64,000 bases of DNA from Spirochaetota bacterium. GTDB lineage: Bacteria; Spirochaetota; UBA4802; UBA5550. The notes below the pieces were generated by a model. It had not been told where the DNA came from and made no database searches. It saw only the letters and a program-made list of their open reading frames with translations. Positions 1-64,000 of the stretch are shown piece by piece. The stretch lies in assembly GCA_024276015.1 (NCBI GenBank), contig JAJRXZ010000033.1:121907-185906 (forward strand), read 5' to 3'. Position numbers and translations under genes: made by a program. Numbering within the stretch: the first letter of the stretch is position 1; each line of letters opens with the position of its first letter.

Positions 1-855
1 TTACATGGAACTAATATCATTTCAAAATTCAATATCCGGAAAGACCTGTGGGCAATTGACGCAGATGAAGGTCAAATAAGTCAGGTCATATACAATCTTG
101 TAACAAATTCAAAAGAAGCAATGCCGGATGGCGGTTTGCTTACCGTTACCGCGGAAAACATCAAAGATGCTCATTTAAGTATTCCCATTTTAAAAGAAGG
201 GGATTATATAAAAATAACCGTAAGGGATACCGGAAACGGAATTCTCCCTGCAAATATTCCAAAAATTTTCGACCCCTATTTTACAACCAAAGGCAACGGC
301 AGCGGGCTTGGCCTTGCCACTGCCTATTCAATTATCAGTAAACATGGCGGTTATATTACAGCCGGATCGGAAAAAGGGAATGGGTCGGTTTTTTACATAT
401 ATCTGCCCGTATCTGATAAAGAGATATCCGCAAACAACGGAGTCAGTGAAAAGTTTCACCGGGGTTCCGGCAGAATTATGGTCATGGACGACGATGGGTC
501 TATCAGAAAGGTTGTGAAACACATGCTGACAAAACTGGGTTATGATGTAATTGCGGTAAAGTCGGGGGAAGAGGCAATTGGAAAATACAGAGAATCATTA
601 ATTAATAAAGAAACAATAGATATCGTTATTCTTGACCTCACCGTACCCGGAGGGATGGGAGGCCTTGATACTATTGTTGAACTTAAAAAGTTAAATCCCC
701 ATGTAAAAGCAATAGTATCAAGCGGATACTCAAACGATCCTGTCATGTCGGAATACGGCAAATACGGATTCTGCGGAGTCGCACCGAAACCCTACCGATT
801 TGAAGAATTGAGCATAATTCTTAGGAAACTGCTTGATATGGAGAAAAACGAATAA
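1..855 (+). CDS. Hybrid sensor histidine kinase with C-terminal response-regulator receiver domain (5' truncated by window edge)
   Basis: Frame is open from base 1; N-box ISQVIYNLVTNSKEAMPDGG, G boxes DTGNGI and GSGLGLATAYSI, then receiver domain IMVMDDDGSIRKV...VILDLTVPGGMGG. Confidence 0.9.
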   Translation, partial: LHGTNIISKFNIRKDLWAIDADEGQISQVIYNLVTNSKEAMPDGGLLTVTAENIKDAHLSIPILKEGDYIKITVRDTGNGILPANIPKIFDPYFTTKGNGSGLGLATAYSIISKHGGYITAGSEKGNGSVFYIYLPVSDKEISANNGVSEKFHRGSGRIMVMDDDGSIRKVVKHMLTKLGYDVIAVKSGEEAIGKYRESLINKETIDIVILDLTVPGGMGGLDTIVELKKLNPHVKAIVSSGYSNDPVMSEYGKYGFCGVAPKPYRFEELSIILRKLLDMEKNE

Positions 856-881
856 AAAGCAGGAATGTCTTAACCTCATTT

Positions 882-1199
882 TCATTCGCTTTTCAGCAGT
901 ATAATACTGAAGATACCGTCATTCTCATTCTCTATTCCCGCATCCTCAAGAAGTTTTCTAACATTATCAATTGTCTTTTTTTCTTCGACAATCCCGAAGA
1001 AGAGCGCCGACGTCCGTTCTTTAAGTTCTTTGGTTTTAAAAAAACCTGTAAATATATGGAACTCGTTGTTCAAGAGATTATCGTAATTTTCACCTTCTAT
1101 ATATGTTCCTCGCATAACGCCTGCAGATGTAAGCGCCAGAATAATATCCTCTTTGTATTTATAATCGAATAACTGAATTATGTAAAAATACATAGCCAA
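882..1199 (-). CDS. Small PII-like protein (predicted nitrogen-regulatory PII fold)
   Basis: 105-aa ORF; pattern (IILALTSAGVMRGTYIEGEN...IFTGFF) resembles PII-like proteins; directly downstream of the antiporter gene. Confidence 0.5.
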   Translation of the reverse strand: MAMYFYIIQLFDYKYKEDIILALTSAGVMRGTYIEGENYDNLLNNEFHIFTGFFKTKELKERTSALFFGIVEEKKTIDNVRKLLEDAGIENENDGIFSIILLKSE

Positions 1200-1216
1200 C
1201 TCCTTATTTTGAACAA

Positions 1217-2428
1217 TCAGGCTTTTGCAGGAATTTCCTTTGCTTTTGTCAAAGAAATTCTTGTTAAAACAGGCCCGATAATTTCAGTAATTATTGTTGT
1301 AAAAAGCAGAACATTTATCACGATACTTGCAAGTTCGGTTCCCGCTTTCCCGTATTCTTCGGTGCCGAATTTCTGACTCACCGACAGGGCAAGGGCAACG
1401 GCAACTCCCACCTGAGGGATAAGAGAAAAACCTATCCATTTTCTTACAACCGGCTGAGCTTTTCCTACAACTGCGCCGAAATAAGCCCCTCCGATCTTGC
1501 CCGCCATCCTCGACGCTGTATAGATCAAACCGAGCACTCCTATTTTCCCCACCAAATTAACATTAAGATGCGCTCCTGCAAAAATAAAAAATAAAGGCAA
1601 AATTATCGGATTTAACGAATTGGCAATACTGCCCGTTCTGCGGGAAAGATTATAATTGACATTCACTATAAAAGCGCCAAAAAACATAATGGCGAGAAGT
1701 TCCGACACATTGAGCAGTTCGGAGACTCCCAGTTGTATTAATATAAAGGCAAAAATTGACATCAGAATAATTTCGTTGTCTCTTATCTTTTTCATCATCA
1801 TAATATAAACTATCCCGGACACAAGTCCGATAATAACCGACAAAAGGATATTTATCAGAGGTTTTACCATAATAACAAATACGGACAGATCTGTCCCCTT
1901 TAAAATATTGGAAGCAAAGATTGAAGCAAAGACATAAATGATCAAGGCAACTGCATCGTCAATACCCACAACACCCATAATTGTGGATGTTAAAGGTCCC
2001 TTTGCCTTATACTGCTGAATAACATAAACGGTTGCAGCCGGCGCTGTTGCCGATGCAACAGACCCGAGAATGAGAGCGTAGTAAAAAGGAAGAGAAGTAA
2101 AAAAAACAATGGAACACATTACTATGAGAAATGCAGCGAGAGCCTCAAATATTGCAATACTGATAATGGACCGCCCCAGTTTAAAAATAACATCTTTATT
2201 CAATTCGGAACCTATAATAAATGCTATAAGCCCCAGGGCAAGTTTTGAAATAAAATCCAGATTCTTCAGCATTGCGTCATCATACATTTTAACAAAAGAT
2301 ATACCCAGTATCACTCCGAGAATGATGTAGATCGTTACGGCAGGGATCTTAAATCTGTCAGAAACGTAATACTTTAAGATGAAACCGATAAAGAGAGTTA
2401 ATCCGATATATAAAATTATATGTCCCAT
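1217..2428 (-). CDS. Cation:proton antiporter (CPA-type Na+/H+ exchanger)
   Basis: Polytopic membrane protein; GSVASATAPAATVYVIQQYKAKGPLTSTIMGVVGIDDAVALIIY typical of NhaP/KefB-like antiporters. Confidence 0.85.
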   Translation of the reverse strand: MGHIILYIGLTLFIGFILKYYVSDRFKIPAVTIYIILGVILGISFVKMYDDAMLKNLDFISKLALGLIAFIIGSELNKDVIFKLGRSIISIAIFEALAAFLIVMCSIVFFTSLPFYYALILGSVASATAPAATVYVIQQYKAKGPLTSTIMGVVGIDDAVALIIYVFASIFASNILKGTDLSVFVIMVKPLINILLSVIIGLVSGIVYIMMMKKIRDNEIILMSIFAFILIQLGVSELLNVSELLAIMFFGAFIVNVNYNLSRRTGSIANSLNPIILPLFFIFAGAHLNVNLVGKIGVLGLIYTASRMAGKIGGAYFGAVVGKAQPVVRKWIGFSLIPQVGVAVALALSVSQKFGTEEYGKAGTELASIVINVLLFTTIITEIIGPVLTRISLTKAKEIPAKA

Positions 2429-2437
2429 GTTATTCCC

Positions 2438-2884
2438 TTAAAATTTTTCAAATATTTTAGCAACCTCTTCTTTAGTGTTACAGGTTAGTATTTTATCTCT
2501 TATATTTTTATTCTTAATGATCAAAAATAATTTGGACAAAATTCTCAGGTACAGATTATGGTTATCAGGGCCGCCGATAAAAAAGATCAAATTTACAAGA
2601 TTCTCGTCAATAGATTCCCAGTTAATGCCCTTCTTATGAACTCCGATTATTATAAAAAATTCATCAATCTCGCTCATCTTCACATGGGGTATAGCCACAT
2701 TGTTTCCGATACCTGTGCTGAGGATAGACTCCCTCTCTTTAACCGCCCTTTTAAAAGCTTCAAAATCTTTTATTGCCTGAAAGGATCTTACCGAATCGAC
2801 AAGGATGTCCAGAACTTCATCTTTATTTGCAGATTCAAGGAAACGAATTTTCTCTGTTAATATGTAGTCTTTTAAATAAATCAT
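2438..2884 (-). CDS. PTS EIIA-type (PtsN/fructose-like) domain protein
   Basis: KERESILSTGIGNNVAIPHVKMSEID, the EIIA active-site His region. Confidence 0.85.
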   Translation of the reverse strand: MIYLKDYILTEKIRFLESANKDEVLDILVDSVRSFQAIKDFEAFKRAVKERESILSTGIGNNVAIPHVKMSEIDEFFIIIGVHKKGINWESIDENLVNLIFFIGGPDNHNLYLRILSKLFLIIKNKNIRDKILTCNTKEEVAKIFEKF

Positions 2885-3286
2885 ATCAGCCTCCTCTGCT
2901 GAAAGGTTTAAAGTAAATATAACTCAATCAAATTATTTTTAAATAAATACCGCTTTAATGCTTTAAAGAAAAATTGTCTGATTTAAATATAAATAATTCC
3001 GGGAATCAGGGTGAAAGAAAATTACGGGCTATGTATATGTAATAAAAACATTTTTTTGAAGACTGAACTTAAACTCTATTTCTAAATTTTGTTAGATTTC
3101 CATTTCCAATCATATTTTGACATTAAATATTTAAGCTGTTATTTTTCAATGTTTTTTTTAAATTTAAGAAATAAAGGTCGAATCCGTTTGACAATACAGA
3201 CCGGGAAGTACAATTTGACACTTCACGTTATAAATAAAACGAAACTTTAAAGGTAAACAGAAAAGACCTCTCGTCAGGATGAAAAG

Positions 3287-5095
3287 ATGAATAAGATAAA
3301 AAATATAGCAATAATAGCGCATGTTGATCACGGCAAAACAACACTTGTAGATGCAATGCTCAGACAGACCGGTGTTTTCAGGGAAAACCAGAAGATTGAA
3401 GAAAGGATCATGGATTCCAATGACATTGAAAAAGAGAGGGGGATAACAATATTTTCCAAAAATGCGTCGCTTTTCTATAAGAATTACAAGATCAATATTG
3501 TGGATACTCCGGGGCATGCCGATTTCGGAGGCGAAGTGCAGAGAATAATGAAAATGGTCGATTCCGTTCTGCTCCTTGTAGATGCCTTTGAAGGGCCCAT
3601 GCCGCAGACAAAATATGTTTTAAAAAAATCCCTTGAACTTGACTTAAAACCGGTTGTTGTTATAAACAAAATAGACAGGCTCAACAGCAGACCCGAAGCG
3701 GTGCTGGATATGATATTTGACCTCTTCGTTCAGTTAAATGCATCTGACGAACAGCTTGACTTTCCGGTAGTCTATACATCCGCGAAAGAAGGAATTGCCA
3801 AATATGAAATTGAAGACAAGAACAGCGATATTACTCCTCTCCTTGACACGATAATAAACAACGTGGAAGACACAAAAGGCAATTGGGACAAACCCTTTCA
3901 ATTCCTTGCTTCGGCAATAGAATACGACAATTATCTGGGCAGAATAGGAACCGGGAAAATTTACAACGGAAAAGTTTCTCAGGGCGACGAAGTTATCCTG
4001 CTGAAAAGGAAGGGGGAAAATAGAGTTCACAGGATAATAAAAATTTTCTCCTATGAAGGTCTTAAAAAGACGGAAGTAAAAGAAGCATTTGCCGGGGATA
4101 TTGTATCTCTTGCAGGACTTGAATCAATTGACGTTGGAGAAACGGTTGCGGACAGGGAGAATCCGCAGCAACTGCCTCTTATTGATATAGACGAACCCAC
4201 GCTGGCAATGACCTTCATCCCCAACAACTCTCCCTTCCTGGGAAAAGAGGGAAAATATGTTACTTCTACAAATGTATGGAACAGACTGCTTAAAGAAACC
4301 GAAAGCAATGTAAGCCTTGTCATTGAAAGGTCGGAAAGTTCAGATTCTTTTATAGTCAAAGGCAGAGGCGAACTTCAGCTCGCTGTTCTCATTGAAAATA
4401 TGAGAAGGGAGGGATACGAATTTCAAGTATCAAAACCGGAAGTTATCTACAAAGAATTAAAAGGCAAAAAAACAGAGCCGGTTGAACTTGCCGTCATTGA
4501 CGCAGCAGACGAATTTGCCGGAGTTGTCATTGAAAAACTGGGCATAAGAAAAGGAGAAATGATAAATATGTCACAGGGCAGCGACGGTTATACAAGACTT
4601 GAGTTCAAGGTCCCCTCCAGAGGATTGATCGGCTTCAGGAATGAATTTCTTACAGAGACCAGAGGAACCGGAGTACTGAATCATAGCTTTTACGGTTACG
4701 AATATTATAAAGGCCCTATTCCCTCAAGGCCCAGAGGCGTTCTGGTCCAGATGGAGAAAGGGATATCCCTTTCCTATTCACTTGACAACCTGCAAAGCAG
4801 AGGTATTCTTTTTATCGGTCCCGGAGTGGAAGTTTATGAAGGAATGATCGTAGGCGAACATAACAGAGAAAACGATCTGCCCGTAAATGTCTGTAAAGGC
4901 AAAAAATTAACCAATATCCGGGCTGCCGGCTCCGACGATGCCGTTAAGCTGACCCCGCCAAAGCAATTCAGCCTTGAACAGGCTCTTGAATATATTGAAG
5001 AGGATGAACTTCTTGAAATAACCCCGCAGAGCATAAGAATGAGAAAAAAAATATTGAACAGAATCGACAGAAAACGGGCAAGAAAGACAGTATAA
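3287..5095 (+). CDS. typA: Ribosome-associated GTPase BipA/TypA
   Basis: IAIIAHVDHGKTTLVDAML, RGITIFSKNAS, DTPGHADFGGEVQR, NKIDR; full-length TypA architecture. Confidence 0.95.
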   Translation: MNKIKNIAIIAHVDHGKTTLVDAMLRQTGVFRENQKIEERIMDSNDIEKERGITIFSKNASLFYKNYKINIVDTPGHADFGGEVQRIMKMVDSVLLLVDAFEGPMPQTKYVLKKSLELDLKPVVVINKIDRLNSRPEAVLDMIFDLFVQLNASDEQLDFPVVYTSAKEGIAKYEIEDKNSDITPLLDTIINNVEDTKGNWDKPFQFLASAIEYDNYLGRIGTGKIYNGKVSQGDEVILLKRKGENRVHRIIKIFSYEGLKKTEVKEAFAGDIVSLAGLESIDVGETVADRENPQQLPLIDIDEPTLAMTFIPNNSPFLGKEGKYVTSTNVWNRLLKETESNVSLVIERSESSDSFIVKGRGELQLAVLIENMRREGYEFQVSKPEVIYKELKGKKTEPVELAVIDAADEFAGVVIEKLGIRKGEMINMSQGSDGYTRLEFKVPSRGLIGFRNEFLTETRGTGVLNHSFYGYEYYKGPIPSRPRGVLVQMEKGISLSYSLDNLQSRGILFIGPGVEVYEGMIVGEHNRENDLPVNVCKGKKLTNIRAAGSDDAVKLTPPKQFSLEQALEYIEEDELLEITPQSIRMRKKILNRIDRKRARKTV

Positions 5096-5132
5096 AATAA
5101 AAATCACTAATTTTAATTATTAAGGGGGAAAA

Positions 5133-5315
5133 ATGAACAAGCTGCTGGGACTTTTATTGATAGACAGTGATGAAATTACAACATCTCAACTGGCAGAAGC
5201 CCTGAATTACCAGGATAAGAATGGCGGCTTCCTGGGAGAGATCCTTATTAAAATGGGTTATATCGATAAAAATACTCTTGAAAAATATCTTAAAAAACAG
5301 GAAAAACTGAAATAA
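5133..5315 (+). CDS. Small protein resembling an isolated MshEN/GspE N-terminal-like domain
   Basis: 60 aa; RBS aaggggg upstream; LGLLLIDSDEITTSQLAEALNYQ...GGFLGEILIKMGYI pattern. Confidence 0.5.
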   Translation: MNKLLGLLLIDSDEITTSQLAEALNYQDKNGGFLGEILIKMGYIDKNTLEKYLKKQEKLK

Positions 5316-5363
5316 TTTTTATGGGGAGCAGATCTCTTCAGCTGGGCAGTACCGGAATACTGC

Positions 5364-5831
5364 TTAAACAGAATTATATTTTTCAGACACGGGAATTTCG
5401 CCTCTGAGCTTTTCATCATCAAAATAACGAATAAAATCTCTCACATAAAATGGAATTACAATTCTATTTAGATAAATTTTAAAATCTTTTTCAATTCTTT
5501 CTTTTGGGATGCTCCATTTGTCCGAAGCAATTTCAAAAATACGATATTCGCTTGTATCAAGGCGCCAGGAAATTTCTATAAGTTTTTCAATTTCGGTCTT
5601 TTTTCTGTTTCTTATATTTTTCGCTCTGTAGAAAACAGTAAGAAAATATAATACCAGAAATATTATTATCCATGTAACCTTGAAAGAAATTATTTGTTTA
5701 ATGTCAAATTCCATAATTGTCAAAGGGATCCGAAATATTACATATATCAAAAAGCATCGATTTTGTCCCTTGACAAAGGGCAAAATCCTGATCAAATCAT
5801 ATACCGATTCATTTAATATGGAAATCTTCAA
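5364..5831 (-). CDS. Hypothetical membrane protein
   Basis: 155-aa ORF with one strongly hydrophobic segment; convergent with the upstream ORF. Confidence 0.5.
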   Translation of the reverse strand: MKISILNESVYDLIRILPFVKGQNRCFLIYVIFRIPLTIMEFDIKQIISFKVTWIIIFLVLYFLTVFYRAKNIRNRKKTEIEKLIEISWRLDTSEYRIFEIASDKWSIPKERIEKDFKIYLNRIVIPFYVRDFIRYFDDEKLRGEIPVSEKYNSV

Positions 5832-5943
5832 TGATGATCGGTATATATAAAAAACAATTATTTTAATAATGTCAAGATAATCTTTAAATATCTTTTCTTA
5901 TTTTTACAACCTTTAGCCCTAAATGTATTCTTAAATTTTTTTC

Positions 5944-5972
5944 TTGACTTTCCGGAGCAGTTATTATATTAT
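5944..5972 (+). promoter_or_regulatory. Candidate sigma70-type promoter of the ArsR-rhodanese gene
   Basis: TTGACT (5944-5949), 17-nt spacer, TATATT (5967-5972). Confidence 0.55.
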
Positions 5973-6003
5973 TCAATTTATGAATTGAATAATATAATAA
6001 CTG
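5958..6003. promoter_or_regulatory. Perfect 21-bp inverted repeat, likely operator for the ArsR-family regulator
   Basis: CAGTTATTATATTATTCAATT-TATG-AATTGAATAATATAATAACTG, overlapping the predicted -10. Confidence 0.65.
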
Positions 6004-6038
6004 AATCCGATCAATAATTTAACCGGAGTAAAAAGCTA

Positions 6039-6743
6039 ATGGAAGGACGCCAGTTCAAAAATTCCATATTTGAGCAATTCGCAAAGATCGCCCATGCCTT
6101 TGCCAGTTCAAAAAGACTTGAAATTATTGATGTACTCTCTCAATGCGAACGGGACGTTGAATCACTGGCACAAGAGGTAAAAATGACCACTGCCAACACC
6201 TCAAGGCATTTGCAGGTTCTGAAAAATGCAAGACTTGTAGAAAACCGTAAAGACGGCGTGAGGGTGATCTACCGAATCGCAGACGATGATGTTATAAACT
6301 GCTGGCAAAGCCTTCAGAGTCTTGCAGAAAACAGACTGGCCGAAATTAAAGAGATCACACGCATCTTTTTAAGTGAAAGAGACATTATGGAAGCCGTATC
6401 CCGTGAAGAGCTGTGGAATCGTATCAAATCCGAAGATGTTATTGTTCTGGACGTACGCCCCAGAATAGAATATGAGAGCGGGCATATTCCAAAGGCCATA
6501 TCAATCCCTCTTCCGAAATTAAAGAACAATATCGAAAAAATACCAAAAGATTGTGAAATTGTCGCTTATTGCCGCGGACCCTACTGCGTTCTGGCAGTTG
6601 AAGCTGTAAGATTTCTGCGCAAAGCAGGTTATAATGCGGCTCTTCTTGAGGACGGCTATCCAGAATGGAAAGAGGCACACCTGCCTGTTGAAAAAGGAAG
6701 CAGTAAAAAACAGGGATTCCCCGCATATAAGAATTTTAAATAA
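6039..6743 (+). CDS. ArsR/SmtB-family transcriptional regulator fused to a rhodanese domain
   Basis: N-terminal wHTH (AHAFASSKRLEIIDVLSQCERDVESLAQEVKMTTANTSRHLQVLKNARLVENRKDGVRVIYRI); C-terminal rhodanese (VIVLDVRPRIEYESGHIPKAISIPL, active loop AYCRGPYCVLA). Confidence 0.9.
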   Translation: MEGRQFKNSIFEQFAKIAHAFASSKRLEIIDVLSQCERDVESLAQEVKMTTANTSRHLQVLKNARLVENRKDGVRVIYRIADDDVINCWQSLQSLAENRLAEIKEITRIFLSERDIMEAVSREELWNRIKSEDVIVLDVRPRIEYESGHIPKAISIPLPKLKNNIEKIPKDCEIVAYCRGPYCVLAVEAVRFLRKAGYNAALLEDGYPEWKEAHLPVEKGSSKKQGFPAYKNFK

Positions 6744-6786
6744 AAGAAATAATGTAAAAAAATTAAATATTTCAAAGGAGGATAAA

Positions 6787-7071
6787 ATGAGCAAAGATAA
6801 TAAAACTAAAATCACTTTTTATCTCAATGAACCACAAGGGAAAACCTGAAAACATTTTACTGAGATGATGCCCGGTCTGGGTAAAAAATTTCCCGTCGAA
6901 ATTGAAGTAATATCAAAACCAAGAAAAGAATACCAAAGCGATGATTACAAAATCACGGGCATGCCTTCAGCTCCGGCAATTATGATGGACAATAAATTGG
7001 TTGCGACGAAGGATGTTTCATTAGATTTTCTTGAGAAGGTTATTCACAAACATCTCGGTATGGATTCATAA
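6787..7071 (+). CDS. Thioredoxin-fold protein with in-frame UGA at 6847-6849; candidate selenoprotein (or nonsense-disrupted gene)
   Basis: Strong SD caaaggaggataaaATG; 20 codons, then TGA, then same-frame continuation KHFTEMMPGLGKKFPVEIEVISKPRKEYQSDDYKITGMPSAPAIMMDNKLVATKDVSLDFLEKVIHKHLGMDS with Trx-like cis-Pro (GMPSAPA). Confidence 0.6.
6855..6886 (+). promoter_or_regulatory. Candidate bacterial SECIS-like hairpin downstream of the in-frame UGA
   Basis: Two alternatives: CCC(6871-6873)-GGTCT-GGG(6879-6881), loop 24 nt after UGA; or TTTTAC(6855-6860)/GTAAAA(6881-6886) with inner AGA/TCT, loop 16 nt after UGA. Confidence 0.4.
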
Positions 7072-7074
7072 ATA

Positions 7075-7115
7075 TAAGCTGTAGAAGCGGGTTTTAAACC
7101 CGCTTCTACAGCTTA
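7075..7115. repeat. Perfect palindromic element (20-bp arms, 1-nt centre), REP-like
   Basis: TAAGCTGTAGAAGCGGGTTT-T-AAACCCGCTTCTACAGCTTA in a 55-nt intergenic gap. Confidence 0.75.
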
Positions 7116-7126
7116 AATAAATAATT

Positions 7127-7663
7127 ATGGTGAAAAAAATGGAAAAAATACTCTATACTGTAAATTTGGCAATACATATACTTGCTGCTGTCTTCTGCGT
7201 TGCCGCTCCCTTTTATCAATTGCGGTGGGTCAAGCAGCGAAGCAAATTGGGGTATCCGATTATATATCCCTTTGACAGAGCAATGGAGAATGTACTTGGA
7301 TTACAGGTGAGGCTGTGCTTTACTTTTATTACTATTATGATCATTACCGGTTTTGCTTTCCCGCTGATCCACTATGCTTTTCACGGAAAATGGCGGAATG
7401 TTTCATCACTGTCTCTGGTAATTTTTTCTGCCAAAACAGTACTGGCCTTTATTGGACTTGCAATAACGGCTCACGGGATATGGTTTCTCGACCCTGTAAT
7501 TCAGAAGACATTTGCTTCTTTCTCGCCTTCTGAGGAACCTCCTGATGAACTGCTGAACAGGTTCTGGGCTCTCAGAGCAAAAAGAAAAAAATTATGTCAA
7601 TTCTGTTTTGGGTTGGCTTTAACAATTGTAATTATAACCCCTATTCTCAGGTTTTATAAATGA
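7127..7663 (+). CDS. Hypothetical integral membrane protein
   Basis: 178 aa with about 4 hydrophobic segments; overlaps start of the next CDS. Confidence 0.7.
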   Translation: MVKKMEKILYTVNLAIHILAAVFCVAAPFYQLRWVKQRSKLGYPIIYPFDRAMENVLGLQVRLCFTFITIMIITGFAFPLIHYAFHGKWRNVSSLSLVIFSAKTVLAFIGLAITAHGIWFLDPVIQKTFASFSPSEEPPDELLNRFWALRAKRKKLCQFCFGLALTIVIITPILRFYK

Positions 7664-8793
7664 AGGAAACCAAAAAAATAGTTAAACAATGCACGGATTG
7701 CGGTGCCTGTGTTAAAAGATGTTTATTCTTAAGCCATTACTGTGATTCGCCGAAGGAACTGGCAAAGCGCTTTACGCGAAATCCTCTGGAGAATATTGAT
7801 ATACCGTATACATGCTCCCTTTGCGGGTTATGCGAAAAGGTGTGCCCCGAAAACCTGAATCCGGGAGACATGTTCCTTGAGATTCGGCAGAAATTTTTCA
7901 GTACTTCTCAGGGCAAAGCACTTCCCCAAGACTTTGTCTACAATTTTTTGATCACAAAACTGAGAGGCATTAAAAATCATCAGATATTCAGCTCAAGCTC
8001 TTTCTTTACTTTAAGCAAGCTTCCTAAAAATTATTCAGGTGATAACCCGAAGAGTGTTTTCTTCCCCGGATGTTCACTTCCCGCATATTCACCTGATCTG
8101 GTTTTAAAAACATATAAATATTTAATGCAAAAAATCCCCGGCATCGCAATAGTTCTTAACTGCTGCGGAAAGCAGAGCAAAGACATGGGAGATAACGATA
8201 GATTTAATTCCATATTAAACAATACTCTTAAAAAATTCTCTCATCTGGGAATAGAGGAGATAGTTGTTGCCTGTATCAATTGCCATAAAGTATTAAGAGA
8301 GCATAGCCATATTAAACTGAGGACTGTTTATGAAATCATTGCAGAAAAGGGGCTGGATTCATGTTCTCCCGATTCTCCGGATATTTCCGGTTTCAAAGAA
8401 GTTACGATCCATGACTCCTGTCCTGCGAGATACATTCACGATGTTCAACAAGACGTAAGGGCTATTGCATCGGATCTTGGATTTCAATTAATTGAAATGA
8501 AAAATAAAAAGGATTTTACCGAATGCTGCGGAGCAGGCGGATGTGCTCCCTCAGGCAACAGGGCGCTTACCGACAGGCACACAAAAAAACGAACAGACCA
8601 GGCAAAGGGACAACTTGTTTCCTATTGCGCACACTGCCGTGAACATTTCTCGTCCTATAAGCCGTCGCTCCATATTCTTGATCTCTGTTTCGGTACATCC
8701 GACAAAAACCGTATCAGAGTATATCGGGACAGCTGGAAAAACTGGTTAAATAGGTGGTATTTAAAAAAAAGGCTTCAAATAATGAGATTTTAA
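7660..8793 (+). CDS. (Fe-S)-binding protein with CCG domains (HdrD/GlpC-like)
   Basis: Two ferredoxin clusters (CTDCGACVKRC, CSLCGLCEKVCPEN), CCG motifs (NCCGKQ, ECCGAGGCAPSG). Confidence 0.85.
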   Translation: MKETKKIVKQCTDCGACVKRCLFLSHYCDSPKELAKRFTRNPLENIDIPYTCSLCGLCEKVCPENLNPGDMFLEIRQKFFSTSQGKALPQDFVYNFLITKLRGIKNHQIFSSSSFFTLSKLPKNYSGDNPKSVFFPGCSLPAYSPDLVLKTYKYLMQKIPGIAIVLNCCGKQSKDMGDNDRFNSILNNTLKKFSHLGIEEIVVACINCHKVLREHSHIKLRTVYEIIAEKGLDSCSPDSPDISGFKEVTIHDSCPARYIHDVQQDVRAIASDLGFQLIEMKNKKDFTECCGAGGCAPSGNRALTDRHTKKRTDQAKGQLVSYCAHCREHFSSYKPSLHILDLCFGTSDKNRIRVYRDSWKNWLNRWYLKKRLQIMRF

Positions 8794-8855
8794 TTTATCT
8801 TTGATTTATAGTTTGATAAATATCAGAAAGATTGAGACAAGGTTTGGCTATAATT

Positions 8856-9689
8856 ATGGATAAAAAAAAGTATCCTCCTCCTATAATCCGCTCTAAAAGA
8901 TACGATGAGCCGTCGCAGTTCTTGCCTGAAAATATGCTGCGGGAAGCAAGACGTCAAAAAAATATTCCCAACGGACAGATACCGCCCATCTGCATACTTG
9001 ACCCGGACGGGGATATAGTCCGCAATCTACTGAAAGGAGGAGATGCGGAGCCTCACCCCTGCTGGGCTTGTTATCACTCCCAATTATACTGTTTCATAAA
9101 AAGAGGAATAAGGTTCGGCATAATCGGTTGTGCTGTTGGAGCTTCCTATGCGGTACTGCTTGCAGAAGAGCTATTTGCCTCAGGCTGCCGGTTCTTAATA
9201 AGCATAACCTCATCCGGTCAGATAAATGAAACGGAAAAACCTCCCTTCTTTGTTTTGATCGAAAAAGCTTTGAGGGACGAAGGAACCAGTTATCATTATC
9301 TTCTGCCTTCAGATTATTCATATATTGATAAAAAGCTGCTCAGTATGTTTAAAGGCACATTTGATAAACTCGGCTTTAATGTAAAGAGCGGCGCTACATG
9401 GACGACCGATGCCCCCTTCAGAGAAACCAAAACTGCCATTGAATACGCTCGGACACAAGGGATACTGGCAGTTGAAATGGAAGCTGCGGCTCTCTATGCT
9501 TTTGCCAAAGCGCGGGAAAAAGATGTTATCTGTTTTGCCCATGTTACAAATCGGATGGGAACTGTTGAAAACGATTTCGAAAAAGGCGAGGAAGAGGGCA
9601 GTAAAGATGCTCTTGACCTGCTGACATTAACGGCAGAGAGATGGATGGATAAAACCGCCGGGGGAAAAATCCGGGGGCAACTCAAATAG
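8856..9689 (+). CDS. Nucleoside phosphorylase (uridine phosphorylase-like)
   Basis: GAVGASYAVLLAEELFASGCRFLISITSSGQI and AVEMEAAALYAFAKAR; ATG start at 8856 preferred over TTG 8832. Confidence 0.85.
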   Translation: MDKKKYPPPIIRSKRYDEPSQFLPENMLREARRQKNIPNGQIPPICILDPDGDIVRNLLKGGDAEPHPCWACYHSQLYCFIKRGIRFGIIGCAVGASYAVLLAEELFASGCRFLISITSSGQINETEKPPFFVLIEKALRDEGTSYHYLLPSDYSYIDKKLLSMFKGTFDKLGFNVKSGATWTTDAPFRETKTAIEYARTQGILAVEMEAAALYAFAKAREKDVICFAHVTNRMGTVENDFEKGEEEGSKDALDLLTLTAERWMDKTAGGKIRGQLK

Positions 9690-9702
9690 AACAGCGTCGA
9701 TA

Positions 9703-10086
9703 CTATGGTTTACTTTCAGCAAGCAGTTCCTCTTCGATTTCCTCAAGCATTCCCTTTATCTTCCGTTCATTTAAAGGTTTATGGAATAATCCCTTATACG
9801 GCGTTTTCATGATTCTCTCTTCAATTTTCCGATTGCTCAATGCAGTAAGGAAAACAACATTCAGACTTTTTATATGTTTTCGGCACATTTCAACAACTTC
9901 AATACCGTCAATATCATCAAGAAGTATTATATCCATAAATACCAGGTCAGGCTTCAAAGCGATGATCTCCTTAATCGCTTCCTCGCCGCAGCCGGTATTT
10001 CCAATAACTTTATGACCGTATCTTTCCAGTATCATCTTGAGATGCATATATGTAACTTTTTCATCCTCAACAATATAGATATCCAT
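9703..10086 (-). CDS. Response regulator (receiver domain)
   Basis: IYIVEDEKVTYMHLKMILE...PDLVFMDIIL. Confidence 0.9.
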   Translation of the reverse strand: MDIYIVEDEKVTYMHLKMILERYGHKVIGNTGCGEEAIKEIIALKPDLVFMDIILLDDIDGIEVVEMCRKHIKSLNVVFLTALSNRKIEERIMKTPYKGLFHKPLNERKIKGMLEEIEEELLAESKP

Positions 10087-11363
10087 TATCCACTCTCCTT
10101 AAGTTTGAACATAATCTCATAAACAAGCCCGTCACTATTTGAAATTTTAAGTTTCCCCCCAATCTGTTCAGTAAGATTACGGATTAGAGTAAATCCAAGA
10201 GAACCGTTGTTGTTTAGAAACTTTTTTTGATCTATATCCGGTATGCCTATCCCGTTATCGCTAATCCTGAGCATTATGAATCTATTATCCTCTATTGATA
10301 CTTTAATCTCTATATTGCCTTTCATATCTCCGGGGAATGCATGTTTATATGCATTTGAAATGATCTCATTTATTATAAGTCCTATTGGTATGGCATCATC
10401 AATTTTTATATTAATGGTTCCTTTATGATGAAAGCTTATGCTAACCTTATCCATATCATAAAATTCGTTAAGGTTTTCAGATAACTTCTTTATATATTCA
10501 TGAAGCGGCATAAATGAAATACTTTCTGTATTATAAAGGAGTTCATGTGTCAATGCCATTACGCTTATACGCGTTCTGGATGCGATCAAGCCTTCTACTC
10601 TGTCATCTGCTCTATTGCTGCAGTCGAGTGAATCTTCAATTTTATACTGCTGAAGCGCAAGAAGACTTTCAATTATCTGCATATTATTTTTTACACGGTG
10701 ATGAATCTCTTTTAAAAGTATCTCCTTTACTTCTGCAGCTTTCTTAAGATTTTTATAATCTCTGGCCCGATGTTTTTCATACCTGATCATTAGAGAGCTT
10801 ACTATTGCCAAAGCTATGATAATAAGTGCCATCAGTACTTTAAAACTCATGCTGGAAGCTCTGAGATGAGCCAATGCATCGGCGCTGATCAAAGCCAAAG
10901 TCTTTTTAATGATCAGACTTACTTCATGTCCATACTCATCTGTTTTTATATCTATTTCAGAACCGGACAATACTTCTTCAGTAAGGTTTGCTCTTTTATG
11001 TATCTGTTCCTTTAATACTATTAAGTTATTTATTATTTTTCCAACAAAAAGTTTAATTGTATTATGCCTGCCATTGGAATCAATGGTTCCATAATGATGT
11101 TCAGCCGGTTCAATTATATTAGCAGCCAGCTGCTTTGCTTTATCAAGATGATCATATATTATATCCGATGATATATCTTTGTTCCTGGAAATCATCTCCT
11201 TATACAACAGGCGAGCCCGGAGGCATTCTATTTCTATTTCTTTTAAATTTCCCAGAACAGGGTATACTTCCTCTATAGTATCCTCATGTTTTGTATGAGT
11301 ATATACGCCAAGAACAGTTGAAATAAAAGCAATTATGAAAAGTACTAATAACAGCTTTTTCAT
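10086..11363 (-). CDS. Membrane sensor histidine kinase (HisKA_2 type)
   Basis: ILLKEIHHRVKNNMQIIESLLALQ, PIGLIINEIISNAYKHAF, ISDNGIGI; overlaps the response regulator gene by 1 nt. Confidence 0.9.
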   Translation of the reverse strand: MKKLLLVLFIIAFISTVLGVYTHTKHEDTIEEVYPVLGNLKEIEIECLRARLLYKEMISRNKDISSDIIYDHLDKAKQLAANIIEPAEHHYGTIDSNGRHNTIKLFVGKIINNLIVLKEQIHKRANLTEEVLSGSEIDIKTDEYGHEVSLIIKKTLALISADALAHLRASSMSFKVLMALIIIALAIVSSLMIRYEKHRARDYKNLKKAAEVKEILLKEIHHRVKNNMQIIESLLALQQYKIEDSLDCSNRADDRVEGLIASRTRISVMALTHELLYNTESISFMPLHEYIKKLSENLNEFYDMDKVSISFHHKGTINIKIDDAIPIGLIINEIISNAYKHAFPGDMKGNIEIKVSIEDNRFIMLRISDNGIGIPDIDQKKFLNNNGSLGFTLIRNLTEQIGGKLKISNSDGLVYEIMFKLKESG

Positions 11364-11491
11364 TTGTTATAAGGTATTTCCCATGTCTATAGAACCTGTA
11401 AACCCGCCGATTCGAAAGAAAAAATCACTTTTAAAGCTCTTGCACATTCGGCAATGTCATCATGCAAAACTGACCTGCAACATTTTGTTAG

Positions 11492-11530
11492 CCATACCGT
11501 ATATGTTGTTTTACATCATATACGGTATGG
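11492..11530. repeat. 14-bp perfect inverted repeat (hairpin) downstream of the octaheme cytochrome gene
   Basis: CCATACCGTATATG-11 nt-CATATACGGTATGG; no clear U-tract. Confidence 0.6.
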
Positions 11531-11616
11531 GCTGTATACACCGAATTTTCAAATACTTCATCCTGCCGGAATTCCCGGCTCAGTGCGTGTTTTTTTATTC
11601 CATACAGCCAATTGTT

Positions 11617-13044
11617 TTACCTGCCGCCAAATTTCTTCGGATCACCTTTATATCCAAGTGCTTTCCAGTTGAGCCTTCCTTTTTCGCTATGGCAATCATT
11701 ACAATCAAGAGCTTCCGATTTTGGCGCTACCATATGGTTAATGGGCCACAGCATCTCTGTTTTTATCCATCCGTATGAGCCCGAATAGGGAAGACCTGCC
11801 TGTTTCATGCCTGATCTGAACGATCTATTCCAGTCCCAAGTTTTCCAGAATCCGCCCTTGCCGAAGAGATGAGGGACAATAAGCCTTTTATTTACTTTGT
11901 CATAGGCCTGTATGCCTCTCATTACTTTAAAAGGCATAATTCTTGCTTTAGGATCCTTAATACTTCCATGCTGCCTGTTAAAAACGAATACTTTATTCGG
12001 ATCTTTGATTTTATCTCCTATAATATGAGAATCCTGTTTACCATTGTACCAGAAGTATTCCGGAACAACATTCTTTTCCCACCTGAAAGAGCCTTTTTTC
12101 TTATGCCATGTGAGCTTGCCATATTTATCTTTGGTCATTTTCCTGTTTTCTCCGGCTGTTGACCAGTCCCACCACATTTTTGTAGGCTGCGCCCTTGCAA
12201 ATTCCGGTATATGACAGGTCTGACATGCAACAGATGACAAGTGTTTGTTTAAAGTATCATTTTCATGTACCTTATCCTTGTGACAATCAGTGCACCCTAA
12301 ATGATTTGCTCCCAGAGCAAGAGAGGCGTGAAGAGCCCCCATAATATTATGGCTTTCAGATTTATGACACTTTGTACATGAAAAATTCATTCCTCCCATA
12401 TGAACATCCAGATCCTTATCAGGAGATTTTAAACCGGAATCAAGATCCCCATGCTTGACAGCATCGCCGCCCCCGCCATAGAAATGACAGGTACCGCAAT
12501 TATTTCTGGTTGGCTTGCCTACATTTCGGGCAATTTTTTCATAATCCGGTGGAAAGAAGGTCTTCTTTTTCATAAAAACCGTTTTTTTAGTTACCGGATA
12601 ACCTGCTTTAGTTGGAAATTTCTTATATGTCCCTGTCCGGTCATGACAAACAAGGCAATCGATATTCTCTTTTTTTGTAAAATCGAAACTCTTATCCTTC
12701 CAGCCGTATCCGATATGACAGCTTGTACATCTTGGCCAGTTAGAAATAACAGCAACACAATAGTTGTTTAAAATATTTGCTTTCCCAATACGTACTCTTT
12801 TATATCCCCTTTTTACTTTTTTTGAACTAAGCCAGTTCCAGTGCTGGGTTTTGAGGATATCATCCCCCACCTCTTCATGACACTGGAGGCATTTTTTTGT
12901 AACATCCTGCGGCGTTTTAAAGGGCCCTTTAATCTGCGAATGATCCGGAATTTTTTCTACAACGGAACCCTTCATACCGCAGGACACCGATAATATAAAA
13001 GCCGCTATAATAATCAACAATTTTAATAAAACTCTCATAAGCAA
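11617..13044 (-). CDS. Octaheme c-type cytochrome, tetrathionate reductase (OTR) family lipoprotein
   Basis: Eight CXXCH motifs (CLQCH, CTSCH, CLVCH, CGTCH, CTKCH, CTDCH, CQTCH, CNDCH); RCTSCHIGYGWKDKSFDFT...DCLVCHDRTGTYKK signature; lipobox-like ILSVSC. Confidence 0.9.
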   Translation of the reverse strand: MLMRVLLKLLIIIAAFILSVSCGMKGSVVEKIPDHSQIKGPFKTPQDVTKKCLQCHEEVGDDILKTQHWNWLSSKKVKRGYKRVRIGKANILNNYCVAVISNWPRCTSCHIGYGWKDKSFDFTKKENIDCLVCHDRTGTYKKFPTKAGYPVTKKTVFMKKKTFFPPDYEKIARNVGKPTRNNCGTCHFYGGGGDAVKHGDLDSGLKSPDKDLDVHMGGMNFSCTKCHKSESHNIMGALHASLALGANHLGCTDCHKDKVHENDTLNKHLSSVACQTCHIPEFARAQPTKMWWDWSTAGENRKMTKDKYGKLTWHKKKGSFRWEKNVVPEYFWYNGKQDSHIIGDKIKDPNKVFVFNRQHGSIKDPKARIMPFKVMRGIQAYDKVNKRLIVPHLFGKGGFWKTWDWNRSFRSGMKQAGLPYSGSYGWIKTEMLWPINHMVAPKSEALDCNDCHSEKGRLNWKALGYKGDPKKFGGR

Positions 13045-13422
13045 GCCTCCTGGTATTATATTCTATAATATATTTTTTATATATCACCCAATATAATACT
13101 CCGGCTTCCAAGTCAAGAATTATTTATCAGTTTCTTAAATTATATAATTAAAATTTACTAATTTACTTTATTTCTCAAAGCACAGCTATGGGTCTGCTTA
13201 ATTTCGAATTGCTGTACTTCAAACTTGAATTCGGGTTTTTTCGTTCTCGTCCGTGAGATAATTTCTTGACATTTCAGGACTGAATGAAAAGTTGAACTAG
13301 TAGAATACAATTCAAAATAAAATATTTGATCATTTTCATAAAGTAAATACCCCGAATTTAAAATATAAATATTATAAAATTAAATTCAGGTCTGTGGAAA
13401 TCAAAAACAGGTATTATAGAGA

Positions 13423-14784
13423 ATGATAGATGTTCCTAAATTTTATCCTATCTTTAAAAATGAAATTGAAAATATCAATGAAAACCCTGATTTTTCAGGG
13501 ATATGTTATATCAGACTTGAAAAAGAGATCCATGAGCCTCTGGATATACTTAGAGTAACCTCTTCTTATGACATTCCGGAACTCCTTTTTTTTAAAGACA
13601 AAAACAGCATAAATCAATTTGGCGGATTAGACAGCTCTCTGGTCATTAAAGATAAAAAACCGGAGCAGATATTCCCAAAGCTAAACAGAATTCTCGATAT
13701 TGATAAAAGAATAAGACTTTTCGGAGGATTCAGCTTCTCTCATGATTATACAGTGCCGGAGGAATGGAAAGACTTCAATAACTGCAGGTTTACTCTGCCT
13801 TTTATAGAAATACATAAGAAAGGGAAAAACTCACTCGTTATACTGAACTTTTACAGCGAATCCAATCCTACAATTAAAGAGATAAAATCTCATATAAAGA
13901 AAAAGCTTCTATCCATTGACTCAAGAATTTTAAAAAGCAAACCGGCAGGGAGGTTTGAAAGCGATGAAGAGATCCTTATCCCTGAAAAAGAAGAATGGGT
14001 AAGGATCATTAACAATTCGTTGAAGTTAATAAAGGAAAAAAAAATAGAAAAGATAGTACTTTCCAGAAAAAAGATAATCAGAAATAAAAATTTCTGGAAT
14101 TTATATGCCATATTGAATAAATTAAACAACCTTCGCGAAGAATCTTTTCTATTTTTTTATAAAATAAACAGTGACCTTGCCTTTCTTGGAAGATCGCCGG
14201 AAAGGCTTTTTAAAATCAAGAAGAATACACTAACGGCTGAAGCAATAGCAGGCACAAGACCAAGAGGCATTGATCCCCGGAATGATAAGATGTGGGAAGA
14301 ACAGTTGATCAGCTCTCCCAAAGAACTTGAAGAACACAGAATCGTTTCACGTTTCATTAAAGAACGGATGGGAAATTTCTGTACCGACTTAAAAACGATT
14401 AAGAACGAATCCGTATTAAAACTGCAAAACCTTCAGCATATTATAACACAGTATTCGGGAACAATAAAAAATAACCTGAACTTTCAGGATATTATAAACT
14501 CATTCCATCCGTCTCCGGCAGTGGGCGGCCACCCTCAGGCAACTGTTCACAAGGTTATACCGCGGCTTGAACCCTACCACAGAGGTTGGTATGCGGCGCC
14601 CATAGGATGGATAAGGAAGGGAGAAGGGAACTTTGCTGTAGCGATCCGCTCGGCTCTGATAAACGGGAAAGACCTTCACATCTATGCCGGAGCCGGAATT
14701 GTACTGCAGTCCGACCCGAGAGCGGAATGGAACGAAACAGACAACAAGATGGATAATTTTCTCAACGGCCTTGGAGAACTTTAA
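13423..14784 (+). CDS. menF: Isochorismate synthase
   Basis: AEAIAGTRPRGIDPRNDKMWEEQLISSPKELEEHRIV, PSPAVGGHPQ, GAGIVLQSDPRAEWNETDNKMDNF. Confidence 0.93.
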   Translation: MIDVPKFYPIFKNEIENINENPDFSGICYIRLEKEIHEPLDILRVTSSYDIPELLFFKDKNSINQFGGLDSSLVIKDKKPEQIFPKLNRILDIDKRIRLFGGFSFSHDYTVPEEWKDFNNCRFTLPFIEIHKKGKNSLVILNFYSESNPTIKEIKSHIKKKLLSIDSRILKSKPAGRFESDEEILIPEKEEWVRIINNSLKLIKEKKIEKIVLSRKKIIRNKNFWNLYAILNKLNNLREESFLFFYKINSDLAFLGRSPERLFKIKKNTLTAEAIAGTRPRGIDPRNDKMWEEQLISSPKELEEHRIVSRFIKERMGNFCTDLKTIKNESVLKLQNLQHIITQYSGTIKNNLNFQDIINSFHPSPAVGGHPQATVHKVIPRLEPYHRGWYAAPIGWIRKGEGNFAVAIRSALINGKDLHIYAGAGIVLQSDPRAEWNETDNKMDNFLNGLGEL

Positions 14785-16535
14785 TGTCTAAAACCCTGCT
14801 GAACCAGAACATAAATATGATCTGGGCATCGCTTATTATTGACGAGCTGATTAAAAACAGTATCTGCAAATTCTTCGTATCCCCGGGCAACAGAAATGCG
14901 CCTTTAATAAGCGCCCTCGCATATAACAACAGAGCGGTAAAGATCACATCAATTGACGAAAGAGCTGCAGGATATATGGCTCTGGGACATGCAAAAGCCA
15001 CCGGAACTCCCGGTGTACTGGTATGCACATCCGGGACAGCTCTGTCAAACTACTATCCTTCTGTGATAGAAGCATTCCGCGACTGTCTCCCAATGATAAT
15101 TATCAGCGCAGACAGACCTCCGGAGCTGACCGGAAGCGATGCCAACCAGACAATAGACCAGATAAATATTTTCGGCAAGTTCTGCCTTGACAACCTGAAC
15201 CTGCCCTGCCCCACAGAAGAATATCCGCTGCGAGCTCTTCTGTCAAAGATCAGCCATCTCGTTAATATCAAGGAGGGGCCTGTTCACATCAATTGCAGAT
15301 TCAGGGACCCCCTTATCCCGGAAATCAACAGTGGAAAAACAATATCAAAGGCTTACATAGAAGAAGCAAAATCAATCTTTGATAATGACAGCCCTCTGTT
15401 AAATTATTCAAGGACAAAGAGAACTCCGGAAAGCCTGTCTGAGATCAACCGGTTACTCAACAAAACGGAGAGAGGCATACTTATAATAGGGAGGCTGCAC
15501 CCCTTTGAAGATAAAAAGACTCTTCTGGATTTTTCCGAAAAATTGAAGTGGCCTCTTTTCTGCGATATAGGTTCCTCGCTCAAATTTTCAACCGGCACCG
15601 ATAGTGTTATCCCCTTCTTGGACCATCCTGAGATCATAAGGATAATAAATGATTATTCGCCCCATACGATCCTTCATCTCGGATACGGGCTGGTGTCAAA
15701 GCACTTTTATGAAAATATACTGAAAAAGAATAAAACCGCATATATTCAGGTAAATCCGGGCGAAAAACTGCAGGACCCCGCCCACAGGCTCAATTATAAA
15801 GTAACTGCCCAAGTATCCGAATTTATTAAGAAGGTAGAAATAGCCCATGAAAGGCCACTGGATCATGCCAAAAGAGATCAACTCCTTGATTCAATCAATT
15901 TGGTCAACTTGAAACTTAAAGAAACCGCAGTATACAATAGTCTCACATTCCCTCTCATAGCAGATATTATTACATCGCTTATTCCGGACGGCAGCGCATT
16001 GTTTCTGGGCAACTCCTTAACCGTAAGAGAATTTGACAGGATAACATTAAAGGATAAAAAAGATATCACCGTAGTAGCCAACAGAGGCGTCAGCGGAATT
16101 GAAGGCAGCATTGCAACATCAATAGGATATGCGGATTCATCCGGTAAAAGGACCACATCCGTACTGGGAGATGTGGCTTTTCTGCACGACATGAATTCGC
16201 TGATCTATTTCAACAACACTGAGTCCCCTCTTATCCTGATAATAATTAATAATGGAGGAGGGAGGATTTTCGAACGGCTGCCCGTTAAGAGTTTCCCGAA
16301 AATTCTTGATCCTTTGATGCTGACCCCGCATAATTACAGCTTTAAACTGCTCGCAGAACAGTTTGGTATCCCCTATTATTTCGTTTCAAAACCGGATGAA
16401 TTAAATAAAAATTATGAAATTGCTTTACAAAAAAATGATAATGCATTAATTGAGGTCATTTTAGCAAACAGCGACGATCTTGATCTTTTTTATAAGAGGA
16501 ATAATATTAAAATCACTTATAGGAGAATAGAATGA
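14784..16535 (+). CDS. menD: 2-succinyl-5-enolpyruvyl-6-hydroxy-3-cyclohexene-1-carboxylate synthase
   Basis: [47 protein letters not shown]; ThDP enzyme; between menF and menB. Confidence 0.95.
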
Positions 16536-17356
16536 CTAAAAAATTTGACTGGATAAAAGCAAAAGACTACAAAGAAATATTGTATCACAAATATAATGGT
16601 ATTGCTAAGATCAGCATTAACAGACCCGAAGTACATAATGCCTTTACGCCGTTAACAGTAAAGGAGATGATAAATGCCCTTGATGATGCGCGAAACGATC
16701 CTAAGATCGGCGTAATAATCTTTACAGGAGAAGGAGGAAAGGCATTCTGTTCGGGCGGAGACCAGAGAGTGCGGGGAAATGCGGGTTATGTAGACAGCGA
16801 AGGTATCTCCAGATTGAATGTTCTTGATCTTCAGAAGGATATCAGGTCCTGCCCCAAACCTGTTATTGCCATGGTGGCAGGTTATGCTATCGGAGGCGGC
16901 CATGTGCTTCACCTTGTTTGCGACCTTACAATTGCAGCCCACAATGCCGTTTTCGGCCAGACAGGTCCCAAAGTGGGCTCATTTGACGGCGGTTTTGGAG
17001 CCAGTTACATGGCAGATGTAGTGGGAGCAAAAAAAGCCAGGGAAATATGGTTCCTCTGCAGGCAGTACAGCGCAGAAGAAGCCCTTGATATGAAACTTGT
17101 CAACACAGTGGTTCCTCTGGAAAGGCTCGAAGAAGAAACCGTAAAATGGTGCGAAGAAATATTGCAGCATTCCCCTCTTGCCCTGAGATGTTTAAAAGCC
17201 GGATTTAATGCAGGCACAGACGGACAGGCCGGGATTCAGGAACTGGCAGGCGCTTCAACACTTCTCTTCTATATGACCGAAGAGGGACAGGAAGGGAAAA
17301 ATGCTTTTCTGGAAAAGAGAAAACCGAAATTTAACAGATTTCCCAAACTGCCGTGA
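16532..17356 (+). CDS. menB: 1,4-dihydroxy-2-naphthoyl-CoA synthase
   Basis: Crotonase fold: [44 protein letters not shown]. Confidence 0.95.
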
Positions 17357-17384
17357 TAAGATAATACTATGTGAACTTCTCTTT

Positions 17385-18509
17385 ATGGAAATCAAGAATA
17401 TTTCAATTTTCCACTATGATATACCGCTTACTGAAAAAATAAAGATCTCCGGGCGCACTATCGAATCCAGAAAAGGCTATCTTCTTATTCTCGAAGACGA
17501 AAAAGGCAGCAGAGGATATGGGGAGATCTCCCCCCTGCCCGGTTTTGACACTGTCTCAATGAAAGCCTGCTTTGAAGAACTTGCAGCCTTTAAAAGAACC
17601 CTTGCCGGCCAAGAGTTTTCCGTTGGAAGGATCAATTTTCACTCCGACTTTTTTGCGCTCTTTAAAACAGATAAACAGTATAATCCTCCGGTTAAAACAG
17701 GGATAGAATGCGCTCTGTTAATGTTACTGTTAAATTCCGGCAATAAAGATGCGTTGAATAAATTCAACTTTAACAGCAGCGATATCAGAGTAAAACTTAA
17801 CGGGCTTTATAATCCTTCACCCGGAAAGTCCCGCAAAAGACAGCTTCTCTACCTCAAAGATTCCGGTTTCAAAACAATAAAAATAAAGATCGGAAGAATG
17901 CCGCAGGATATGGAGATAAAGAGGATCAGAGAACTATACGATTTTTTTAACAAAAATATCACAATAAGACTCGATGGGAACCGTTCGCTTAAGTATAGTG
18001 ACTATATGAATTATTACAGGTCTCTGAATGACATAAATATTGAATATGTTGAAGAACCTCTTGCGCCTGACCAGACGGCATCTTATGAAAAAAAAGAAAT
18101 AAAATGGCCTCTGGCTCTTGATGAATCTGTTATCGGTTTTATTGATCCCTGCGATCCTTCTGTGAAGGATATTCCCCCCTATGTTGATACAGTAGTTCTA
18201 AAACCGACATATATTGCGGGACTTCACAACATTATTAAATTTATTGCAGAAGCCAATAGGGCCAATATAAAAATCACACTAAGCTCCGCATTTAACACGG
18301 GCATTACAATAGCGATACTCTCTCTTATAACAGGCTTAATAGATAATCATTCCAAAAGGCCGCACGGCTTTGACACATACAAATACATGAAAAAAGATAT
18401 TATAAATAACAGACTTCACATCAGGAACGGAACAATGTTTATACCGGGATCTTTTTTTACAGAGGGTCCCCATATAAACTTTAAAATGCTCAGAGAGGTT
18501 GACCTGTGA
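17385..18509 (+). CDS. menC: o-Succinylbenzoate synthase
   Basis: Enolase-superfamily pattern (TIKIKIGR, IRLDGNRSL, YVEEPL, LALDES); operon position; start reassigned to internal ATG 17385. Confidence 0.9.
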   Translation: MEIKNISIFHYDIPLTEKIKISGRTIESRKGYLLILEDEKGSRGYGEISPLPGFDTVSMKACFEELAAFKRTLAGQEFSVGRINFHSDFFALFKTDKQYNPPVKTGIECALLMLLLNSGNKDALNKFNFNSSDIRVKLNGLYNPSPGKSRKRQLLYLKDSGFKTIKIKIGRMPQDMEIKRIRELYDFFNKNITIRLDGNRSLKYSDYMNYYRSLNDINIEYVEEPLAPDQTASYEKKEIKWPLALDESVIGFIDPCDPSVKDIPPYVDTVVLKPTYIAGLHNIIKFIAEANRANIKITLSSAFNTGITIAILSLITGLIDNHSKRPHGFDTYKYMKKDIINNRLHIRNGTMFIPGSFFTEGPHINFKMLREVDL

Positions 18510-19933
18510 TCATTGACTTTATAGAGGGAAAATATTTCAACCTTGATAAACTTCTTGATACCTACAGCAACAACATTGCAATTGCAGCACCATCGGGGAA
18601 TATCAGATACAGGGATATAAAGAATATTCTTGTAAATGCCTCAGCCGCTTTGAAAAATTCCGGAATAAAAAAAGGCCAAAAAATAGCGCTGTATAAAGAA
18701 AATTCGGCAGCTCACCTCATCTTAATGCTTCTGTCATGGATCATGGACTTTATATATGTGCCGCTGAATTTCAAAACACCCATAGGGGAAACCCTTGAGA
18801 AGATGGATCATGATTTTATCTTTTGTGACGCAATAATAAATAACTCTGATAATAAGATCCTGAAGACAGATATTATTTTTGAAGAGGATCCAGACACAGG
18901 CAGGAAATCCCATCTAAAAAGAATAGATACAGGCAGAGAAACCACAATTGTTTACACATCGGGAAGCACAGGTACTCCCAAAGGAGTTGTTCATACTGTG
19001 GGAAATTATATTTACAGCTCCATTGGGACAATAGAACACCTCAAAATGAACAGCACCGACAGGTGGATACAAAGTCTTCCCCTCTATCACGCAGGAGGCA
19101 TCCTGATCTTCATAAGAACGCTCCTTTGCGGAGGAACAACAGTTCTTCCTATGGATATGAAGGATATAACTCCTGAGATACTTGATAATAGAAGCACTAT
19201 TATCTCCCTTGTGCCCACTCAGCTTATCCGCCTAATTGAAAACGGCATGATAGTAGAATCGCTCCGTTCATTCAAAGCCATATTGCTGGGAGGCGCTCCC
19301 GCGCCGAAATGGCTTATTGAAAGATCCATTGCTCTGGAACTCCCGGTAATAATAACTTACGGCTCAACCGAATCCTGCGCTCAGGTTACGGCTCTGAAGC
19401 TTCTTGAGAACAGAAACATAATACATACGGTAGGAAAACCGCTGAAATACAGAGAGATCAACATTGATGCAAACAGAATAATTATTGGCGGACCCACACT
19501 CTTTAAGTATTATTTAATTGATAAGAAAAAAATCTTTCCATTTGAAAAAAATGGTATGTTCATCACTTCCGATTCCGGCAGATTAGACAGCCAGGGGAAT
19601 CTTATATTATGCGGCAGAAGAGATAATGTTTTTATTTCCGGAGGAGAGAATATCAATCCTCACGAAATTGAGGGCGCCCTCCTTGCAATAGAAAAAATCT
19701 CAACAGCAATTGTTATGCCTGTGGAACATAAAGAATTCGGAATGGTGCCCTGGGCATTTATTGAAACATGCGGCATGGTAAATAAAGACAGCGTCAAAGC
19801 CGAACTGAAGAAAAAACTTCCGTCTTATAAAATCCCTAAAAGGATCGTTATTTTAAATGAAATGGCCGATAGAAACAACATGAAATACAGCCGGGCTCAA
19901 ATAGAAAAAATAGCGGCGCGCATGTTAAAGTGA
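18506..19933 (+). CDS. menE: o-Succinylbenzoate-CoA ligase
   Basis: AMP-binding motif TIVYTSGSTGTPKGVVHT, ITYGSTESCAQ; GTG start overlapping menC. Confidence 0.92.
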   Translation: MIIDFIEGKYFNLDKLLDTYSNNIAIAAPSGNIRYRDIKNILVNASAALKNSGIKKGQKIALYKENSAAHLILMLLSWIMDFIYVPLNFKTPIGETLEKMDHDFIFCDAIINNSDNKILKTDIIFEEDPDTGRKSHLKRIDTGRETTIVYTSGSTGTPKGVVHTVGNYIYSSIGTIEHLKMNSTDRWIQSLPLYHAGGILIFIRTLLCGGTTVLPMDMKDITPEILDNRSTIISLVPTQLIRLIENGMIVESLRSFKAILLGGAPAPKWLIERSIALELPVIITYGSTESCAQVTALKLLENRNIIHTVGKPLKYREINIDANRIIIGGPTLFKYYLIDKKKIFPFEKNGMFITSDSGRLDSQGNLILCGRRDNVFISGGENINPHEIEGALLAIEKISTAIVMPVEHKEFGMVPWAFIETCGMVNKDSVKAELKKKLPSYKIPKRIVILNEMADRNNMKYSRAQIEKIAARMLK

Positions 19934-20742
19934 ACACGATCAGGGGACTCAACATAACAGACACCGGCGGCAGAAAAAGAGAGACCATTATATTTCTCCA
20001 TGGTTTCATGGGCAGCCGGGAAGATTTCAAAGATATTATATCAGCAATATCTTCCGGTTACAGATGTATTGCCATAGATCTGCCGGGCCACGGCAATTCT
20101 CTCTTCAGCAAAGATCCCATATTGAATAATCTGGAAAATTTCTCATCAGTTGCGGAATTGATTGCCGGGAGTATAAACTCCATGGGCATAAAAAGATATT
20201 TTATCTACGGGTATTCCATGGGCGGGAGAGTTGCGCAGAACATTTCTTTACTTGCGCCTGAAAATATTAAAGGACTCATAATCGAATCATCCTCCTTTGG
20301 GATCAGCGGGCAAAAAGAGAGACACGAGCGCTATAAATATGACCTTGAGATGCTGAAAAATATCAAAGAAAATAATGATCTTTTTATATTTCTCAAAAAG
20401 TGGCACCGTCTGCCCATGTTCATTACTCTGAGGGGCACGCCTCATATAGATAAACTGATAAACAAAAAAATGTCAAATAATATTAATGAACTGAAGAAAG
20501 CAATTGAACTGATGAGCCTTGGAAACCAGCCTTTTTTTTTGCATCAACTCAAAGAGAAAAGAATCAAAATAAATTACTTATATGGCGAGGCGGATCTAAA
20601 ATACAGAGATATTGCCCTCAGAGCCAAAAGGTCAATTCCTTCTATGAAACTGTTCCCTGTAGCCGGCGCCTCACACAATATTCATATTCAGCATCCTGAA
20701 AAAATTGTTACTTTAATTAACAAAATAATAAGCAATGTGTAA
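19930..20742 (+). CDS. menH: SHCHC synthase (alpha/beta hydrolase)
   Basis: HGFMGSREDF, GYSMGGRVAQ, GASHNIHIQHPE; overlaps menE. Confidence 0.88.
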   Translation: MNTIRGLNITDTGGRKRETIIFLHGFMGSREDFKDIISAISSGYRCIAIDLPGHGNSLFSKDPILNNLENFSSVAELIAGSINSMGIKRYFIYGYSMGGRVAQNISLLAPENIKGLIIESSSFGISGQKERHERYKYDLEMLKNIKENNDLFIFLKKWHRLPMFITLRGTPHIDKLINKKMSNNINELKKAIELMSLGNQPFFLHQLKEKRIKINYLYGEADLKYRDIALRAKRSIPSMKLFPVAGASHNIHIQHPEKIVTLINKIISNV

Positions 20743-20838
20743 TTTAATTCCGGCTGAATATGGGAGAGGTTAATTCACATATAATTACAAATTTTTTTAA
20801 AAAAATAGACTATTTTTGAATTCTTAATAAGAATTTTG

Positions 20839-20866
20839 TTGACATCAAAAATATATTTAATAATAT
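20839..20866 (+). promoter_or_regulatory. Candidate sigma70-type promoter upstream of the lipoprotein gene
   Basis: TTGACA (20839-20844), 16-nt spacer, TAATAT (20861-20866). Confidence 0.4.
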
Positions 20867-20874
20867 TTTTTATT

Positions 20875-21513
20875 ATGGAAAAGATAAGAAAGAATATAAT
20901 ATACACAGCATTGATAATAATGAGCCTTTTGACTGCCTGCTCCTCAATTGATGTGGCAGTTTCAAAAAAAGTTAATGTAAAATCAAAAATAAAGAAAATT
21001 GCCGTTTTCCCATTTGTCATTCACGGCGCAAAATGGGGCGATGAATTTGCCGATTCAATTTCGCACCACTTCTTTAAAAAAGGCGGTATAGAGATTGTAG
21101 AAAGAGATGCCCTTCAAAAGATATTAAAGGAGCAATCGCTTTCCGCTTCGGGAGCAATTGACCAGGACAAAGCAGTTGAGATCGGCAAAATGATCGGAGC
21201 TGATCTGATCATTCTGGGAAGAGGCAGCGCTCTGAACCTTAAAAAAGGTATAATCCTAAAGGATAAGATCCCCAATCTTATCGATACCTTCTCATTAAAA
21301 GCTATAGACGTTGAAACAGGATCAATGATAATAACAGTAAGAAAAAAGCCGGGAAAAGAATGGGATACCGGTTACAGACTAAAATACTGCTGCGGTTTGA
21401 CCCTTATCTGGAGCGGCAATGACATTCTTGTCGAAAGTTCCAACTACGATGAAATTGCAGAAAAGATCGTGGACAGGATCTTAAATGCGTTAAGAATTTC
21501 CAGAGTAAACTAA
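20875..21513 (+). CDS. CsgG-like putative lipoprotein
   Basis: Lipobox signal MEKIRKNIIYTALIIMSLLTACSS; IAVFPF...IVERDALQKILKEQ...GADLIILGRGS pattern. Confidence 0.75.
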   Translation: MEKIRKNIIYTALIIMSLLTACSSIDVAVSKKVNVKSKIKKIAVFPFVIHGAKWGDEFADSISHHFFKKGGIEIVERDALQKILKEQSLSASGAIDQDKAVEIGKMIGADLIILGRGSALNLKKGIILKDKIPNLIDTFSLKAIDVETGSMIITVRKKPGKEWDTGYRLKYCCGLTLIWSGNDILVESSNYDEIAEKIVDRILNALRISRVN

Positions 21514-21514
21514 T

Positions 21515-22090
21515 TCAATTTTTAAAACCGATTACCGAATACAGATGTTCATTGAGGTCTTCTGCGATCATATCTTTAAAACCGCTCTCTTCCAAAAAAG
21601 CGGCTGTATCGTTCCTGTCAATTCTATGATCAATGGGCGGGCCCATATTACTGTCAATTTTCTGCCAGTCTATGAGGGCTAATCTACCTCCGGCCTTTAA
21701 TATATCGAAAATATTTTTTATGAATCCGGATTTATCATCAATTTCGTGCAATACGTTGCATAAGAAGGTAAATGTTACGGTACCAGGGGCAATCCCGAAA
21801 TCGTATTCCGCGGACTGAATTGTTTTAAGATTATAAAGGTCTGCTTTACCGTGTCTCTTCTTAAGCTCCTCCAGCATATCAGGCGATGTATCCACTGCAT
21901 ATACAAACCCCTCTTTGCCGACAATTTCCAGTGCGGGAAAAGTAAAATATCCTATTCCTGCTCCGATATCAGCAAAAATATCTCATTCCTTAAGCCCCAG
22001 ATTTATTAATGTTTTCTCCGGCGGCAGCATTTTCCGTCTTAAGGGATTGTCAAGTTTTGCAATATTTTTCGGATCAAATTTGTGCGCCAT
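21515..22090 (-). pseudogene. SAM-dependent methyltransferase interrupted by an in-frame TGA (21985-21983)
   Basis: Reverse-strand translation MAHKFDPKNIAKLDNPLRRKMLPPEKTLINLGLKE*DIFADIGAGIGYFTFPALEIVGKEGFVYAVDTSPDMLEEL... is continuous except for one TGA at an expected Gly before the SAM-binding motif. Confidence 0.7.
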
Positions 22091-22332
22091 ATCATCTCCC
22101 TGTTATACAGTCTCTACCTGTCTGACAAATCCTCATCATACCCGGCAGTCCTTTAAATATATGTTCTTTATAAAAACATTGTTATATCTACCTGAATAAA
22201 AATCAATCTAAAATTTCTTAATATAATACCGATTTATTGAAAAGAACCCTAATATTTTATTGACATAACTTCCGGTAATTAATTATCCTAATTAAAAGCT
22301 GACTAATAAAATATTATACACAGGACTGGGAC

Positions 22333-23283
22333 ATGAATATTCTTATTGCAGGAGGCGCAGGATTTATCGGCAGCAATTCGGCGCATTATTTCAGAGATGC
22401 GGGACATAATATTATAATTCTCGATAACCTTCTTTCCGGTTTTGAAGAAAATATTTCGGACATAATTGACGATAAAGGTGTAAAATTCTACAAAGGGGAT
22501 ATCAGAGATAAGGGACCATTAACAAAGATATTCAGTGAGAATAAAATCGACCTGTGCATAAACTTTGCCGCACTTGTTTCCGTTGCTGAATCAACTGAAA
22601 ATCCCGCACTTACCGAAGAGATAAATACAAAAGGGATGATCAATCTTCTGCAATTCTGCGGTAAAAACAGAATAAAGACCTTTGTGCACGCCTCGTCAGC
22701 TGCGGTATACGGCGACAGCCAGGAACTGCCTAAAAGAGAAAACATGCTTCCCGAACCGAAATCCCCTTATGCAATATCAAAACTGGCAGGAGAATACTAC
22801 AATAATTTTTTTGCATCAATTTACGGCTTCAATGCGGTTAACTGCCGTTTTTTTAATGTTTTCGGTCCCAAGCAGAATCCGGAATCGCAATATGCTGCAG
22901 CAGTTCCGATCTTTATTAAAAAAGCTCTGCTCAATAAAAACCTTACAATTTTCGGCGATGGGAAACAGGTAAGAGATTTTATATACGTTTACGATCTCAT
23001 TTCAGCCATCGAATATCTCATCAACAATGCCGACAAAATCGGCAATAAGAATACATTTAATATCGGATACGGCAATTATATTTCCATTAATGAACTATCC
23101 AGGCTGATAATAAAACTATCCGGCTCACAATCGGAGATTGAATATTCCGAGCACAGAGCCGGCGATATTAAGCTGTCCTATGCTTCCGTGAAAAAACTCA
23201 AGGATTTTGGCTGGAAAGAAAAAACCGGTTTTAACGAAGGGCTTGCCAGAGCTATTGAATGGTACAAAGAGAATATTGACTGA
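22333..23283 (+). CDS. UDP-sugar 4-epimerase (WbpP/Gne/PelX-like UDP-GlcNAc C4-epimerase candidate)
   Basis: GGAGFIGSNSA, YAISK, CRFFNVFGPKQNPESQYAAAVPIFI motif as in WbpP-type epimerases. Confidence 0.85.
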   Translation: MNILIAGGAGFIGSNSAHYFRDAGHNIIILDNLLSGFEENISDIIDDKGVKFYKGDIRDKGPLTKIFSENKIDLCINFAALVSVAESTENPALTEEINTKGMINLLQFCGKNRIKTFVHASSAAVYGDSQELPKRENMLPEPKSPYAISKLAGEYYNNFFASIYGFNAVNCRFFNVFGPKQNPESQYAAAVPIFIKKALLNKNLTIFGDGKQVRDFIYVYDLISAIEYLINNADKIGNKNTFNIGYGNYISINELSRLIIKLSGSQSEIEYSEHRAGDIKLSYASVKKLKDFGWKEKTGFNEGLARAIEWYKENID

Positions 23284-23385
23284 TAACGGAATCATTAGTC
23301 TCATTTAATATTTGATATAATTTTAATTATTGGTTTAGTAAAGCAGCTCTAATGATCGATATATTATATAAAGCGGAGGATCACC

Positions 23386-24270
23386 ATGCAAAATGGGGAA
23401 AAACTTGAAATAAAAGATATACCCATAATGCCGCAGGTTGCAACAAAAATTTTGCAGATGCAGGAAAACAATCTTGAGATCAGTTTTAAGGAACTGGAAA
23501 GTATCATACTTCTTGATCCGGCTCTGACAGCAAAAATTCTGAAAGTATCAAATTCGGCTCTTTATGCAAGGCAGAGGGAAATAACGAACCTCCAGCAGGC
23601 CATTACATTGCTGGGTTTCAAAATGATCAAAAGCCTTGTACTTTTAGTTTGCGCCTCAAATTTATACGGTAAACCGGGCGGAAAAAATTCCGGAACAAAA
23701 AATACATCCAAATCAAAATCTTCGCCCGATCTGATGTGGCAGCATCTTATACTCACAGCATTTGTGGCGAAACATATTGCCGTCAATCTGGGCATGGACG
23801 ATAAAAAAGAAGACCTCTTTATAGCGGGCCTCCTTCACGATATCGGGAGGATCGTCTTTATGATAAACGCACCGGACAGATACGATCAATTCCTTGAAAG
23901 AATAAGCGGAGGCGGCGACCTGAATATAATAGCCCTTGAAGAAGAGATATTCGGTCTGCATCACGGAGAAGCAGGTAAAATAGCTTTTCAGAAGTGGAAC
24001 TTCCCTGACGAGTTTATCGATGCTATTTCTCTTCACCACAATATTCTTGTTGACTCCCCGTACAAAAAAACAGTGGAAATTGTGGGCATTGCAAACCTAT
24101 ATGCGCGGTTAATAAATAACGAGCCTCTTTCAAAGCACGATATCGAAATGAAAGAGGCTTTCACAAAATCTCTTTCCATTGATGATAGTGTAGAAGAATA
24201 TATGACAACACAGTTCATAAATGATATCCGGAACAATGAGCTATATACGATGAGCACCGCCCTGATATAG
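23386..24270 (+). CDS. HDOD domain protein
   Basis: IPIMPQVATKILQM...LLDPALTAKILKVSNSALYARQREITNLQQAITLLGFKMIKSLVL; GLLHDIGRIVF. Confidence 0.9.
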   Translation: MQNGEKLEIKDIPIMPQVATKILQMQENNLEISFKELESIILLDPALTAKILKVSNSALYARQREITNLQQAITLLGFKMIKSLVLLVCASNLYGKPGGKNSGTKNTSKSKSSPDLMWQHLILTAFVAKHIAVNLGMDDKKEDLFIAGLLHDIGRIVFMINAPDRYDQFLERISGGGDLNIIALEEEIFGLHHGEAGKIAFQKWNFPDEFIDAISLHHNILVDSPYKKTVEIVGIANLYARLINNEPLSKHDIEMKEAFTKSLSIDDSVEEYMTTQFINDIRNNELYTMSTALI

Positions 24271-24275
24271 GCTCC

Positions 24276-25649
24276 TTATGTTCTGTTAAATATTATATAG
24301 TCAATAATAGCGGCTTTTCTGTAAAGACAGAAAGCCGTATAGAGAGAACATATAACTGCCGACATGAAGAAGGACAGACCCGGCATTTTTAATCCCCAAT
24401 AAATAAAAAGGAGAGTTAAAAAGGCATTGGATGCAAAATATAGGATCGTTGAGATTACAGCTTCTTTTCTCAATTCCAGATAGAGAAGGTAGATCTGCAT
24501 TGTCAGAGCAAGCATATGAAAAAAGACTGCGATGAAAATGGTTATCATTATTCCGGGATCTATTGATCCATATCCCATAAATTGAAGAAATTTCTTTGTA
24601 TTAAAAATCAAACCGAAAGTCCACACACCCTGAAAGAGGATCAACTGACTGAAACCCTTTTTTAAACTCCCTATCATTGCATCTTTGTTGCTCTTTATAT
24701 CACGAAGCGTATCCTGAAGGATATTCTTAATAAATTTTGTATATTCCCTGTGGAATATGGATTCGGTAACAACAAGAAAATAGACCAGCCCCGGGATCAT
24801 AGTTAAAAAACCGAGGAACACCGGAATATCATATTCAATGAAATAATAATAGATGGTCCCCTTTATATTTATCCCGTAAGTTAACCAGTATATGATCTTG
24901 TCAATCCAGATGGCCATATTAAAGAACATCCCTATTGCCATCAAATATTTAAAATCCCTGAAATATTTCAGCATGTCTTTATTAAAACATAACAGTTTCA
25001 AAGGATAAGACCTATGGGATATTGCCAGAAGAAGAATAACTATTACAAACTGCCCGAGAGCATATCCAAGCAGCGCCCCGGCCACGCCGTATAATTTGCC
25101 GTAATAAAATACGCCGCCTATACTGGAGGCAATTCCTGCAAGATAGGAAAAAAATATTTTATTATACTCCTTAAGAAGCGCCACATAAACAAGCATAATC
25201 CATATAAGGTTTACGGCAGCAAAGAGAAGAATGAAGGAAACCTTATATAAAGCATGGAACTCTATAATTTCAAAATCGTTGAAGATCAGAAAGATATATG
25301 ATATAAGCGCAGAGGTAACAATTATTACGATAAATATTGTCACCAGAGCAGAGGGAATGGAATCTCTGTCTTCTATATAGAGCATATCTGCAATATACCT
25401 GGAAAAAACATAGTGCACTCCCCCGTATAGGAAGAGCGAGAAAGCGTAGATATAAACTATGGTAACGGTAAAGAGGGCAGGATGTTCGGCTATGGCAGAA
25501 ACGGCATATTTCTGAATAACATATATGCTTAAGACAGAGAGGATCCACGGGCCCGCAACTATCATGGCACCCAAAAAGAAAACTTTAAGGATAGACCCCA
25601 GCGTGCCTTTATGGAGGATCCTATACAGCTCAAAACCTATTCCGGCCAT
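24276..25649 (-). CDS. pelG: PelG-like exopolysaccharide membrane exporter
   Basis: MAGIGFELYRIL...GPWILSVLSIY; polytopic; directly after pelF. Confidence 0.88.
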   Translation of the reverse strand: MAGIGFELYRILHKGTLGSILKVFFLGAMIVAGPWILSVLSIYVIQKYAVSAIAEHPALFTVTIVYIYAFSLFLYGGVHYVFSRYIADMLYIEDRDSIPSALVTIFIVIIVTSALISYIFLIFNDFEIIEFHALYKVSFILLFAAVNLIWIMLVYVALLKEYNKIFFSYLAGIASSIGGVFYYGKLYGVAGALLGYALGQFVIVILLLAISHRSYPLKLLCFNKDMLKYFRDFKYLMAIGMFFNMAIWIDKIIYWLTYGINIKGTIYYYFIEYDIPVFLGFLTMIPGLVYFLVVTESIFHREYTKFIKNILQDTLRDIKSNKDAMIGSLKKGFSQLILFQGVWTFGLIFNTKKFLQFMGYGSIDPGIMITIFIAVFFHMLALTMQIYLLYLELRKEAVISTILYFASNAFLTLLFIYWGLKMPGLSFFMSAVICSLYTAFCLYRKAAIIDYIIFNRT

Positions 25650-27097
25650 TATTGAATACTTCCTTTGTCATAAGAGGTTTCTGTTATATAATTATTGTAA
25701 ATTTCATCATATTTTCTAATGAGATCTTTTTTATTATAGAATTTTAATACCTTTTCCCTGTTTTTCTCAATCAGATGATCTCTGTATTCTTTATCCTTAT
25801 AAAGCTTAATGATCCCCATTGCAAGTTTTTCAGAATCCTTCGGATCTGCCAGAAGATTCTCGTCATAATCGAGCATCTCCGGAACATTGCCCACACGCGT
25901 TGAAACAACAGGAATCCCCGCGCAATAGGCCTCAAGTATTACAAGAGGCTGAGCCTCTCTTATGCTCGACAGAACCAGTACATCAAGGAAAGAATAATAT
26001 TTTCTCACGTCTGCCTTGCCTGTAAATATTATCTTATCCTCCAGTTTGAAATTATCGACAAGCTGAAGGCATTCTTCTTCATAAACCTCGTCTTCGTCCC
26101 TGGGGCCTATAATATAAAATTTAACATTCCCTATCTCTTCCGTTACAATTTTTGCCGCAATAATAAAATTCTTTACATCCTTAATCGGCACTACCCGCGC
26201 AACTATTCCCACGGAAAACTCATGACGGCATTCCTTTTTTAAATCAAGGTATCTGTCAATATCGATACCATTGGGGATCACCATAGTTTTATTCCGATCC
26301 GCTCCCTGCGAAATCTGAATATTTCTGTTATGTTCGAAAAGCGAAATGATCAGATCGGAATAATTGTAGGTGATAGTACTGAGGTCGTTAAAAATGTTAA
26401 TCCACAGGTCGCGCTGGTAGCCCTTTACCCACTTTGCCCTTTTAATATCAATTTCCCTTTCTTTATTATAGAGACCATGCTCAGTCAGTATTACCGGTTT
26501 TTTATTCATTATCTTCGCTGCTGCGGCGGTCAATCCGGCATAACCGGTAGATATGGTATGGTACAGGTCCGCTTCGGGGATATCCCATGTAAGGATCTTA
26601 AAAACATACTCGTGCGAAGCGATCCACGCCCAGTAATAATCTGAAAACGGGTACAGAGGGTTGCGTATATTCCCGTAATGGCAGACCATATCCCAGCTCT
26701 TTATATGAGAAACTATTTTTCGGAAGTTATATTTATGTTTCTGCATGTGGAGCACAATTTCCTTAAGGGAAGAGAAGTCTCCGGAATTCATCATCCCTTT
26801 ATGAGCTTCCCTGATCTTCTCAAAAAAGTCACCTTTAATTTTTTTACTGCCCTTTTTTACGGGCCCCGTAAGGTATCTGTTTTCAACAGATACAACATTA
26901 TCGGGAAATTTATATTTTACTTCATTATCCTCGTCAGCAGAAATTGCCAGTATGATGAAATTATAATTATCCAGTCCCGATATAATATCCTGAATCCATG
27001 ACGAAACGCCTCCCGTAATATAGGGGTAGGAACCTTCGGAAATGATGCAGATAGTTTTCTTGGCCGGATCAGGTTCTTTTAATTTTATAATATCCAT
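25649..27097 (-). CDS. pelF: PelF-like GT4 glycosyltransferase
   Basis: CIISEGSYPYITGGVSSWIQDIISGL, TEHGLYNKEREIDIKRA, IPNGID, REAQPLVILEAYCAGIPVVSTRVGNVPEML. Confidence 0.92.
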   Translation of the reverse strand: MDIIKLKEPDPAKKTICIISEGSYPYITGGVSSWIQDIISGLDNYNFIILAISADEDNEVKYKFPDNVVSVENRYLTGPVKKGSKKIKGDFFEKIREAHKGMMNSGDFSSLKEIVLHMQKHKYNFRKIVSHIKSWDMVCHYGNIRNPLYPFSDYYWAWIASHEYVFKILTWDIPEADLYHTISTGYAGLTAAAAKIMNKKPVILTEHGLYNKEREIDIKRAKWVKGYQRDLWINIFNDLSTITYNYSDLIISLFEHNRNIQISQGADRNKTMVIPNGIDIDRYLDLKKECRHEFSVGIVARVVPIKDVKNFIIAAKIVTEEIGNVKFYIIGPRDEDEVYEEECLQLVDNFKLEDKIIFTGKADVRKYYSFLDVLVLSSIREAQPLVILEAYCAGIPVVSTRVGNVPEMLDYDENLLADPKDSEKLAMGIIKLYKDKEYRDHLIEKNREKVLKFYNKKDLIRKYDEIYNNYITETSYDKGSIQ

Positions 27098-27933
27098 TGA
27101 TATACTATCAGTTCTGTAGTTTCATTCAAATGTTCGGTTGAATGCGCAATTTTTTCCAAAATACTATATACTTTATCATATTCGCCAATAGAATAATAAC
27201 ATTGGGCCACTTTTAATATGGCTTCAATGCCGCTGCCATAATCAGCAAGATGTTCATAGATCTTAATAGCAGGTTTAAATTTTTCCAGTTGAATAAAAAC
27301 TTCGCCATAAAGCTTTGCTACTTTTATATTATTCTTTTTTATACTGTTTGCTTTTCTCAGATAGTTCAGGGACTCGTTCAGATAAAATCTCTGAATCAGT
27401 TTTTGGCCCTTTTGCAGCAATGCGAATTGGAAGTATAACTTCCCCAGCTGATAATACTGTCTGAACCTGTTGCCCTTATCCTTTGAGATCATCAATTTTA
27501 TCTTGTCAATTTTTGTCATAAAACTTTTCTCAATAGAGTTTAATCCCTCCGCGGCATATAAAGCAATCTCCGGATTCACGTCTTTTATCATATTACGCAA
27601 TATCTGAACCGATTGAAGGGAAGGTCTTGCCGAAAGTTTCTGCTGTGAAAAAAGTCTGGTTATTTCATCTATATCCTGGGCCTCGTCCGAAAGAGGTCTC
27701 AATGAAGTAGCCATTTCAATAAAAAACTCTATCCCTATCAAACCTTCCGAGAAAGCCTTCCTCAATCCCCTCTGAGTTTTGGGGACATATTGGTCAGGGT
27801 CCTGTCCGACTCTGTAAAAATCGAAGGGGTCATCGTGCATATAAAAGGCCTCTTTTTCAGCATTCAGGTCTTTAGAACTGCTTCCTATATCAGCCCTATC
27901 GAAAACATCAAATATTCTATCTTTTAATTTCAT
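27085..27933 (-). CDS. TPR/HEAT-like protein in the PelE position
   Basis: TPR-like C-terminus (LNYLRKANSIKKNNIKVAKLYGEVFIQLEKFKPAIKIYEHLADYG); lies between pelD-like and pelF. Confidence 0.55.
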   Translation of the reverse strand: MKLKDRIFDVFDRADIGSSSKDLNAEKEAFYMHDDPFDFYRVGQDPDQYVPKTQRGLRKAFSEGLIGIEFFIEMATSLRPLSDEAQDIDEITRLFSQQKLSARPSLQSVQILRNMIKDVNPEIALYAAEGLNSIEKSFMTKIDKIKLMISKDKGNRFRQYYQLGKLYFQFALLQKGQKLIQRFYLNESLNYLRKANSIKKNNIKVAKLYGEVFIQLEKFKPAIKIYEHLADYGSGIEAILKVAQCYYSIGEYDKVYSILEKIAHSTEHLNETTELIVYQWIL

Positions 27934-27934
27934 A

Positions 27935-29395
27935 TTATATTTTCTGCATTGTTAAGAGATTTTCAGCAAGGAAAAGAAGATCCTCTTCGGATTTATGATT
28001 TCTTCGAAGACTGCTGTACCCCATCAGGATCTCAGGGTTGACTTTTTCCCCTTTAATGGAATATGTATTATTACTATGGTGTTCCATCAGGTTCAAGCAA
28101 AACATTGCAACACCGTCATGATCCATATTATTCATGATCACGGAAAACTGAAACCTCTCTTTATATTGAAACATAATGGCCCGGCCTTTGGAAATACTAA
28201 AAACAATTTCAGTGATATCTTTTAAAACACCGAGAACATCATTGATGGAATAATGATCTATCATAGCATCTTTGTTAGATAACTCAACAATTATGAAAGA
28301 AAGATTAAGGTTGTTCTCAATGGCATTCTTAAATTCCTCTCTGAGGACTATGAACATTTCATCAAGAGAATGAAGTCCGGTAATCGGATCCACCTCGCCT
28401 TTCTTGGTTAATTCGATATAACCTATAGCATTGGCAATAACGCGCGATGACAGATCTGATATCATTAAAATCAACTGTTCAGAATACAGATTGTACTTAA
28501 TAAAGGGCATATTCTCAATATTAATAACCCCCCAGACCCTGTTCTCAATATTAACAGGGACGGTTATTATGTTCTCTTTTTTATCCAGCTCTTTAAGATT
28601 TTTATATTTTTTCAGCATCTTAACTGTAAAAAGCTGAGCATTCCGAGCAACCCAACCGGTAATAGTATCGGTATCTGATATCCTCTTTTTCGATTCTCTT
28701 TCACTTTCATCCCATCCATAGGAAGAAAGAAGGTCCAATTCATGTTCATCTCTGTTGTACTTCCATAGCGAACATTTAACCGCACCGGAAAACTTCACTA
28801 CCGCTTCAAGCACATTCGGGTAAATACCCTGAAGATCCATTGTGTTCAGGGAGATCATAGTTGAATATAAGGATATTAATGAATTCTGCTGACCCAGTAT
28901 TCTGTCCTGGTACTCTTCGTTTACAAGCGATAATGCCTGAAGTTCCTGCTGAAGTTTATAATTTCTGTTGATTATTTTTTCCTTTTCATTTTTCCTCTGC
29001 AGCAGGATTGTTCCCAGTGAATCTCTTATCTCCCCAAATACAATTACGCATATAAAACTTACAAAAAAGAACATAAGATAAGAACTATAGAGATCATCAT
29101 TGTAATAAATATCTATAAAAAATCTATCCGGTGCCGACGGATCATTCAGGATTATTGAAATAATTATTATGCCGATGACGGATAAAAAAAGTGAAAATAT
29201 TCCGGAAATTTTGCCGTAAAAAGAGGCAAAAAAGAGTATAATAATAAAAAAGGGATTAAAACTATTTGAAAAAAAACCGGGATTCCCGGGATAGTAAAGA
29301 TAATTGATCAATGAAACAACCACTATTGTTAATACTATTTCCCCAGGATGTACTTTTTTTAATATTGTTGAAATTTTGTTAAAAAGATTCAGCAT
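27935..29395 (-). CDS. PelD-like protein (N-terminal TM helices, GAF, degenerate GGDEF-like domain)
   Basis: Four hydrophobic helices, coiled coil, GAF (TGWVARNAQLFTVKM...VPVNIENRVWGVINIEN), DPITGLHSLDEMFIVLREEF with no GG(D/E)EF. Confidence 0.7.
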   Translation of the reverse strand: MLNLFNKISTILKKVHPGEIVLTIVVVSLINYLYYPGNPGFFSNSFNPFFIIILFFASFYGKISGIFSLFLSVIGIIIISIILNDPSAPDRFFIDIYYNDDLYSSYLMFFFVSFICVIVFGEIRDSLGTILLQRKNEKEKIINRNYKLQQELQALSLVNEEYQDRILGQQNSLISLYSTMISLNTMDLQGIYPNVLEAVVKFSGAVKCSLWKYNRDEHELDLLSSYGWDESERESKKRISDTDTITGWVARNAQLFTVKMLKKYKNLKELDKKENIITVPVNIENRVWGVINIENMPFIKYNLYSEQLILMISDLSSRVIANAIGYIELTKKGEVDPITGLHSLDEMFIVLREEFKNAIENNLNLSFIIVELSNKDAMIDHYSINDVLGVLKDITEIVFSISKGRAIMFQYKERFQFSVIMNNMDHDGVAMFCLNLMEHHSNNTYSIKGEKVNPEILMGYSSLRRNHKSEEDLLFLAENLLTMQKI

Positions 29396-29625
29396 TTTTC
29401 AGTTTAAAAAAACAAATAGATTATTGCACATTAATATTTTATTTTTAGTGATCAAAAAAAATTATCAATCATAATTTTAAAAAACAAGCATTTTATCCAA
29501 ATCTGAATTGATTACACAATACTTTAAACTATACAAATAAATACAAGAAGTATTTTAATATTTAAGTATATAACATCTTTCCAAAAATTCTCAAATTTTA
29601 AGCAATATTTTACATTAAAAATTAG

Positions 29626-29648
29626 AATTGATTTGACTGAAATCAATT
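29626..29648. promoter_or_regulatory. Operator-like dyad upstream of the Pel-like export operon
   Basis: AATTGATTT-GACTG-AAATCAATT (perfect 9-bp arms), overlapping a TTGACT hexamer at 29633-29638. Confidence 0.35.
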
Positions 29649-29692
29649 TTTTTTTAAAAATATTACAAATTTAACTATTTAAAGGTAAATTC

Positions 29693-30802
29693 ATGATTTT
29701 AGAAAAAAAATTTTGTTACCTCTTTTTAACGTTATTCCTTATTGCACGCTGCGGCAAAATAGTTCCCGGCACAGGCAGCGGCGCAGATGCGCTCCTTATT
29801 AATTCGAAGAAGAATATATCAAGAGCAGAAGCCATTGAAGATATTAACCGTAAAAAGGAACTGCTTAATACTGCCCTTGCTCAAATTGAAAGAGCCGAAT
29901 CTATCATAAAAAAGAGCGAGAAACCGTCGCAAAAAGCTGATAAATACTATGCCTACTACTATTTTGTAAAGGGAGATTACAAAAAAGCTAAAGAGTATGC
30001 GAAATCGGCAATATCATCCGGCAATAAACAGGATGATCTGATCGTCCTTGATACAAGGATCCGGTTAAAATCGGAAGGGAAAAAATTTGCCGACAAAGCA
30101 ATTCGGATATTAAAGGGGATCATCAACAGGAAACCCAACATAGCAATGGCGGAACTTACACTGGGCGACAGTTATTTTTATAAAGTTGACTATATAAAAG
30201 CGCGAAAACACTACAAAAATGTTCTTTTTGTCGGAGGAATGCTGCAGGTACTGGCTGCGGAACGGCTTGAAATACTCAATGAAATTGAAAAAATTCAATT
30301 AAATCCGAAAAAATTCCAGAATATAATTTTTTCCAAATCTTTAAGAAGAGATGAAACAGCATACCTTCTTCACAAAGTTTATAAAATTGGGAAAAAACTG
30401 CGGTTCCCTGTAAAAAGAGAGGTTGATTTCAGCGACCTGTCAAAGTCCATATACGCTGATTCAATCCGCTCCTTAACATTAAAAGGGATGTTTTCATATA
30501 TAAAAGGAAGTACCTTTGAACCGCTGAAAAATATTACAAAAAAAGAGATGGCAAAAATAGTGGAAGATTACATTGTTTTATCTTCCGGAAATAAGAACTT
30601 CAGAACTATTTTTACAAAATCGAAAAAATCGCCTATTAAGGATGTGGATCCGAAGGACCCCTTTTACAATGCAGTCCGAATTGCCGTAAAAGAGAAGATC
30701 ATAAATCTAACACTGAGCGGTCTCCTGAATCCGGAAGAACCGGTTAACGGCCTTGAAGCTCTTACAATTATAAAAAAAATGACAAAAAAGAAATTCAGAT
30801 AA
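29693..30802 (+). CDS. TPR-containing lipoprotein with SLH-like C-terminus
   Basis: Lipobox LIARCGK; TPR-like repeats; C-terminal ...DVDPKDPFYNAVRIAVKEKIINLTLSGLLNPEEPVNGLEALTIIKKM. Confidence 0.6.
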   Translation: MILEKKFCYLFLTLFLIARCGKIVPGTGSGADALLINSKKNISRAEAIEDINRKKELLNTALAQIERAESIIKKSEKPSQKADKYYAYYYFVKGDYKKAKEYAKSAISSGNKQDDLIVLDTRIRLKSEGKKFADKAIRILKGIINRKPNIAMAELTLGDSYFYKVDYIKARKHYKNVLFVGGMLQVLAAERLEILNEIEKIQLNPKKFQNIIFSKSLRRDETAYLLHKVYKIGKKLRFPVKREVDFSDLSKSIYADSIRSLTLKGMFSYIKGSTFEPLKNITKKEMAKIVEDYIVLSSGNKNFRTIFTKSKKSPIKDVDPKDPFYNAVRIAVKEKIINLTLSGLLNPEEPVNGLEALTIIKKMTKKKFR

Positions 30803-30826
30803 TATTAACTATATAAAGGAAATCAT

Positions 30827-33800
30827 ATGCAGAGAAAAAGAATTTATATCGGTTTAATGTCAGCTTTAGTATCGGCATTGCTGCTCCCTTATAACACGAA
30901 GGGACAGGAAATCAATGATAAAATAGACAACAGATCAAAAAGAATAAATCCCAAAAAAGACAAGATCGCATATAGAAATTATATATGGATTGAAGGTGAA
31001 AATGCTGCAGCGACAAATTTCTCAAAAGAAAAAACATATAACTTCTATTGCAGTAATAAATATGCCCTTCAATTATCCAAAGAAGCGGACCCTGTGTCGG
31101 ATAAAGGCTACTATGCCACATATGTTTTTCATGTCCCCAGAACAAAAAGCTACGATTTCTGGATGGGCTGCACACCTCCGGGATCAAAATTTCCGGATAA
31201 ACCGGGATATGCATCGCCTTTCCAGTGGAAAATTGACAACGGTATATTCAGAACCGCCTCGGCAGAGAATACCTATATTAAAAAATACTATGCCGCCGGA
31301 GGGTTCTACTGGGTCAAGATCTCAACCGGGAAACTGAGCGCCGGCAAACATACATTGACAATTAAGATCAAACAGAAGAGATCCAGCGGATGGGACTACT
31401 TCTTCTATATTGATGCCATACTCTTTATCCCCACATACTCGGGAGACCTTATTCCCATTATGAAATTCCCCGACGCGGCTCCTGCTGACTTTAAGACAGG
31501 CAGAAAGGGGATATCTCTGCGAAAAATCGAATATTACAAAAAAAATATAGCACGCAGCAGAGATTACAGAAACTCGGTTTTTACACTGCTTCAAATTTAC
31601 ACATGGCTCTATCAATATGATAAAGCAATTGACCTGTGCAATGAATATCTTGGAAGATACCCGAAAGATATTGAGATTCGCCTGCTCCTTGCCAGCACCC
31701 TTGCATGGTCCGATCGTCTTGACGACGCATTGAAGGAATACAAAAACATAATTTCTATAGACACCAACAACATAACAGCCCGCAAACTACTTGCTGTTCT
31801 TGCAGGATGGAATAACAGATACGATGAAGCTGTAAGAAATTACAGAGAAATAATTAAGATCGATCCAATGAACATAGACGCCTATATCTCCCTTGCCACG
31901 CAGCTAATGTGGAAGGGAGATGTCAATCAGGCAATAAAGGTATTTCAAAAAGCAGAAACAATTGCCCCTGACAATATTGAAGTTCTATACGCTCTGGGAG
32001 ACAACTATTACTGGTCGGGAAAAGTATATAAAGCGATCAATCAGTTCAAAAAAATAATTTCATTAAATGAAAAGGAGATCCAGGCTTATAAAAAACTCGC
32101 AACAATATATATGGAGCTCGGCCGGAAGAAAAGAGCCGACGAGATCATAAGCGAAGCGGACCGTATAAGAAATATCTACCCGGAATTGTCAGGAATATCT
32201 CTCGATTTGAAAGGTGAACGGGAGAAACAACTGCAATCAACGATCCGGGAATATCAGACAATACTGAATAAAAACCCCGAAGATATTGAAGCAAGAAAAA
32301 ACCTCATTGATACGTACAGATGGAATAAAATGGATAACAAGGCCATTGAAGAATATAACAATCTTCTTAATATCAAAGTTGTACAAAAAATCGATGAGAC
32401 CGAAGAAAAGATCAAAAAACTTCAATTTGATACTGTAAAACTTCAGATACTTCAACCGATCCTGAATAATGTTTTTTCAAAAATGCAGAGCCTCAGTCGA
32501 GAATACGGCGATGCGGAAAAAAATATCAAAACCGGCGGAAAAACAGATGAGAAACTTACCGAGGAGAAGATACGATCCGATGCTGCTTTTATCGAATATG
32601 CGGTCAAAATAATCAAACGATTCGAAAAAGAGCTGTTAAAATTCAACAATACTATGGAATTTTATAACAGAGATGTTGAAAGTTATCTTGCTCAAAGGAA
32701 CGCTCTTAAATGGAAATTTGACAGACAAAGAATTCTTGATCAGGCAAAAGCTTCGGTTATGAGTCTCAGAGGCGACTACCGTCCTGTGAAGGTGGTGGGT
32801 CTGCTTGAATTCTTATATGGAAACAGATCCGAAGCAGTTAAAGCAATGAATATTGTATATAATAAAGCGCCATCCAGAGCAATTCCTTTATATATCTTAA
32901 CTCTTTCCGGTTCGGGGCAGTTCAGAAACGCCGAAAATCTATTAAGTATTATTTTAAATAAAAAAATAATAAAAGGAAGAACAGGAAAACTGATAAAACA
33001 ATTAAAAGATGAGATCACTTCATTTAAACCGGCGCAGATCAACACCTTAACAAAAAAAGCCGACAGCAAAGAATCTCTGATACAAAAAAACAGTCAACTC
33101 TCTTCAGAAGGAATACTGCGCCTGCAAGAGCTCCTTCGGGAACATCAGAGGAAGCTCAAAAAAGCCCGATCCCTTTTAAAGATGATCTTTGAGAAAGCAT
33201 TCCTCGATCTGGAAAACGACAACGTTCCCATATATAAAGAACTTGCCCGATACTACCTGAACAAACAAAAGATGCTTAAAGCTCTCGATTACTATAACAA
33301 CATACTGCAGGTCCAGCCCCTTAATGTTGATATCAACTTTAAACTGGGCAACTTAAATGAATTCTCAGGTTACTGGAGATCGGCAATGGCCAACTATGAA
33401 ATATGCATTAATAATCAGCTTGATAATGACCTGGCGCGCAAAAGTCATTATGAACTGCAAAAAAGATATTCACCGTCGCTTGAAAGCAATTCTCTATACC
33501 ACAACGAAAAAGCGGTTACAAGAATAAGCGAAGATATATCGGCATCCATACCGGTAAATGACTGGTTCTATTTCTCAGCAGGATACAGACTTTATAAGAT
33601 AGATGAAAGGGGGGGCGAATCACAAACCGGACAGACATATCCGGGACTGGATACCGGTTCCATCATAAGCCATTCGGCTTATATTAACACTGAATTCAGA
33701 ATTGTTCCTCTCTTAACAACAATATACCTCAACGGCAGAGGAAATTATTATAAAGGTACCATTGACTTTGAATTCTATGATCTTTACGACAGCTCCCCTA

Positions 33801-35824
33801 ACTATTATACTTTCAATTACGGTATAGGATTAAAGTTATCTCCTCTGTTTAAAGTCATGTCAATGAAACTGGGTTATCGGCACGAGGATATCTCGGAACT
33901 GACTCAGGCATTAAGATTGGAACAGCGGGATGAAATAACGTCAAATACGATTGAAGGCGTTCTTGATTTCAGCTTCGGAGAACTTAATTTCCCCCTTAGC
34001 GACAGGTTGTTTTTATATGACAGCTTTAAATACAGAATGATCTCCGACACGAACAGCAGATTATCAAGCTATAACGAATTGACTTTCAGGCTCATCAGAT
34101 TTGCCAATGAAGATATTTACCTTGACATGTCGGGGATCTACTCCTATGAATCGAGTGAATTTCAGGAATACGAAGTAAGTGATTCAAAGGAACTGCCGTC
34201 CCTTCCATACTGGGCTCCTGAAAATCTTCAATCTTACGGAGGCGGATTAAAATGGGCTCATGCCATGTCCAATGTGATGAAGGGGACTTTTAATTATAAA
34301 CTTGCTTTTCAATATACAGGCGACAGCCAAAAGAACAAAAACTTTAATTCAGGCATCGAACTATTCTACAAAAAGGATAAGTTATCTCTTTTTCTCTCAT
34401 ATTACTATTCCCATTCAATCATTGAACCTTCTGCGAACAATCCCGACCCGGAACCCTATAAATCGCATGATATAAAATTCGGGATCAGAGGAAAATTCTT
34501 CAAAGTTTACAGTCCCTCCGGTATCGGCGGAAAACCGATCATATTTGTAAAAGCGGCGCCGACACTTATTACAGCAGACGGCGACGGGAAAGACGATTTC
34601 ACAAACATTTCCCTGACCGCATTTGACGAAAGAGGCATTAAAAGCTGGCAGGTAGAGATCTTCAACAGCAAAGGCAAAAAGGTTAAAACCATCGGCAGGA
34701 AAGGTTCCCCGCCTTCAACAATAAGATGGGACGGTACCGATAAAGCCAATAATCTTCTTCCCGGAGGAGAATATTACCTGCAATTGAGTATTACTAACAG
34801 CGGAGGAGAAAAAAGCAGCTCCAAAAAAGAAAAAATATTTTTATCCCGAAAAAGAAGAGCTGTAACTCTGGAACCCTCATACAAATATTTTTCTCCCAAT
34901 AAAGACGGCATCAAGGATAAAATTTCCCTGGAGATCAGAGCCACAGACAAGAACAAGATAGAGAGCTGGCAGCTTAATATAAGAAACTCCGGAAATAGAA
35001 TTGTAAGATCAATGAGCGGTTATGAATTCCTGCCATACGACATTGAGTGGGACGGTAAAAACAGCAAAGGTCAGCTGCTGAGCGACGGGAAATACAGATG
35101 CAGATTAAAAATAACATACACGGATAAAAAATCGATCATATCCCCATTTGTTGATATTTCCATTTCCACATCCGTTAAAGCCCGTTTAACAACAGATAAA
35201 AATGAATTCACTCCCGGCAAAGAGAGTATACTGATAAAACCTGACTCATCCAACAAAGACCTTGACTCATGGAAAGTAAACTTCTCCGCATTGGACGGCA
35301 GAATCTTAAAGGTGATCCAGGGAAGCGGAAAATTACCCGATTATATAACTTGGGACGGAAAAGACGGAAGAGGCAGGATCTCCGGATATAACATGAATAT
35401 TGCAGTCTCAATGGAGATCGTTGATGCCGCAGGCAACAAAGCCTCATCTGATAAAAAAACAGTATGGCTTGACTTCCTTACAAAAAAAGAATCCGGGAAA
35501 ATGATCATCTACCTTTTTAACCAGGGGATCATTCATAAAGGGAAGAGCGCCCGATTCGAAAAAGAATCTGAAAAAATATTAGAAAGACTTATCAGCCTTA
35601 TTAAAAAACAGGGAAGCTATAAAAATTTAAGAGTAATTTCACATACATCATCAGACGGGTCCGAGAGTATGAACAAGGAGCTTTCAAAGGAGAGAGCGAA
35701 ATCACTCATTAAAAGGATCAAGAATAAAATAAAATTTTCCAAATATATTTTTAAAGGTTCCGGAGAATCGGAACCATATCAAAATAACAAACTGGACAGC
35801 AGATATGAGATCGAACTGTTTTAA
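30827..35824 (+). CDS. Giant PelB-like outer-membrane protein: CBM-like N-terminus, TPRs, beta-barrel-like region, three FlgD/Ig-like repeats, OmpA-like C-terminus
   Basis: TPR runs (e.g. YKNIISIDTNNITARKLLAVLAGWNNRYDEAVRNYREIIKIDPMNIDAYISLA); barrel-like alternation about aa 880-1220; repeated ADGDGKDDF...SWQVEIFNSKGKKV...RWDGTDKANNLLPGGEY units; C-terminal RVISHTSSDGSESMNKELSKERAKSLI. Confidence 0.75.
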   Translation: MQRKRIYIGLMSALVSALLLPYNTKGQEINDKIDNRSKRINPKKDKIAYRNYIWIEGENAAATNFSKEKTYNFYCSNKYALQLSKEADPVSDKGYYATYVFHVPRTKSYDFWMGCTPPGSKFPDKPGYASPFQWKIDNGIFRTASAENTYIKKYYAAGGFYWVKISTGKLSAGKHTLTIKIKQKRSSGWDYFFYIDAILFIPTYSGDLIPIMKFPDAAPADFKTGRKGISLRKIEYYKKNIARSRDYRNSVFTLLQIYTWLYQYDKAIDLCNEYLGRYPKDIEIRLLLASTLAWSDRLDDALKEYKNIISIDTNNITARKLLAVLAGWNNRYDEAVRNYREIIKIDPMNIDAYISLATQLMWKGDVNQAIKVFQKAETIAPDNIEVLYALGDNYYWSGKVYKAINQFKKIISLNEKEIQAYKKLATIYMELGRKKRADEIISEADRIRNIYPELSGISLDLKGEREKQLQSTIREYQTILNKNPEDIEARKNLIDTYRWNKMDNKAIEEYNNLLNIKVVQKIDETEEKIKKLQFDTVKLQILQPILNNVFSKMQSLSREYGDAEKNIKTGGKTDEKLTEEKIRSDAAFIEYAVKIIKRFEKELLKFNNTMEFYNRDVESYLAQRNALKWKFDRQRILDQAKASVMSLRGDYRPVKVVGLLEFLYGNRSEAVKAMNIVYNKAPSRAIPLYILTLSGSGQFRNAENLLSIILNKKIIKGRTGKLIKQLKDEITSFKPAQINTLTKKADSKESLIQKNSQLSSEGILRLQELLREHQRKLKKARSLLKMIFEKAFLDLENDNVPIYKELARYYLNKQKMLKALDYYNNILQVQPLNVDINFKLGNLNEFSGYWRSAMANYEICINNQLDNDLARKSHYELQKRYSPSLESNSLYHNEKAVTRISEDISASIPVNDWFYFSAGYRLYKIDERGGESQTGQTYPGLDTGSIISHSAYINTEFRIVPLLTTIYLNGRGNYYKGTIDFEFYDLYDSSPNYYTFNYGIGLKLSPLFKVMSMKLGYRHEDISELTQALRLEQRDEITSNTIEGVLDFSFGELNFPLSDRLFLYDSFKYRMISDTNSRLSSYNELTFRLIRFANEDIYLDMSGIYSYESSEFQEYEVSDSKELPSLPYWAPENLQSYGGGLKWAHAMSNVMKGTFNYKLAFQYTGDSQKNKNFNSGIELFYKKDKLSLFLSYYYSHSIIEPSANNPDPEPYKSHDIKFGIRGKFFKVYSPSGIGGKPIIFVKAAPTLITADGDGKDDFTNISLTAFDERGIKSWQVEIFNSKGKKVKTIGRKGSPPSTIRWDGTDKANNLLPGGEYYLQLSITNSGGEKSSSKKEKIFLSRKRRAVTLEPSYKYFSPNKDGIKDKISLEIRATDKNKIESWQLNIRNSGNRIVRSMSGYEFLPYDIEWDGKNSKGQLLSDGKYRCRLKITYTDKKSIISPFVDISISTSVKARLTTDKNEFTPGKESILIKPDSSNKDLDSWKVNFSALDGRILKVIQGSGKLPDYITWDGKDGRGRISGYNMNIAVSMEIVDAAGNKASSDKKTVWLDFLTKKESGKMIIYLFNQGIIHKGKSARFEKESEKILERLISLIKKQGSYKNLRVISHTSSDGSESMNKELSKERAKSLIKRIKNKIKFSKYIFKGSGESEPYQNNKLDSRYEIELF

Positions 35825-38369
35825 TAATCGGAAAATAAAAATTTGCCTTTGCATTCTGTTTACTCTTCTTGTCTGGCAGACTTTTAATCTGCCGCTGTAC
35901 AGCAGAACTTTCGGCAAAAAAATTCTGGCCATCTATAAATCATCGGACGGATATAAGAAGAGTGACAACCCCATTAAATGGTACTTTGAACCGGAATTAA
36001 AGAAACTCGGTTTAAAGGTAAAATACCATGACTTTGACAGCAGTATTCCGGACAGGGATTCCCTTTCCGGTGTCAGGGCGATCGTTACTTTTTATCTGAA
36101 TTCCATTGTAAACAGTAAAGAAAAAGCGATCAAATATATAAATTTTCTGGACGGGGCCGTCAATTCAGGCATAAAGCTGATAATTATCAACTCCTTTGGC
36201 GCTTACGGATATAAGGAAAATGGAGTTGAGAAATGGGACCTGGCAGATAAATATATAAACCCCCTCTACAAAAAACTGGGCTTCGATTTTAAAGGATACT
36301 GGACGGATGATCCGAAAAAACTCAGGATCGTTTATAAAAACAGCTCAATGGTTGAATGGAAAGGAAAACAGAACATAAAAAAATCAAAGCACTACCAGCT
36401 GATCCTTCCCCTGTCCCCTGACGTAACAAGTCATCTCATGATAAAACGTATCGATAAAGTAAAAGGCATGGGCAAGGGTATATCTTCTGTTATACTAACC
36501 TCCTCTAAAGGAGGTTTTGCTCTTGAACAATATGTTTTTCACAACAGAAAATTTCTCTTAAACCCGGCAGAATTTATCCGCAGTTCCCTTTTTTACGATG
36601 AAGGATACCAGAATATCGGAGTAATAGCCGGCAATATAAAAGAGAGAAAGGCTCTTTTAAAAAATATCAGATACTCCTTTGAGTATGCAAAATTGGAATA
36701 CTCACTGTTAAATCCAAAAGAACTGGCATCCATGGTATATAGTGATCTGCTGCAATATGAAGCTCTGTTAATTGCAGCAGACACTGTTGATAATATTCCG
36801 GTATCTCTTATTAAGAATTATATAAATGCCGGAGGCAGCGTTGTCTTTTTAAAATATGCCGACTTAAATGAAGATTTTAAAAAACTTCTTGGCATTAAAT
36901 CATACGACTCTGTTCCGGAATATTTTAAAGAAGGATTTACAATAAATCCCGACTTCTTTATGAACAGGATCCCGGTTGAAGGTAAAAATATCGACACTAA
37001 TGTCAAAAGAGCCGAACTTACCGGAGTGAAAGTACTTGCAAAGGCAGGCAGGAGCAGCTCATTTCCTGTACTTTGGGAAAAATCATACGGCAAAGGCAAA
37101 ATACTTTACTGGAATACAGATCTTTTAATGGATGGAAAAAGATTCAGGGGCACAATTATTCAGAGTATTCATCATGTTTACAAGGGACTTGTTACAGGCT
37201 TGGCAAATATAGCAATGATGATGATCGACGACTTCCCTGCCCCCTACTGGAATACCTATTATAAAAAATACAGGCTCCAATATTATCAAAAACAATTGGC
37301 CAATTCAAATGACCGGGAAAATATAAACAGGCTAAAAAAGATCATTGCAAGATTAAAGCAATACCCGAACATTTCTGACACAAATTTTATCAGAGACGTC
37401 TGGATTAAGGATATTATCTATTTTCAAAAAAAATTAAAATTCAAATATACCACTTATCTGATATTTAACTACAGCACGGAAACAGGATTTAAAGGCACTG
37501 AAGATGAATTCTCCATAAGAGATTTTTACCTTGCCAATGACGAACTGTCAGTAAAAATGGGGAAGCTCATTCTTAAACATGGCTGGGAACTGGGACTCCA
37601 CGGTTACAACCACATGTCTATGACCCTTAAACGCCCAAAAGAGTATCATTCCGAACCATGGCCGGACGAAAGATCAATGATCAAAGCCCTTACCCTCGCC
37701 AATAAAGAATGGAAAAAAATATTTAAACCTGCTAATCTGCCCTTCTCCTATGTAGCGCCGCATAATATAATAGACACTACCGGCATGTCTGCGCTTGGAA
37801 AAACATTCCCGACAATACGTGCCCTCTCTGCTCTCTATATGGGAAGGTCAGGAGAATCCGAACAGGAATTCGGATGGTCTAAGGACAACAGATTTTTTCT
37901 TATTCCGAGAATGACCTCCGGATATTCAATGGACTTCTCCGACAAATACACTCTCTACGATGTTGTTCATAACTTCGGCGTTATAAGCCATTTTATACAT
38001 CCCGACGACGTGTTTGACCAGTATCGATCCTATAACTTTTCAGGCTGGCAATGGATGAAAAAGAGATTCATCAATGATTTTTCAAAAGTCAACAGATACT
38101 TGCCCTGGATAAGATGGATGACTGTAAAAGACGCATTCTCCGAATTTATATTTTACAAAAGCACTAACATCAGAGTAAAAAGATCGGGTAAAACTATTCT
38201 AATAAAGTCGTCGGACGGTTCGGACAGATATCTCTTTTTCAGGTTAAGCCTGAAGCCCGGCGCAAGAATTATCAAACAGAAAAACTGCAAAGCCGTTTAT
38301 TCCAATAAACGAAGCGGCGATTATATATTTAAAACAAACAGCCCCTTGTCTGAAATTCGTTTGCGGTAA
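35805..38369 (+). CDS. PelA deacetylase-like protein (DUF2194-type, polysaccharide deacetylase fold)
   Basis: Signal peptide; MMMIDDFPAPYW and LGLHGYNHMSM metal-site-like motifs; overlaps the PelB-like gene by 20 nt. Confidence 0.75.
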   Translation: MRSNCFNNRKIKICLCILFTLLVWQTFNLPLYSRTFGKKILAIYKSSDGYKKSDNPIKWYFEPELKKLGLKVKYHDFDSSIPDRDSLSGVRAIVTFYLNSIVNSKEKAIKYINFLDGAVNSGIKLIIINSFGAYGYKENGVEKWDLADKYINPLYKKLGFDFKGYWTDDPKKLRIVYKNSSMVEWKGKQNIKKSKHYQLILPLSPDVTSHLMIKRIDKVKGMGKGISSVILTSSKGGFALEQYVFHNRKFLLNPAEFIRSSLFYDEGYQNIGVIAGNIKERKALLKNIRYSFEYAKLEYSLLNPKELASMVYSDLLQYEALLIAADTVDNIPVSLIKNYINAGGSVVFLKYADLNEDFKKLLGIKSYDSVPEYFKEGFTINPDFFMNRIPVEGKNIDTNVKRAELTGVKVLAKAGRSSSFPVLWEKSYGKGKILYWNTDLLMDGKRFRGTIIQSIHHVYKGLVTGLANIAMMMIDDFPAPYWNTYYKKYRLQYYQKQLANSNDRENINRLKKIIARLKQYPNISDTNFIRDVWIKDIIYFQKKLKFKYTTYLIFNYSTETGFKGTEDEFSIRDFYLANDELSVKMGKLILKHGWELGLHGYNHMSMTLKRPKEYHSEPWPDERSMIKALTLANKEWKKIFKPANLPFSYVAPHNIIDTTGMSALGKTFPTIRALSALYMGRSGESEQEFGWSKDNRFFLIPRMTSGYSMDFSDKYTLYDVVHNFGVISHFIHPDDVFDQYRSYNFSGWQWMKKRFINDFSKVNRYLPWIRWMTVKDAFSEFIFYKSTNIRVKRSGKTILIKSSDGSDRYLFFRLSLKPGARIIKQKNCKAVYSNKRSGDYIFKTNSPLSEIRLR

Positions 38370-38383
38370 TAATTAAAGAATAT

Positions 38384-39403
38384 CTATTTGGTAATTATTT
38401 TATTCTTTTTTTCAAAATAAAATGCTCCGTCAACAATATCCAGATATACTCCGTCAAAACCTGAAGAGAGAATTTTATTCAGATAGCTTTCCTCAAAACC
38501 TTCGCCTGTAGTTGTGCCGGAAATAATTTTTTTCCAGTCTTGAAGCCAGTATCTCACCTTGAAGTTTCCTTTCCAGTGGGGATTCTCCCTTTCAAGAAAA
38601 GGAGGAGGATCAAGGCTCCATTTTTTTTTCCAGTAATACCTGTAATTTTCAGCTTCGCCGATTGACAGGTATGCAATGACCAGTCTCCTTTTGCCTGAAG
38701 ATTTCGTTTTTAACAACTCCACCTGTTTTTCTGTTAATAACCTATTATGGAAAAATGCGTCAATTATAAGAATATCCCAGTCTGTTTTTTTCAGCGCAGA
38801 TACAAATCTTTCTGCTTTTCCATATCTTGCAGGATTGAGGAGGTAAAGAAAATTTCCTGCTTCCGCAAGTTTTGTCACCGCGCCTCTATTATAATTAAAC
38901 CTATAGAGGGGAATTTTTGAAAGAGACCTGCCTGTCTGAGCGGAGATAAAATCATATTTCTTTGAAAAGAGGTACGACCTGACAGCCTGTTTGCGGTTGA
39001 CAACATAATCTATAACAAATATTTTTTTCCCATAGTTCTGCAGATATGTTAAATATTTCAGATAATAAGATGTCATATTTTGCGGAGTTTTCCTTCCGTC
39101 CCTGCCGAACCCGTAATAGAGTTCTTCGCAGCCTATACCGTCAATAGATGAAATATACAATTCGGCAGGCTCTTCCTTCTTCTTGATCAATTCAAGGGCA
39201 TTTTGAGGTATAACAATAAATGAGCTCTTATATTCCCTTGAACGCGTGCTGATAAGAATAACAAACTTTCGCATCTCTTCTCTGTAATTAATATATCGCC
39301 GGGGATCCGGCCCGGCAATAAGGGAAGACTTGATCAGAAAAAAATAAAGAAAAATCAAATAGGCGCTATATATTTTCTTAATAATATTTCTCTTCCAAAA
39401 CAT
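38384..39403 (-). CDS. Secreted endo-alpha-1,4-polygalactosaminidase-like glycosidase (GH114/PelA hydrolase-domain-like)
   Basis: VIAYLSIGEAENYRYYWKKKW and SSGFDGVYLDIVDGA; N-terminal signal peptide. Confidence 0.85.
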   Translation of the reverse strand: MFWKRNIIKKIYSAYLIFLYFFLIKSSLIAGPDPRRYINYREEMRKFVILISTRSREYKSSFIVIPQNALELIKKKEEPAELYISSIDGIGCEELYYGFGRDGRKTPQNMTSYYLKYLTYLQNYGKKIFVIDYVVNRKQAVRSYLFSKKYDFISAQTGRSLSKIPLYRFNYNRGAVTKLAEAGNFLYLLNPARYGKAERFVSALKKTDWDILIIDAFFHNRLLTEKQVELLKTKSSGKRRLVIAYLSIGEAENYRYYWKKKWSLDPPPFLERENPHWKGNFKVRYWLQDWKKIISGTTTGEGFEESYLNKILSSGFDGVYLDIVDGAFYFEKKNKIITK

Positions 39404-39439
39404 GATTTTTACAAAGATAGGGCTCTTAAATACAACCTC

Positions 39440-41269
39440 CTATTCGACAGTTACGCTTTTAGCCAGATTGCGGGGCTGATCCACGTTACATCCCTTCATA
39501 ACTGCAACATGATACGCCAGAAGCTGGAGCGGAATAACAGTTATTAATGGAGAGAGCATTTTTCTTACAGGAGGGACGTAAATAATATGGTCAGCGTATT
39601 CTTTTATATCATTGTCGCCCTGATTTGCAATTGCAATAATTTTTCCTTTCCTCGCCTTCACCTCTTCCATGTTGCTGAGAACTTTGGAGTATATCTCGTC
39701 GCGCGGAGCAATAAAAACAACAGGCATATTTTCATCGATTAAAGCTATGGGGCCATGTTTCATTTCGGCAGCGGGGTATCCTTCGGCATGTATATAGGAT
39801 ATTTCTTTAAGTTTCAAGGCTCCCTCAAGAGCAACCGGGAAATTGATACCTCTGCCAAGGTAAAGGAAATTGCTCTTATCTTTATATATTTCGGCAATAT
39901 CACGTATATAATCATTATTTGACAGAATTTGCGACACCTTCTCCGGAATTGCGAGAAGATGCTCAATGTAAACTTTGATCTCTTCACTATTCATATCTCT
40001 TCTTCTTGCAAGGAAAAGAGAGAGAAGGATCAGAACCGTAACCTGAGAAGTAAAAGCCTTTGTCGAGGCCACACCTATTTCCGGGCCTGCGTGAATATAG
40101 ACTCCTCCGTCACTCTCACGTGTTATGGTACTTCCAACAACATTACATATACTAAGTACTTTTATTCCTTTCGATTTTGCTTCTTTCAATGCAGCAAGAG
40201 TGTCTGCCGTTTCACCGGATTGACTGATCACTATTACCAGATCGCCCCTTCTCAAAATAGGCTTTCTATACCTGAATTCGGAAGCATATTCCACTTCAAC
40301 CGGAATTCTCGCATACTCCTCAATCAAATACTCACCTATCAAACCTGCATGCCAGGAAGTTCCGCACGCAATAAAGATTATTCTGTTTATTTCATTCAGC
40401 TCTTCCTCGGAAAGCCGGAGACCGTCTAACCTGATCATGCCGTAATCCTGAACTGTTCTGCCTCTGAAACCGTTGCTTATCGTTTCAGGCTGTTCAAAAA
40501 TCTCTTTGAGCATAAAATAATCGTATCCCTGTTTTTCGATCGCTTCAATATTCCAGTCAATTTCTTCGATCTCTCTGTCTACAAGACCTTTTTCAAGATC
40601 AAAGGCCATAAAATTATCTCTTTTAATCTCAAAAACTTCCCGGTCTTTTAAATATATGACCTTTCTTGTATGCTCTATAATTGCGCTTGCATCGGAAGAG
40701 ATGATCATTTCATTATCACCAATACCTACAAGGAGGGGGCTGCCGTTTCTTGCGGCTATAAGTTTTTCGGGCTCTCTTTTAGATATAACTATCAATCCAT
40801 AAGTCCCTTCCAGTCTGACAACAGCTTTCATAACTGCTTCAGCAAGAGAATATCTCTCATAATAGTATTCAATCAGATGGATAATAACCTCAGAATCGGT
40901 CTCGCTTTTAATATCATGGTCATACTTCTGAAGGATCTGCCTGATGGCGCTGTGGTTTTCTATAATGCCGTTATGAACAACTGCGATCTCATTTTTACAG
41001 TCACTATGAGGATGTGCATTCAAATCGGAAGGTATCCCGTGAGTAGCCCACCTTGTATGTCCGATACCTGTATTATATGGAGCAAGTTCTGAGAAATCCA
41101 GTTCCGAACGAAGATTTGATATTTTACCGGCCTTTTTGTTTATGTATAGATCTTTATTTGTTAATGCTATGCCCGCAGAATCATACCCCCTGTACTCCAG
41201 TCTTGCCAAGCCATTAATAATAACTTCCGAAGCATTTTTACTTCCAATATATCCCATAATACCACACAT
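39440..41269 (-). CDS. glmS: Glutamine-fructose-6-phosphate aminotransferase (isomerizing)
   Basis: MCGIMGYIGSKNASEVIINGLARLEYRGYDSAGIA; SIS domains; C-terminal NLAKSVTVE. Confidence 0.97.
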   Translation of the reverse strand: MCGIMGYIGSKNASEVIINGLARLEYRGYDSAGIALTNKDLYINKKAGKISNLRSELDFSELAPYNTGIGHTRWATHGIPSDLNAHPHSDCKNEIAVVHNGIIENHSAIRQILQKYDHDIKSETDSEVIIHLIEYYYERYSLAEAVMKAVVRLEGTYGLIVISKREPEKLIAARNGSPLLVGIGDNEMIISSDASAIIEHTRKVIYLKDREVFEIKRDNFMAFDLEKGLVDREIEEIDWNIEAIEKQGYDYFMLKEIFEQPETISNGFRGRTVQDYGMIRLDGLRLSEEELNEINRIIFIACGTSWHAGLIGEYLIEEYARIPVEVEYASEFRYRKPILRRGDLVIVISQSGETADTLAALKEAKSKGIKVLSICNVVGSTITRESDGGVYIHAGPEIGVASTKAFTSQVTVLILLSLFLARRRDMNSEEIKVYIEHLLAIPEKVSQILSNNDYIRDIAEIYKDKSNFLYLGRGINFPVALEGALKLKEISYIHAEGYPAAEMKHGPIALIDENMPVVFIAPRDEIYSKVLSNMEEVKARKGKIIAIANQGDNDIKEYADHIIYVPPVRKMLSPLITVIPLQLLAYHVAVMKGCNVDQPRNLAKSVTVE

Positions 41270-41600
41270 TGATTATTTCCTCCTGCAAACTTCTGTTATC
41301 ATGATGTTAAATTATCTTTTTTTGTGCTTTTTTAACAAGCATTTTTATTATTTCGTCACTTTTTTCCGAATATATAATTGTATATTTTACAAATCCTTTA
41401 CCTGTCATAGAAGCAAACTTATCATAATAATTTTTATTATATACTCTGAAAAAGAATTTGCAAATATATTTCAAATGTATTGAAAAAACAAAATTTTGAT
41501 ATTATTGTTACAATCACTACCGAAGTTATAAAAATAACTTGCAAATGATCTGCTATTGATTAAATTTTCATATAGAAATCTATGAGAACAGGATATTTTA

Positions 41601-43076
41601 ATGCCCCATGTATGTATGGTTGTTGAAGGAGCTTATCCCTATATTACCGGCGGAGTTTCCTCCTGGTGCCATCAGTTGATATGTGAAATAAATGACGTGG
41701 ATTTTACACTTTTAACTATTTTGCCGGCATCTTACAGAGGCAAAGAATATAAATATAAACTTCCGGAAAATGTTCTCGAAGTTAAAGAAATATGGCTCGA
41801 TACCGATTATTTTGAAAGGAAATCCTCTTCAAAAAAATCGGCAAGGATCAAGCTTTTTGAAGAAATAGTTAACTTTCATATTTCAATGAAACTAAAAAAT
41901 TACGGTGTCTTTAAAATGATCTCTGAGATCCTTTCCGAAAAGGGATCTCACCCTTTTTCACTTGAAGATCTCACAAGGTCAAAGGAATCCGTTGCCGCAC
42001 TGTTCGATCTGTACAAAGAAACCGACAATTCAACGGAATTTATGAAGTACTTCTGGACCTGGAAATCCACTCATCTTCCTATGCTGAGAATACTGAACTA
42101 CCCCCTGCCGGAAGCTGACATGTATCATTCCGTGAGCACAGGATTTGCAGGATATGTATCAGCCCTGGCAAAATTAAAGTATAAAATTCCCTTTGTGCTT
42201 ACGGAGCACGGGATCTATGCCATGGAAAGGGAAGACGAACTTAAAACTTCCCAATTGATCGACGACAATCAAAAACAGTTGTGGATAAATTTCTACCACA
42301 GCCTCTGCCGTATATCCTACTCCTTTGCAGATAAAATAATTACACTATACAAAGGCAATCAGTTTATAGAAGTGGCAAATAATGCAAATATAGATAAAAC
42401 GGAAATTATCCCCAATGGCGTTGATATTGATCTCTACTCATCCCTTGAAAAAATCGACAACGGCAATAAAATTATTATCGGAACCGTTGTTCGCGTTGTA
42501 CCCATTAAAGACGTTAAGACATTTATCCGTGCGGCTGAAATAGTATCGAAGGAAGTCCCGGAAGCGGATTTTCATATTATCGGGCCCACAGACTAAGATG
42601 AAGATTATTTTAAAGAATGCCGTGAACTGGTTTCCGGTTTGGGAATGGAAGATAAAATAATATTTACCGGAAGAGTAAAGATGACAGACTACTATCCGAA
42701 AGTGGATATACTGGTTTTAACAAGCGCAAGAGAAGCACAGCCTCTGGTACTGCTTGAAGGGATGTGCGTGGGAATGCCGACCGTTGCAAGCGACGTGGGG
42801 TGCTGCAGGGAGATGCTCGAAAATATCGGTTTCATAACAACCCCCGGGAATGAGAAGGAAACCGCAGAAGCCATTATAAGACTTTGCAAAAACAAAGACT
42901 TAAGAGCAGACCTTACAAAAAAAGGGAAGGAAATGGTTAAACTGAAATATAATGTAAGAGACGTTCTGGAAAGTTACAGGCAGATATATCACAAATTCAG
43001 CAGCGAATCGAAAATCAAACTGATGGTGAAAGATGGCAGGAATAGGATTTCAACTGCAGAAACTTATCGAAGATGA
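41601..43076 (+). pseudogene. pelF: Second PelF-like glycosyltransferase, interrupted by in-frame TAA (42594-42596)
   Basis: CMVVEGAYPYITGGVSSWCHQLI...FHIIGPTD*DEDYFKECRELVSGLGMEDKIIFTG...REAQPLVLLEGMCVGMPTVASDVG; paralogue has GPRDEDEVYEEEC at this site. Confidence 0.75.
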
Positions 43077-44394
43077 ATCGTTTCTGAAGAAAGCAAAGGC
43101 CTATATATTCGCCTCCATCATTACGTCAGGACCATGGATACTTTCCATCCTTTGCCTCGGGACGATAGGAATACTGAGCGGCAGGTTTATCAGCGGCGGG
43201 AAGTTTTCAATCATGAGCATTACAATAGTTTATACTTTTGCCTTCTCGCTCATTATTACGGGGCCGGTTCAGTTTATTCTGACAAGATATCTTGCAGATA
43301 AGGAATACCTGAAACAGAAGGACAAAATGCTTTCAGGACTCACATCCGCCCTTTTTGTGACTCTGATAATATCCCTTGCAGTATCAGTGCCCTGGTATCT
43401 CAACAACGAAGGTTCAATACTTTACAAAACAATTTCCATAACGCTGTTTGTAATTATCTGCGCCATCTGGACTATGATGGATTTTTTGAGCTGTTCAAAG
43501 AACTATACCGGTATTATTGCATCATTTTTTACCGGCAGTATTATTTCTCTGATACTGGCAACATTGCTGGGGCAATCCCGCGGCCTTGAAGGAGCGCTTG
43601 GAGGTTATACTGCGGGCCAGATGTTTATTCTCATCATGCTGCTTTACTATATAGTCAAAGAGTTCCCATTTATCAAATTTTTCAACAGAGAATTTTTCAC
43701 ATACTTCAGACTATTTCCATTTATCATGTTTACCGGTTTATTTTATAATCTGGGCCTATGGATTGACAAATTGATCGGCTGGTACCTGTTAGGCCATAAT
43801 ATTTACGGCAGTTTCAGAGCCTACGGCGTTTATGATACTCCCATATTTATTGCCTATCTTATTATTATACCTTCGCTGGCCTATTTCCTGATTCAGTCGG
43901 AAACAACTTTTTATCTTGCGCACAGAAAATTCTTCGATTCAATTACGCGGGAAAAACTTCAGAATATTCTGCAATACAAAAAGGACCTCATTGAGATACT
44001 GAAAAAAAGCCTTCAAAGGCTTTTTACCATACAATTTATAAGCTCCTCTGCAGGATTCATATTTGCAGGATTTATCGGCAAATGGTTCGGCCTTACCGAG
44101 AAATCGATCGAAATCCTCAAAATTCTATTCTTTGCAGCAGGAAGCCAGGTTATGTTCTTATATATAATTATTTTTTTAATGTACTTCGACCTCAGCAAAG
44201 TGAGCTTTTATCTTGTCATACTCTTTTTCAGCTTAAATTGCTCGCTTAATATGGTCTTTATGTACTCCGGTTCTGTTACAGCAGGATTCGGATATCTCAT
44301 ATCAATTGCGGTTTCCTTTGCAGCGGGTCTGGTCTTTCTGCTCTATTCCGTTTCGGATATCGAATTCAAAATATTTATGCGTCAGGAAAATTAA
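43033..44394 (+). CDS. pelG: Second PelG-like membrane exporter
   Basis: MAGIGFQLQKLIEDESFLKKAKAYIFASIITSGPWILSIL; same architecture as 24276-25649; overlaps pelF2 3' end. Confidence 0.87.
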   Translation: MAGIGFQLQKLIEDESFLKKAKAYIFASIITSGPWILSILCLGTIGILSGRFISGGKFSIMSITIVYTFAFSLIITGPVQFILTRYLADKEYLKQKDKMLSGLTSALFVTLIISLAVSVPWYLNNEGSILYKTISITLFVIICAIWTMMDFLSCSKNYTGIIASFFTGSIISLILATLLGQSRGLEGALGGYTAGQMFILIMLLYYIVKEFPFIKFFNREFFTYFRLFPFIMFTGLFYNLGLWIDKLIGWYLLGHNIYGSFRAYGVYDTPIFIAYLIIIPSLAYFLIQSETTFYLAHRKFFDSITREKLQNILQYKKDLIEILKKSLQRLFTIQFISSSAGFIFAGFIGKWFGLTEKSIEILKILFFAAGSQVMFLYIIIFLMYFDLSKVSFYLVILFFSLNCSLNMVFMYSGSVTAGFGYLISIAVSFAAGLVFLLYSVSDIEFKIFMRQEN

Positions 44395-45296
44395 ATTTCC
44401 AGCTTTGAATACAATTTCCGAGCTTCTTCAAATGATCTGGCTCTGATCCCTGCAATATCCGTAAAATTCAGGCCCTGTTTTTCCATTATCTCAATGAAAT
44501 TTTTCTTCATAATTATATGTTCATCATTGGAATAAGTTGTTTCATTGCTGAAATAAAGGTCATAATACGATTCGGAGATGGTATCTGCAATATACAGAAT
44601 TTCGGATTCAGCCTTATTTACTTCATTTCCGGCCCATGGATGATGATGGAATGCTATGGAGTTTCGTATTAAATGCGGAAGATTCCACTGCTTACATAAA
44701 AGAGATCCTGTAAGAGTATGTTCCGGGAGAGACTCTTTACTCCTCTTCTGCCTCACGGAATGGCCTTGCCGGATACCGGCAACAATATCCCTATAACTCT
44801 CGGGGAAATATATTAAAAGAAAAAAAAGACCTATATCATGGAGAGTTGAGGCATTAATTAATTCGTTCCTGTAACTCTCATTTAAAAATCTGCTGCCGGC
44901 AATACTGTCTAAAATATTCTTCACAATTCTCCGGATCTCAATAGTATGTCTGATATATTTTTTTATAACACTTTTGATACTGCTGCTGAACACCTTTAAT
45001 TCAGGAATTACAGGATGCTGTGTTATAACAAGTTTTATTAAGTCATTATCCAATATAAGGAGGGCATGTCTGATTGAAGAGATCTTATTCTTAAACCCAA
45101 ATGATTCCGAATTGGCGATCTTTAAAAATTCCAGCGTCAATGAAGGATCGTATGAAATGGATTCTGCTAACTTTTCCAGACCGCTCTCTTCAGATAGATT
45201 GCAGTCAGCCAGAGTATCCAATATCAGCCGCTTCAGAGGAGGAAAAGAAGGCATATGTTCAATAACATATAGTTTCTGTAAAATGGTTCCAACCAT
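44391..45296 (-). CDS. HDOD domain protein
   Basis: ISYDPSLTLEFLKIANSESFGFKNKISSIRHALLILDNDLIKLVI; STLHDIGLFFL. Confidence 0.8.
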   Translation of the reverse strand: MVGTILQKLYVIEHMPSFPPLKRLILDTLADCNLSEESGLEKLAESISYDPSLTLEFLKIANSESFGFKNKISSIRHALLILDNDLIKLVITQHPVIPELKVFSSSIKSVIKKYIRHTIEIRRIVKNILDSIAGSRFLNESYRNELINASTLHDIGLFFLLIYFPESYRDIVAGIRQGHSVRQKRSKESLPEHTLTGSLLCKQWNLPHLIRNSIAFHHHPWAGNEVNKAESEILYIADTISESYYDLYFSNETTYSNDEHIIMKKNFIEIMEKQGLNFTDIAGIRARSFEEARKLYSKLEI

Positions 45297-45308
45297 AGAG
45301 AATTCCCT

Positions 45309-47618
45309 TTAAGAAGGCTCTTTCACCTTCTCAGAATTCAGCGGCAGCAGTATCTTTATAATTTTACCCTCCCCCTTCGGCACCGGTTCTTCAATTCTCC
45401 CTTTTAATCTTAACAGAGCCCTTTTTGCAATTGCCAGACCCAGACCGAATCTCTTCTTTGTTGAAAAGAAAGGATGAAATATTTTATTTCTGATCTCCTT
45501 CTCAACAACTCCGCCGGAATCATAAAAATCTATGGCAATATATTCTTTTAAATTACTTCTAATTATTTCAAGTTCATTCTCAAGGAGAGGTTTTCTGCTC
45601 ATTGCCATTGAAATAAATCCATCGGCATTTTCACTGCCTAAGGAGTTAAAATCGTTCATTATATCTTCAAGGAAAAGGTCATGCACTACATTGCGGGGCA
45701 GTTCTACAAAATTATATATCCTGATCACAACTTCCCCGTCATCGCCGGCAGCTTCAATGCTGTTGGTAATCAATTCAAATGCCGCTCTTTCCAGAATATC
45801 GAGATCAATGTCCAGCGTAAAATTATCGGGTAATGCAGATCTGACGCCATATATGGTTTTACTATTTTGCAGTCTCTTTTCAAGATACTTTCTGAAGGAC
45901 TCGGTAATATCCTTTATTGTAACTGTTCTGATGTTAATATCATACTCTTTCTTAAAAAGAAATATAAGTTTTTCCAGTAAAAGGGACATATCGATCATTC
46001 TGGGATAAACAGTGTCAATAACGGGGTCATCTGCATCAACAAGAATTCTCTGAATATTCTGAAATTCATTATTCAGATGACTTGCTATAACGCCTATACC
46101 TTCAATTATAACGGGATCTATGCCCTGCTTTTCAAGGCGGCTGATCGTCAGCGTATCCTTAAGGGCTATTGCAATATAGGTTGACAATGATTCGATTATC
46201 TGCTCATCAATCTCCTGAAATTCTCCTCCAGCCTTATTCAATACCTGTATAACGCCGATCAGATTATTGTCCGGATCAAGGAGGGGGGCTCCGAGAATTG
46301 TTTTTGTTTCATAACCGGTCTGGCGATCTACGGATTTATCAAAATAGGGATGATTGTAGGCATCTTTTACATTTACCGTTTTTCTTAGTTTAAAGATCTG
46401 GCCAGCTATCCCCTTGTCTTCAGGGATCCTGAACTCCTGCGATTCATCGCTTAAACGCGGACCCGAGCTTAACTCCTTTTTTTCACTGTCATGTATAAAA
46501 ACCGTTGCTCTGTCGGCATTTAATGCTTTTGCAGTAAGTTTTCTGATATTATCAAAGAGGGTGCTGATATCCTTTTCATGAATAATATGTTTTGTTATCT
46601 CCATAAGATTTTCAATCGAAAGCAGCCTCTTACGCGTATTGCTCACTGCTTCACCTGTAATTTTTCTCTGAGCCTCAAGTTCTTCCAGCATCTTTTCTTC
46701 CGCTTCGGCATAAATATTTCCGTATCTTTTTTTTGCATAGAGGTTGTAAAAAAGCATTATTAAAGTCTCATAAAGAACAAAAAGGCATAATAACAATTCA
46801 TTATCTGCAAGTTTATTATTGTATCCCAATAAAAGAAAGGGGATTCCCATTATTGCCGATAGAATAAAGACAAGCTTGGAAGAGCAATCAATTCCGGCCC
46901 AGTCTATTTTAAAGGTGAGAGAACCTGAATTTAAGAGAACGCCTTTCTTTATATAAACATCTCTGATATAAAGATCATCCTTAAGTATCTGAATATTATT
47001 TCCCGAAGTGTCAAGCACCTCTTCGGCAACAACTCTATCAAGAATAAAGTATTCCCTCTCCTCTTTTCTGTATTCAACTCCGGTATCGTTAAAAATATCT
47101 TCTATGCTGTTTCCGTAGGCAATAACAGTAACCTCTGCCGGAGGCAGACTCCGGCGCAGGGGCACTGCAGCAACAATACCCTTCAGATATTCGGATAAAT
47201 AATAGTTAATATTAATTTCATCGGAATTGCAGAAGAATGACAACTTTATTGAATTTCTGCCGGCAGGCTCAATGGTCATTTTCAGAGCAGGAAAAAATTC
47301 CATCAGTATCCGATCTATCTCTCCATAGGTTTTATTCACAGAATGTTTCAATCCGACAATGGCGGATATTCCGAATATTTTTTTTTCCGAGAAGTATCTT
47401 CCTGCTCTGTAACAGATATCATATTGATCCGAAATTCTCTGCATATAATGAAGAATATTACTGAATTCTTTATAAGTAATATCTTTTTTGATAAAATCTT
47501 CTCTTTCAATCGAAAATATATTTAAAATATAATCTGCAAGTGCGGGATCGTTGTAGTGATCTGAAATAAAATAATAGAGCTCATTTAATATTACAGGATT
47601 TATCGTTTTTATATCCAT
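45309..47618 (-). CDS. GAF-domain sensor histidine kinase
   Basis: GAF (LNADRATVFIHDSEKKEL...EDKGIAGQIFKLRKTVNVKDAYNHPYF), HATPase (FELITNSIEAAGDDGEVVIRI, FFSTKKRFGLGLAIAKRAL). Confidence 0.85.
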   Translation of the reverse strand: MDIKTINPVILNELYYFISDHYNDPALADYILNIFSIEREDFIKKDITYKEFSNILHYMQRISDQYDICYRAGRYFSEKKIFGISAIVGLKHSVNKTYGEIDRILMEFFPALKMTIEPAGRNSIKLSFFCNSDEININYYLSEYLKGIVAAVPLRRSLPPAEVTVIAYGNSIEDIFNDTGVEYRKEEREYFILDRVVAEEVLDTSGNNIQILKDDLYIRDVYIKKGVLLNSGSLTFKIDWAGIDCSSKLVFILSAIMGIPFLLLGYNNKLADNELLLCLFVLYETLIMLFYNLYAKKRYGNIYAEAEEKMLEELEAQRKITGEAVSNTRKRLLSIENLMEITKHIIHEKDISTLFDNIRKLTAKALNADRATVFIHDSEKKELSSGPRLSDESQEFRIPEDKGIAGQIFKLRKTVNVKDAYNHPYFDKSVDRQTGYETKTILGAPLLDPDNNLIGVIQVLNKAGGEFQEIDEQIIESLSTYIAIALKDTLTISRLEKQGIDPVIIEGIGVIASHLNNEFQNIQRILVDADDPVIDTVYPRMIDMSLLLEKLIFLFKKEYDINIRTVTIKDITESFRKYLEKRLQNSKTIYGVRSALPDNFTLDIDLDILERAAFELITNSIEAAGDDGEVVIRIYNFVELPRNVVHDLFLEDIMNDFNSLGSENADGFISMAMSRKPLLENELEIIRSNLKEYIAIDFYDSGGVVEKEIRNKIFHPFFSTKKRFGLGLAIAKRALLRLKGRIEEPVPKGEGKIIKILLPLNSEKVKEPS

Positions 47619-47905
47619 CTATCAATATTTAACTTTTTATATTTTAAAATAGAATACATAAACCATTAATATATTCAAGAAATTTTTTATTTTAAAAAAA
47701 ATTAAAAAATATTTTTTATTTAAGAAATTATTGAATAATAAATTGTATTATTAGTATAGTCACTGATCTTTATTTCAATCTGATCAAATCTTACTTTTTA
47801 TTAAAAAAAACATTGAAATTTTATCTTATACAAAAAAAATGAGCATGCTAAAAATTAATTATACATCCAAACAATTATTGTATAATCATAACAGGCGGGA
47901 AATTT

Positions 47906-48931
47906 ATGCCACATAACAGCCAGGATGATATCCAAAGGGATGCCAACAAAAAATTAAAACCTGTTGCTTTAATACTTGCAGGCTACAACAGAGTTAACAA
48001 GCGGGCAAGAAGAAAAATCCTTAAAGAAATCAAAGAAGTTTATGACGGTGATGAAATTTATATGGGCAATAACAAATTTCTTTACGATCTGGCAGGGAAA
48101 CCGATAATACAGTATGTTCTCGATGCCGTATATAATGCTGAAAAAAACGGAGAACCGCTCTACGATAAAATATACCTTTACAATGATGTAAAGAGTTTCA
48201 AAGAAAGAGTTGATATGAGCAAATATCCCAACCTGACCCTGCGGCAGATGCGCGAATCCGTAGGAGGGCACTGGAAAGAGTTCTATTTTAATTTTATTGA
48301 ATACGGACAAAAAGTGGACGTCTTTTTCGGCGATACTCCGAGAATAACTCCTGAAGACGTTGAATATATTCACAATGAATTCGATTCGATACTGGGAAAG
48401 AAGAAAGACCATAGAGGAGTGCCCATCTCTATGATATTCGGCATTACCGAATTTGACGATCTTGAAGACAACTGGATGGAACACCGTATTAAATATATTA
48501 AAGTGGGAGCAAATAAGGGTAAACTGAAAAATTTTGTTCACTTTGAAAATTTTCAGGCAAGGATCGGGAATACAGGCGCTATAATAAAATTAAAAGGCGT
48601 TGATGATATTATCAGAAGCGGCGCCATAAATTTCTATTATAATCTGAGAAAAGCCCTTACTCCCAGTTCCTTCTCAAAAATAATCTACTATCTCTGGAAG
48701 CTGAAAAAGCTCGACATGATAAGACAAGTAAAAAACAGAAAAATCAATGTGGATGACTTTATAACTGCAAATCTTGAAGTAGTTTCACGGCTGTATAAAA
48801 TTGACGTAAGCGAATTTGCCGGAATGATGTTTCATATAAAAAAGAACGCATCCAGGTGGGAAAATGATATAGACGGCCCCAAAGACTTTGAAGTATATCA
48901 AAAAAAGTTCAGGGCCATGCAGAATACCTGA
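47906..48931 (+). CDS. Nucleotidyltransferase-fold (MobA-like) protein
   Basis: PVALILAGYNRVNKRARRKI...KFLYDLAGKPIIQYVLDAVYNA, VFFGDTPRITPEDVEYI. Confidence 0.65.
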   Translation: MPHNSQDDIQRDANKKLKPVALILAGYNRVNKRARRKILKEIKEVYDGDEIYMGNNKFLYDLAGKPIIQYVLDAVYNAEKNGEPLYDKIYLYNDVKSFKERVDMSKYPNLTLRQMRESVGGHWKEFYFNFIEYGQKVDVFFGDTPRITPEDVEYIHNEFDSILGKKKDHRGVPISMIFGITEFDDLEDNWMEHRIKYIKVGANKGKLKNFVHFENFQARIGNTGAIIKLKGVDDIIRSGAINFYYNLRKALTPSSFSKIIYYLWKLKKLDMIRQVKNRKINVDDFITANLEVVSRLYKIDVSEFAGMMFHIKKNASRWENDIDGPKDFEVYQKKFRAMQNT

Positions 48932-48956
48932 AAAGGAGTCCGGCTCTGATTTAATC

Positions 48957-50000
48957 CTATTTGTCCGCCGCATTCTTCAAATGAACGGTTCTCATTGGGA
49001 AGGGGATTTCAATTCCTTTTTCATTATATCTTCTGTGAAGCCTTTTAATAAACTCGTGCCGAATAACGTACTTCTTTGTAAAATCGGATATTTTCAGAAA
49101 GACGTTGAAATTGATACTGGACTCGCCGAATTCCGTAAACCTTAAATAAGGTTCAAAATCTTTAACAGCTCCGGGAGTTTCATTTATTATCTCCTCTGCC
49201 ACTTCCAGCGTAACAGTCTCAACCTCTTCCAGATTACTTGCATAAGCTACTCCCACGGGGATCTTAATATTCATCTCGCGTTCAGGCAGTGAATAGTTGG
49301 ACAGAAGGCTGGAAGCAATTTTCGAATTGGGAATAACGATCATATTGTTAGTTAGAGTTTTAACAGTTGTATAACGCCATGAAATATCCATCACGTGCCC
49401 GTCAATATCCTGCTGGATCATAATATAATCGCCTATATTGATCTGTCCGGTAATAATAACCTGAATACCTGCGAAGAGATTTGACAGCGTATCCTGCAGA
49501 GCAAGCGCAACTGCAAGTCCTCCAACTCCCAAGGCAGTCAGTATAGGAGTTATGGAGATGCCCAGAAATTGCAGTACCAGGAGAGTGCCGATAAGAAGAA
49601 TTGTCATTTTTGTCAGATTTGAGAAAATCGAAGTAACCGGGAAAATTGTATTTTCACTCTTGCTGTATATCTTAACAAAACCGGTTGCTATTCTTGCAGA
49701 GATAATAGTGATCAAAAAGATAAAAACCACAATAACACTTTTTGAAATACCGTTAATAACGCTCTCTTTAAGAGGAGCATTCAGAACCGCTGTATAGAGC
49801 CCTGCGATAAGTATAAGGATCTTTCCATTCCCCTTGAATGACTCAACGATAATATCATCGCCTTTCCATACGGTTCGGTCGGCGAATCTCTTCAGCCTGA
49901 CCATTATAACTTTCTCAAAAATTATACCCATGACCACGCTGACTCCGATAATAATTACCGGAACAAGATATGGATATAACAGATCAATGTAAACTTTCAT
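48957..50000 (-). CDS. Small-conductance mechanosensitive channel (MscS family)
   Basis: ALGVGGLAVALALQDTLSNLFAGIQVIITGQINIGDYI...VIPNSKIASSLLSNYS. Confidence 0.93.
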   Translation of the reverse strand: MKVYIDLLYPYLVPVIIIGVSVVMGIIFEKVIMVRLKRFADRTVWKGDDIIVESFKGNGKILILIAGLYTAVLNAPLKESVINGISKSVIVVFIFLITIISARIATGFVKIYSKSENTIFPVTSIFSNLTKMTILLIGTLLVLQFLGISITPILTALGVGGLAVALALQDTLSNLFAGIQVIITGQINIGDYIMIQQDIDGHVMDISWRYTTVKTLTNNMIVIPNSKIASSLLSNYSLPEREMNIKIPVGVAYASNLEEVETVTLEVAEEIINETPGAVKDFEPYLRFTEFGESSINFNVFLKISDFTKKYVIRHEFIKRLHRRYNEKGIEIPFPMRTVHLKNAADK

Positions 50001-50147
50001 TATAGTGCCGTCTTCAATTTTGTTTATAATGAATTGTTTTAAATAATAATCAATTATTTTTTATGATATTTGATCAAATATTAATTGAATAAATCGGATA
50101 ATGACCGGCAGATGGCATTTAATAAATAGTACTTTCAGGATAAAAAA

Positions 50148-50576
50148 ATGATCTATCTCGCAGGACCTCTTTTCACAGAAGCGGAAAGACACTTTAACAG
50201 AGAACTGGCAAAAAAACTGGAAGAAACTCTGAACAAGGAAATATTTCTGCCTCAATTGGAATGCGGTAAACATGATACCCCTGAAAAGATATTTTCTTCA
50301 TGTATTGATGGAATTAACAATTCGGAAATTATTATTGCAATTCTTGACGGGGCCGACTCCGATTCGGGAACATCCTTTGAAGCAGGCTATGCCTTTGCAA
50401 AGGGAATACCCATTATCGGTATAAGAACCGATTTTCGTCAGTGCGGAGACGACGGAGGATTAAATCTTATGCTATCACGCAGTTGTAAAGAGATCCTTCA
50501 TATATCATCGCTCAAAGAGAGCAGTATAATAGAGAAGATATGTAATTTCATAAAAAACAGAATTGACGAAATATAA
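50148..50576 (+). CDS. Nucleoside 2-deoxyribosyltransferase family protein
   Basis: MIYLAGPLFTEAERHFNRELAKKLE...DGADSDSGTSFEAGYAFAKGIPIIGIRTDFR. Confidence 0.9.
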   Translation: MIYLAGPLFTEAERHFNRELAKKLEETLNKEIFLPQLECGKHDTPEKIFSSCIDGINNSEIIIAILDGADSDSGTSFEAGYAFAKGIPIIGIRTDFRQCGDDGGLNLMLSRSCKEILHISSLKESSIIEKICNFIKNRIDEI

Positions 50577-50661
50577 TATTGCCTTTTATCCCCCATGAGG
50601 CTTCCTCAAATACTTAAATAATACAAGACCATTCCCTGAAAAAACCGATTGTATATGCGCC

Positions 50662-52479
50662 CTATTTGAAAACCAGTTCCTCCTGATCTTCAGCCTCAGA
50701 AGTATGATAATAGTCATCCTCTTCAGCTATTGGGCGGGCTTCAATCCTCGCAAAATGATTGTCTCTTATTTTAAATCTCTTTACCATGTTCAGCAGCTCG
50801 TGAGCAAGCCCCGCCATTTCCTCGCTCGCAGAAGCGGTTTCTTCAACCATTGCGGCATTATTCTGAGTAACGGAATCCATATCTGCTATTGCCATATTTA
50901 TCTGGTTTATACCATCTTTCTGCTCTTCGCTTGCCTTAACAATTTCATCTACAAGCTCATTTACCTTTTTTACGGAATCCATTATACTGACAAGAGATTC
51001 TCCGCTTTTATTTGACAGCTCGGTACCTACTGCGACCTTCTCTATTGAATCCTTAATCAGGTTTTCAATCTCTCGTGCGGCATTTGCAGAACGCTGGGCA
51101 AGGTTTCTCACTTCACCTGCAACAACTGCAAAACCCCTGCCCTGATCGCCTGCGCGGGCAGCTTCAACAGCAGCATTAAGAGCAAGAAGATTAGTCTGAA
51201 ATGCTATTTCATTAATAACCGAAATAATCTCACCAATTTTACTGCTTGATTCGCTAATATCCCGAATGGATTTTACAGCTTTACTGACAATTTCACCGCC
51301 TTCCTGCGCAAGCCTGCTTGCCTCATCGGTAACTTTTTTTGCATAAATGGAATTCTCGGCATTCTGGCTGCTTGTGGCGCTTGCCTCTTCAATTGTCGAG
51401 GCTATCTCTTCAATTGAAGCGGCCTGTTCGGAAGTCCTCTGCGAAAGATTCTGGTTTCCTATGGATATTTCCTGAACGACATTCGAAAGATTCTTCGATG
51501 AATAAACTACCTGACTGATTATGTCATGCACATTCTGGATAAATTTATTAAACCATGCTCCCAAAGACTCTACCTCGTCGCAATTAACGGTCTTATAAAC
51601 TCTGCATTCGCTGCACGATTTATATATGCCGTTTATAATTCTGGGACAGTGAATATCTTTGCCGAAAGAAGGCGCAAAGCTTCCAACATCAAACCAGCAA
51701 AGTACGCCGTCTCTGCCAAAATCGGGACACCCGTTATTTCCACATCCCATTACTTCCGAACAGTTAACTTTTGCTACAGGATAACTTACTGTAAGATCAC
51801 CGAGTGCCGCTTCTGAAAACATTTTATTAAAGGGTTTCAGTTTTTCAAGAACTCCCGAGGTTCTGAAAGAATACCAGAACACAAATGCAAATATAACTAT
51901 ACCAACCAATAATGCGGCAGCTGTCATAGTATTCGATACTTTTGCCTCATTATTTATTTGGGCCAGTTTATCTTTTACAAGCAGTCTGTTTCGTAAATTG
52001 ATCGATTTAATCACAGTCTGTACTTCCGAAAGATACTTTAAAGTTTCATTCTTGTAAATTTCATTTGCTTCTTTATATTTGCCGGAATTGACAAGTTCCA
52101 CAATTTTTATTGCGGATTTATGGAGATATTTATGAGGTTTTTCAAGATTTATTATATTATTCTGAAGCTCCGCAGGTAATTTTCCGTAATCATCGGAATT
52201 TATGTAACTGTAAAACCACTTTCCCAGACTGCATCTGTTGGGGTCGGTTTCTATATCCGCACCGGATCTATCAATAAATATGATCTGCATCAGCTTTCTA
52301 TCCCACTTTAGATGATCTATTGTTTTATTCAGATAAAAATTCTCACGACTGTATATTTCCTTTATGTTCTTATTCGATTCTATTAAATGATTATTAGAAA
52401 CCATACTGATAATGCCTATACCTGCAATAACAATCAACAGAATGATCAAACCCGAAGCAATTTTCCATTTGGTACTCAT
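50662..52479 (-). CDS. Methyl-accepting chemotaxis protein with CZB-like sensor region between TM1 and TM2 and a Cys-rich linker
   Basis: Signalling hairpin [55 protein letters not shown] plus flanking His; Cys-rich [23 protein letters not shown]...CSECRVYK. Confidence 0.9.
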
Positions 52480-52698
52480 AAAGCCTCCTCGTTTGTATAT
52501 AATATAGCCAATAATTACATTCGTAATTTTTGTGAAGTCCTACTTATAGTAAATTAACAATTTGTTTTTTAACAAAATCTAAAATATTTTAATAATATTT
52601 CAATTACTTTTGTTTCATTTGCATAAATTCCGCTTAAAATCGCTTTGAATCCTTATGATAATATTTTTTTCAAAATTATAAAAAAAATCAATTTGGCC

Positions 52699-52727
52699 TT
52701 GACAAAAATCTATTAAATCAGTAAATT
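52699..52727 (+). promoter_or_regulatory. Candidate sigma70-type promoter of the sulfur-assimilation operon
   Basis: TTGACA (52699-52704), 17-nt spacer, TAAATT (52722-52727). Confidence 0.45.
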
Positions 52728-52789
52728 GTTGTTGATATAGTTGATTTGTTTAGTCAGGTATATTTTTCAGCTATAATCGAATAATCACT

Positions 52790-52818
52790 CCGGTTAAAAT
52801 ACTGGAAAATTTTACCGG
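52790..52818 (+). promoter_or_regulatory. Leader hairpin upstream of the sulfur-carrier gene
   Basis: CCGGT(T)AAAAT-actggaa-ATTTTACCGG with a single bulged T; 46 nt before the ATG. Confidence 0.35.
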
Positions 52819-52864
52819 CATTTCTCGACTATACTGATCGACATAATTTACAAGGAGAGGGCCA

Positions 52865-53131
52865 ATGAATGTCACAATAAACGGCAAAAATGAAAATCTT
52901 GAAATTAATAAAGAAAAATTTTCTATTATTGATCTGCTTAAGGTTAAGGATGTTGAAATGCCCGACATGGTATCGGTTGAACTGAACGGTACGATTCTTA
53001 ACAGAAGCACCTATGAATCGACATTTATTTCCGAAGGAGATAAAATTGAGTTTCTCTATTTTATGGGAGGAGGCTCAGGAAAATATCCTGCTGCTTTTGA
53101 AAAAATTAAGACTGCGGATAACAATAAATGA
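52865..53131 (+). CDS. ThiS/MoaD-like sulfur carrier (HcyS-like) with C-terminal extension after GGG
   Basis: Ubiquitin-like carrier ending ...FLYFMGGGSGKYPAAFEKIKTADNNK; SD aaggagagg; next to metY. Confidence 0.85.
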   Translation: MNVTINGKNENLEINKEKFSIIDLLKVKDVEMPDMVSVELNGTILNRSTYESTFISEGDKIEFLYFMGGGSGKYPAAFEKIKTADNNK

Positions 53132-54372
53132 AAAAGCTTAAATTTGACACAATTGCAATTCATGGCGGAACATTCACCGGAACAGGCGTAAATCCTACGT
53201 CTTTTCCGCTGTATCATTCCGCCGCGTTTTCAGCCGAATCGGCAGAAGACATGGAAGATATTTTTAAAGGGAGAAAATTCGGTTATATCTACTCGCGCAT
53301 TTCCAATCCCACTGTCACTGAATTTGAATTTAAAATAAATGCTCTGGAAAGAGGCGCCGGAGCAATTGCCGCTTCCTCCGGTATGGCTGCAATATCCACA
53401 ATTCTTTTTGCTTTAACGGAAAGTGGCCATAATATCATTGCCGGGCGCGGACTTTTTGCAGGAACATATCTGCTCTTTGACGAGATAACAAAAAAATACG
53501 GCATTGACATCCAATATGTTGATATGAATAACCCTGACAATCTTCAAAATGCCTTAAATTCAAAAACCGCCTTCATATTTATTGAATCTATCTGCAATCC
53601 CGCACTTGAGATTTATGACATCCGAAAGATATCGGAAATCGCTTCCGGGCATAATATCCCTCTGGTTGTTGACAGTACCATTACAACACCTTATCTTTTT
53701 AATCCTAAGGAATACGGCGCTGCCATTGTTGTCCACTCAACAACTAAATATATTACCGGAAATGGCAGTACAATAGGTGGGATACTGGTTGATCTTGGAA
53801 ATTATGACTGGCAGCAGACAAGATCCAAAGGCATTATGGATTCATATTCGACTTCGGGCAGTCTTGCTTTTATCACATATGCCCGAAAAAAAATTTTACA
53901 TAATACGGGAGGGTGCATATCGCCTTTTAACGCTTATATGCAGAATACTGCGGTTGAAACTCTTTCAATCAGAATGGACAGACACTGTTATAATGCAATG
54001 AAACTTGCAGAATTCCTGAAGGAACACAAGAAAGTACGCTCTGTTTATTATCCCGGTCTTGACTCCAGCCCTTACAATGATCTTGCTGCCAGGCAGTTCG
54101 GGAACAAATTCGGCGGGATAGTTTCAATCAGGCTTGACTCAAAAGACCAATGTTTTAAATTTATGAACAGACTTAAACTGTCAAAAATAGCGGCAAATCT
54201 GGGAGATGCAAAAACGCTGGTTGTCCATCCTGCATCAAGCATTTACTATAACTGCAGCAGCAGGATAAAAAAGCGGGCCGGAGCTTACGATGATCTCGTC
54301 AGAATTTCCGCGGGACTGGAAAATATTGAAGATATTATAGATGACTTTAATGAAGCTTTAGAGGAGGCATAA
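53128..54372 (+). CDS. metY: O-acetylhomoserine sulfhydrylase-type PLP enzyme
   Basis: Cys/Met metabolism PLP family: FDTIAIHGG, YIYSRISNPTVTEFE, VHSTTKYITGNGSTIGG, VRISAGLENIEDIIDDF. Confidence 0.88.
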   Translation: MKKLKFDTIAIHGGTFTGTGVNPTSFPLYHSAAFSAESAEDMEDIFKGRKFGYIYSRISNPTVTEFEFKINALERGAGAIAASSGMAAISTILFALTESGHNIIAGRGLFAGTYLLFDEITKKYGIDIQYVDMNNPDNLQNALNSKTAFIFIESICNPALEIYDIRKISEIASGHNIPLVVDSTITTPYLFNPKEYGAAIVVHSTTKYITGNGSTIGGILVDLGNYDWQQTRSKGIMDSYSTSGSLAFITYARKKILHNTGGCISPFNAYMQNTAVETLSIRMDRHCYNAMKLAEFLKEHKKVRSVYYPGLDSSPYNDLAARQFGNKFGGIVSIRLDSKDQCFKFMNRLKLSKIAANLGDAKTLVVHPASSIYYNCSSRIKKRAGAYDDLVRISAGLENIEDIIDDFNEALEEA

Positions 54373-54375
54373 AAG

Positions 54376-55191
54376 ATGAATTTAACAGAAGATCAGATAG
54401 AGAGATACAGCAGACAGATAATTCTTGATAATGTGGGAGGCAAAGGACAGGAAAAGCTTCTTCAAAGCCGCATATTGATTATAGGAGCCGGAGGTCTCGG
54501 ATCGCCTGCAGCGTTCTATCTCGCTGCTGCCGGCGCAGGCAATCTCGGTATCATTGACGGAGATGAAGTTGATCTTTCCAACCTGCAGAGACAAATACTC
54601 CATTCTACAGACGACGTTGGCAGAGCAAAAGTCGATTCCGCAAAGGAAACACTGGAGAAACTCAATCCCGACATAAATATTATTACATATAACAAACGTG
54701 TTAATGCCCAAAATATTTCGTCTATCATCAGTGAATATGATTTTATAATAGACGGCACGGACAACTTCGGCGCCAAATTTTTGATCAACGACGCATGCGT
54801 TTTAAATAAAAAGCCCTATTCTCACGGAGGGATATTAAGATTTCACGGGCAAACCATAACTCACGTTCCGGGCTCAGCATGTTACAGATGCCTTTTTGAG
54901 ACACTTCCGCCAAAAGGCGCTGTGCCCTCCTGCAGCGAAGCGGGTGTTCTCGGTGTCGTAGCCGGATTTCTCGGCACTCTTCAGGCTTCCGAGGCAATGA
55001 AGTATATTCTTAAAACAGGGGAACTTTTAACTGACAGCCTGTTCTATTTTGATATACTGAATACGGAATTCAGGCTGCTTAAAATTAAAAGGAATAAAAA
55101 CTGTCCCGTGTGCGGGGATAATCCTTCAATAAGCAAACTGGAAGAAAAAAATTATGAACAGCCTGTTTGCGACCTGAAGCAGCAAAGATAA
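54376..55191 (+). CDS. ThiF/MoeB-family adenylyltransferase (HcyF-like)
   Basis: ERYSRQIILDNVGGKGQEKLLQSRILIIGAGGLGSPAAFYLAAAG, DGTDNF, CYRC...CPVCG. Confidence 0.92.
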   Translation: MNLTEDQIERYSRQIILDNVGGKGQEKLLQSRILIIGAGGLGSPAAFYLAAAGAGNLGIIDGDEVDLSNLQRQILHSTDDVGRAKVDSAKETLEKLNPDINIITYNKRVNAQNISSIISEYDFIIDGTDNFGAKFLINDACVLNKKPYSHGGILRFHGQTITHVPGSACYRCLFETLPPKGAVPSCSEAGVLGVVAGFLGTLQASEAMKYILKTGELLTDSLFYFDILNTEFRLLKIKRNKNCPVCGDNPSISKLEEKNYEQPVCDLKQQR

Positions 55192-55211
55192 AACTTATAC
55201 CGGACAATGCA

Positions 55212-55610
55212 ATGGATTTAAAAATTAAAAATGAAGTTGTAAAAAAAATGATCGAGCTTGCCCAAAAGGACGCTCCCCTTGAAGTATGCGGTTACCTTGG
55301 AGGCAAAGGCAATACAATTTCTGAAATTTTCCCTGTAGAGAATATTGATAAAAGCAGCATTCACTATACAATGGCTCCTGAAGACCAATTCCGGGTAATC
55401 AAGGAAGCCCGTAAAAATAGTATTGACATTCTTGCCGTTTACCACAGTCACCCTGAAACACCGGCCAGAATGTCCGATGAAGATATAAGGCTTGCATACG
55501 ATAAAGAGATAAACTATATAATCCTTTCACTATTTGAAAACAAAAACGATATCAGGTCTTTCAGCGTAAAATCGGGAAATGTCAGAGAAGAAAAGCTGGA
55601 GGTTATATAA
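55212..55610 (+). CDS. JAMM/MPN+ (M67) metalloprotease (HcyD-like)
   Basis: EVCGYLGG...AVYHSHPETPARMSDEDIRLA (HxHxnD motif); internal ATG 55212 chosen as start. Confidence 0.88.
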   Translation: MDLKIKNEVVKKMIELAQKDAPLEVCGYLGGKGNTISEIFPVENIDKSSIHYTMAPEDQFRVIKEARKNSIDILAVYHSHPETPARMSDEDIRLAYDKEINYIILSLFENKNDIRSFSVKSGNVREEKLEVI

Positions 55611-55611
55611 C

Positions 55612-57957
55612 ATGTTATTCTATGAAATACCCGGATCTCTTGAAAGAGAAATAAAAGATCTGGGAACATCCATTAAACGATACAGGGACGGCAAAATCAG
55701 CTCAGTTGAGTTTAAAGGGATAAGAGTTCCCTTCGGAATATACGAACAGAGAAAAGAAGATACCTATATGGTGAGGATAAGGTGCGCCTCAGGGGGAATA
55801 ACGCCGGCACAGCTCATAAAAACGGCAGAGCTGTCAGAGAAGTTCGGCTCGGGTATCCTCCATGTCACCACAAGACAGGAAGTGCAGATTCATAATGTCA
55901 AACTGGAAAACATTGAAGAGATAATGAATGAATTATTAGAAGTTAAACTTTCCACCAGAGGAGGAGGAGGAAATACTGTAAGAAATATCACGGCATCGGT
56001 TGATTCGGGTATTAATCCCAATGAAATTTTTGACGTGGAACCCTATGCAATAGCTCTTACTTCGCGCTTCATTTCCGAACCGAATTCATGGGCTCTTCCG
56101 AGAAAGCTCAAAATAGCTTTTTCCAGCACAAAAGATGACAGCGCAAACGCCGCTGTTCAGGATATTGGATTTATAGCATCAGCAAAAAACGGAGCAAAAG
56201 GATTTAAAGTTTATATTGCCGGAGGGATGGGCATAAAACCGAGGCCAGGAGACCTGCTCCATGAATTTATTGAAGAAGACATGGTATATAACGTTGCCCT
56301 TGCAATTAAAGAACTCTTTAATAAAAAGGGCAACAGGAAAAATAAGCATGCCGCAAGACTTCGCTTCCTCTATGAGAAAAAAGGCAGAGAAGAATTTCTT
56401 AAAATGTATACGGATCAGTTGGCACTTATTGAAAAGAACAACTTCTCTCCCCTAAAAACGGTTGAGATTGACAACAGATCGGCAGACCCTGCTTTGGAGG
56501 TTCTTCATGACCACAGCGGCGAATTTAAACTATGGAAGAAAAGATTTGTAACTTTACAGAAACAGGAAGGCCTTGTAAGTATAAAAATACCGCTTAAACT
56601 CGGAGACTTGAAATCGGCAGATGCGGTAAAACTTGCCCGGTTTCTTGAACCCTTTGGAGATAATGTAATAAGATTTTCCGTGGATCAGAACATCCATATT
56701 AGAAATATACACGAGAAATATCTTGGCAATGTTTATAAAACAGTAATGTCTTTTTCGCCTCTGTCAAAAGAACCCGCAATTGCGGGCAGCATTGTTTCAT
56801 GCGCAGGAGCAAACACCTGCAAACTGGGATTATGCCTGTCAAGAGGCGCTGCCGAAGCGCTTTACAGAAAACTTGGGACCGGAGAGGGTTACTACGACAA
56901 AATGGCGAAAATAAAAATAAATATTTCCGGATGCCCCAACTCATGCGGAAGGCATCAAATTGCTGACATCGGTTTTTCCGGAAAACCGGGCCGTAAAGAA
57001 GGACGTTACTATCCGGCTTACAATGTCCTGGCCGGAGCCGTTGTAAAAGAGAGCGGCGCAAGACTTGCCGAAAAGATCGGAACAGTCAGCGCAAGAGACC
57101 TGCCCCATCTGGTTTACGATATTCTCAAGGACTACGCGGAAAAAGGGGGCAGCGAAGACTTTTCTTCTTATTTCAGCAAGAACGGAAAAGCATCTATCAG
57201 ATCACTGATCACTAAGTACGGCAACATCCCTTCTTTTAACGAAGATAAAAACTACTACTCTGACTGGGGCGCAGAAGATATATTTTCCGTGGCAAAGCTC
57301 GGTAAAGGTGAATGCTCGGCAAGCCTTTTTGACATGATCGACTATGATGTTGAACTGATAAAAAAGAATATCATAATCGCCGACAACAGCGAAGACGAGA
57401 ATGAGATCATGGAAGCGCTGTACAACTTGGTTTTCTCTTCATCGAGAATGCTTTTAATAACCAGAGCCGTTGAGTCAGGCACCAGGGATGAAATTTTTGA
57501 CAATTTTATAAAATACTTCATCGATACAGGTCTTATAAAAAGTGATCTGAAAGAAACAGTACTTTCTGCAAAAAACGACAATCTGAAAAAATTGATGAAT
57601 CTAAAAAAGAAAGTTTTTCTGCTGGCCGATTCGATTATGGAATTGTATGACAGAATGGATGATTCACTGAACTTCCCTGACGAAATTTCCTCAATTGGAA
57701 GCGGCCAAAGGTTTAAATCTGAAACAGGAGAAAAAGCCGACAGATTTAAGGATCTGAGCGGAGTAAAATGCCCGCTTAACTTTGTAAAAACGAAACTCAT
57801 TCTTGAAACTATGGATAGCGGAGAAACCCTTGAGGTAATTCTTGACGACGGAGAACCCGCTGAAAATGTTCCTCGTTCAGTTGAGCTTGAAGGACACACC
57901 GTAGTGGAACAGAAAAAAGAGGGCAACAGCTGGTCTGTTGTTATCAAAAAAAAATAA
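55612..57957 (+). CDS. Sulfite reductase (siroheme/[4Fe-4S]) with C-terminal TusA-like domain
   Basis: CAGANTCKLGLCLSRG and NISGCPNSCGRHQIADIGF; C-terminal LSGVKCPLNFVKTKLILETMDSGETLEVILDDGEPAENVPRS. Confidence 0.88.
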   Translation: MLFYEIPGSLEREIKDLGTSIKRYRDGKISSVEFKGIRVPFGIYEQRKEDTYMVRIRCASGGITPAQLIKTAELSEKFGSGILHVTTRQEVQIHNVKLENIEEIMNELLEVKLSTRGGGGNTVRNITASVDSGINPNEIFDVEPYAIALTSRFISEPNSWALPRKLKIAFSSTKDDSANAAVQDIGFIASAKNGAKGFKVYIAGGMGIKPRPGDLLHEFIEEDMVYNVALAIKELFNKKGNRKNKHAARLRFLYEKKGREEFLKMYTDQLALIEKNNFSPLKTVEIDNRSADPALEVLHDHSGEFKLWKKRFVTLQKQEGLVSIKIPLKLGDLKSADAVKLARFLEPFGDNVIRFSVDQNIHIRNIHEKYLGNVYKTVMSFSPLSKEPAIAGSIVSCAGANTCKLGLCLSRGAAEALYRKLGTGEGYYDKMAKIKINISGCPNSCGRHQIADIGFSGKPGRKEGRYYPAYNVLAGAVVKESGARLAEKIGTVSARDLPHLVYDILKDYAEKGGSEDFSSYFSKNGKASIRSLITKYGNIPSFNEDKNYYSDWGAEDIFSVAKLGKGECSASLFDMIDYDVELIKKNIIIADNSEDENEIMEALYNLVFSSSRMLLITRAVESGTRDEIFDNFIKYFIDTGLIKSDLKETVLSAKNDNLKKLMNLKKKVFLLADSIMELYDRMDDSLNFPDEISSIGSGQRFKSETGEKADRFKDLSGVKCPLNFVKTKLILETMDSGETLEVILDDGEPAENVPRSVELEGHTVVEQKKEGNSWSVVIKKK

Positions 57958-57983
57958 AATATCCCGAATAGAGATAAAAAAAT

Positions 57984-58211
57984 ATGTATGAAAAACCATA
58001 CCGAACATTAGCGAAAACCATGTCATGGAGAGTTACCGGAACTATAGTGACAATGAGCGCATCCTATATAATAACCGGTGAATTATCCGCGGCAATGTCA
58101 ATAGGAGTGCTGGAATTTATATCCAAATCCGTATTATTTTATATCCATGAAAGATTATGGGACAGGATCAAATTCGGGAGAGTTTATCCTGCCGACGATT
58201 ATCAAATATAA
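57984..58211 (+). CDS. DUF2061-like small membrane protein
   Basis: KPYRTLAKTMSWRVTGTIVTMSASYIITGELSAAMSIGVLEFISKSVLFYIHERLWDRI. Confidence 0.85.
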   Translation: MYEKPYRTLAKTMSWRVTGTIVTMSASYIITGELSAAMSIGVLEFISKSVLFYIHERLWDRIKFGRVYPADDYQI

Positions 58212-58239
58212 AATATTTTCAGACTTGAGTGTGATAAAT

Positions 58240-58953
58240 ATGAATACTGACCAATTGAACAAAAGATTCTCCAAAAGCACTGCCGAAGAAATTCTTGAAT
58301 ATTTTTTAAAAAAATTCAGCGAAAAGATCGTTCTTGCTTCAAGCCTCGGCTTAGAAGATCAGGTTTTAACCGATATGGCGCTGAATATTGACCCGTCGGC
58401 AAAAATATTTTTCATTGACACAGGCAGGCATTATCAGGAAACATATGACGTTGCATCAGAGACAATGAAGCGTTACTCCATGCAATATGAAGTATATTTC
58501 CCCGACACGGAAGAGGTCGAAAAAATGATGAAAACAGCAGGCCCCAACTCCTTTTATGAAAGCCTTGAATTGAGAAAGAAGTGCTGTGAAATAAGGAAGA
58601 TAAAACCGCTCTTAAGAGCCCTTAAGAACAGAAAAGCATGGATAACCGGGCTCAGGAGAGACCAGGGAATAACCAGAGCGAATATTGAAAAAATAGAATG
58701 GGATAATGCTCACAATATAATTAAGATCAATCCCATAGCTCAATGGACGATCGATATGGTATGGGATTATATAAAAAAACGAGACGTCCCTTATAACAGA
58801 CTGCATAAAAACGGATTCCCAAGTATCGGCTGTCTTCCCTGTACAAGGGCCGTCGCCAACGGCGGCGACATAAGGTCCGGCAGATGGTGGTGGGAGTCGC
58901 CTGAACATAAAGAATGCGGGCTTCATTCAAATAAACACAACGGAAGAGAATAA
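58240..58953 (+). CDS. cysH: APS/PAPS reductase, [4Fe-4S] APS-reductase type
   Basis: ASSLGLEDQVLTDM, IDTGRHYQETYD, cluster Cys pairs KKCCEIRK and GCLPCTRAV; start moved to ATG 58240. Confidence 0.9.
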   Translation: MNTDQLNKRFSKSTAEEILEYFLKKFSEKIVLASSLGLEDQVLTDMALNIDPSAKIFFIDTGRHYQETYDVASETMKRYSMQYEVYFPDTEEVEKMMKTAGPNSFYESLELRKKCCEIRKIKPLLRALKNRKAWITGLRRDQGITRANIEKIEWDNAHNIIKINPIAQWTIDMVWDYIKKRDVPYNRLHKNGFPSIGCLPCTRAVANGGDIRSGRWWWESPEHKECGLHSNKHNGRE

Positions 58954-58956
58954 GAA

Positions 58957-59838
58957 ATGGATCAGCTTGACAAATTGGAAAATATCAGTATTTATATACT
59001 CAGAGAAGCATACAGAGATTTTAAGAATCTGGGCATGCTTTGGTCAATAGGAAAGGACAGCACTGCTCTTTTATGGCTGGCAAGAAAAGCCTTTTTCGGG
59101 CATGTACCGTTCCCTCTGATCCATATTGATACAAAATTCAAAATTCCCGAAATGATCGAATACCGCGACAGGCTTGTGAAGGATTGGAAGCTTAACCTTA
59201 TATTCGGCTCCAACTTCGATGCGTTAGAGAAAAAAGAGACTTTCCCCCACGGGAATACCGACAGAATTAAATGCTGTAAAAATCTAAAAAGCGAAGCCCT
59301 GAAGCACGTTCTGTCAGGAGAATGGCAGCGATACCGCTTTGATCACAAGGCACAAGCCTATTTGCCCGATAAGAACAACGCCCCCTTTACCGGAGTAATT
59401 GTCGGCGTAAGAGCAGACGAAGAAGGGAGCAGATCAAAGGAACGTTACTTCAGTCCCAGAGACGTAAGGAGCGACTGGGGAATTGACGACCAGCCGCCCG
59501 AATTTTGGAATCAGTTTAAAACCGATTTCGCTCCCGGAACTCATGTGAGGATCCACCCCCTTCTTGACTGGACAGAACTCAATATATGGGAGTACATTTA
59601 CAGAGAAAACATTCCTGTTGTACCGCTCTATTTCGACTCGGGCAAAGGCAAGCGCTACAGGTCACTCGGATGTTATCCATGTACCAGTCCTGTTGATTCT
59701 ACAGCTAAAAACGTTGCCGACATTATTGAAGAATTAAGAAGCGGAAAATTTGCAAATATTGCCGAAAGATCGGGCAGAGAACAGGACAAAGAGGGAGGCG
59801 GTACTCTGGAAGAACTAAGACGCGACGGGTATATGTAA
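58957..59838 (+). CDS. cysD: Sulfate adenylyltransferase subunit 2
   Basis: [54 protein letters not shown]. Confidence 0.96.
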
Positions 59839-61637
59839 TGATAACGAATAAAGAACAGATGAACATAGTTGTAGTGGGACATGTTGACCATGGGAAAAGC
59901 ACTGTTATAGGGAGACTTATGGCGGATACGGGATCGCTCCCCAAAGGGAAACTGGAACAGATAAAAGAGATGTGCGCAATAAATTCAAGACCCTTTGAGT
60001 ATGCATTTCTCCTTGATGCTCTTAAAGACGAGCAGTCTCAGGGTATAACAATTGATGCTGCAAGATGTTTTTTCAAGACATCGAAACGCCACTACATCAT
60101 TATTGATGCTCCGGGTCATATAGAATTTCTAAAGAACATGGTAACGGGCGCCTCAAGAGCGGAAGCCGCTCTTCTCGTTATTGATGCCGGAGAGGGTGTC
60201 CGGGAAAACTCGAGGAGACACGGTTTTATGGTTTCTCTCCTTGGAATAAAACAGATAGTAGTTCTTGTGAATAAAATGGATCTGGCAGGTTACAGCAAAG
60301 ATGTTTTTGAAAAGATAAAAAATGAATTCTCAGATTTTCTTAACAGAATAAATGTTACTCCTCTGGCCTATGTCCCGGTATCGGCAAGAGAAGGCGAAGG
60401 TATAGTAAATTCGCCCTCTAAAATGCCCTGGTATAAAGGAGAAACCGCCCTTGCATGGATTGACAGATTTGAGAAAGAAAAACCGAAGGAGCAGCAGCCC
60501 TTCAGATTTCCTGTTCAGGATATTTACAGATTCACTGAAGACGGCGACAACAGAAGAATTATTGCCGGTACTATTGAAACAGGATCCGTAAAAGTCGGCG
60601 ATGAAGTAATTTTTCTCCCCTCAGGTAAAAAATCGAATATTAAATCCATTGAAGGATTCAATATTCCTGAAAGAAAGATTATAAGCGCCGGCTACGCTGC
60701 CGGTTTTACTCTGGATACTCAGATATATATAAGACAAGGTGAGATAATGTGCAGATCGTCGGAATCTCTTCCTTCAGTATCCAATACTTTTAAGGCAAAT
60801 ATTTTCTGGGTAGGCAAAAAACCTATGATACAGGGGAAAAAGTATAAACTGAAATCCGCTTCAACAAGGGCAACTGTTTATTTAAAGAAAGTGATCAATA
60901 TTATAGACGCATCTTCACTGGATACGGAAACAAACAAACAAAAGATCGAAAAACACGACGTTGCCGAATGTATCCTTCAGACTCTTAAACCCTTCGCATT
61001 TGATCTGATAAGCAAGATAGAAGCAACGGGAAGATTTGTGATCGTTGACGATTACGAAATTACGGGAGGAGGGATCATAATCGATTCGCTCGACAAGAGC
61101 CCCTCCTTTCTCGCAGAACATGTTGAACAGAGAAAATTCTCCTGGTTAAGAAGTTCAATCCGACCCGAAGACAGAGCCCTCAGATACAAACAGAAACCCA
61201 GGGTTCTTATCATTACAGGTAATAACAGCGAACTTGCGGAGAATCTTGCGAGAAACCTGGAAGAGATGCTGTTTAATAAAGGTAAAAGCGTCTATTACCT
61301 GGGAATATCAAATATATTAAGCGGATTGAGCGGCGATATGAAAGACATAACAACTGACAGAGACGAACATCTGCGGCGCATAGGCGAGTTGGCTCATCTC
61401 TTTACCGATGCCGGGATGATCCTCATTACAAGCATACCCGATCTTGATCTCTTTGAGAAAGATATCATTGAAACATTAAACAGCCCCTATGAAACAGTGC
61501 TGATCAACTATGGCAGCAAAAAGTTTAATGAGAGGTCGTCATTATATATTGACGAAGATGCGCCTCTTGAGAAGTCTCTTGATATAATACTGGAATATCT
61601 GCGTGATAAAGAAGTATTACTGGAATATTACATATAA
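59838..61637 (+). CDS. cysN: Sulfate adenylyltransferase subunit 1 with degenerate APS-kinase-like C-terminal domain
   Basis: GHVDHGKSTVIGRL, DEQSQGITIDAAR, DAPGHIEFLKNMVTGAS; C-terminal RVLIITGNNSELAENLARNLEEMLFNKGKSVYYLGISN. Confidence 0.93.
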   Translation: MITNKEQMNIVVVGHVDHGKSTVIGRLMADTGSLPKGKLEQIKEMCAINSRPFEYAFLLDALKDEQSQGITIDAARCFFKTSKRHYIIIDAPGHIEFLKNMVTGASRAEAALLVIDAGEGVRENSRRHGFMVSLLGIKQIVVLVNKMDLAGYSKDVFEKIKNEFSDFLNRINVTPLAYVPVSAREGEGIVNSPSKMPWYKGETALAWIDRFEKEKPKEQQPFRFPVQDIYRFTEDGDNRRIIAGTIETGSVKVGDEVIFLPSGKKSNIKSIEGFNIPERKIISAGYAAGFTLDTQIYIRQGEIMCRSSESLPSVSNTFKANIFWVGKKPMIQGKKYKLKSASTRATVYLKKVINIIDASSLDTETNKQKIEKHDVAECILQTLKPFAFDLISKIEATGRFVIVDDYEITGGGIIIDSLDKSPSFLAEHVEQRKFSWLRSSIRPEDRALRYKQKPRVLIITGNNSELAENLARNLEEMLFNKGKSVYYLGISNILSGLSGDMKDITTDRDEHLRRIGELAHLFTDAGMILITSIPDLDLFEKDIIETLNSPYETVLINYGSKKFNERSSLYIDEDAPLEKSLDIILEYLRDKEVLLEYYI

Positions 61638-61667
61638 TACTACAATTACAGCAGCCGGAAGGAATAT

Positions 61668-62081
61668 ATGTTAACCATATCAGCAAAAGTAAGTTACGGT
61701 CTTGCAGCAGTATTTGACCTTGCCCAGAATTACAACGGAGATCCGGTTCAGATCAAAACTATTTCTGAAAATCAGGATATCCCGCAGCAGTACCTGGAAC
61801 AGCTTATGATCAAACTGAAACAGAGCGGAATTGTAAAAAGTTTCCGGGGAGCCAGCGGAGGATATATCCTTATAAAAGATCCTGCAGAAATAACGGTTTA
61901 TGAAATAATTTTATGTTTTGAAGGTCCCATTGAGCTTATAAATACATCCTGTAAATCCGAAGTTTTAAAAAATTTCTGGACAAAGACCGAGAACGATATT
62001 AGAAAATATTTTCAGGTAACAATTCAGGAACTTATCCTTGAGCAGAAAAGATTTCTTAACAGAATCGAATATAGTATATAA
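61668..62081 (+). CDS. Rrf2-family transcriptional regulator (CymR/IscR-like)
   Basis: [19 protein letters not shown]...[31 protein letters not shown]. Confidence 0.9.
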
Positions 62082-62095
62082 CCGGAAGGAGAATT

Positions 62096-63016
62096 ATGAA
62101 TATTGCAGACGATATAACCCGACTCATCGGCAAAACACCGCTGGTAAGACTTAATAAGATCACTGAGAACTGTTATGCCAGGGTTGCTGCAAAACTGGAA
62201 TCATATAATCCGTGCAGTTCTGTAAAAGACAGAATCGCCTACTCAATGATCGCAGATGCTGAAAAAAGAGGATTGATCGATAAAGATACTGTAATAATAG
62301 AACCTACAAGCGGAAATACGGGCATAGGGCTTGCCTTTGTGTGCGCTGTCCGCGGATACAGGCTTATTATTACCATGCCTGAAAGCATGAGCAGAGAAAG
62401 GATTAAGCTGATAAGATCCTATGGCGCTGAAATTATTTTAACGCCGGCAGAGGAAGGGATGTCCGGTTCCATAGAGAAGGCTAAGGAGCTTGCGGGAAAA
62501 TTCAAAAAAGCGTACATTCCTCAGCAGTTTAATAATCCCTCTAATCCTGAAATTCACAGGAAAACGACTGCCCAAGAGATCTGGAACGATACGGACGGCA
62601 AAATCGATATACTTGTATGCGGCGTGGGAACAGGAGGAACCATCACGGGAATTTCAGATATAATCAAAAAAAGAAAACCGGAACTTTTAACCGTGGCTGT
62701 TGAACCCGAAGGATCCAATATTTTAAGCGGCGGGAAACCGGGGCCTCATATGATCCAGGGGATTGGGGCAGGATTTATTCCGGAAATTCTCGATACTGAA
62801 ATAATTGATGAAATTATCACTGTTAACAATGACAATGCATTTACCATGACAAAAGACTTGATCCGCAGAGAAGGAATACTTGCCGGGATTTCATCCGGCG
62901 CCGCAGCATATGCTGCAGTAAAAATCGCGCAAAGAGAAGAAAACAGAGATAAACTGATCGTTACGATCTTTCCGGACACAGGTGAGAGGTATTTAAGCAC
63001 GCCGATTTTTAAGTAA
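62096..63016 (+). CDS. cysK: Cysteine synthase A
   Basis: [53 protein letters not shown]. Confidence 0.95.
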
Positions 63017-63127
63017 TTTAATTATTAATTATAAAACTCAATGCATTCATTGTGCATTATATATAAAAATGTAAAGTAAAATTTTAGTATCAAATCAAAA
63101 GGTTCTCTGGGGATTATATCTTCTATA

Positions 63128-64000
63128 TTATGGAAGAGGAGTTCTGCTGTATACGGCATCCCACCCGCAACTGCCGTGACAGGCAATTGCACAGAATCCT
63201 GGCGCTGTATTCGAATCCCACCAGGTACCTGTGCTGTCCGGCAGAACAGTATCCTGTGGTGTGGGGTCATAGGGATTCGGCCCTGCGCATAAAGCACTTA
63301 CTCCAGGTCCGTCATATACAAGGGGCAAGTCTTCCCTTACCATGGAGAGTTGTATTGTTCCATGCACATTATGGCAGTGGATGCAGGTTGTAACGCTTGC
63401 GGGCGAACCTGCCCTCCAGTCCGGTATAAAGGTGGGCCCCGGACCGCATTCCCGCTTAATAGCAAGATGAGAATAGTGCCTATTATAAAAAGATGAGGGT
63501 CTTGTTCCGTCGCCGAAATTCGTATCTGTATCGGATTCGTCCGTAAAGGGGCCGGAAGCGTGGCATCCGGCCTGAAGACAGAGTCTGAAATCATCGGCAT
63601 CCACACCGCTACTGCTGCAATCGGGAGTCATTCTGGGAATATTCATCGGGTCGTTTCCATCGATCATTTTGAGCCTGTAACCGTTCCTGTAATCGGCGAA
63701 ATCACATGGATCCGTACAGTCAAAACTCCTGGCCTTCCCGTCAATATGTTTAACAGAAAGATCATGACAGGCATCACAATTTAAACCTGCTCCGTCTCTG
63801 CCGCTTGCTCCTGTCCACACATATTTTTCACTTGAAGGCAGGCCGTGACCGGTTACATAAAAGCCGTAACCTGTGGCTCCATACCTTGAATTACCCGATT
63901 CATCTCCTATAACATCGGGAGCGCTGATTCCCAGTATTATTGAAGGCGAACCGTCATGGCATCCGGCGCACCACTTCTCTTTACCGGCTATCAGAGTATC
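63128..64000 (-). CDS. Multiheme c-type cytochrome-like protein, 3' part (5' end beyond window)
   Basis: Frame open to base 64000; CAGCH, CDACH, CIHCH plus CLQAGCH (CX4CH) and CAIACH (CX3CH). Confidence 0.75.
   Translation of the reverse strand, partial: DTLIAGKEKWCAGCHDGSPSIILGISAPDVIGDESGNSRYGATGYGFYVTGHGLPSSEKYVWTGASGRDGAGLNCDACHDLSVKHIDGKARSFDCTDPCDFADYRNGYRLKMIDGNDPMNIPRMTPDCSSSGVDADDFRLCLQAGCHASGPFTDESDTDTNFGDGTRPSSFYNRHYSHLAIKRECGPGPTFIPDWRAGSPASVTTCIHCHNVHGTIQLSMVREDLPLVYDGPGVSALCAGPNPYDPTPQDTVLPDSTGTWWDSNTAPGFCAIACHGSCGWDAVYSRTPLP

Follow-up and report, generated by a model that had tools for sequence, protein, structure and literature searches.

The window, as we call the whole 64,000-nucleotide stretch of Spirochaetota DNA analysed here, carries on its forward strand (6787–7071) a gene that we assign with strong confidence to the selenoprotein family TsoC, a reading under which its in-frame UGA (6847–6849) would be decoded as selenocysteine (Sec) and the hairpin at 6869–6883 would be the SECIS. 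As judged from sequence, comparison with homologues shows that translation continues in frame through the UGA, that the UGA column holds Sec or Cys, that selection acts on the hairpin at the RNA level and that the decoding machinery is present. A selenoprotein was what the original prediction had proposed, and it was borne out both by the presence of selA, selB, selC and selD and by an alignment of homologues in which all 85 copies had Cys or Sec, and nothing else, at the UGA column.

A TsoC gene with an in-frame UGA

The gene is one reading frame that follows a Shine-Dalgarno-like AAAGGAGG, read directly from the sequence at 6774–6781 on the forward strand; it runs from an ATG at 6787 through 20 codons to the TGA, its single in-frame UGA and codon 21, and then through 73 sense codons to a TAA at 7069–7071. 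The Shine-Dalgarno, the ATG and the 20 codons ahead of the TGA had been predicted exactly so, as had the continuation of the frame past it; only the length given for that continuation, 74 codons, was off, as we count 73 residues. When the TGA was read as U, the 94-residue product matched the NCBIfam equivalog NF045708 with an E-value of 4e-35 and 119.6 bits (curated cut-off 45 bits, a ratio of 2.6). NF045708 is TsoC, the 'NEPxGxxU motif selenoprotein'; in the passages of a 2026 review that cite Haft and Tolstoy 2025 (PMC13188914), TsoC is given with the motif GxxU and Tso stands for 'three selenoprotein operon'. The family is thus already described, in a publication of 2025, and the gene at 6787–7071 is a further member, sharing with it sequence, motif, Sec position, length and a single UGA, although the window copy is at most 56% identical to the 51 other aligned copies. 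The motif is present as NEPQGKT-UGA (N14-E-P-Q-G-K-T-U21), with its N, P, G and U invariant across 52 sequences; the invariant residues of that alignment are N14, P16, G18, U21, P60 and P63.

Among 85 copies, the window's included, the UGA column was TGA in 83, TGC in one and TGT in one, with no other codon. These copies came from a profile search that read through stops and in which a TGA was no condition for a match; the column is therefore not circular with our degenerate DNA pattern search. That earlier search had located TsoC in three assemblies of delta-proteobacteria, of which two are labelled Desulfobulbus and the third Deltaproteobacteria RIFOXYD12. Viewed from a single gene alone, an ordinary thioredoxin-like gene with Cys that had suffered a nonsense mutation or a sequencing error would look identical; we consider this extremely improbable, given that 83 copies from 60+ genomes share the TGA at this column and only two have Cys codons there, that the SECIS covaries, and that the genome has Sec machinery. 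In 60+ other genomes the protein homology extends over both flanks of the UGA, so a frame spanning it is far beyond chance, and a median Ka/Ks of 0.16 beyond the SECIS in related pairs points to purifying selection on the codons downstream of the UGA. Since the UGA is coding, an automatic annotation that halts at codon 20 would lose the protein.

The TGT belongs to a distant form of the TsoC domain with Cys (FVNEPQGGRC; locus L165, 7922–8968), apparently secreted and fused to two rhodanese domains, a fusion that ties TsoC to sulfur transfer. The TGC is in the first TsoC copy of locus L127 (codon at 7880), where Cys has replaced Sec while the neighbouring Sec copy is intact. Locus L132 has a very divergent second TsoC-like frame with a TGA (8159–8398) and a 7-bp hairpin, GGCCGCC-AGGCA-GGCGGCC, near the place of the SECIS. 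Single-protein scans of genome contigs and viral contigs identified no relative, as their patterns back-translate U as Cys and require close identity. Two viral-contig matches to the motif pattern proved on reading to be chance frames, an AAT variant of the pattern gave two more raw viral-contig matches, and a search of plasmids for TsoC identified nothing.

The window protein had no match in Pfam, and 19 of the 52 homologues weakly touched the Pfam family Thioredoxin_3. An AlphaFold2 model built with the 52 homologues (pLDDT 92.6) has the order E-H-E-H-E-E-H, and its Foldseek matches are mostly thioredoxins (E-values near 1e-3, TM about 0.6), in agreement with the predicted thioredoxin fold; the secondary-structure order and the cis-Pro region are those of that fold, with P60 and P63 invariant. 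The UGA had been placed where the second Cys of a CxxC motif would lie, which is reasonable on the model, as U21 is in the first turn of helix 1 and G18 replaces the first Cys. The product would thus be a thioredoxin-fold selenoprotein whose Sec, placed in this first helical turn, is part of a GxxU motif that would be a degenerate CxxC.

A SECIS hairpin conserved across TsoC genes

Two hairpins downstream of the UGA had been put forward as SECIS candidates, CCC-GGUCU-GGG and a UUUUAC/GUAAAA stem, and both exist in the sequence; the first proved conserved and covarying, and the second had no comparative support. The former is UGCCC-GGUCU-GGGUA at 6869–6883, with its loop starting 24–25 nt past the UGA. 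In homologues (80 distinct sequences) it takes the form UGCCC-(A/G)-GGY-U-GGGCR with a loop start about 25 nt past the UGA, and RNAalifold, unaided, recovered the same six pairs from the homologue alignment. Among 41 distinct sequences, 96.3% of cells were paired versus 89.9% in shuffled alignments and the covariation score was 0.318 versus 0.187, neither value being reached by any of 500 shuffles; when the pairing partners were slid, only 34–53% of cells were paired. Pair 23–35 occurs as GC, GU, UA, AU and CG and is paired in 77 of 80 sequences, a level reached in none of 20,000 permutations.

While these shuffle statistics may be inflated by kinship among the sequences, a codon-usage test has the same genes serving as their own control. 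The Pro codon in the stem was CCC in 75 of 77 copies (139 of 501 for other Pro codons within TsoC), the Arg codon in the loop was AGG in 67 of 68 (44 of 337 elsewhere in TsoC), and the Leu codon in the stem was always NTG. Synonymous divergence was 0.38 over codons +1 to +12 and 0.55 downstream. In the close Cys (TGC) copy of L127 one stem pair of the SECIS is lost, which, though a single case, would follow if the hairpin had no role beyond Sec. The locked synonymous codons and the covariation together provide comparative, RNA-level evidence of a SECIS for the TsoC family.

Bacterial SECIS rules call for a loop of 3–9 nt, a stem of 4–16 bp, a G in the first two loop positions and a distance of 16–37 nt from the UGA (PMC13188914). 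The geometry of the 6869–6883 hairpin lies within these rules (5–6 bp stem, loop GGUCU or GUC, 24–25 nt spacing). A further criterion is a minimum free energy of at most -7.5 kcal/mol; the window hairpin alone has -6.2 kcal/mol, and 70 of 83 homologous hairpins are at or below -7.5 kcal/mol. Like the SECIS of E. coli fdhF, whose apical loop we take to be GGUCU, the window hairpin has a G in the first loop positions, whereas most TsoC homologues have a loop of (A)GGU or GGC(U) closed by UGCCC/GGGCR. No RNA family of Rfam was identified within the window.

RNAfold, run on the window alone, prefers the other stem, UUUUAC/GUAAAA with an inner AGAU/GUCU (6855–6886, forward strand), at -11.5 kcal/mol for a 50-nt segment (z = -1.9). 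That this hairpin, with its AGA/UCU inner pairing, is the functional SECIS here in place of CCC-GGUCU-GGG seems to us unlikely: it is the minimum-energy fold in the window, its loop starts with a G, and its stem and 17-nt spacing also fit the bacterial rules (PMC13188914), but it is not conserved, with only 57.6% of cells paired in homologues, at or below the shuffles, and covariation not above them.

Selenocysteine machinery and other readings of the UGA

We searched the window's genome (94.8% complete) for the four Sec genes whose presence the selenoprotein reading calls for and found four of four. A tRNA-Sec gene with anticodon TCA (UCA) is located on contig C35 at 9508–9596 (71.7 bits, with ARAGORN in agreement), and this selC forms one cluster with selA (8132–9217) and selB (6179–7975). 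The selD gene is on contig C45 (366 bits), and as it has a single in-frame TGA of its own, within the motif GSGUASK, SelD is very probably itself a selenoprotein. SelB would bring the Sec-tRNA to the UGA at 6847–6849, directed by the SECIS hairpin at 6869–6883. Elsewhere in the genome, a rhodanese flagged with '2 TGA' (L024) looks like an ordinary gene with a TGA end just before the next gene.

Were UGA reassigned to Trp or Gly genome-wide, the codon would be an ordinary sense codon. Our searches found no evidence favouring reassignment; in the window, 7 of 39 long open frames terminate at UGA, which thus still acts as a normal stop, the standard code leaves long genes open, and the non-TGA copies of TsoC have Cys at the column, never Trp or Gly, all of which makes this reading highly implausible.

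The genome also has a tRNA-Cys gene (anticodon GCA) that is built like tRNA-Sec, on contig C16 at 47192–47281 (L002, 1501–1590, minus strand), which scored 62 bits on the tRNA-Sec model. It is similar to the selC* tRNA-Cys that PMC7609411 describes from Mukai et al. 2017. Because of this tRNA, and because Cys replaces Sec in two homologues, the UGA might be read by something other than Sec, e.g., as Cys via the selC-like tRNA-Cys, giving a Cys protein; we regard this as very unlikely, as the anticodon of that tRNA is GCA rather than UCA and a normal tRNA-Sec(UCA) is present with selA, selB and selD.

The locus and a putative role for TsoC

The usual gene order elsewhere is tsoR-tsoA-(tsoB)-tsoC, with tsoA within 7 kb of tsoC in 51 of 69 loci and tsoB in 27 of 69 (several others being cut by contig ends); locus L100 has the operon in full, with TsoR, TsoA, TsoB and TsoC each above the curated cut-off. 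None of these partners, tsoR, tsoA or tsoB, was identified in the window, and the window's genome had no full tsoB and no match to tsoA, the latter in a search run without a positive control. With the Tso operon tsoR-tsoA-tsoB-tsoC, as outlined where PMC13188914 cites Haft and Tolstoy 2025, the window shares tsoC, an ArsR-type regulator and a rhodanese domain; it differs in having no tsoA or full tsoB and in a regulator that is below the TsoR cut-off and fused to the rhodanese. This genomic setting, without the standard partner genes, is unusual.

Just upstream of tsoC (6039–6743, forward strand) is an ArsR/SmtB winged helix fused to a rhodanese with the motif CRGPYC (Pfam HTH_5 and Rhodanese), which scored 46.8 bits on the TsoR model (cut-off 115) and is likely the regulator and partner of TsoC. 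Downstream, on the same strand, are a four-helix membrane protein with a conserved His (7127–7663), which matched no Pfam or NCBIfam family and shares 70–73% identity with proteins adjacent to TsoC elsewhere, and an HdrD/TfrB-like Fe-S protein (7660–8793) with a 4Fe-4S dicluster domain and two CCG stretches (Pfam Fer4_17 and two CCG matches; a partial match to NF045663 of 247.8 bits), 56–59% identical to its counterparts beside TsoC. A reductase of the HdrDE type consists of a CCG-domain Fe-S subunit and a haem b membrane subunit. The window has a 4Fe-4S dicluster, double-CCG protein beside a membrane protein with a conserved His, a pair that would resemble the membrane-bound heterodisulfide reductase HdrDE, although the membrane protein matches no family.

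Based on these neighbours, we speculate that TsoC would be a one-selenol redox carrier, that the membrane protein and the CCG/4Fe-4S protein would exchange electrons between the quinone pool and TsoC much as a membrane-bound heterodisulfide reductase does, and that the ArsR-rhodanese fusion would take the place of TsoR and of TsoB's rhodanese portion, in which case the substrate is probably a persulfide or other sulfur species. This combination of a selenol carrier, an HdrDE-like membrane module, an ArsR-rhodanese protein and a sulfur species is tentative, with the partner module suggested by gene neighbourhood. The locus offers a concrete candidate electron-transfer partner for the selenoprotein TsoC.

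An explanation that we hold to be about equally possible is that the main role of TsoC lies in selenium or metal(loid) handling, together with its ArsR-type regulator, the membrane and Fe-S genes being unrelated neighbours. TsoR, of the ArsR family, adjoins TsoC in most loci, and tsoC is separated from the membrane-protein gene by a near-perfect 23-nt inverted repeat (7072–7118; 96%, 1-nt spacer), which occurs once in the window and resembles a terminator on the minus strand. Against unrelated neighbours, however, four other genomes (loci L109, L110, L117 and L130) also have the membrane and Fe-S genes close to TsoC, in one case at near-equal spacing, L109 having the TsoC, membrane and Fe-S genes in the window's order at +289/+810 versus +281/+814; at the same time, these are just 4 of 68 other loci, most TsoC loci having tsoA instead.

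Neither the 392 other genomes sampled from the phylum of the window nor 45 others of its order yielded a TsoC, in Sec or Cys form. By the profile search, 66 of 258 genomes from the RIFOXYD12 genome's class have it, and as TsoC is thus in a quarter of that other class's genomes, the window's genome very likely lies in a different phylum. Horizontal gain of the tsoC cassette can fairly be inferred, but the TsoC tree leaves the window copy unplaced, inside no resolved clade. It is conceivable, though somewhat doubtful, that TsoC outside the three-selenoprotein operon would be a mobile selenol partner of a quinone-linked, heterodisulfide reductase-like complex with an ArsR-rhodanese sulfur sensor, in a cassette that moved between phyla.

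The window also encodes, at 11617–13044 on the minus strand, an octaheme cytochrome c of the tetrathionate reductase family (TIGR04315, 621.7 bits) in a frame that is open and free of TGA; a selenoprotein form of this family is given in PMC13188914.
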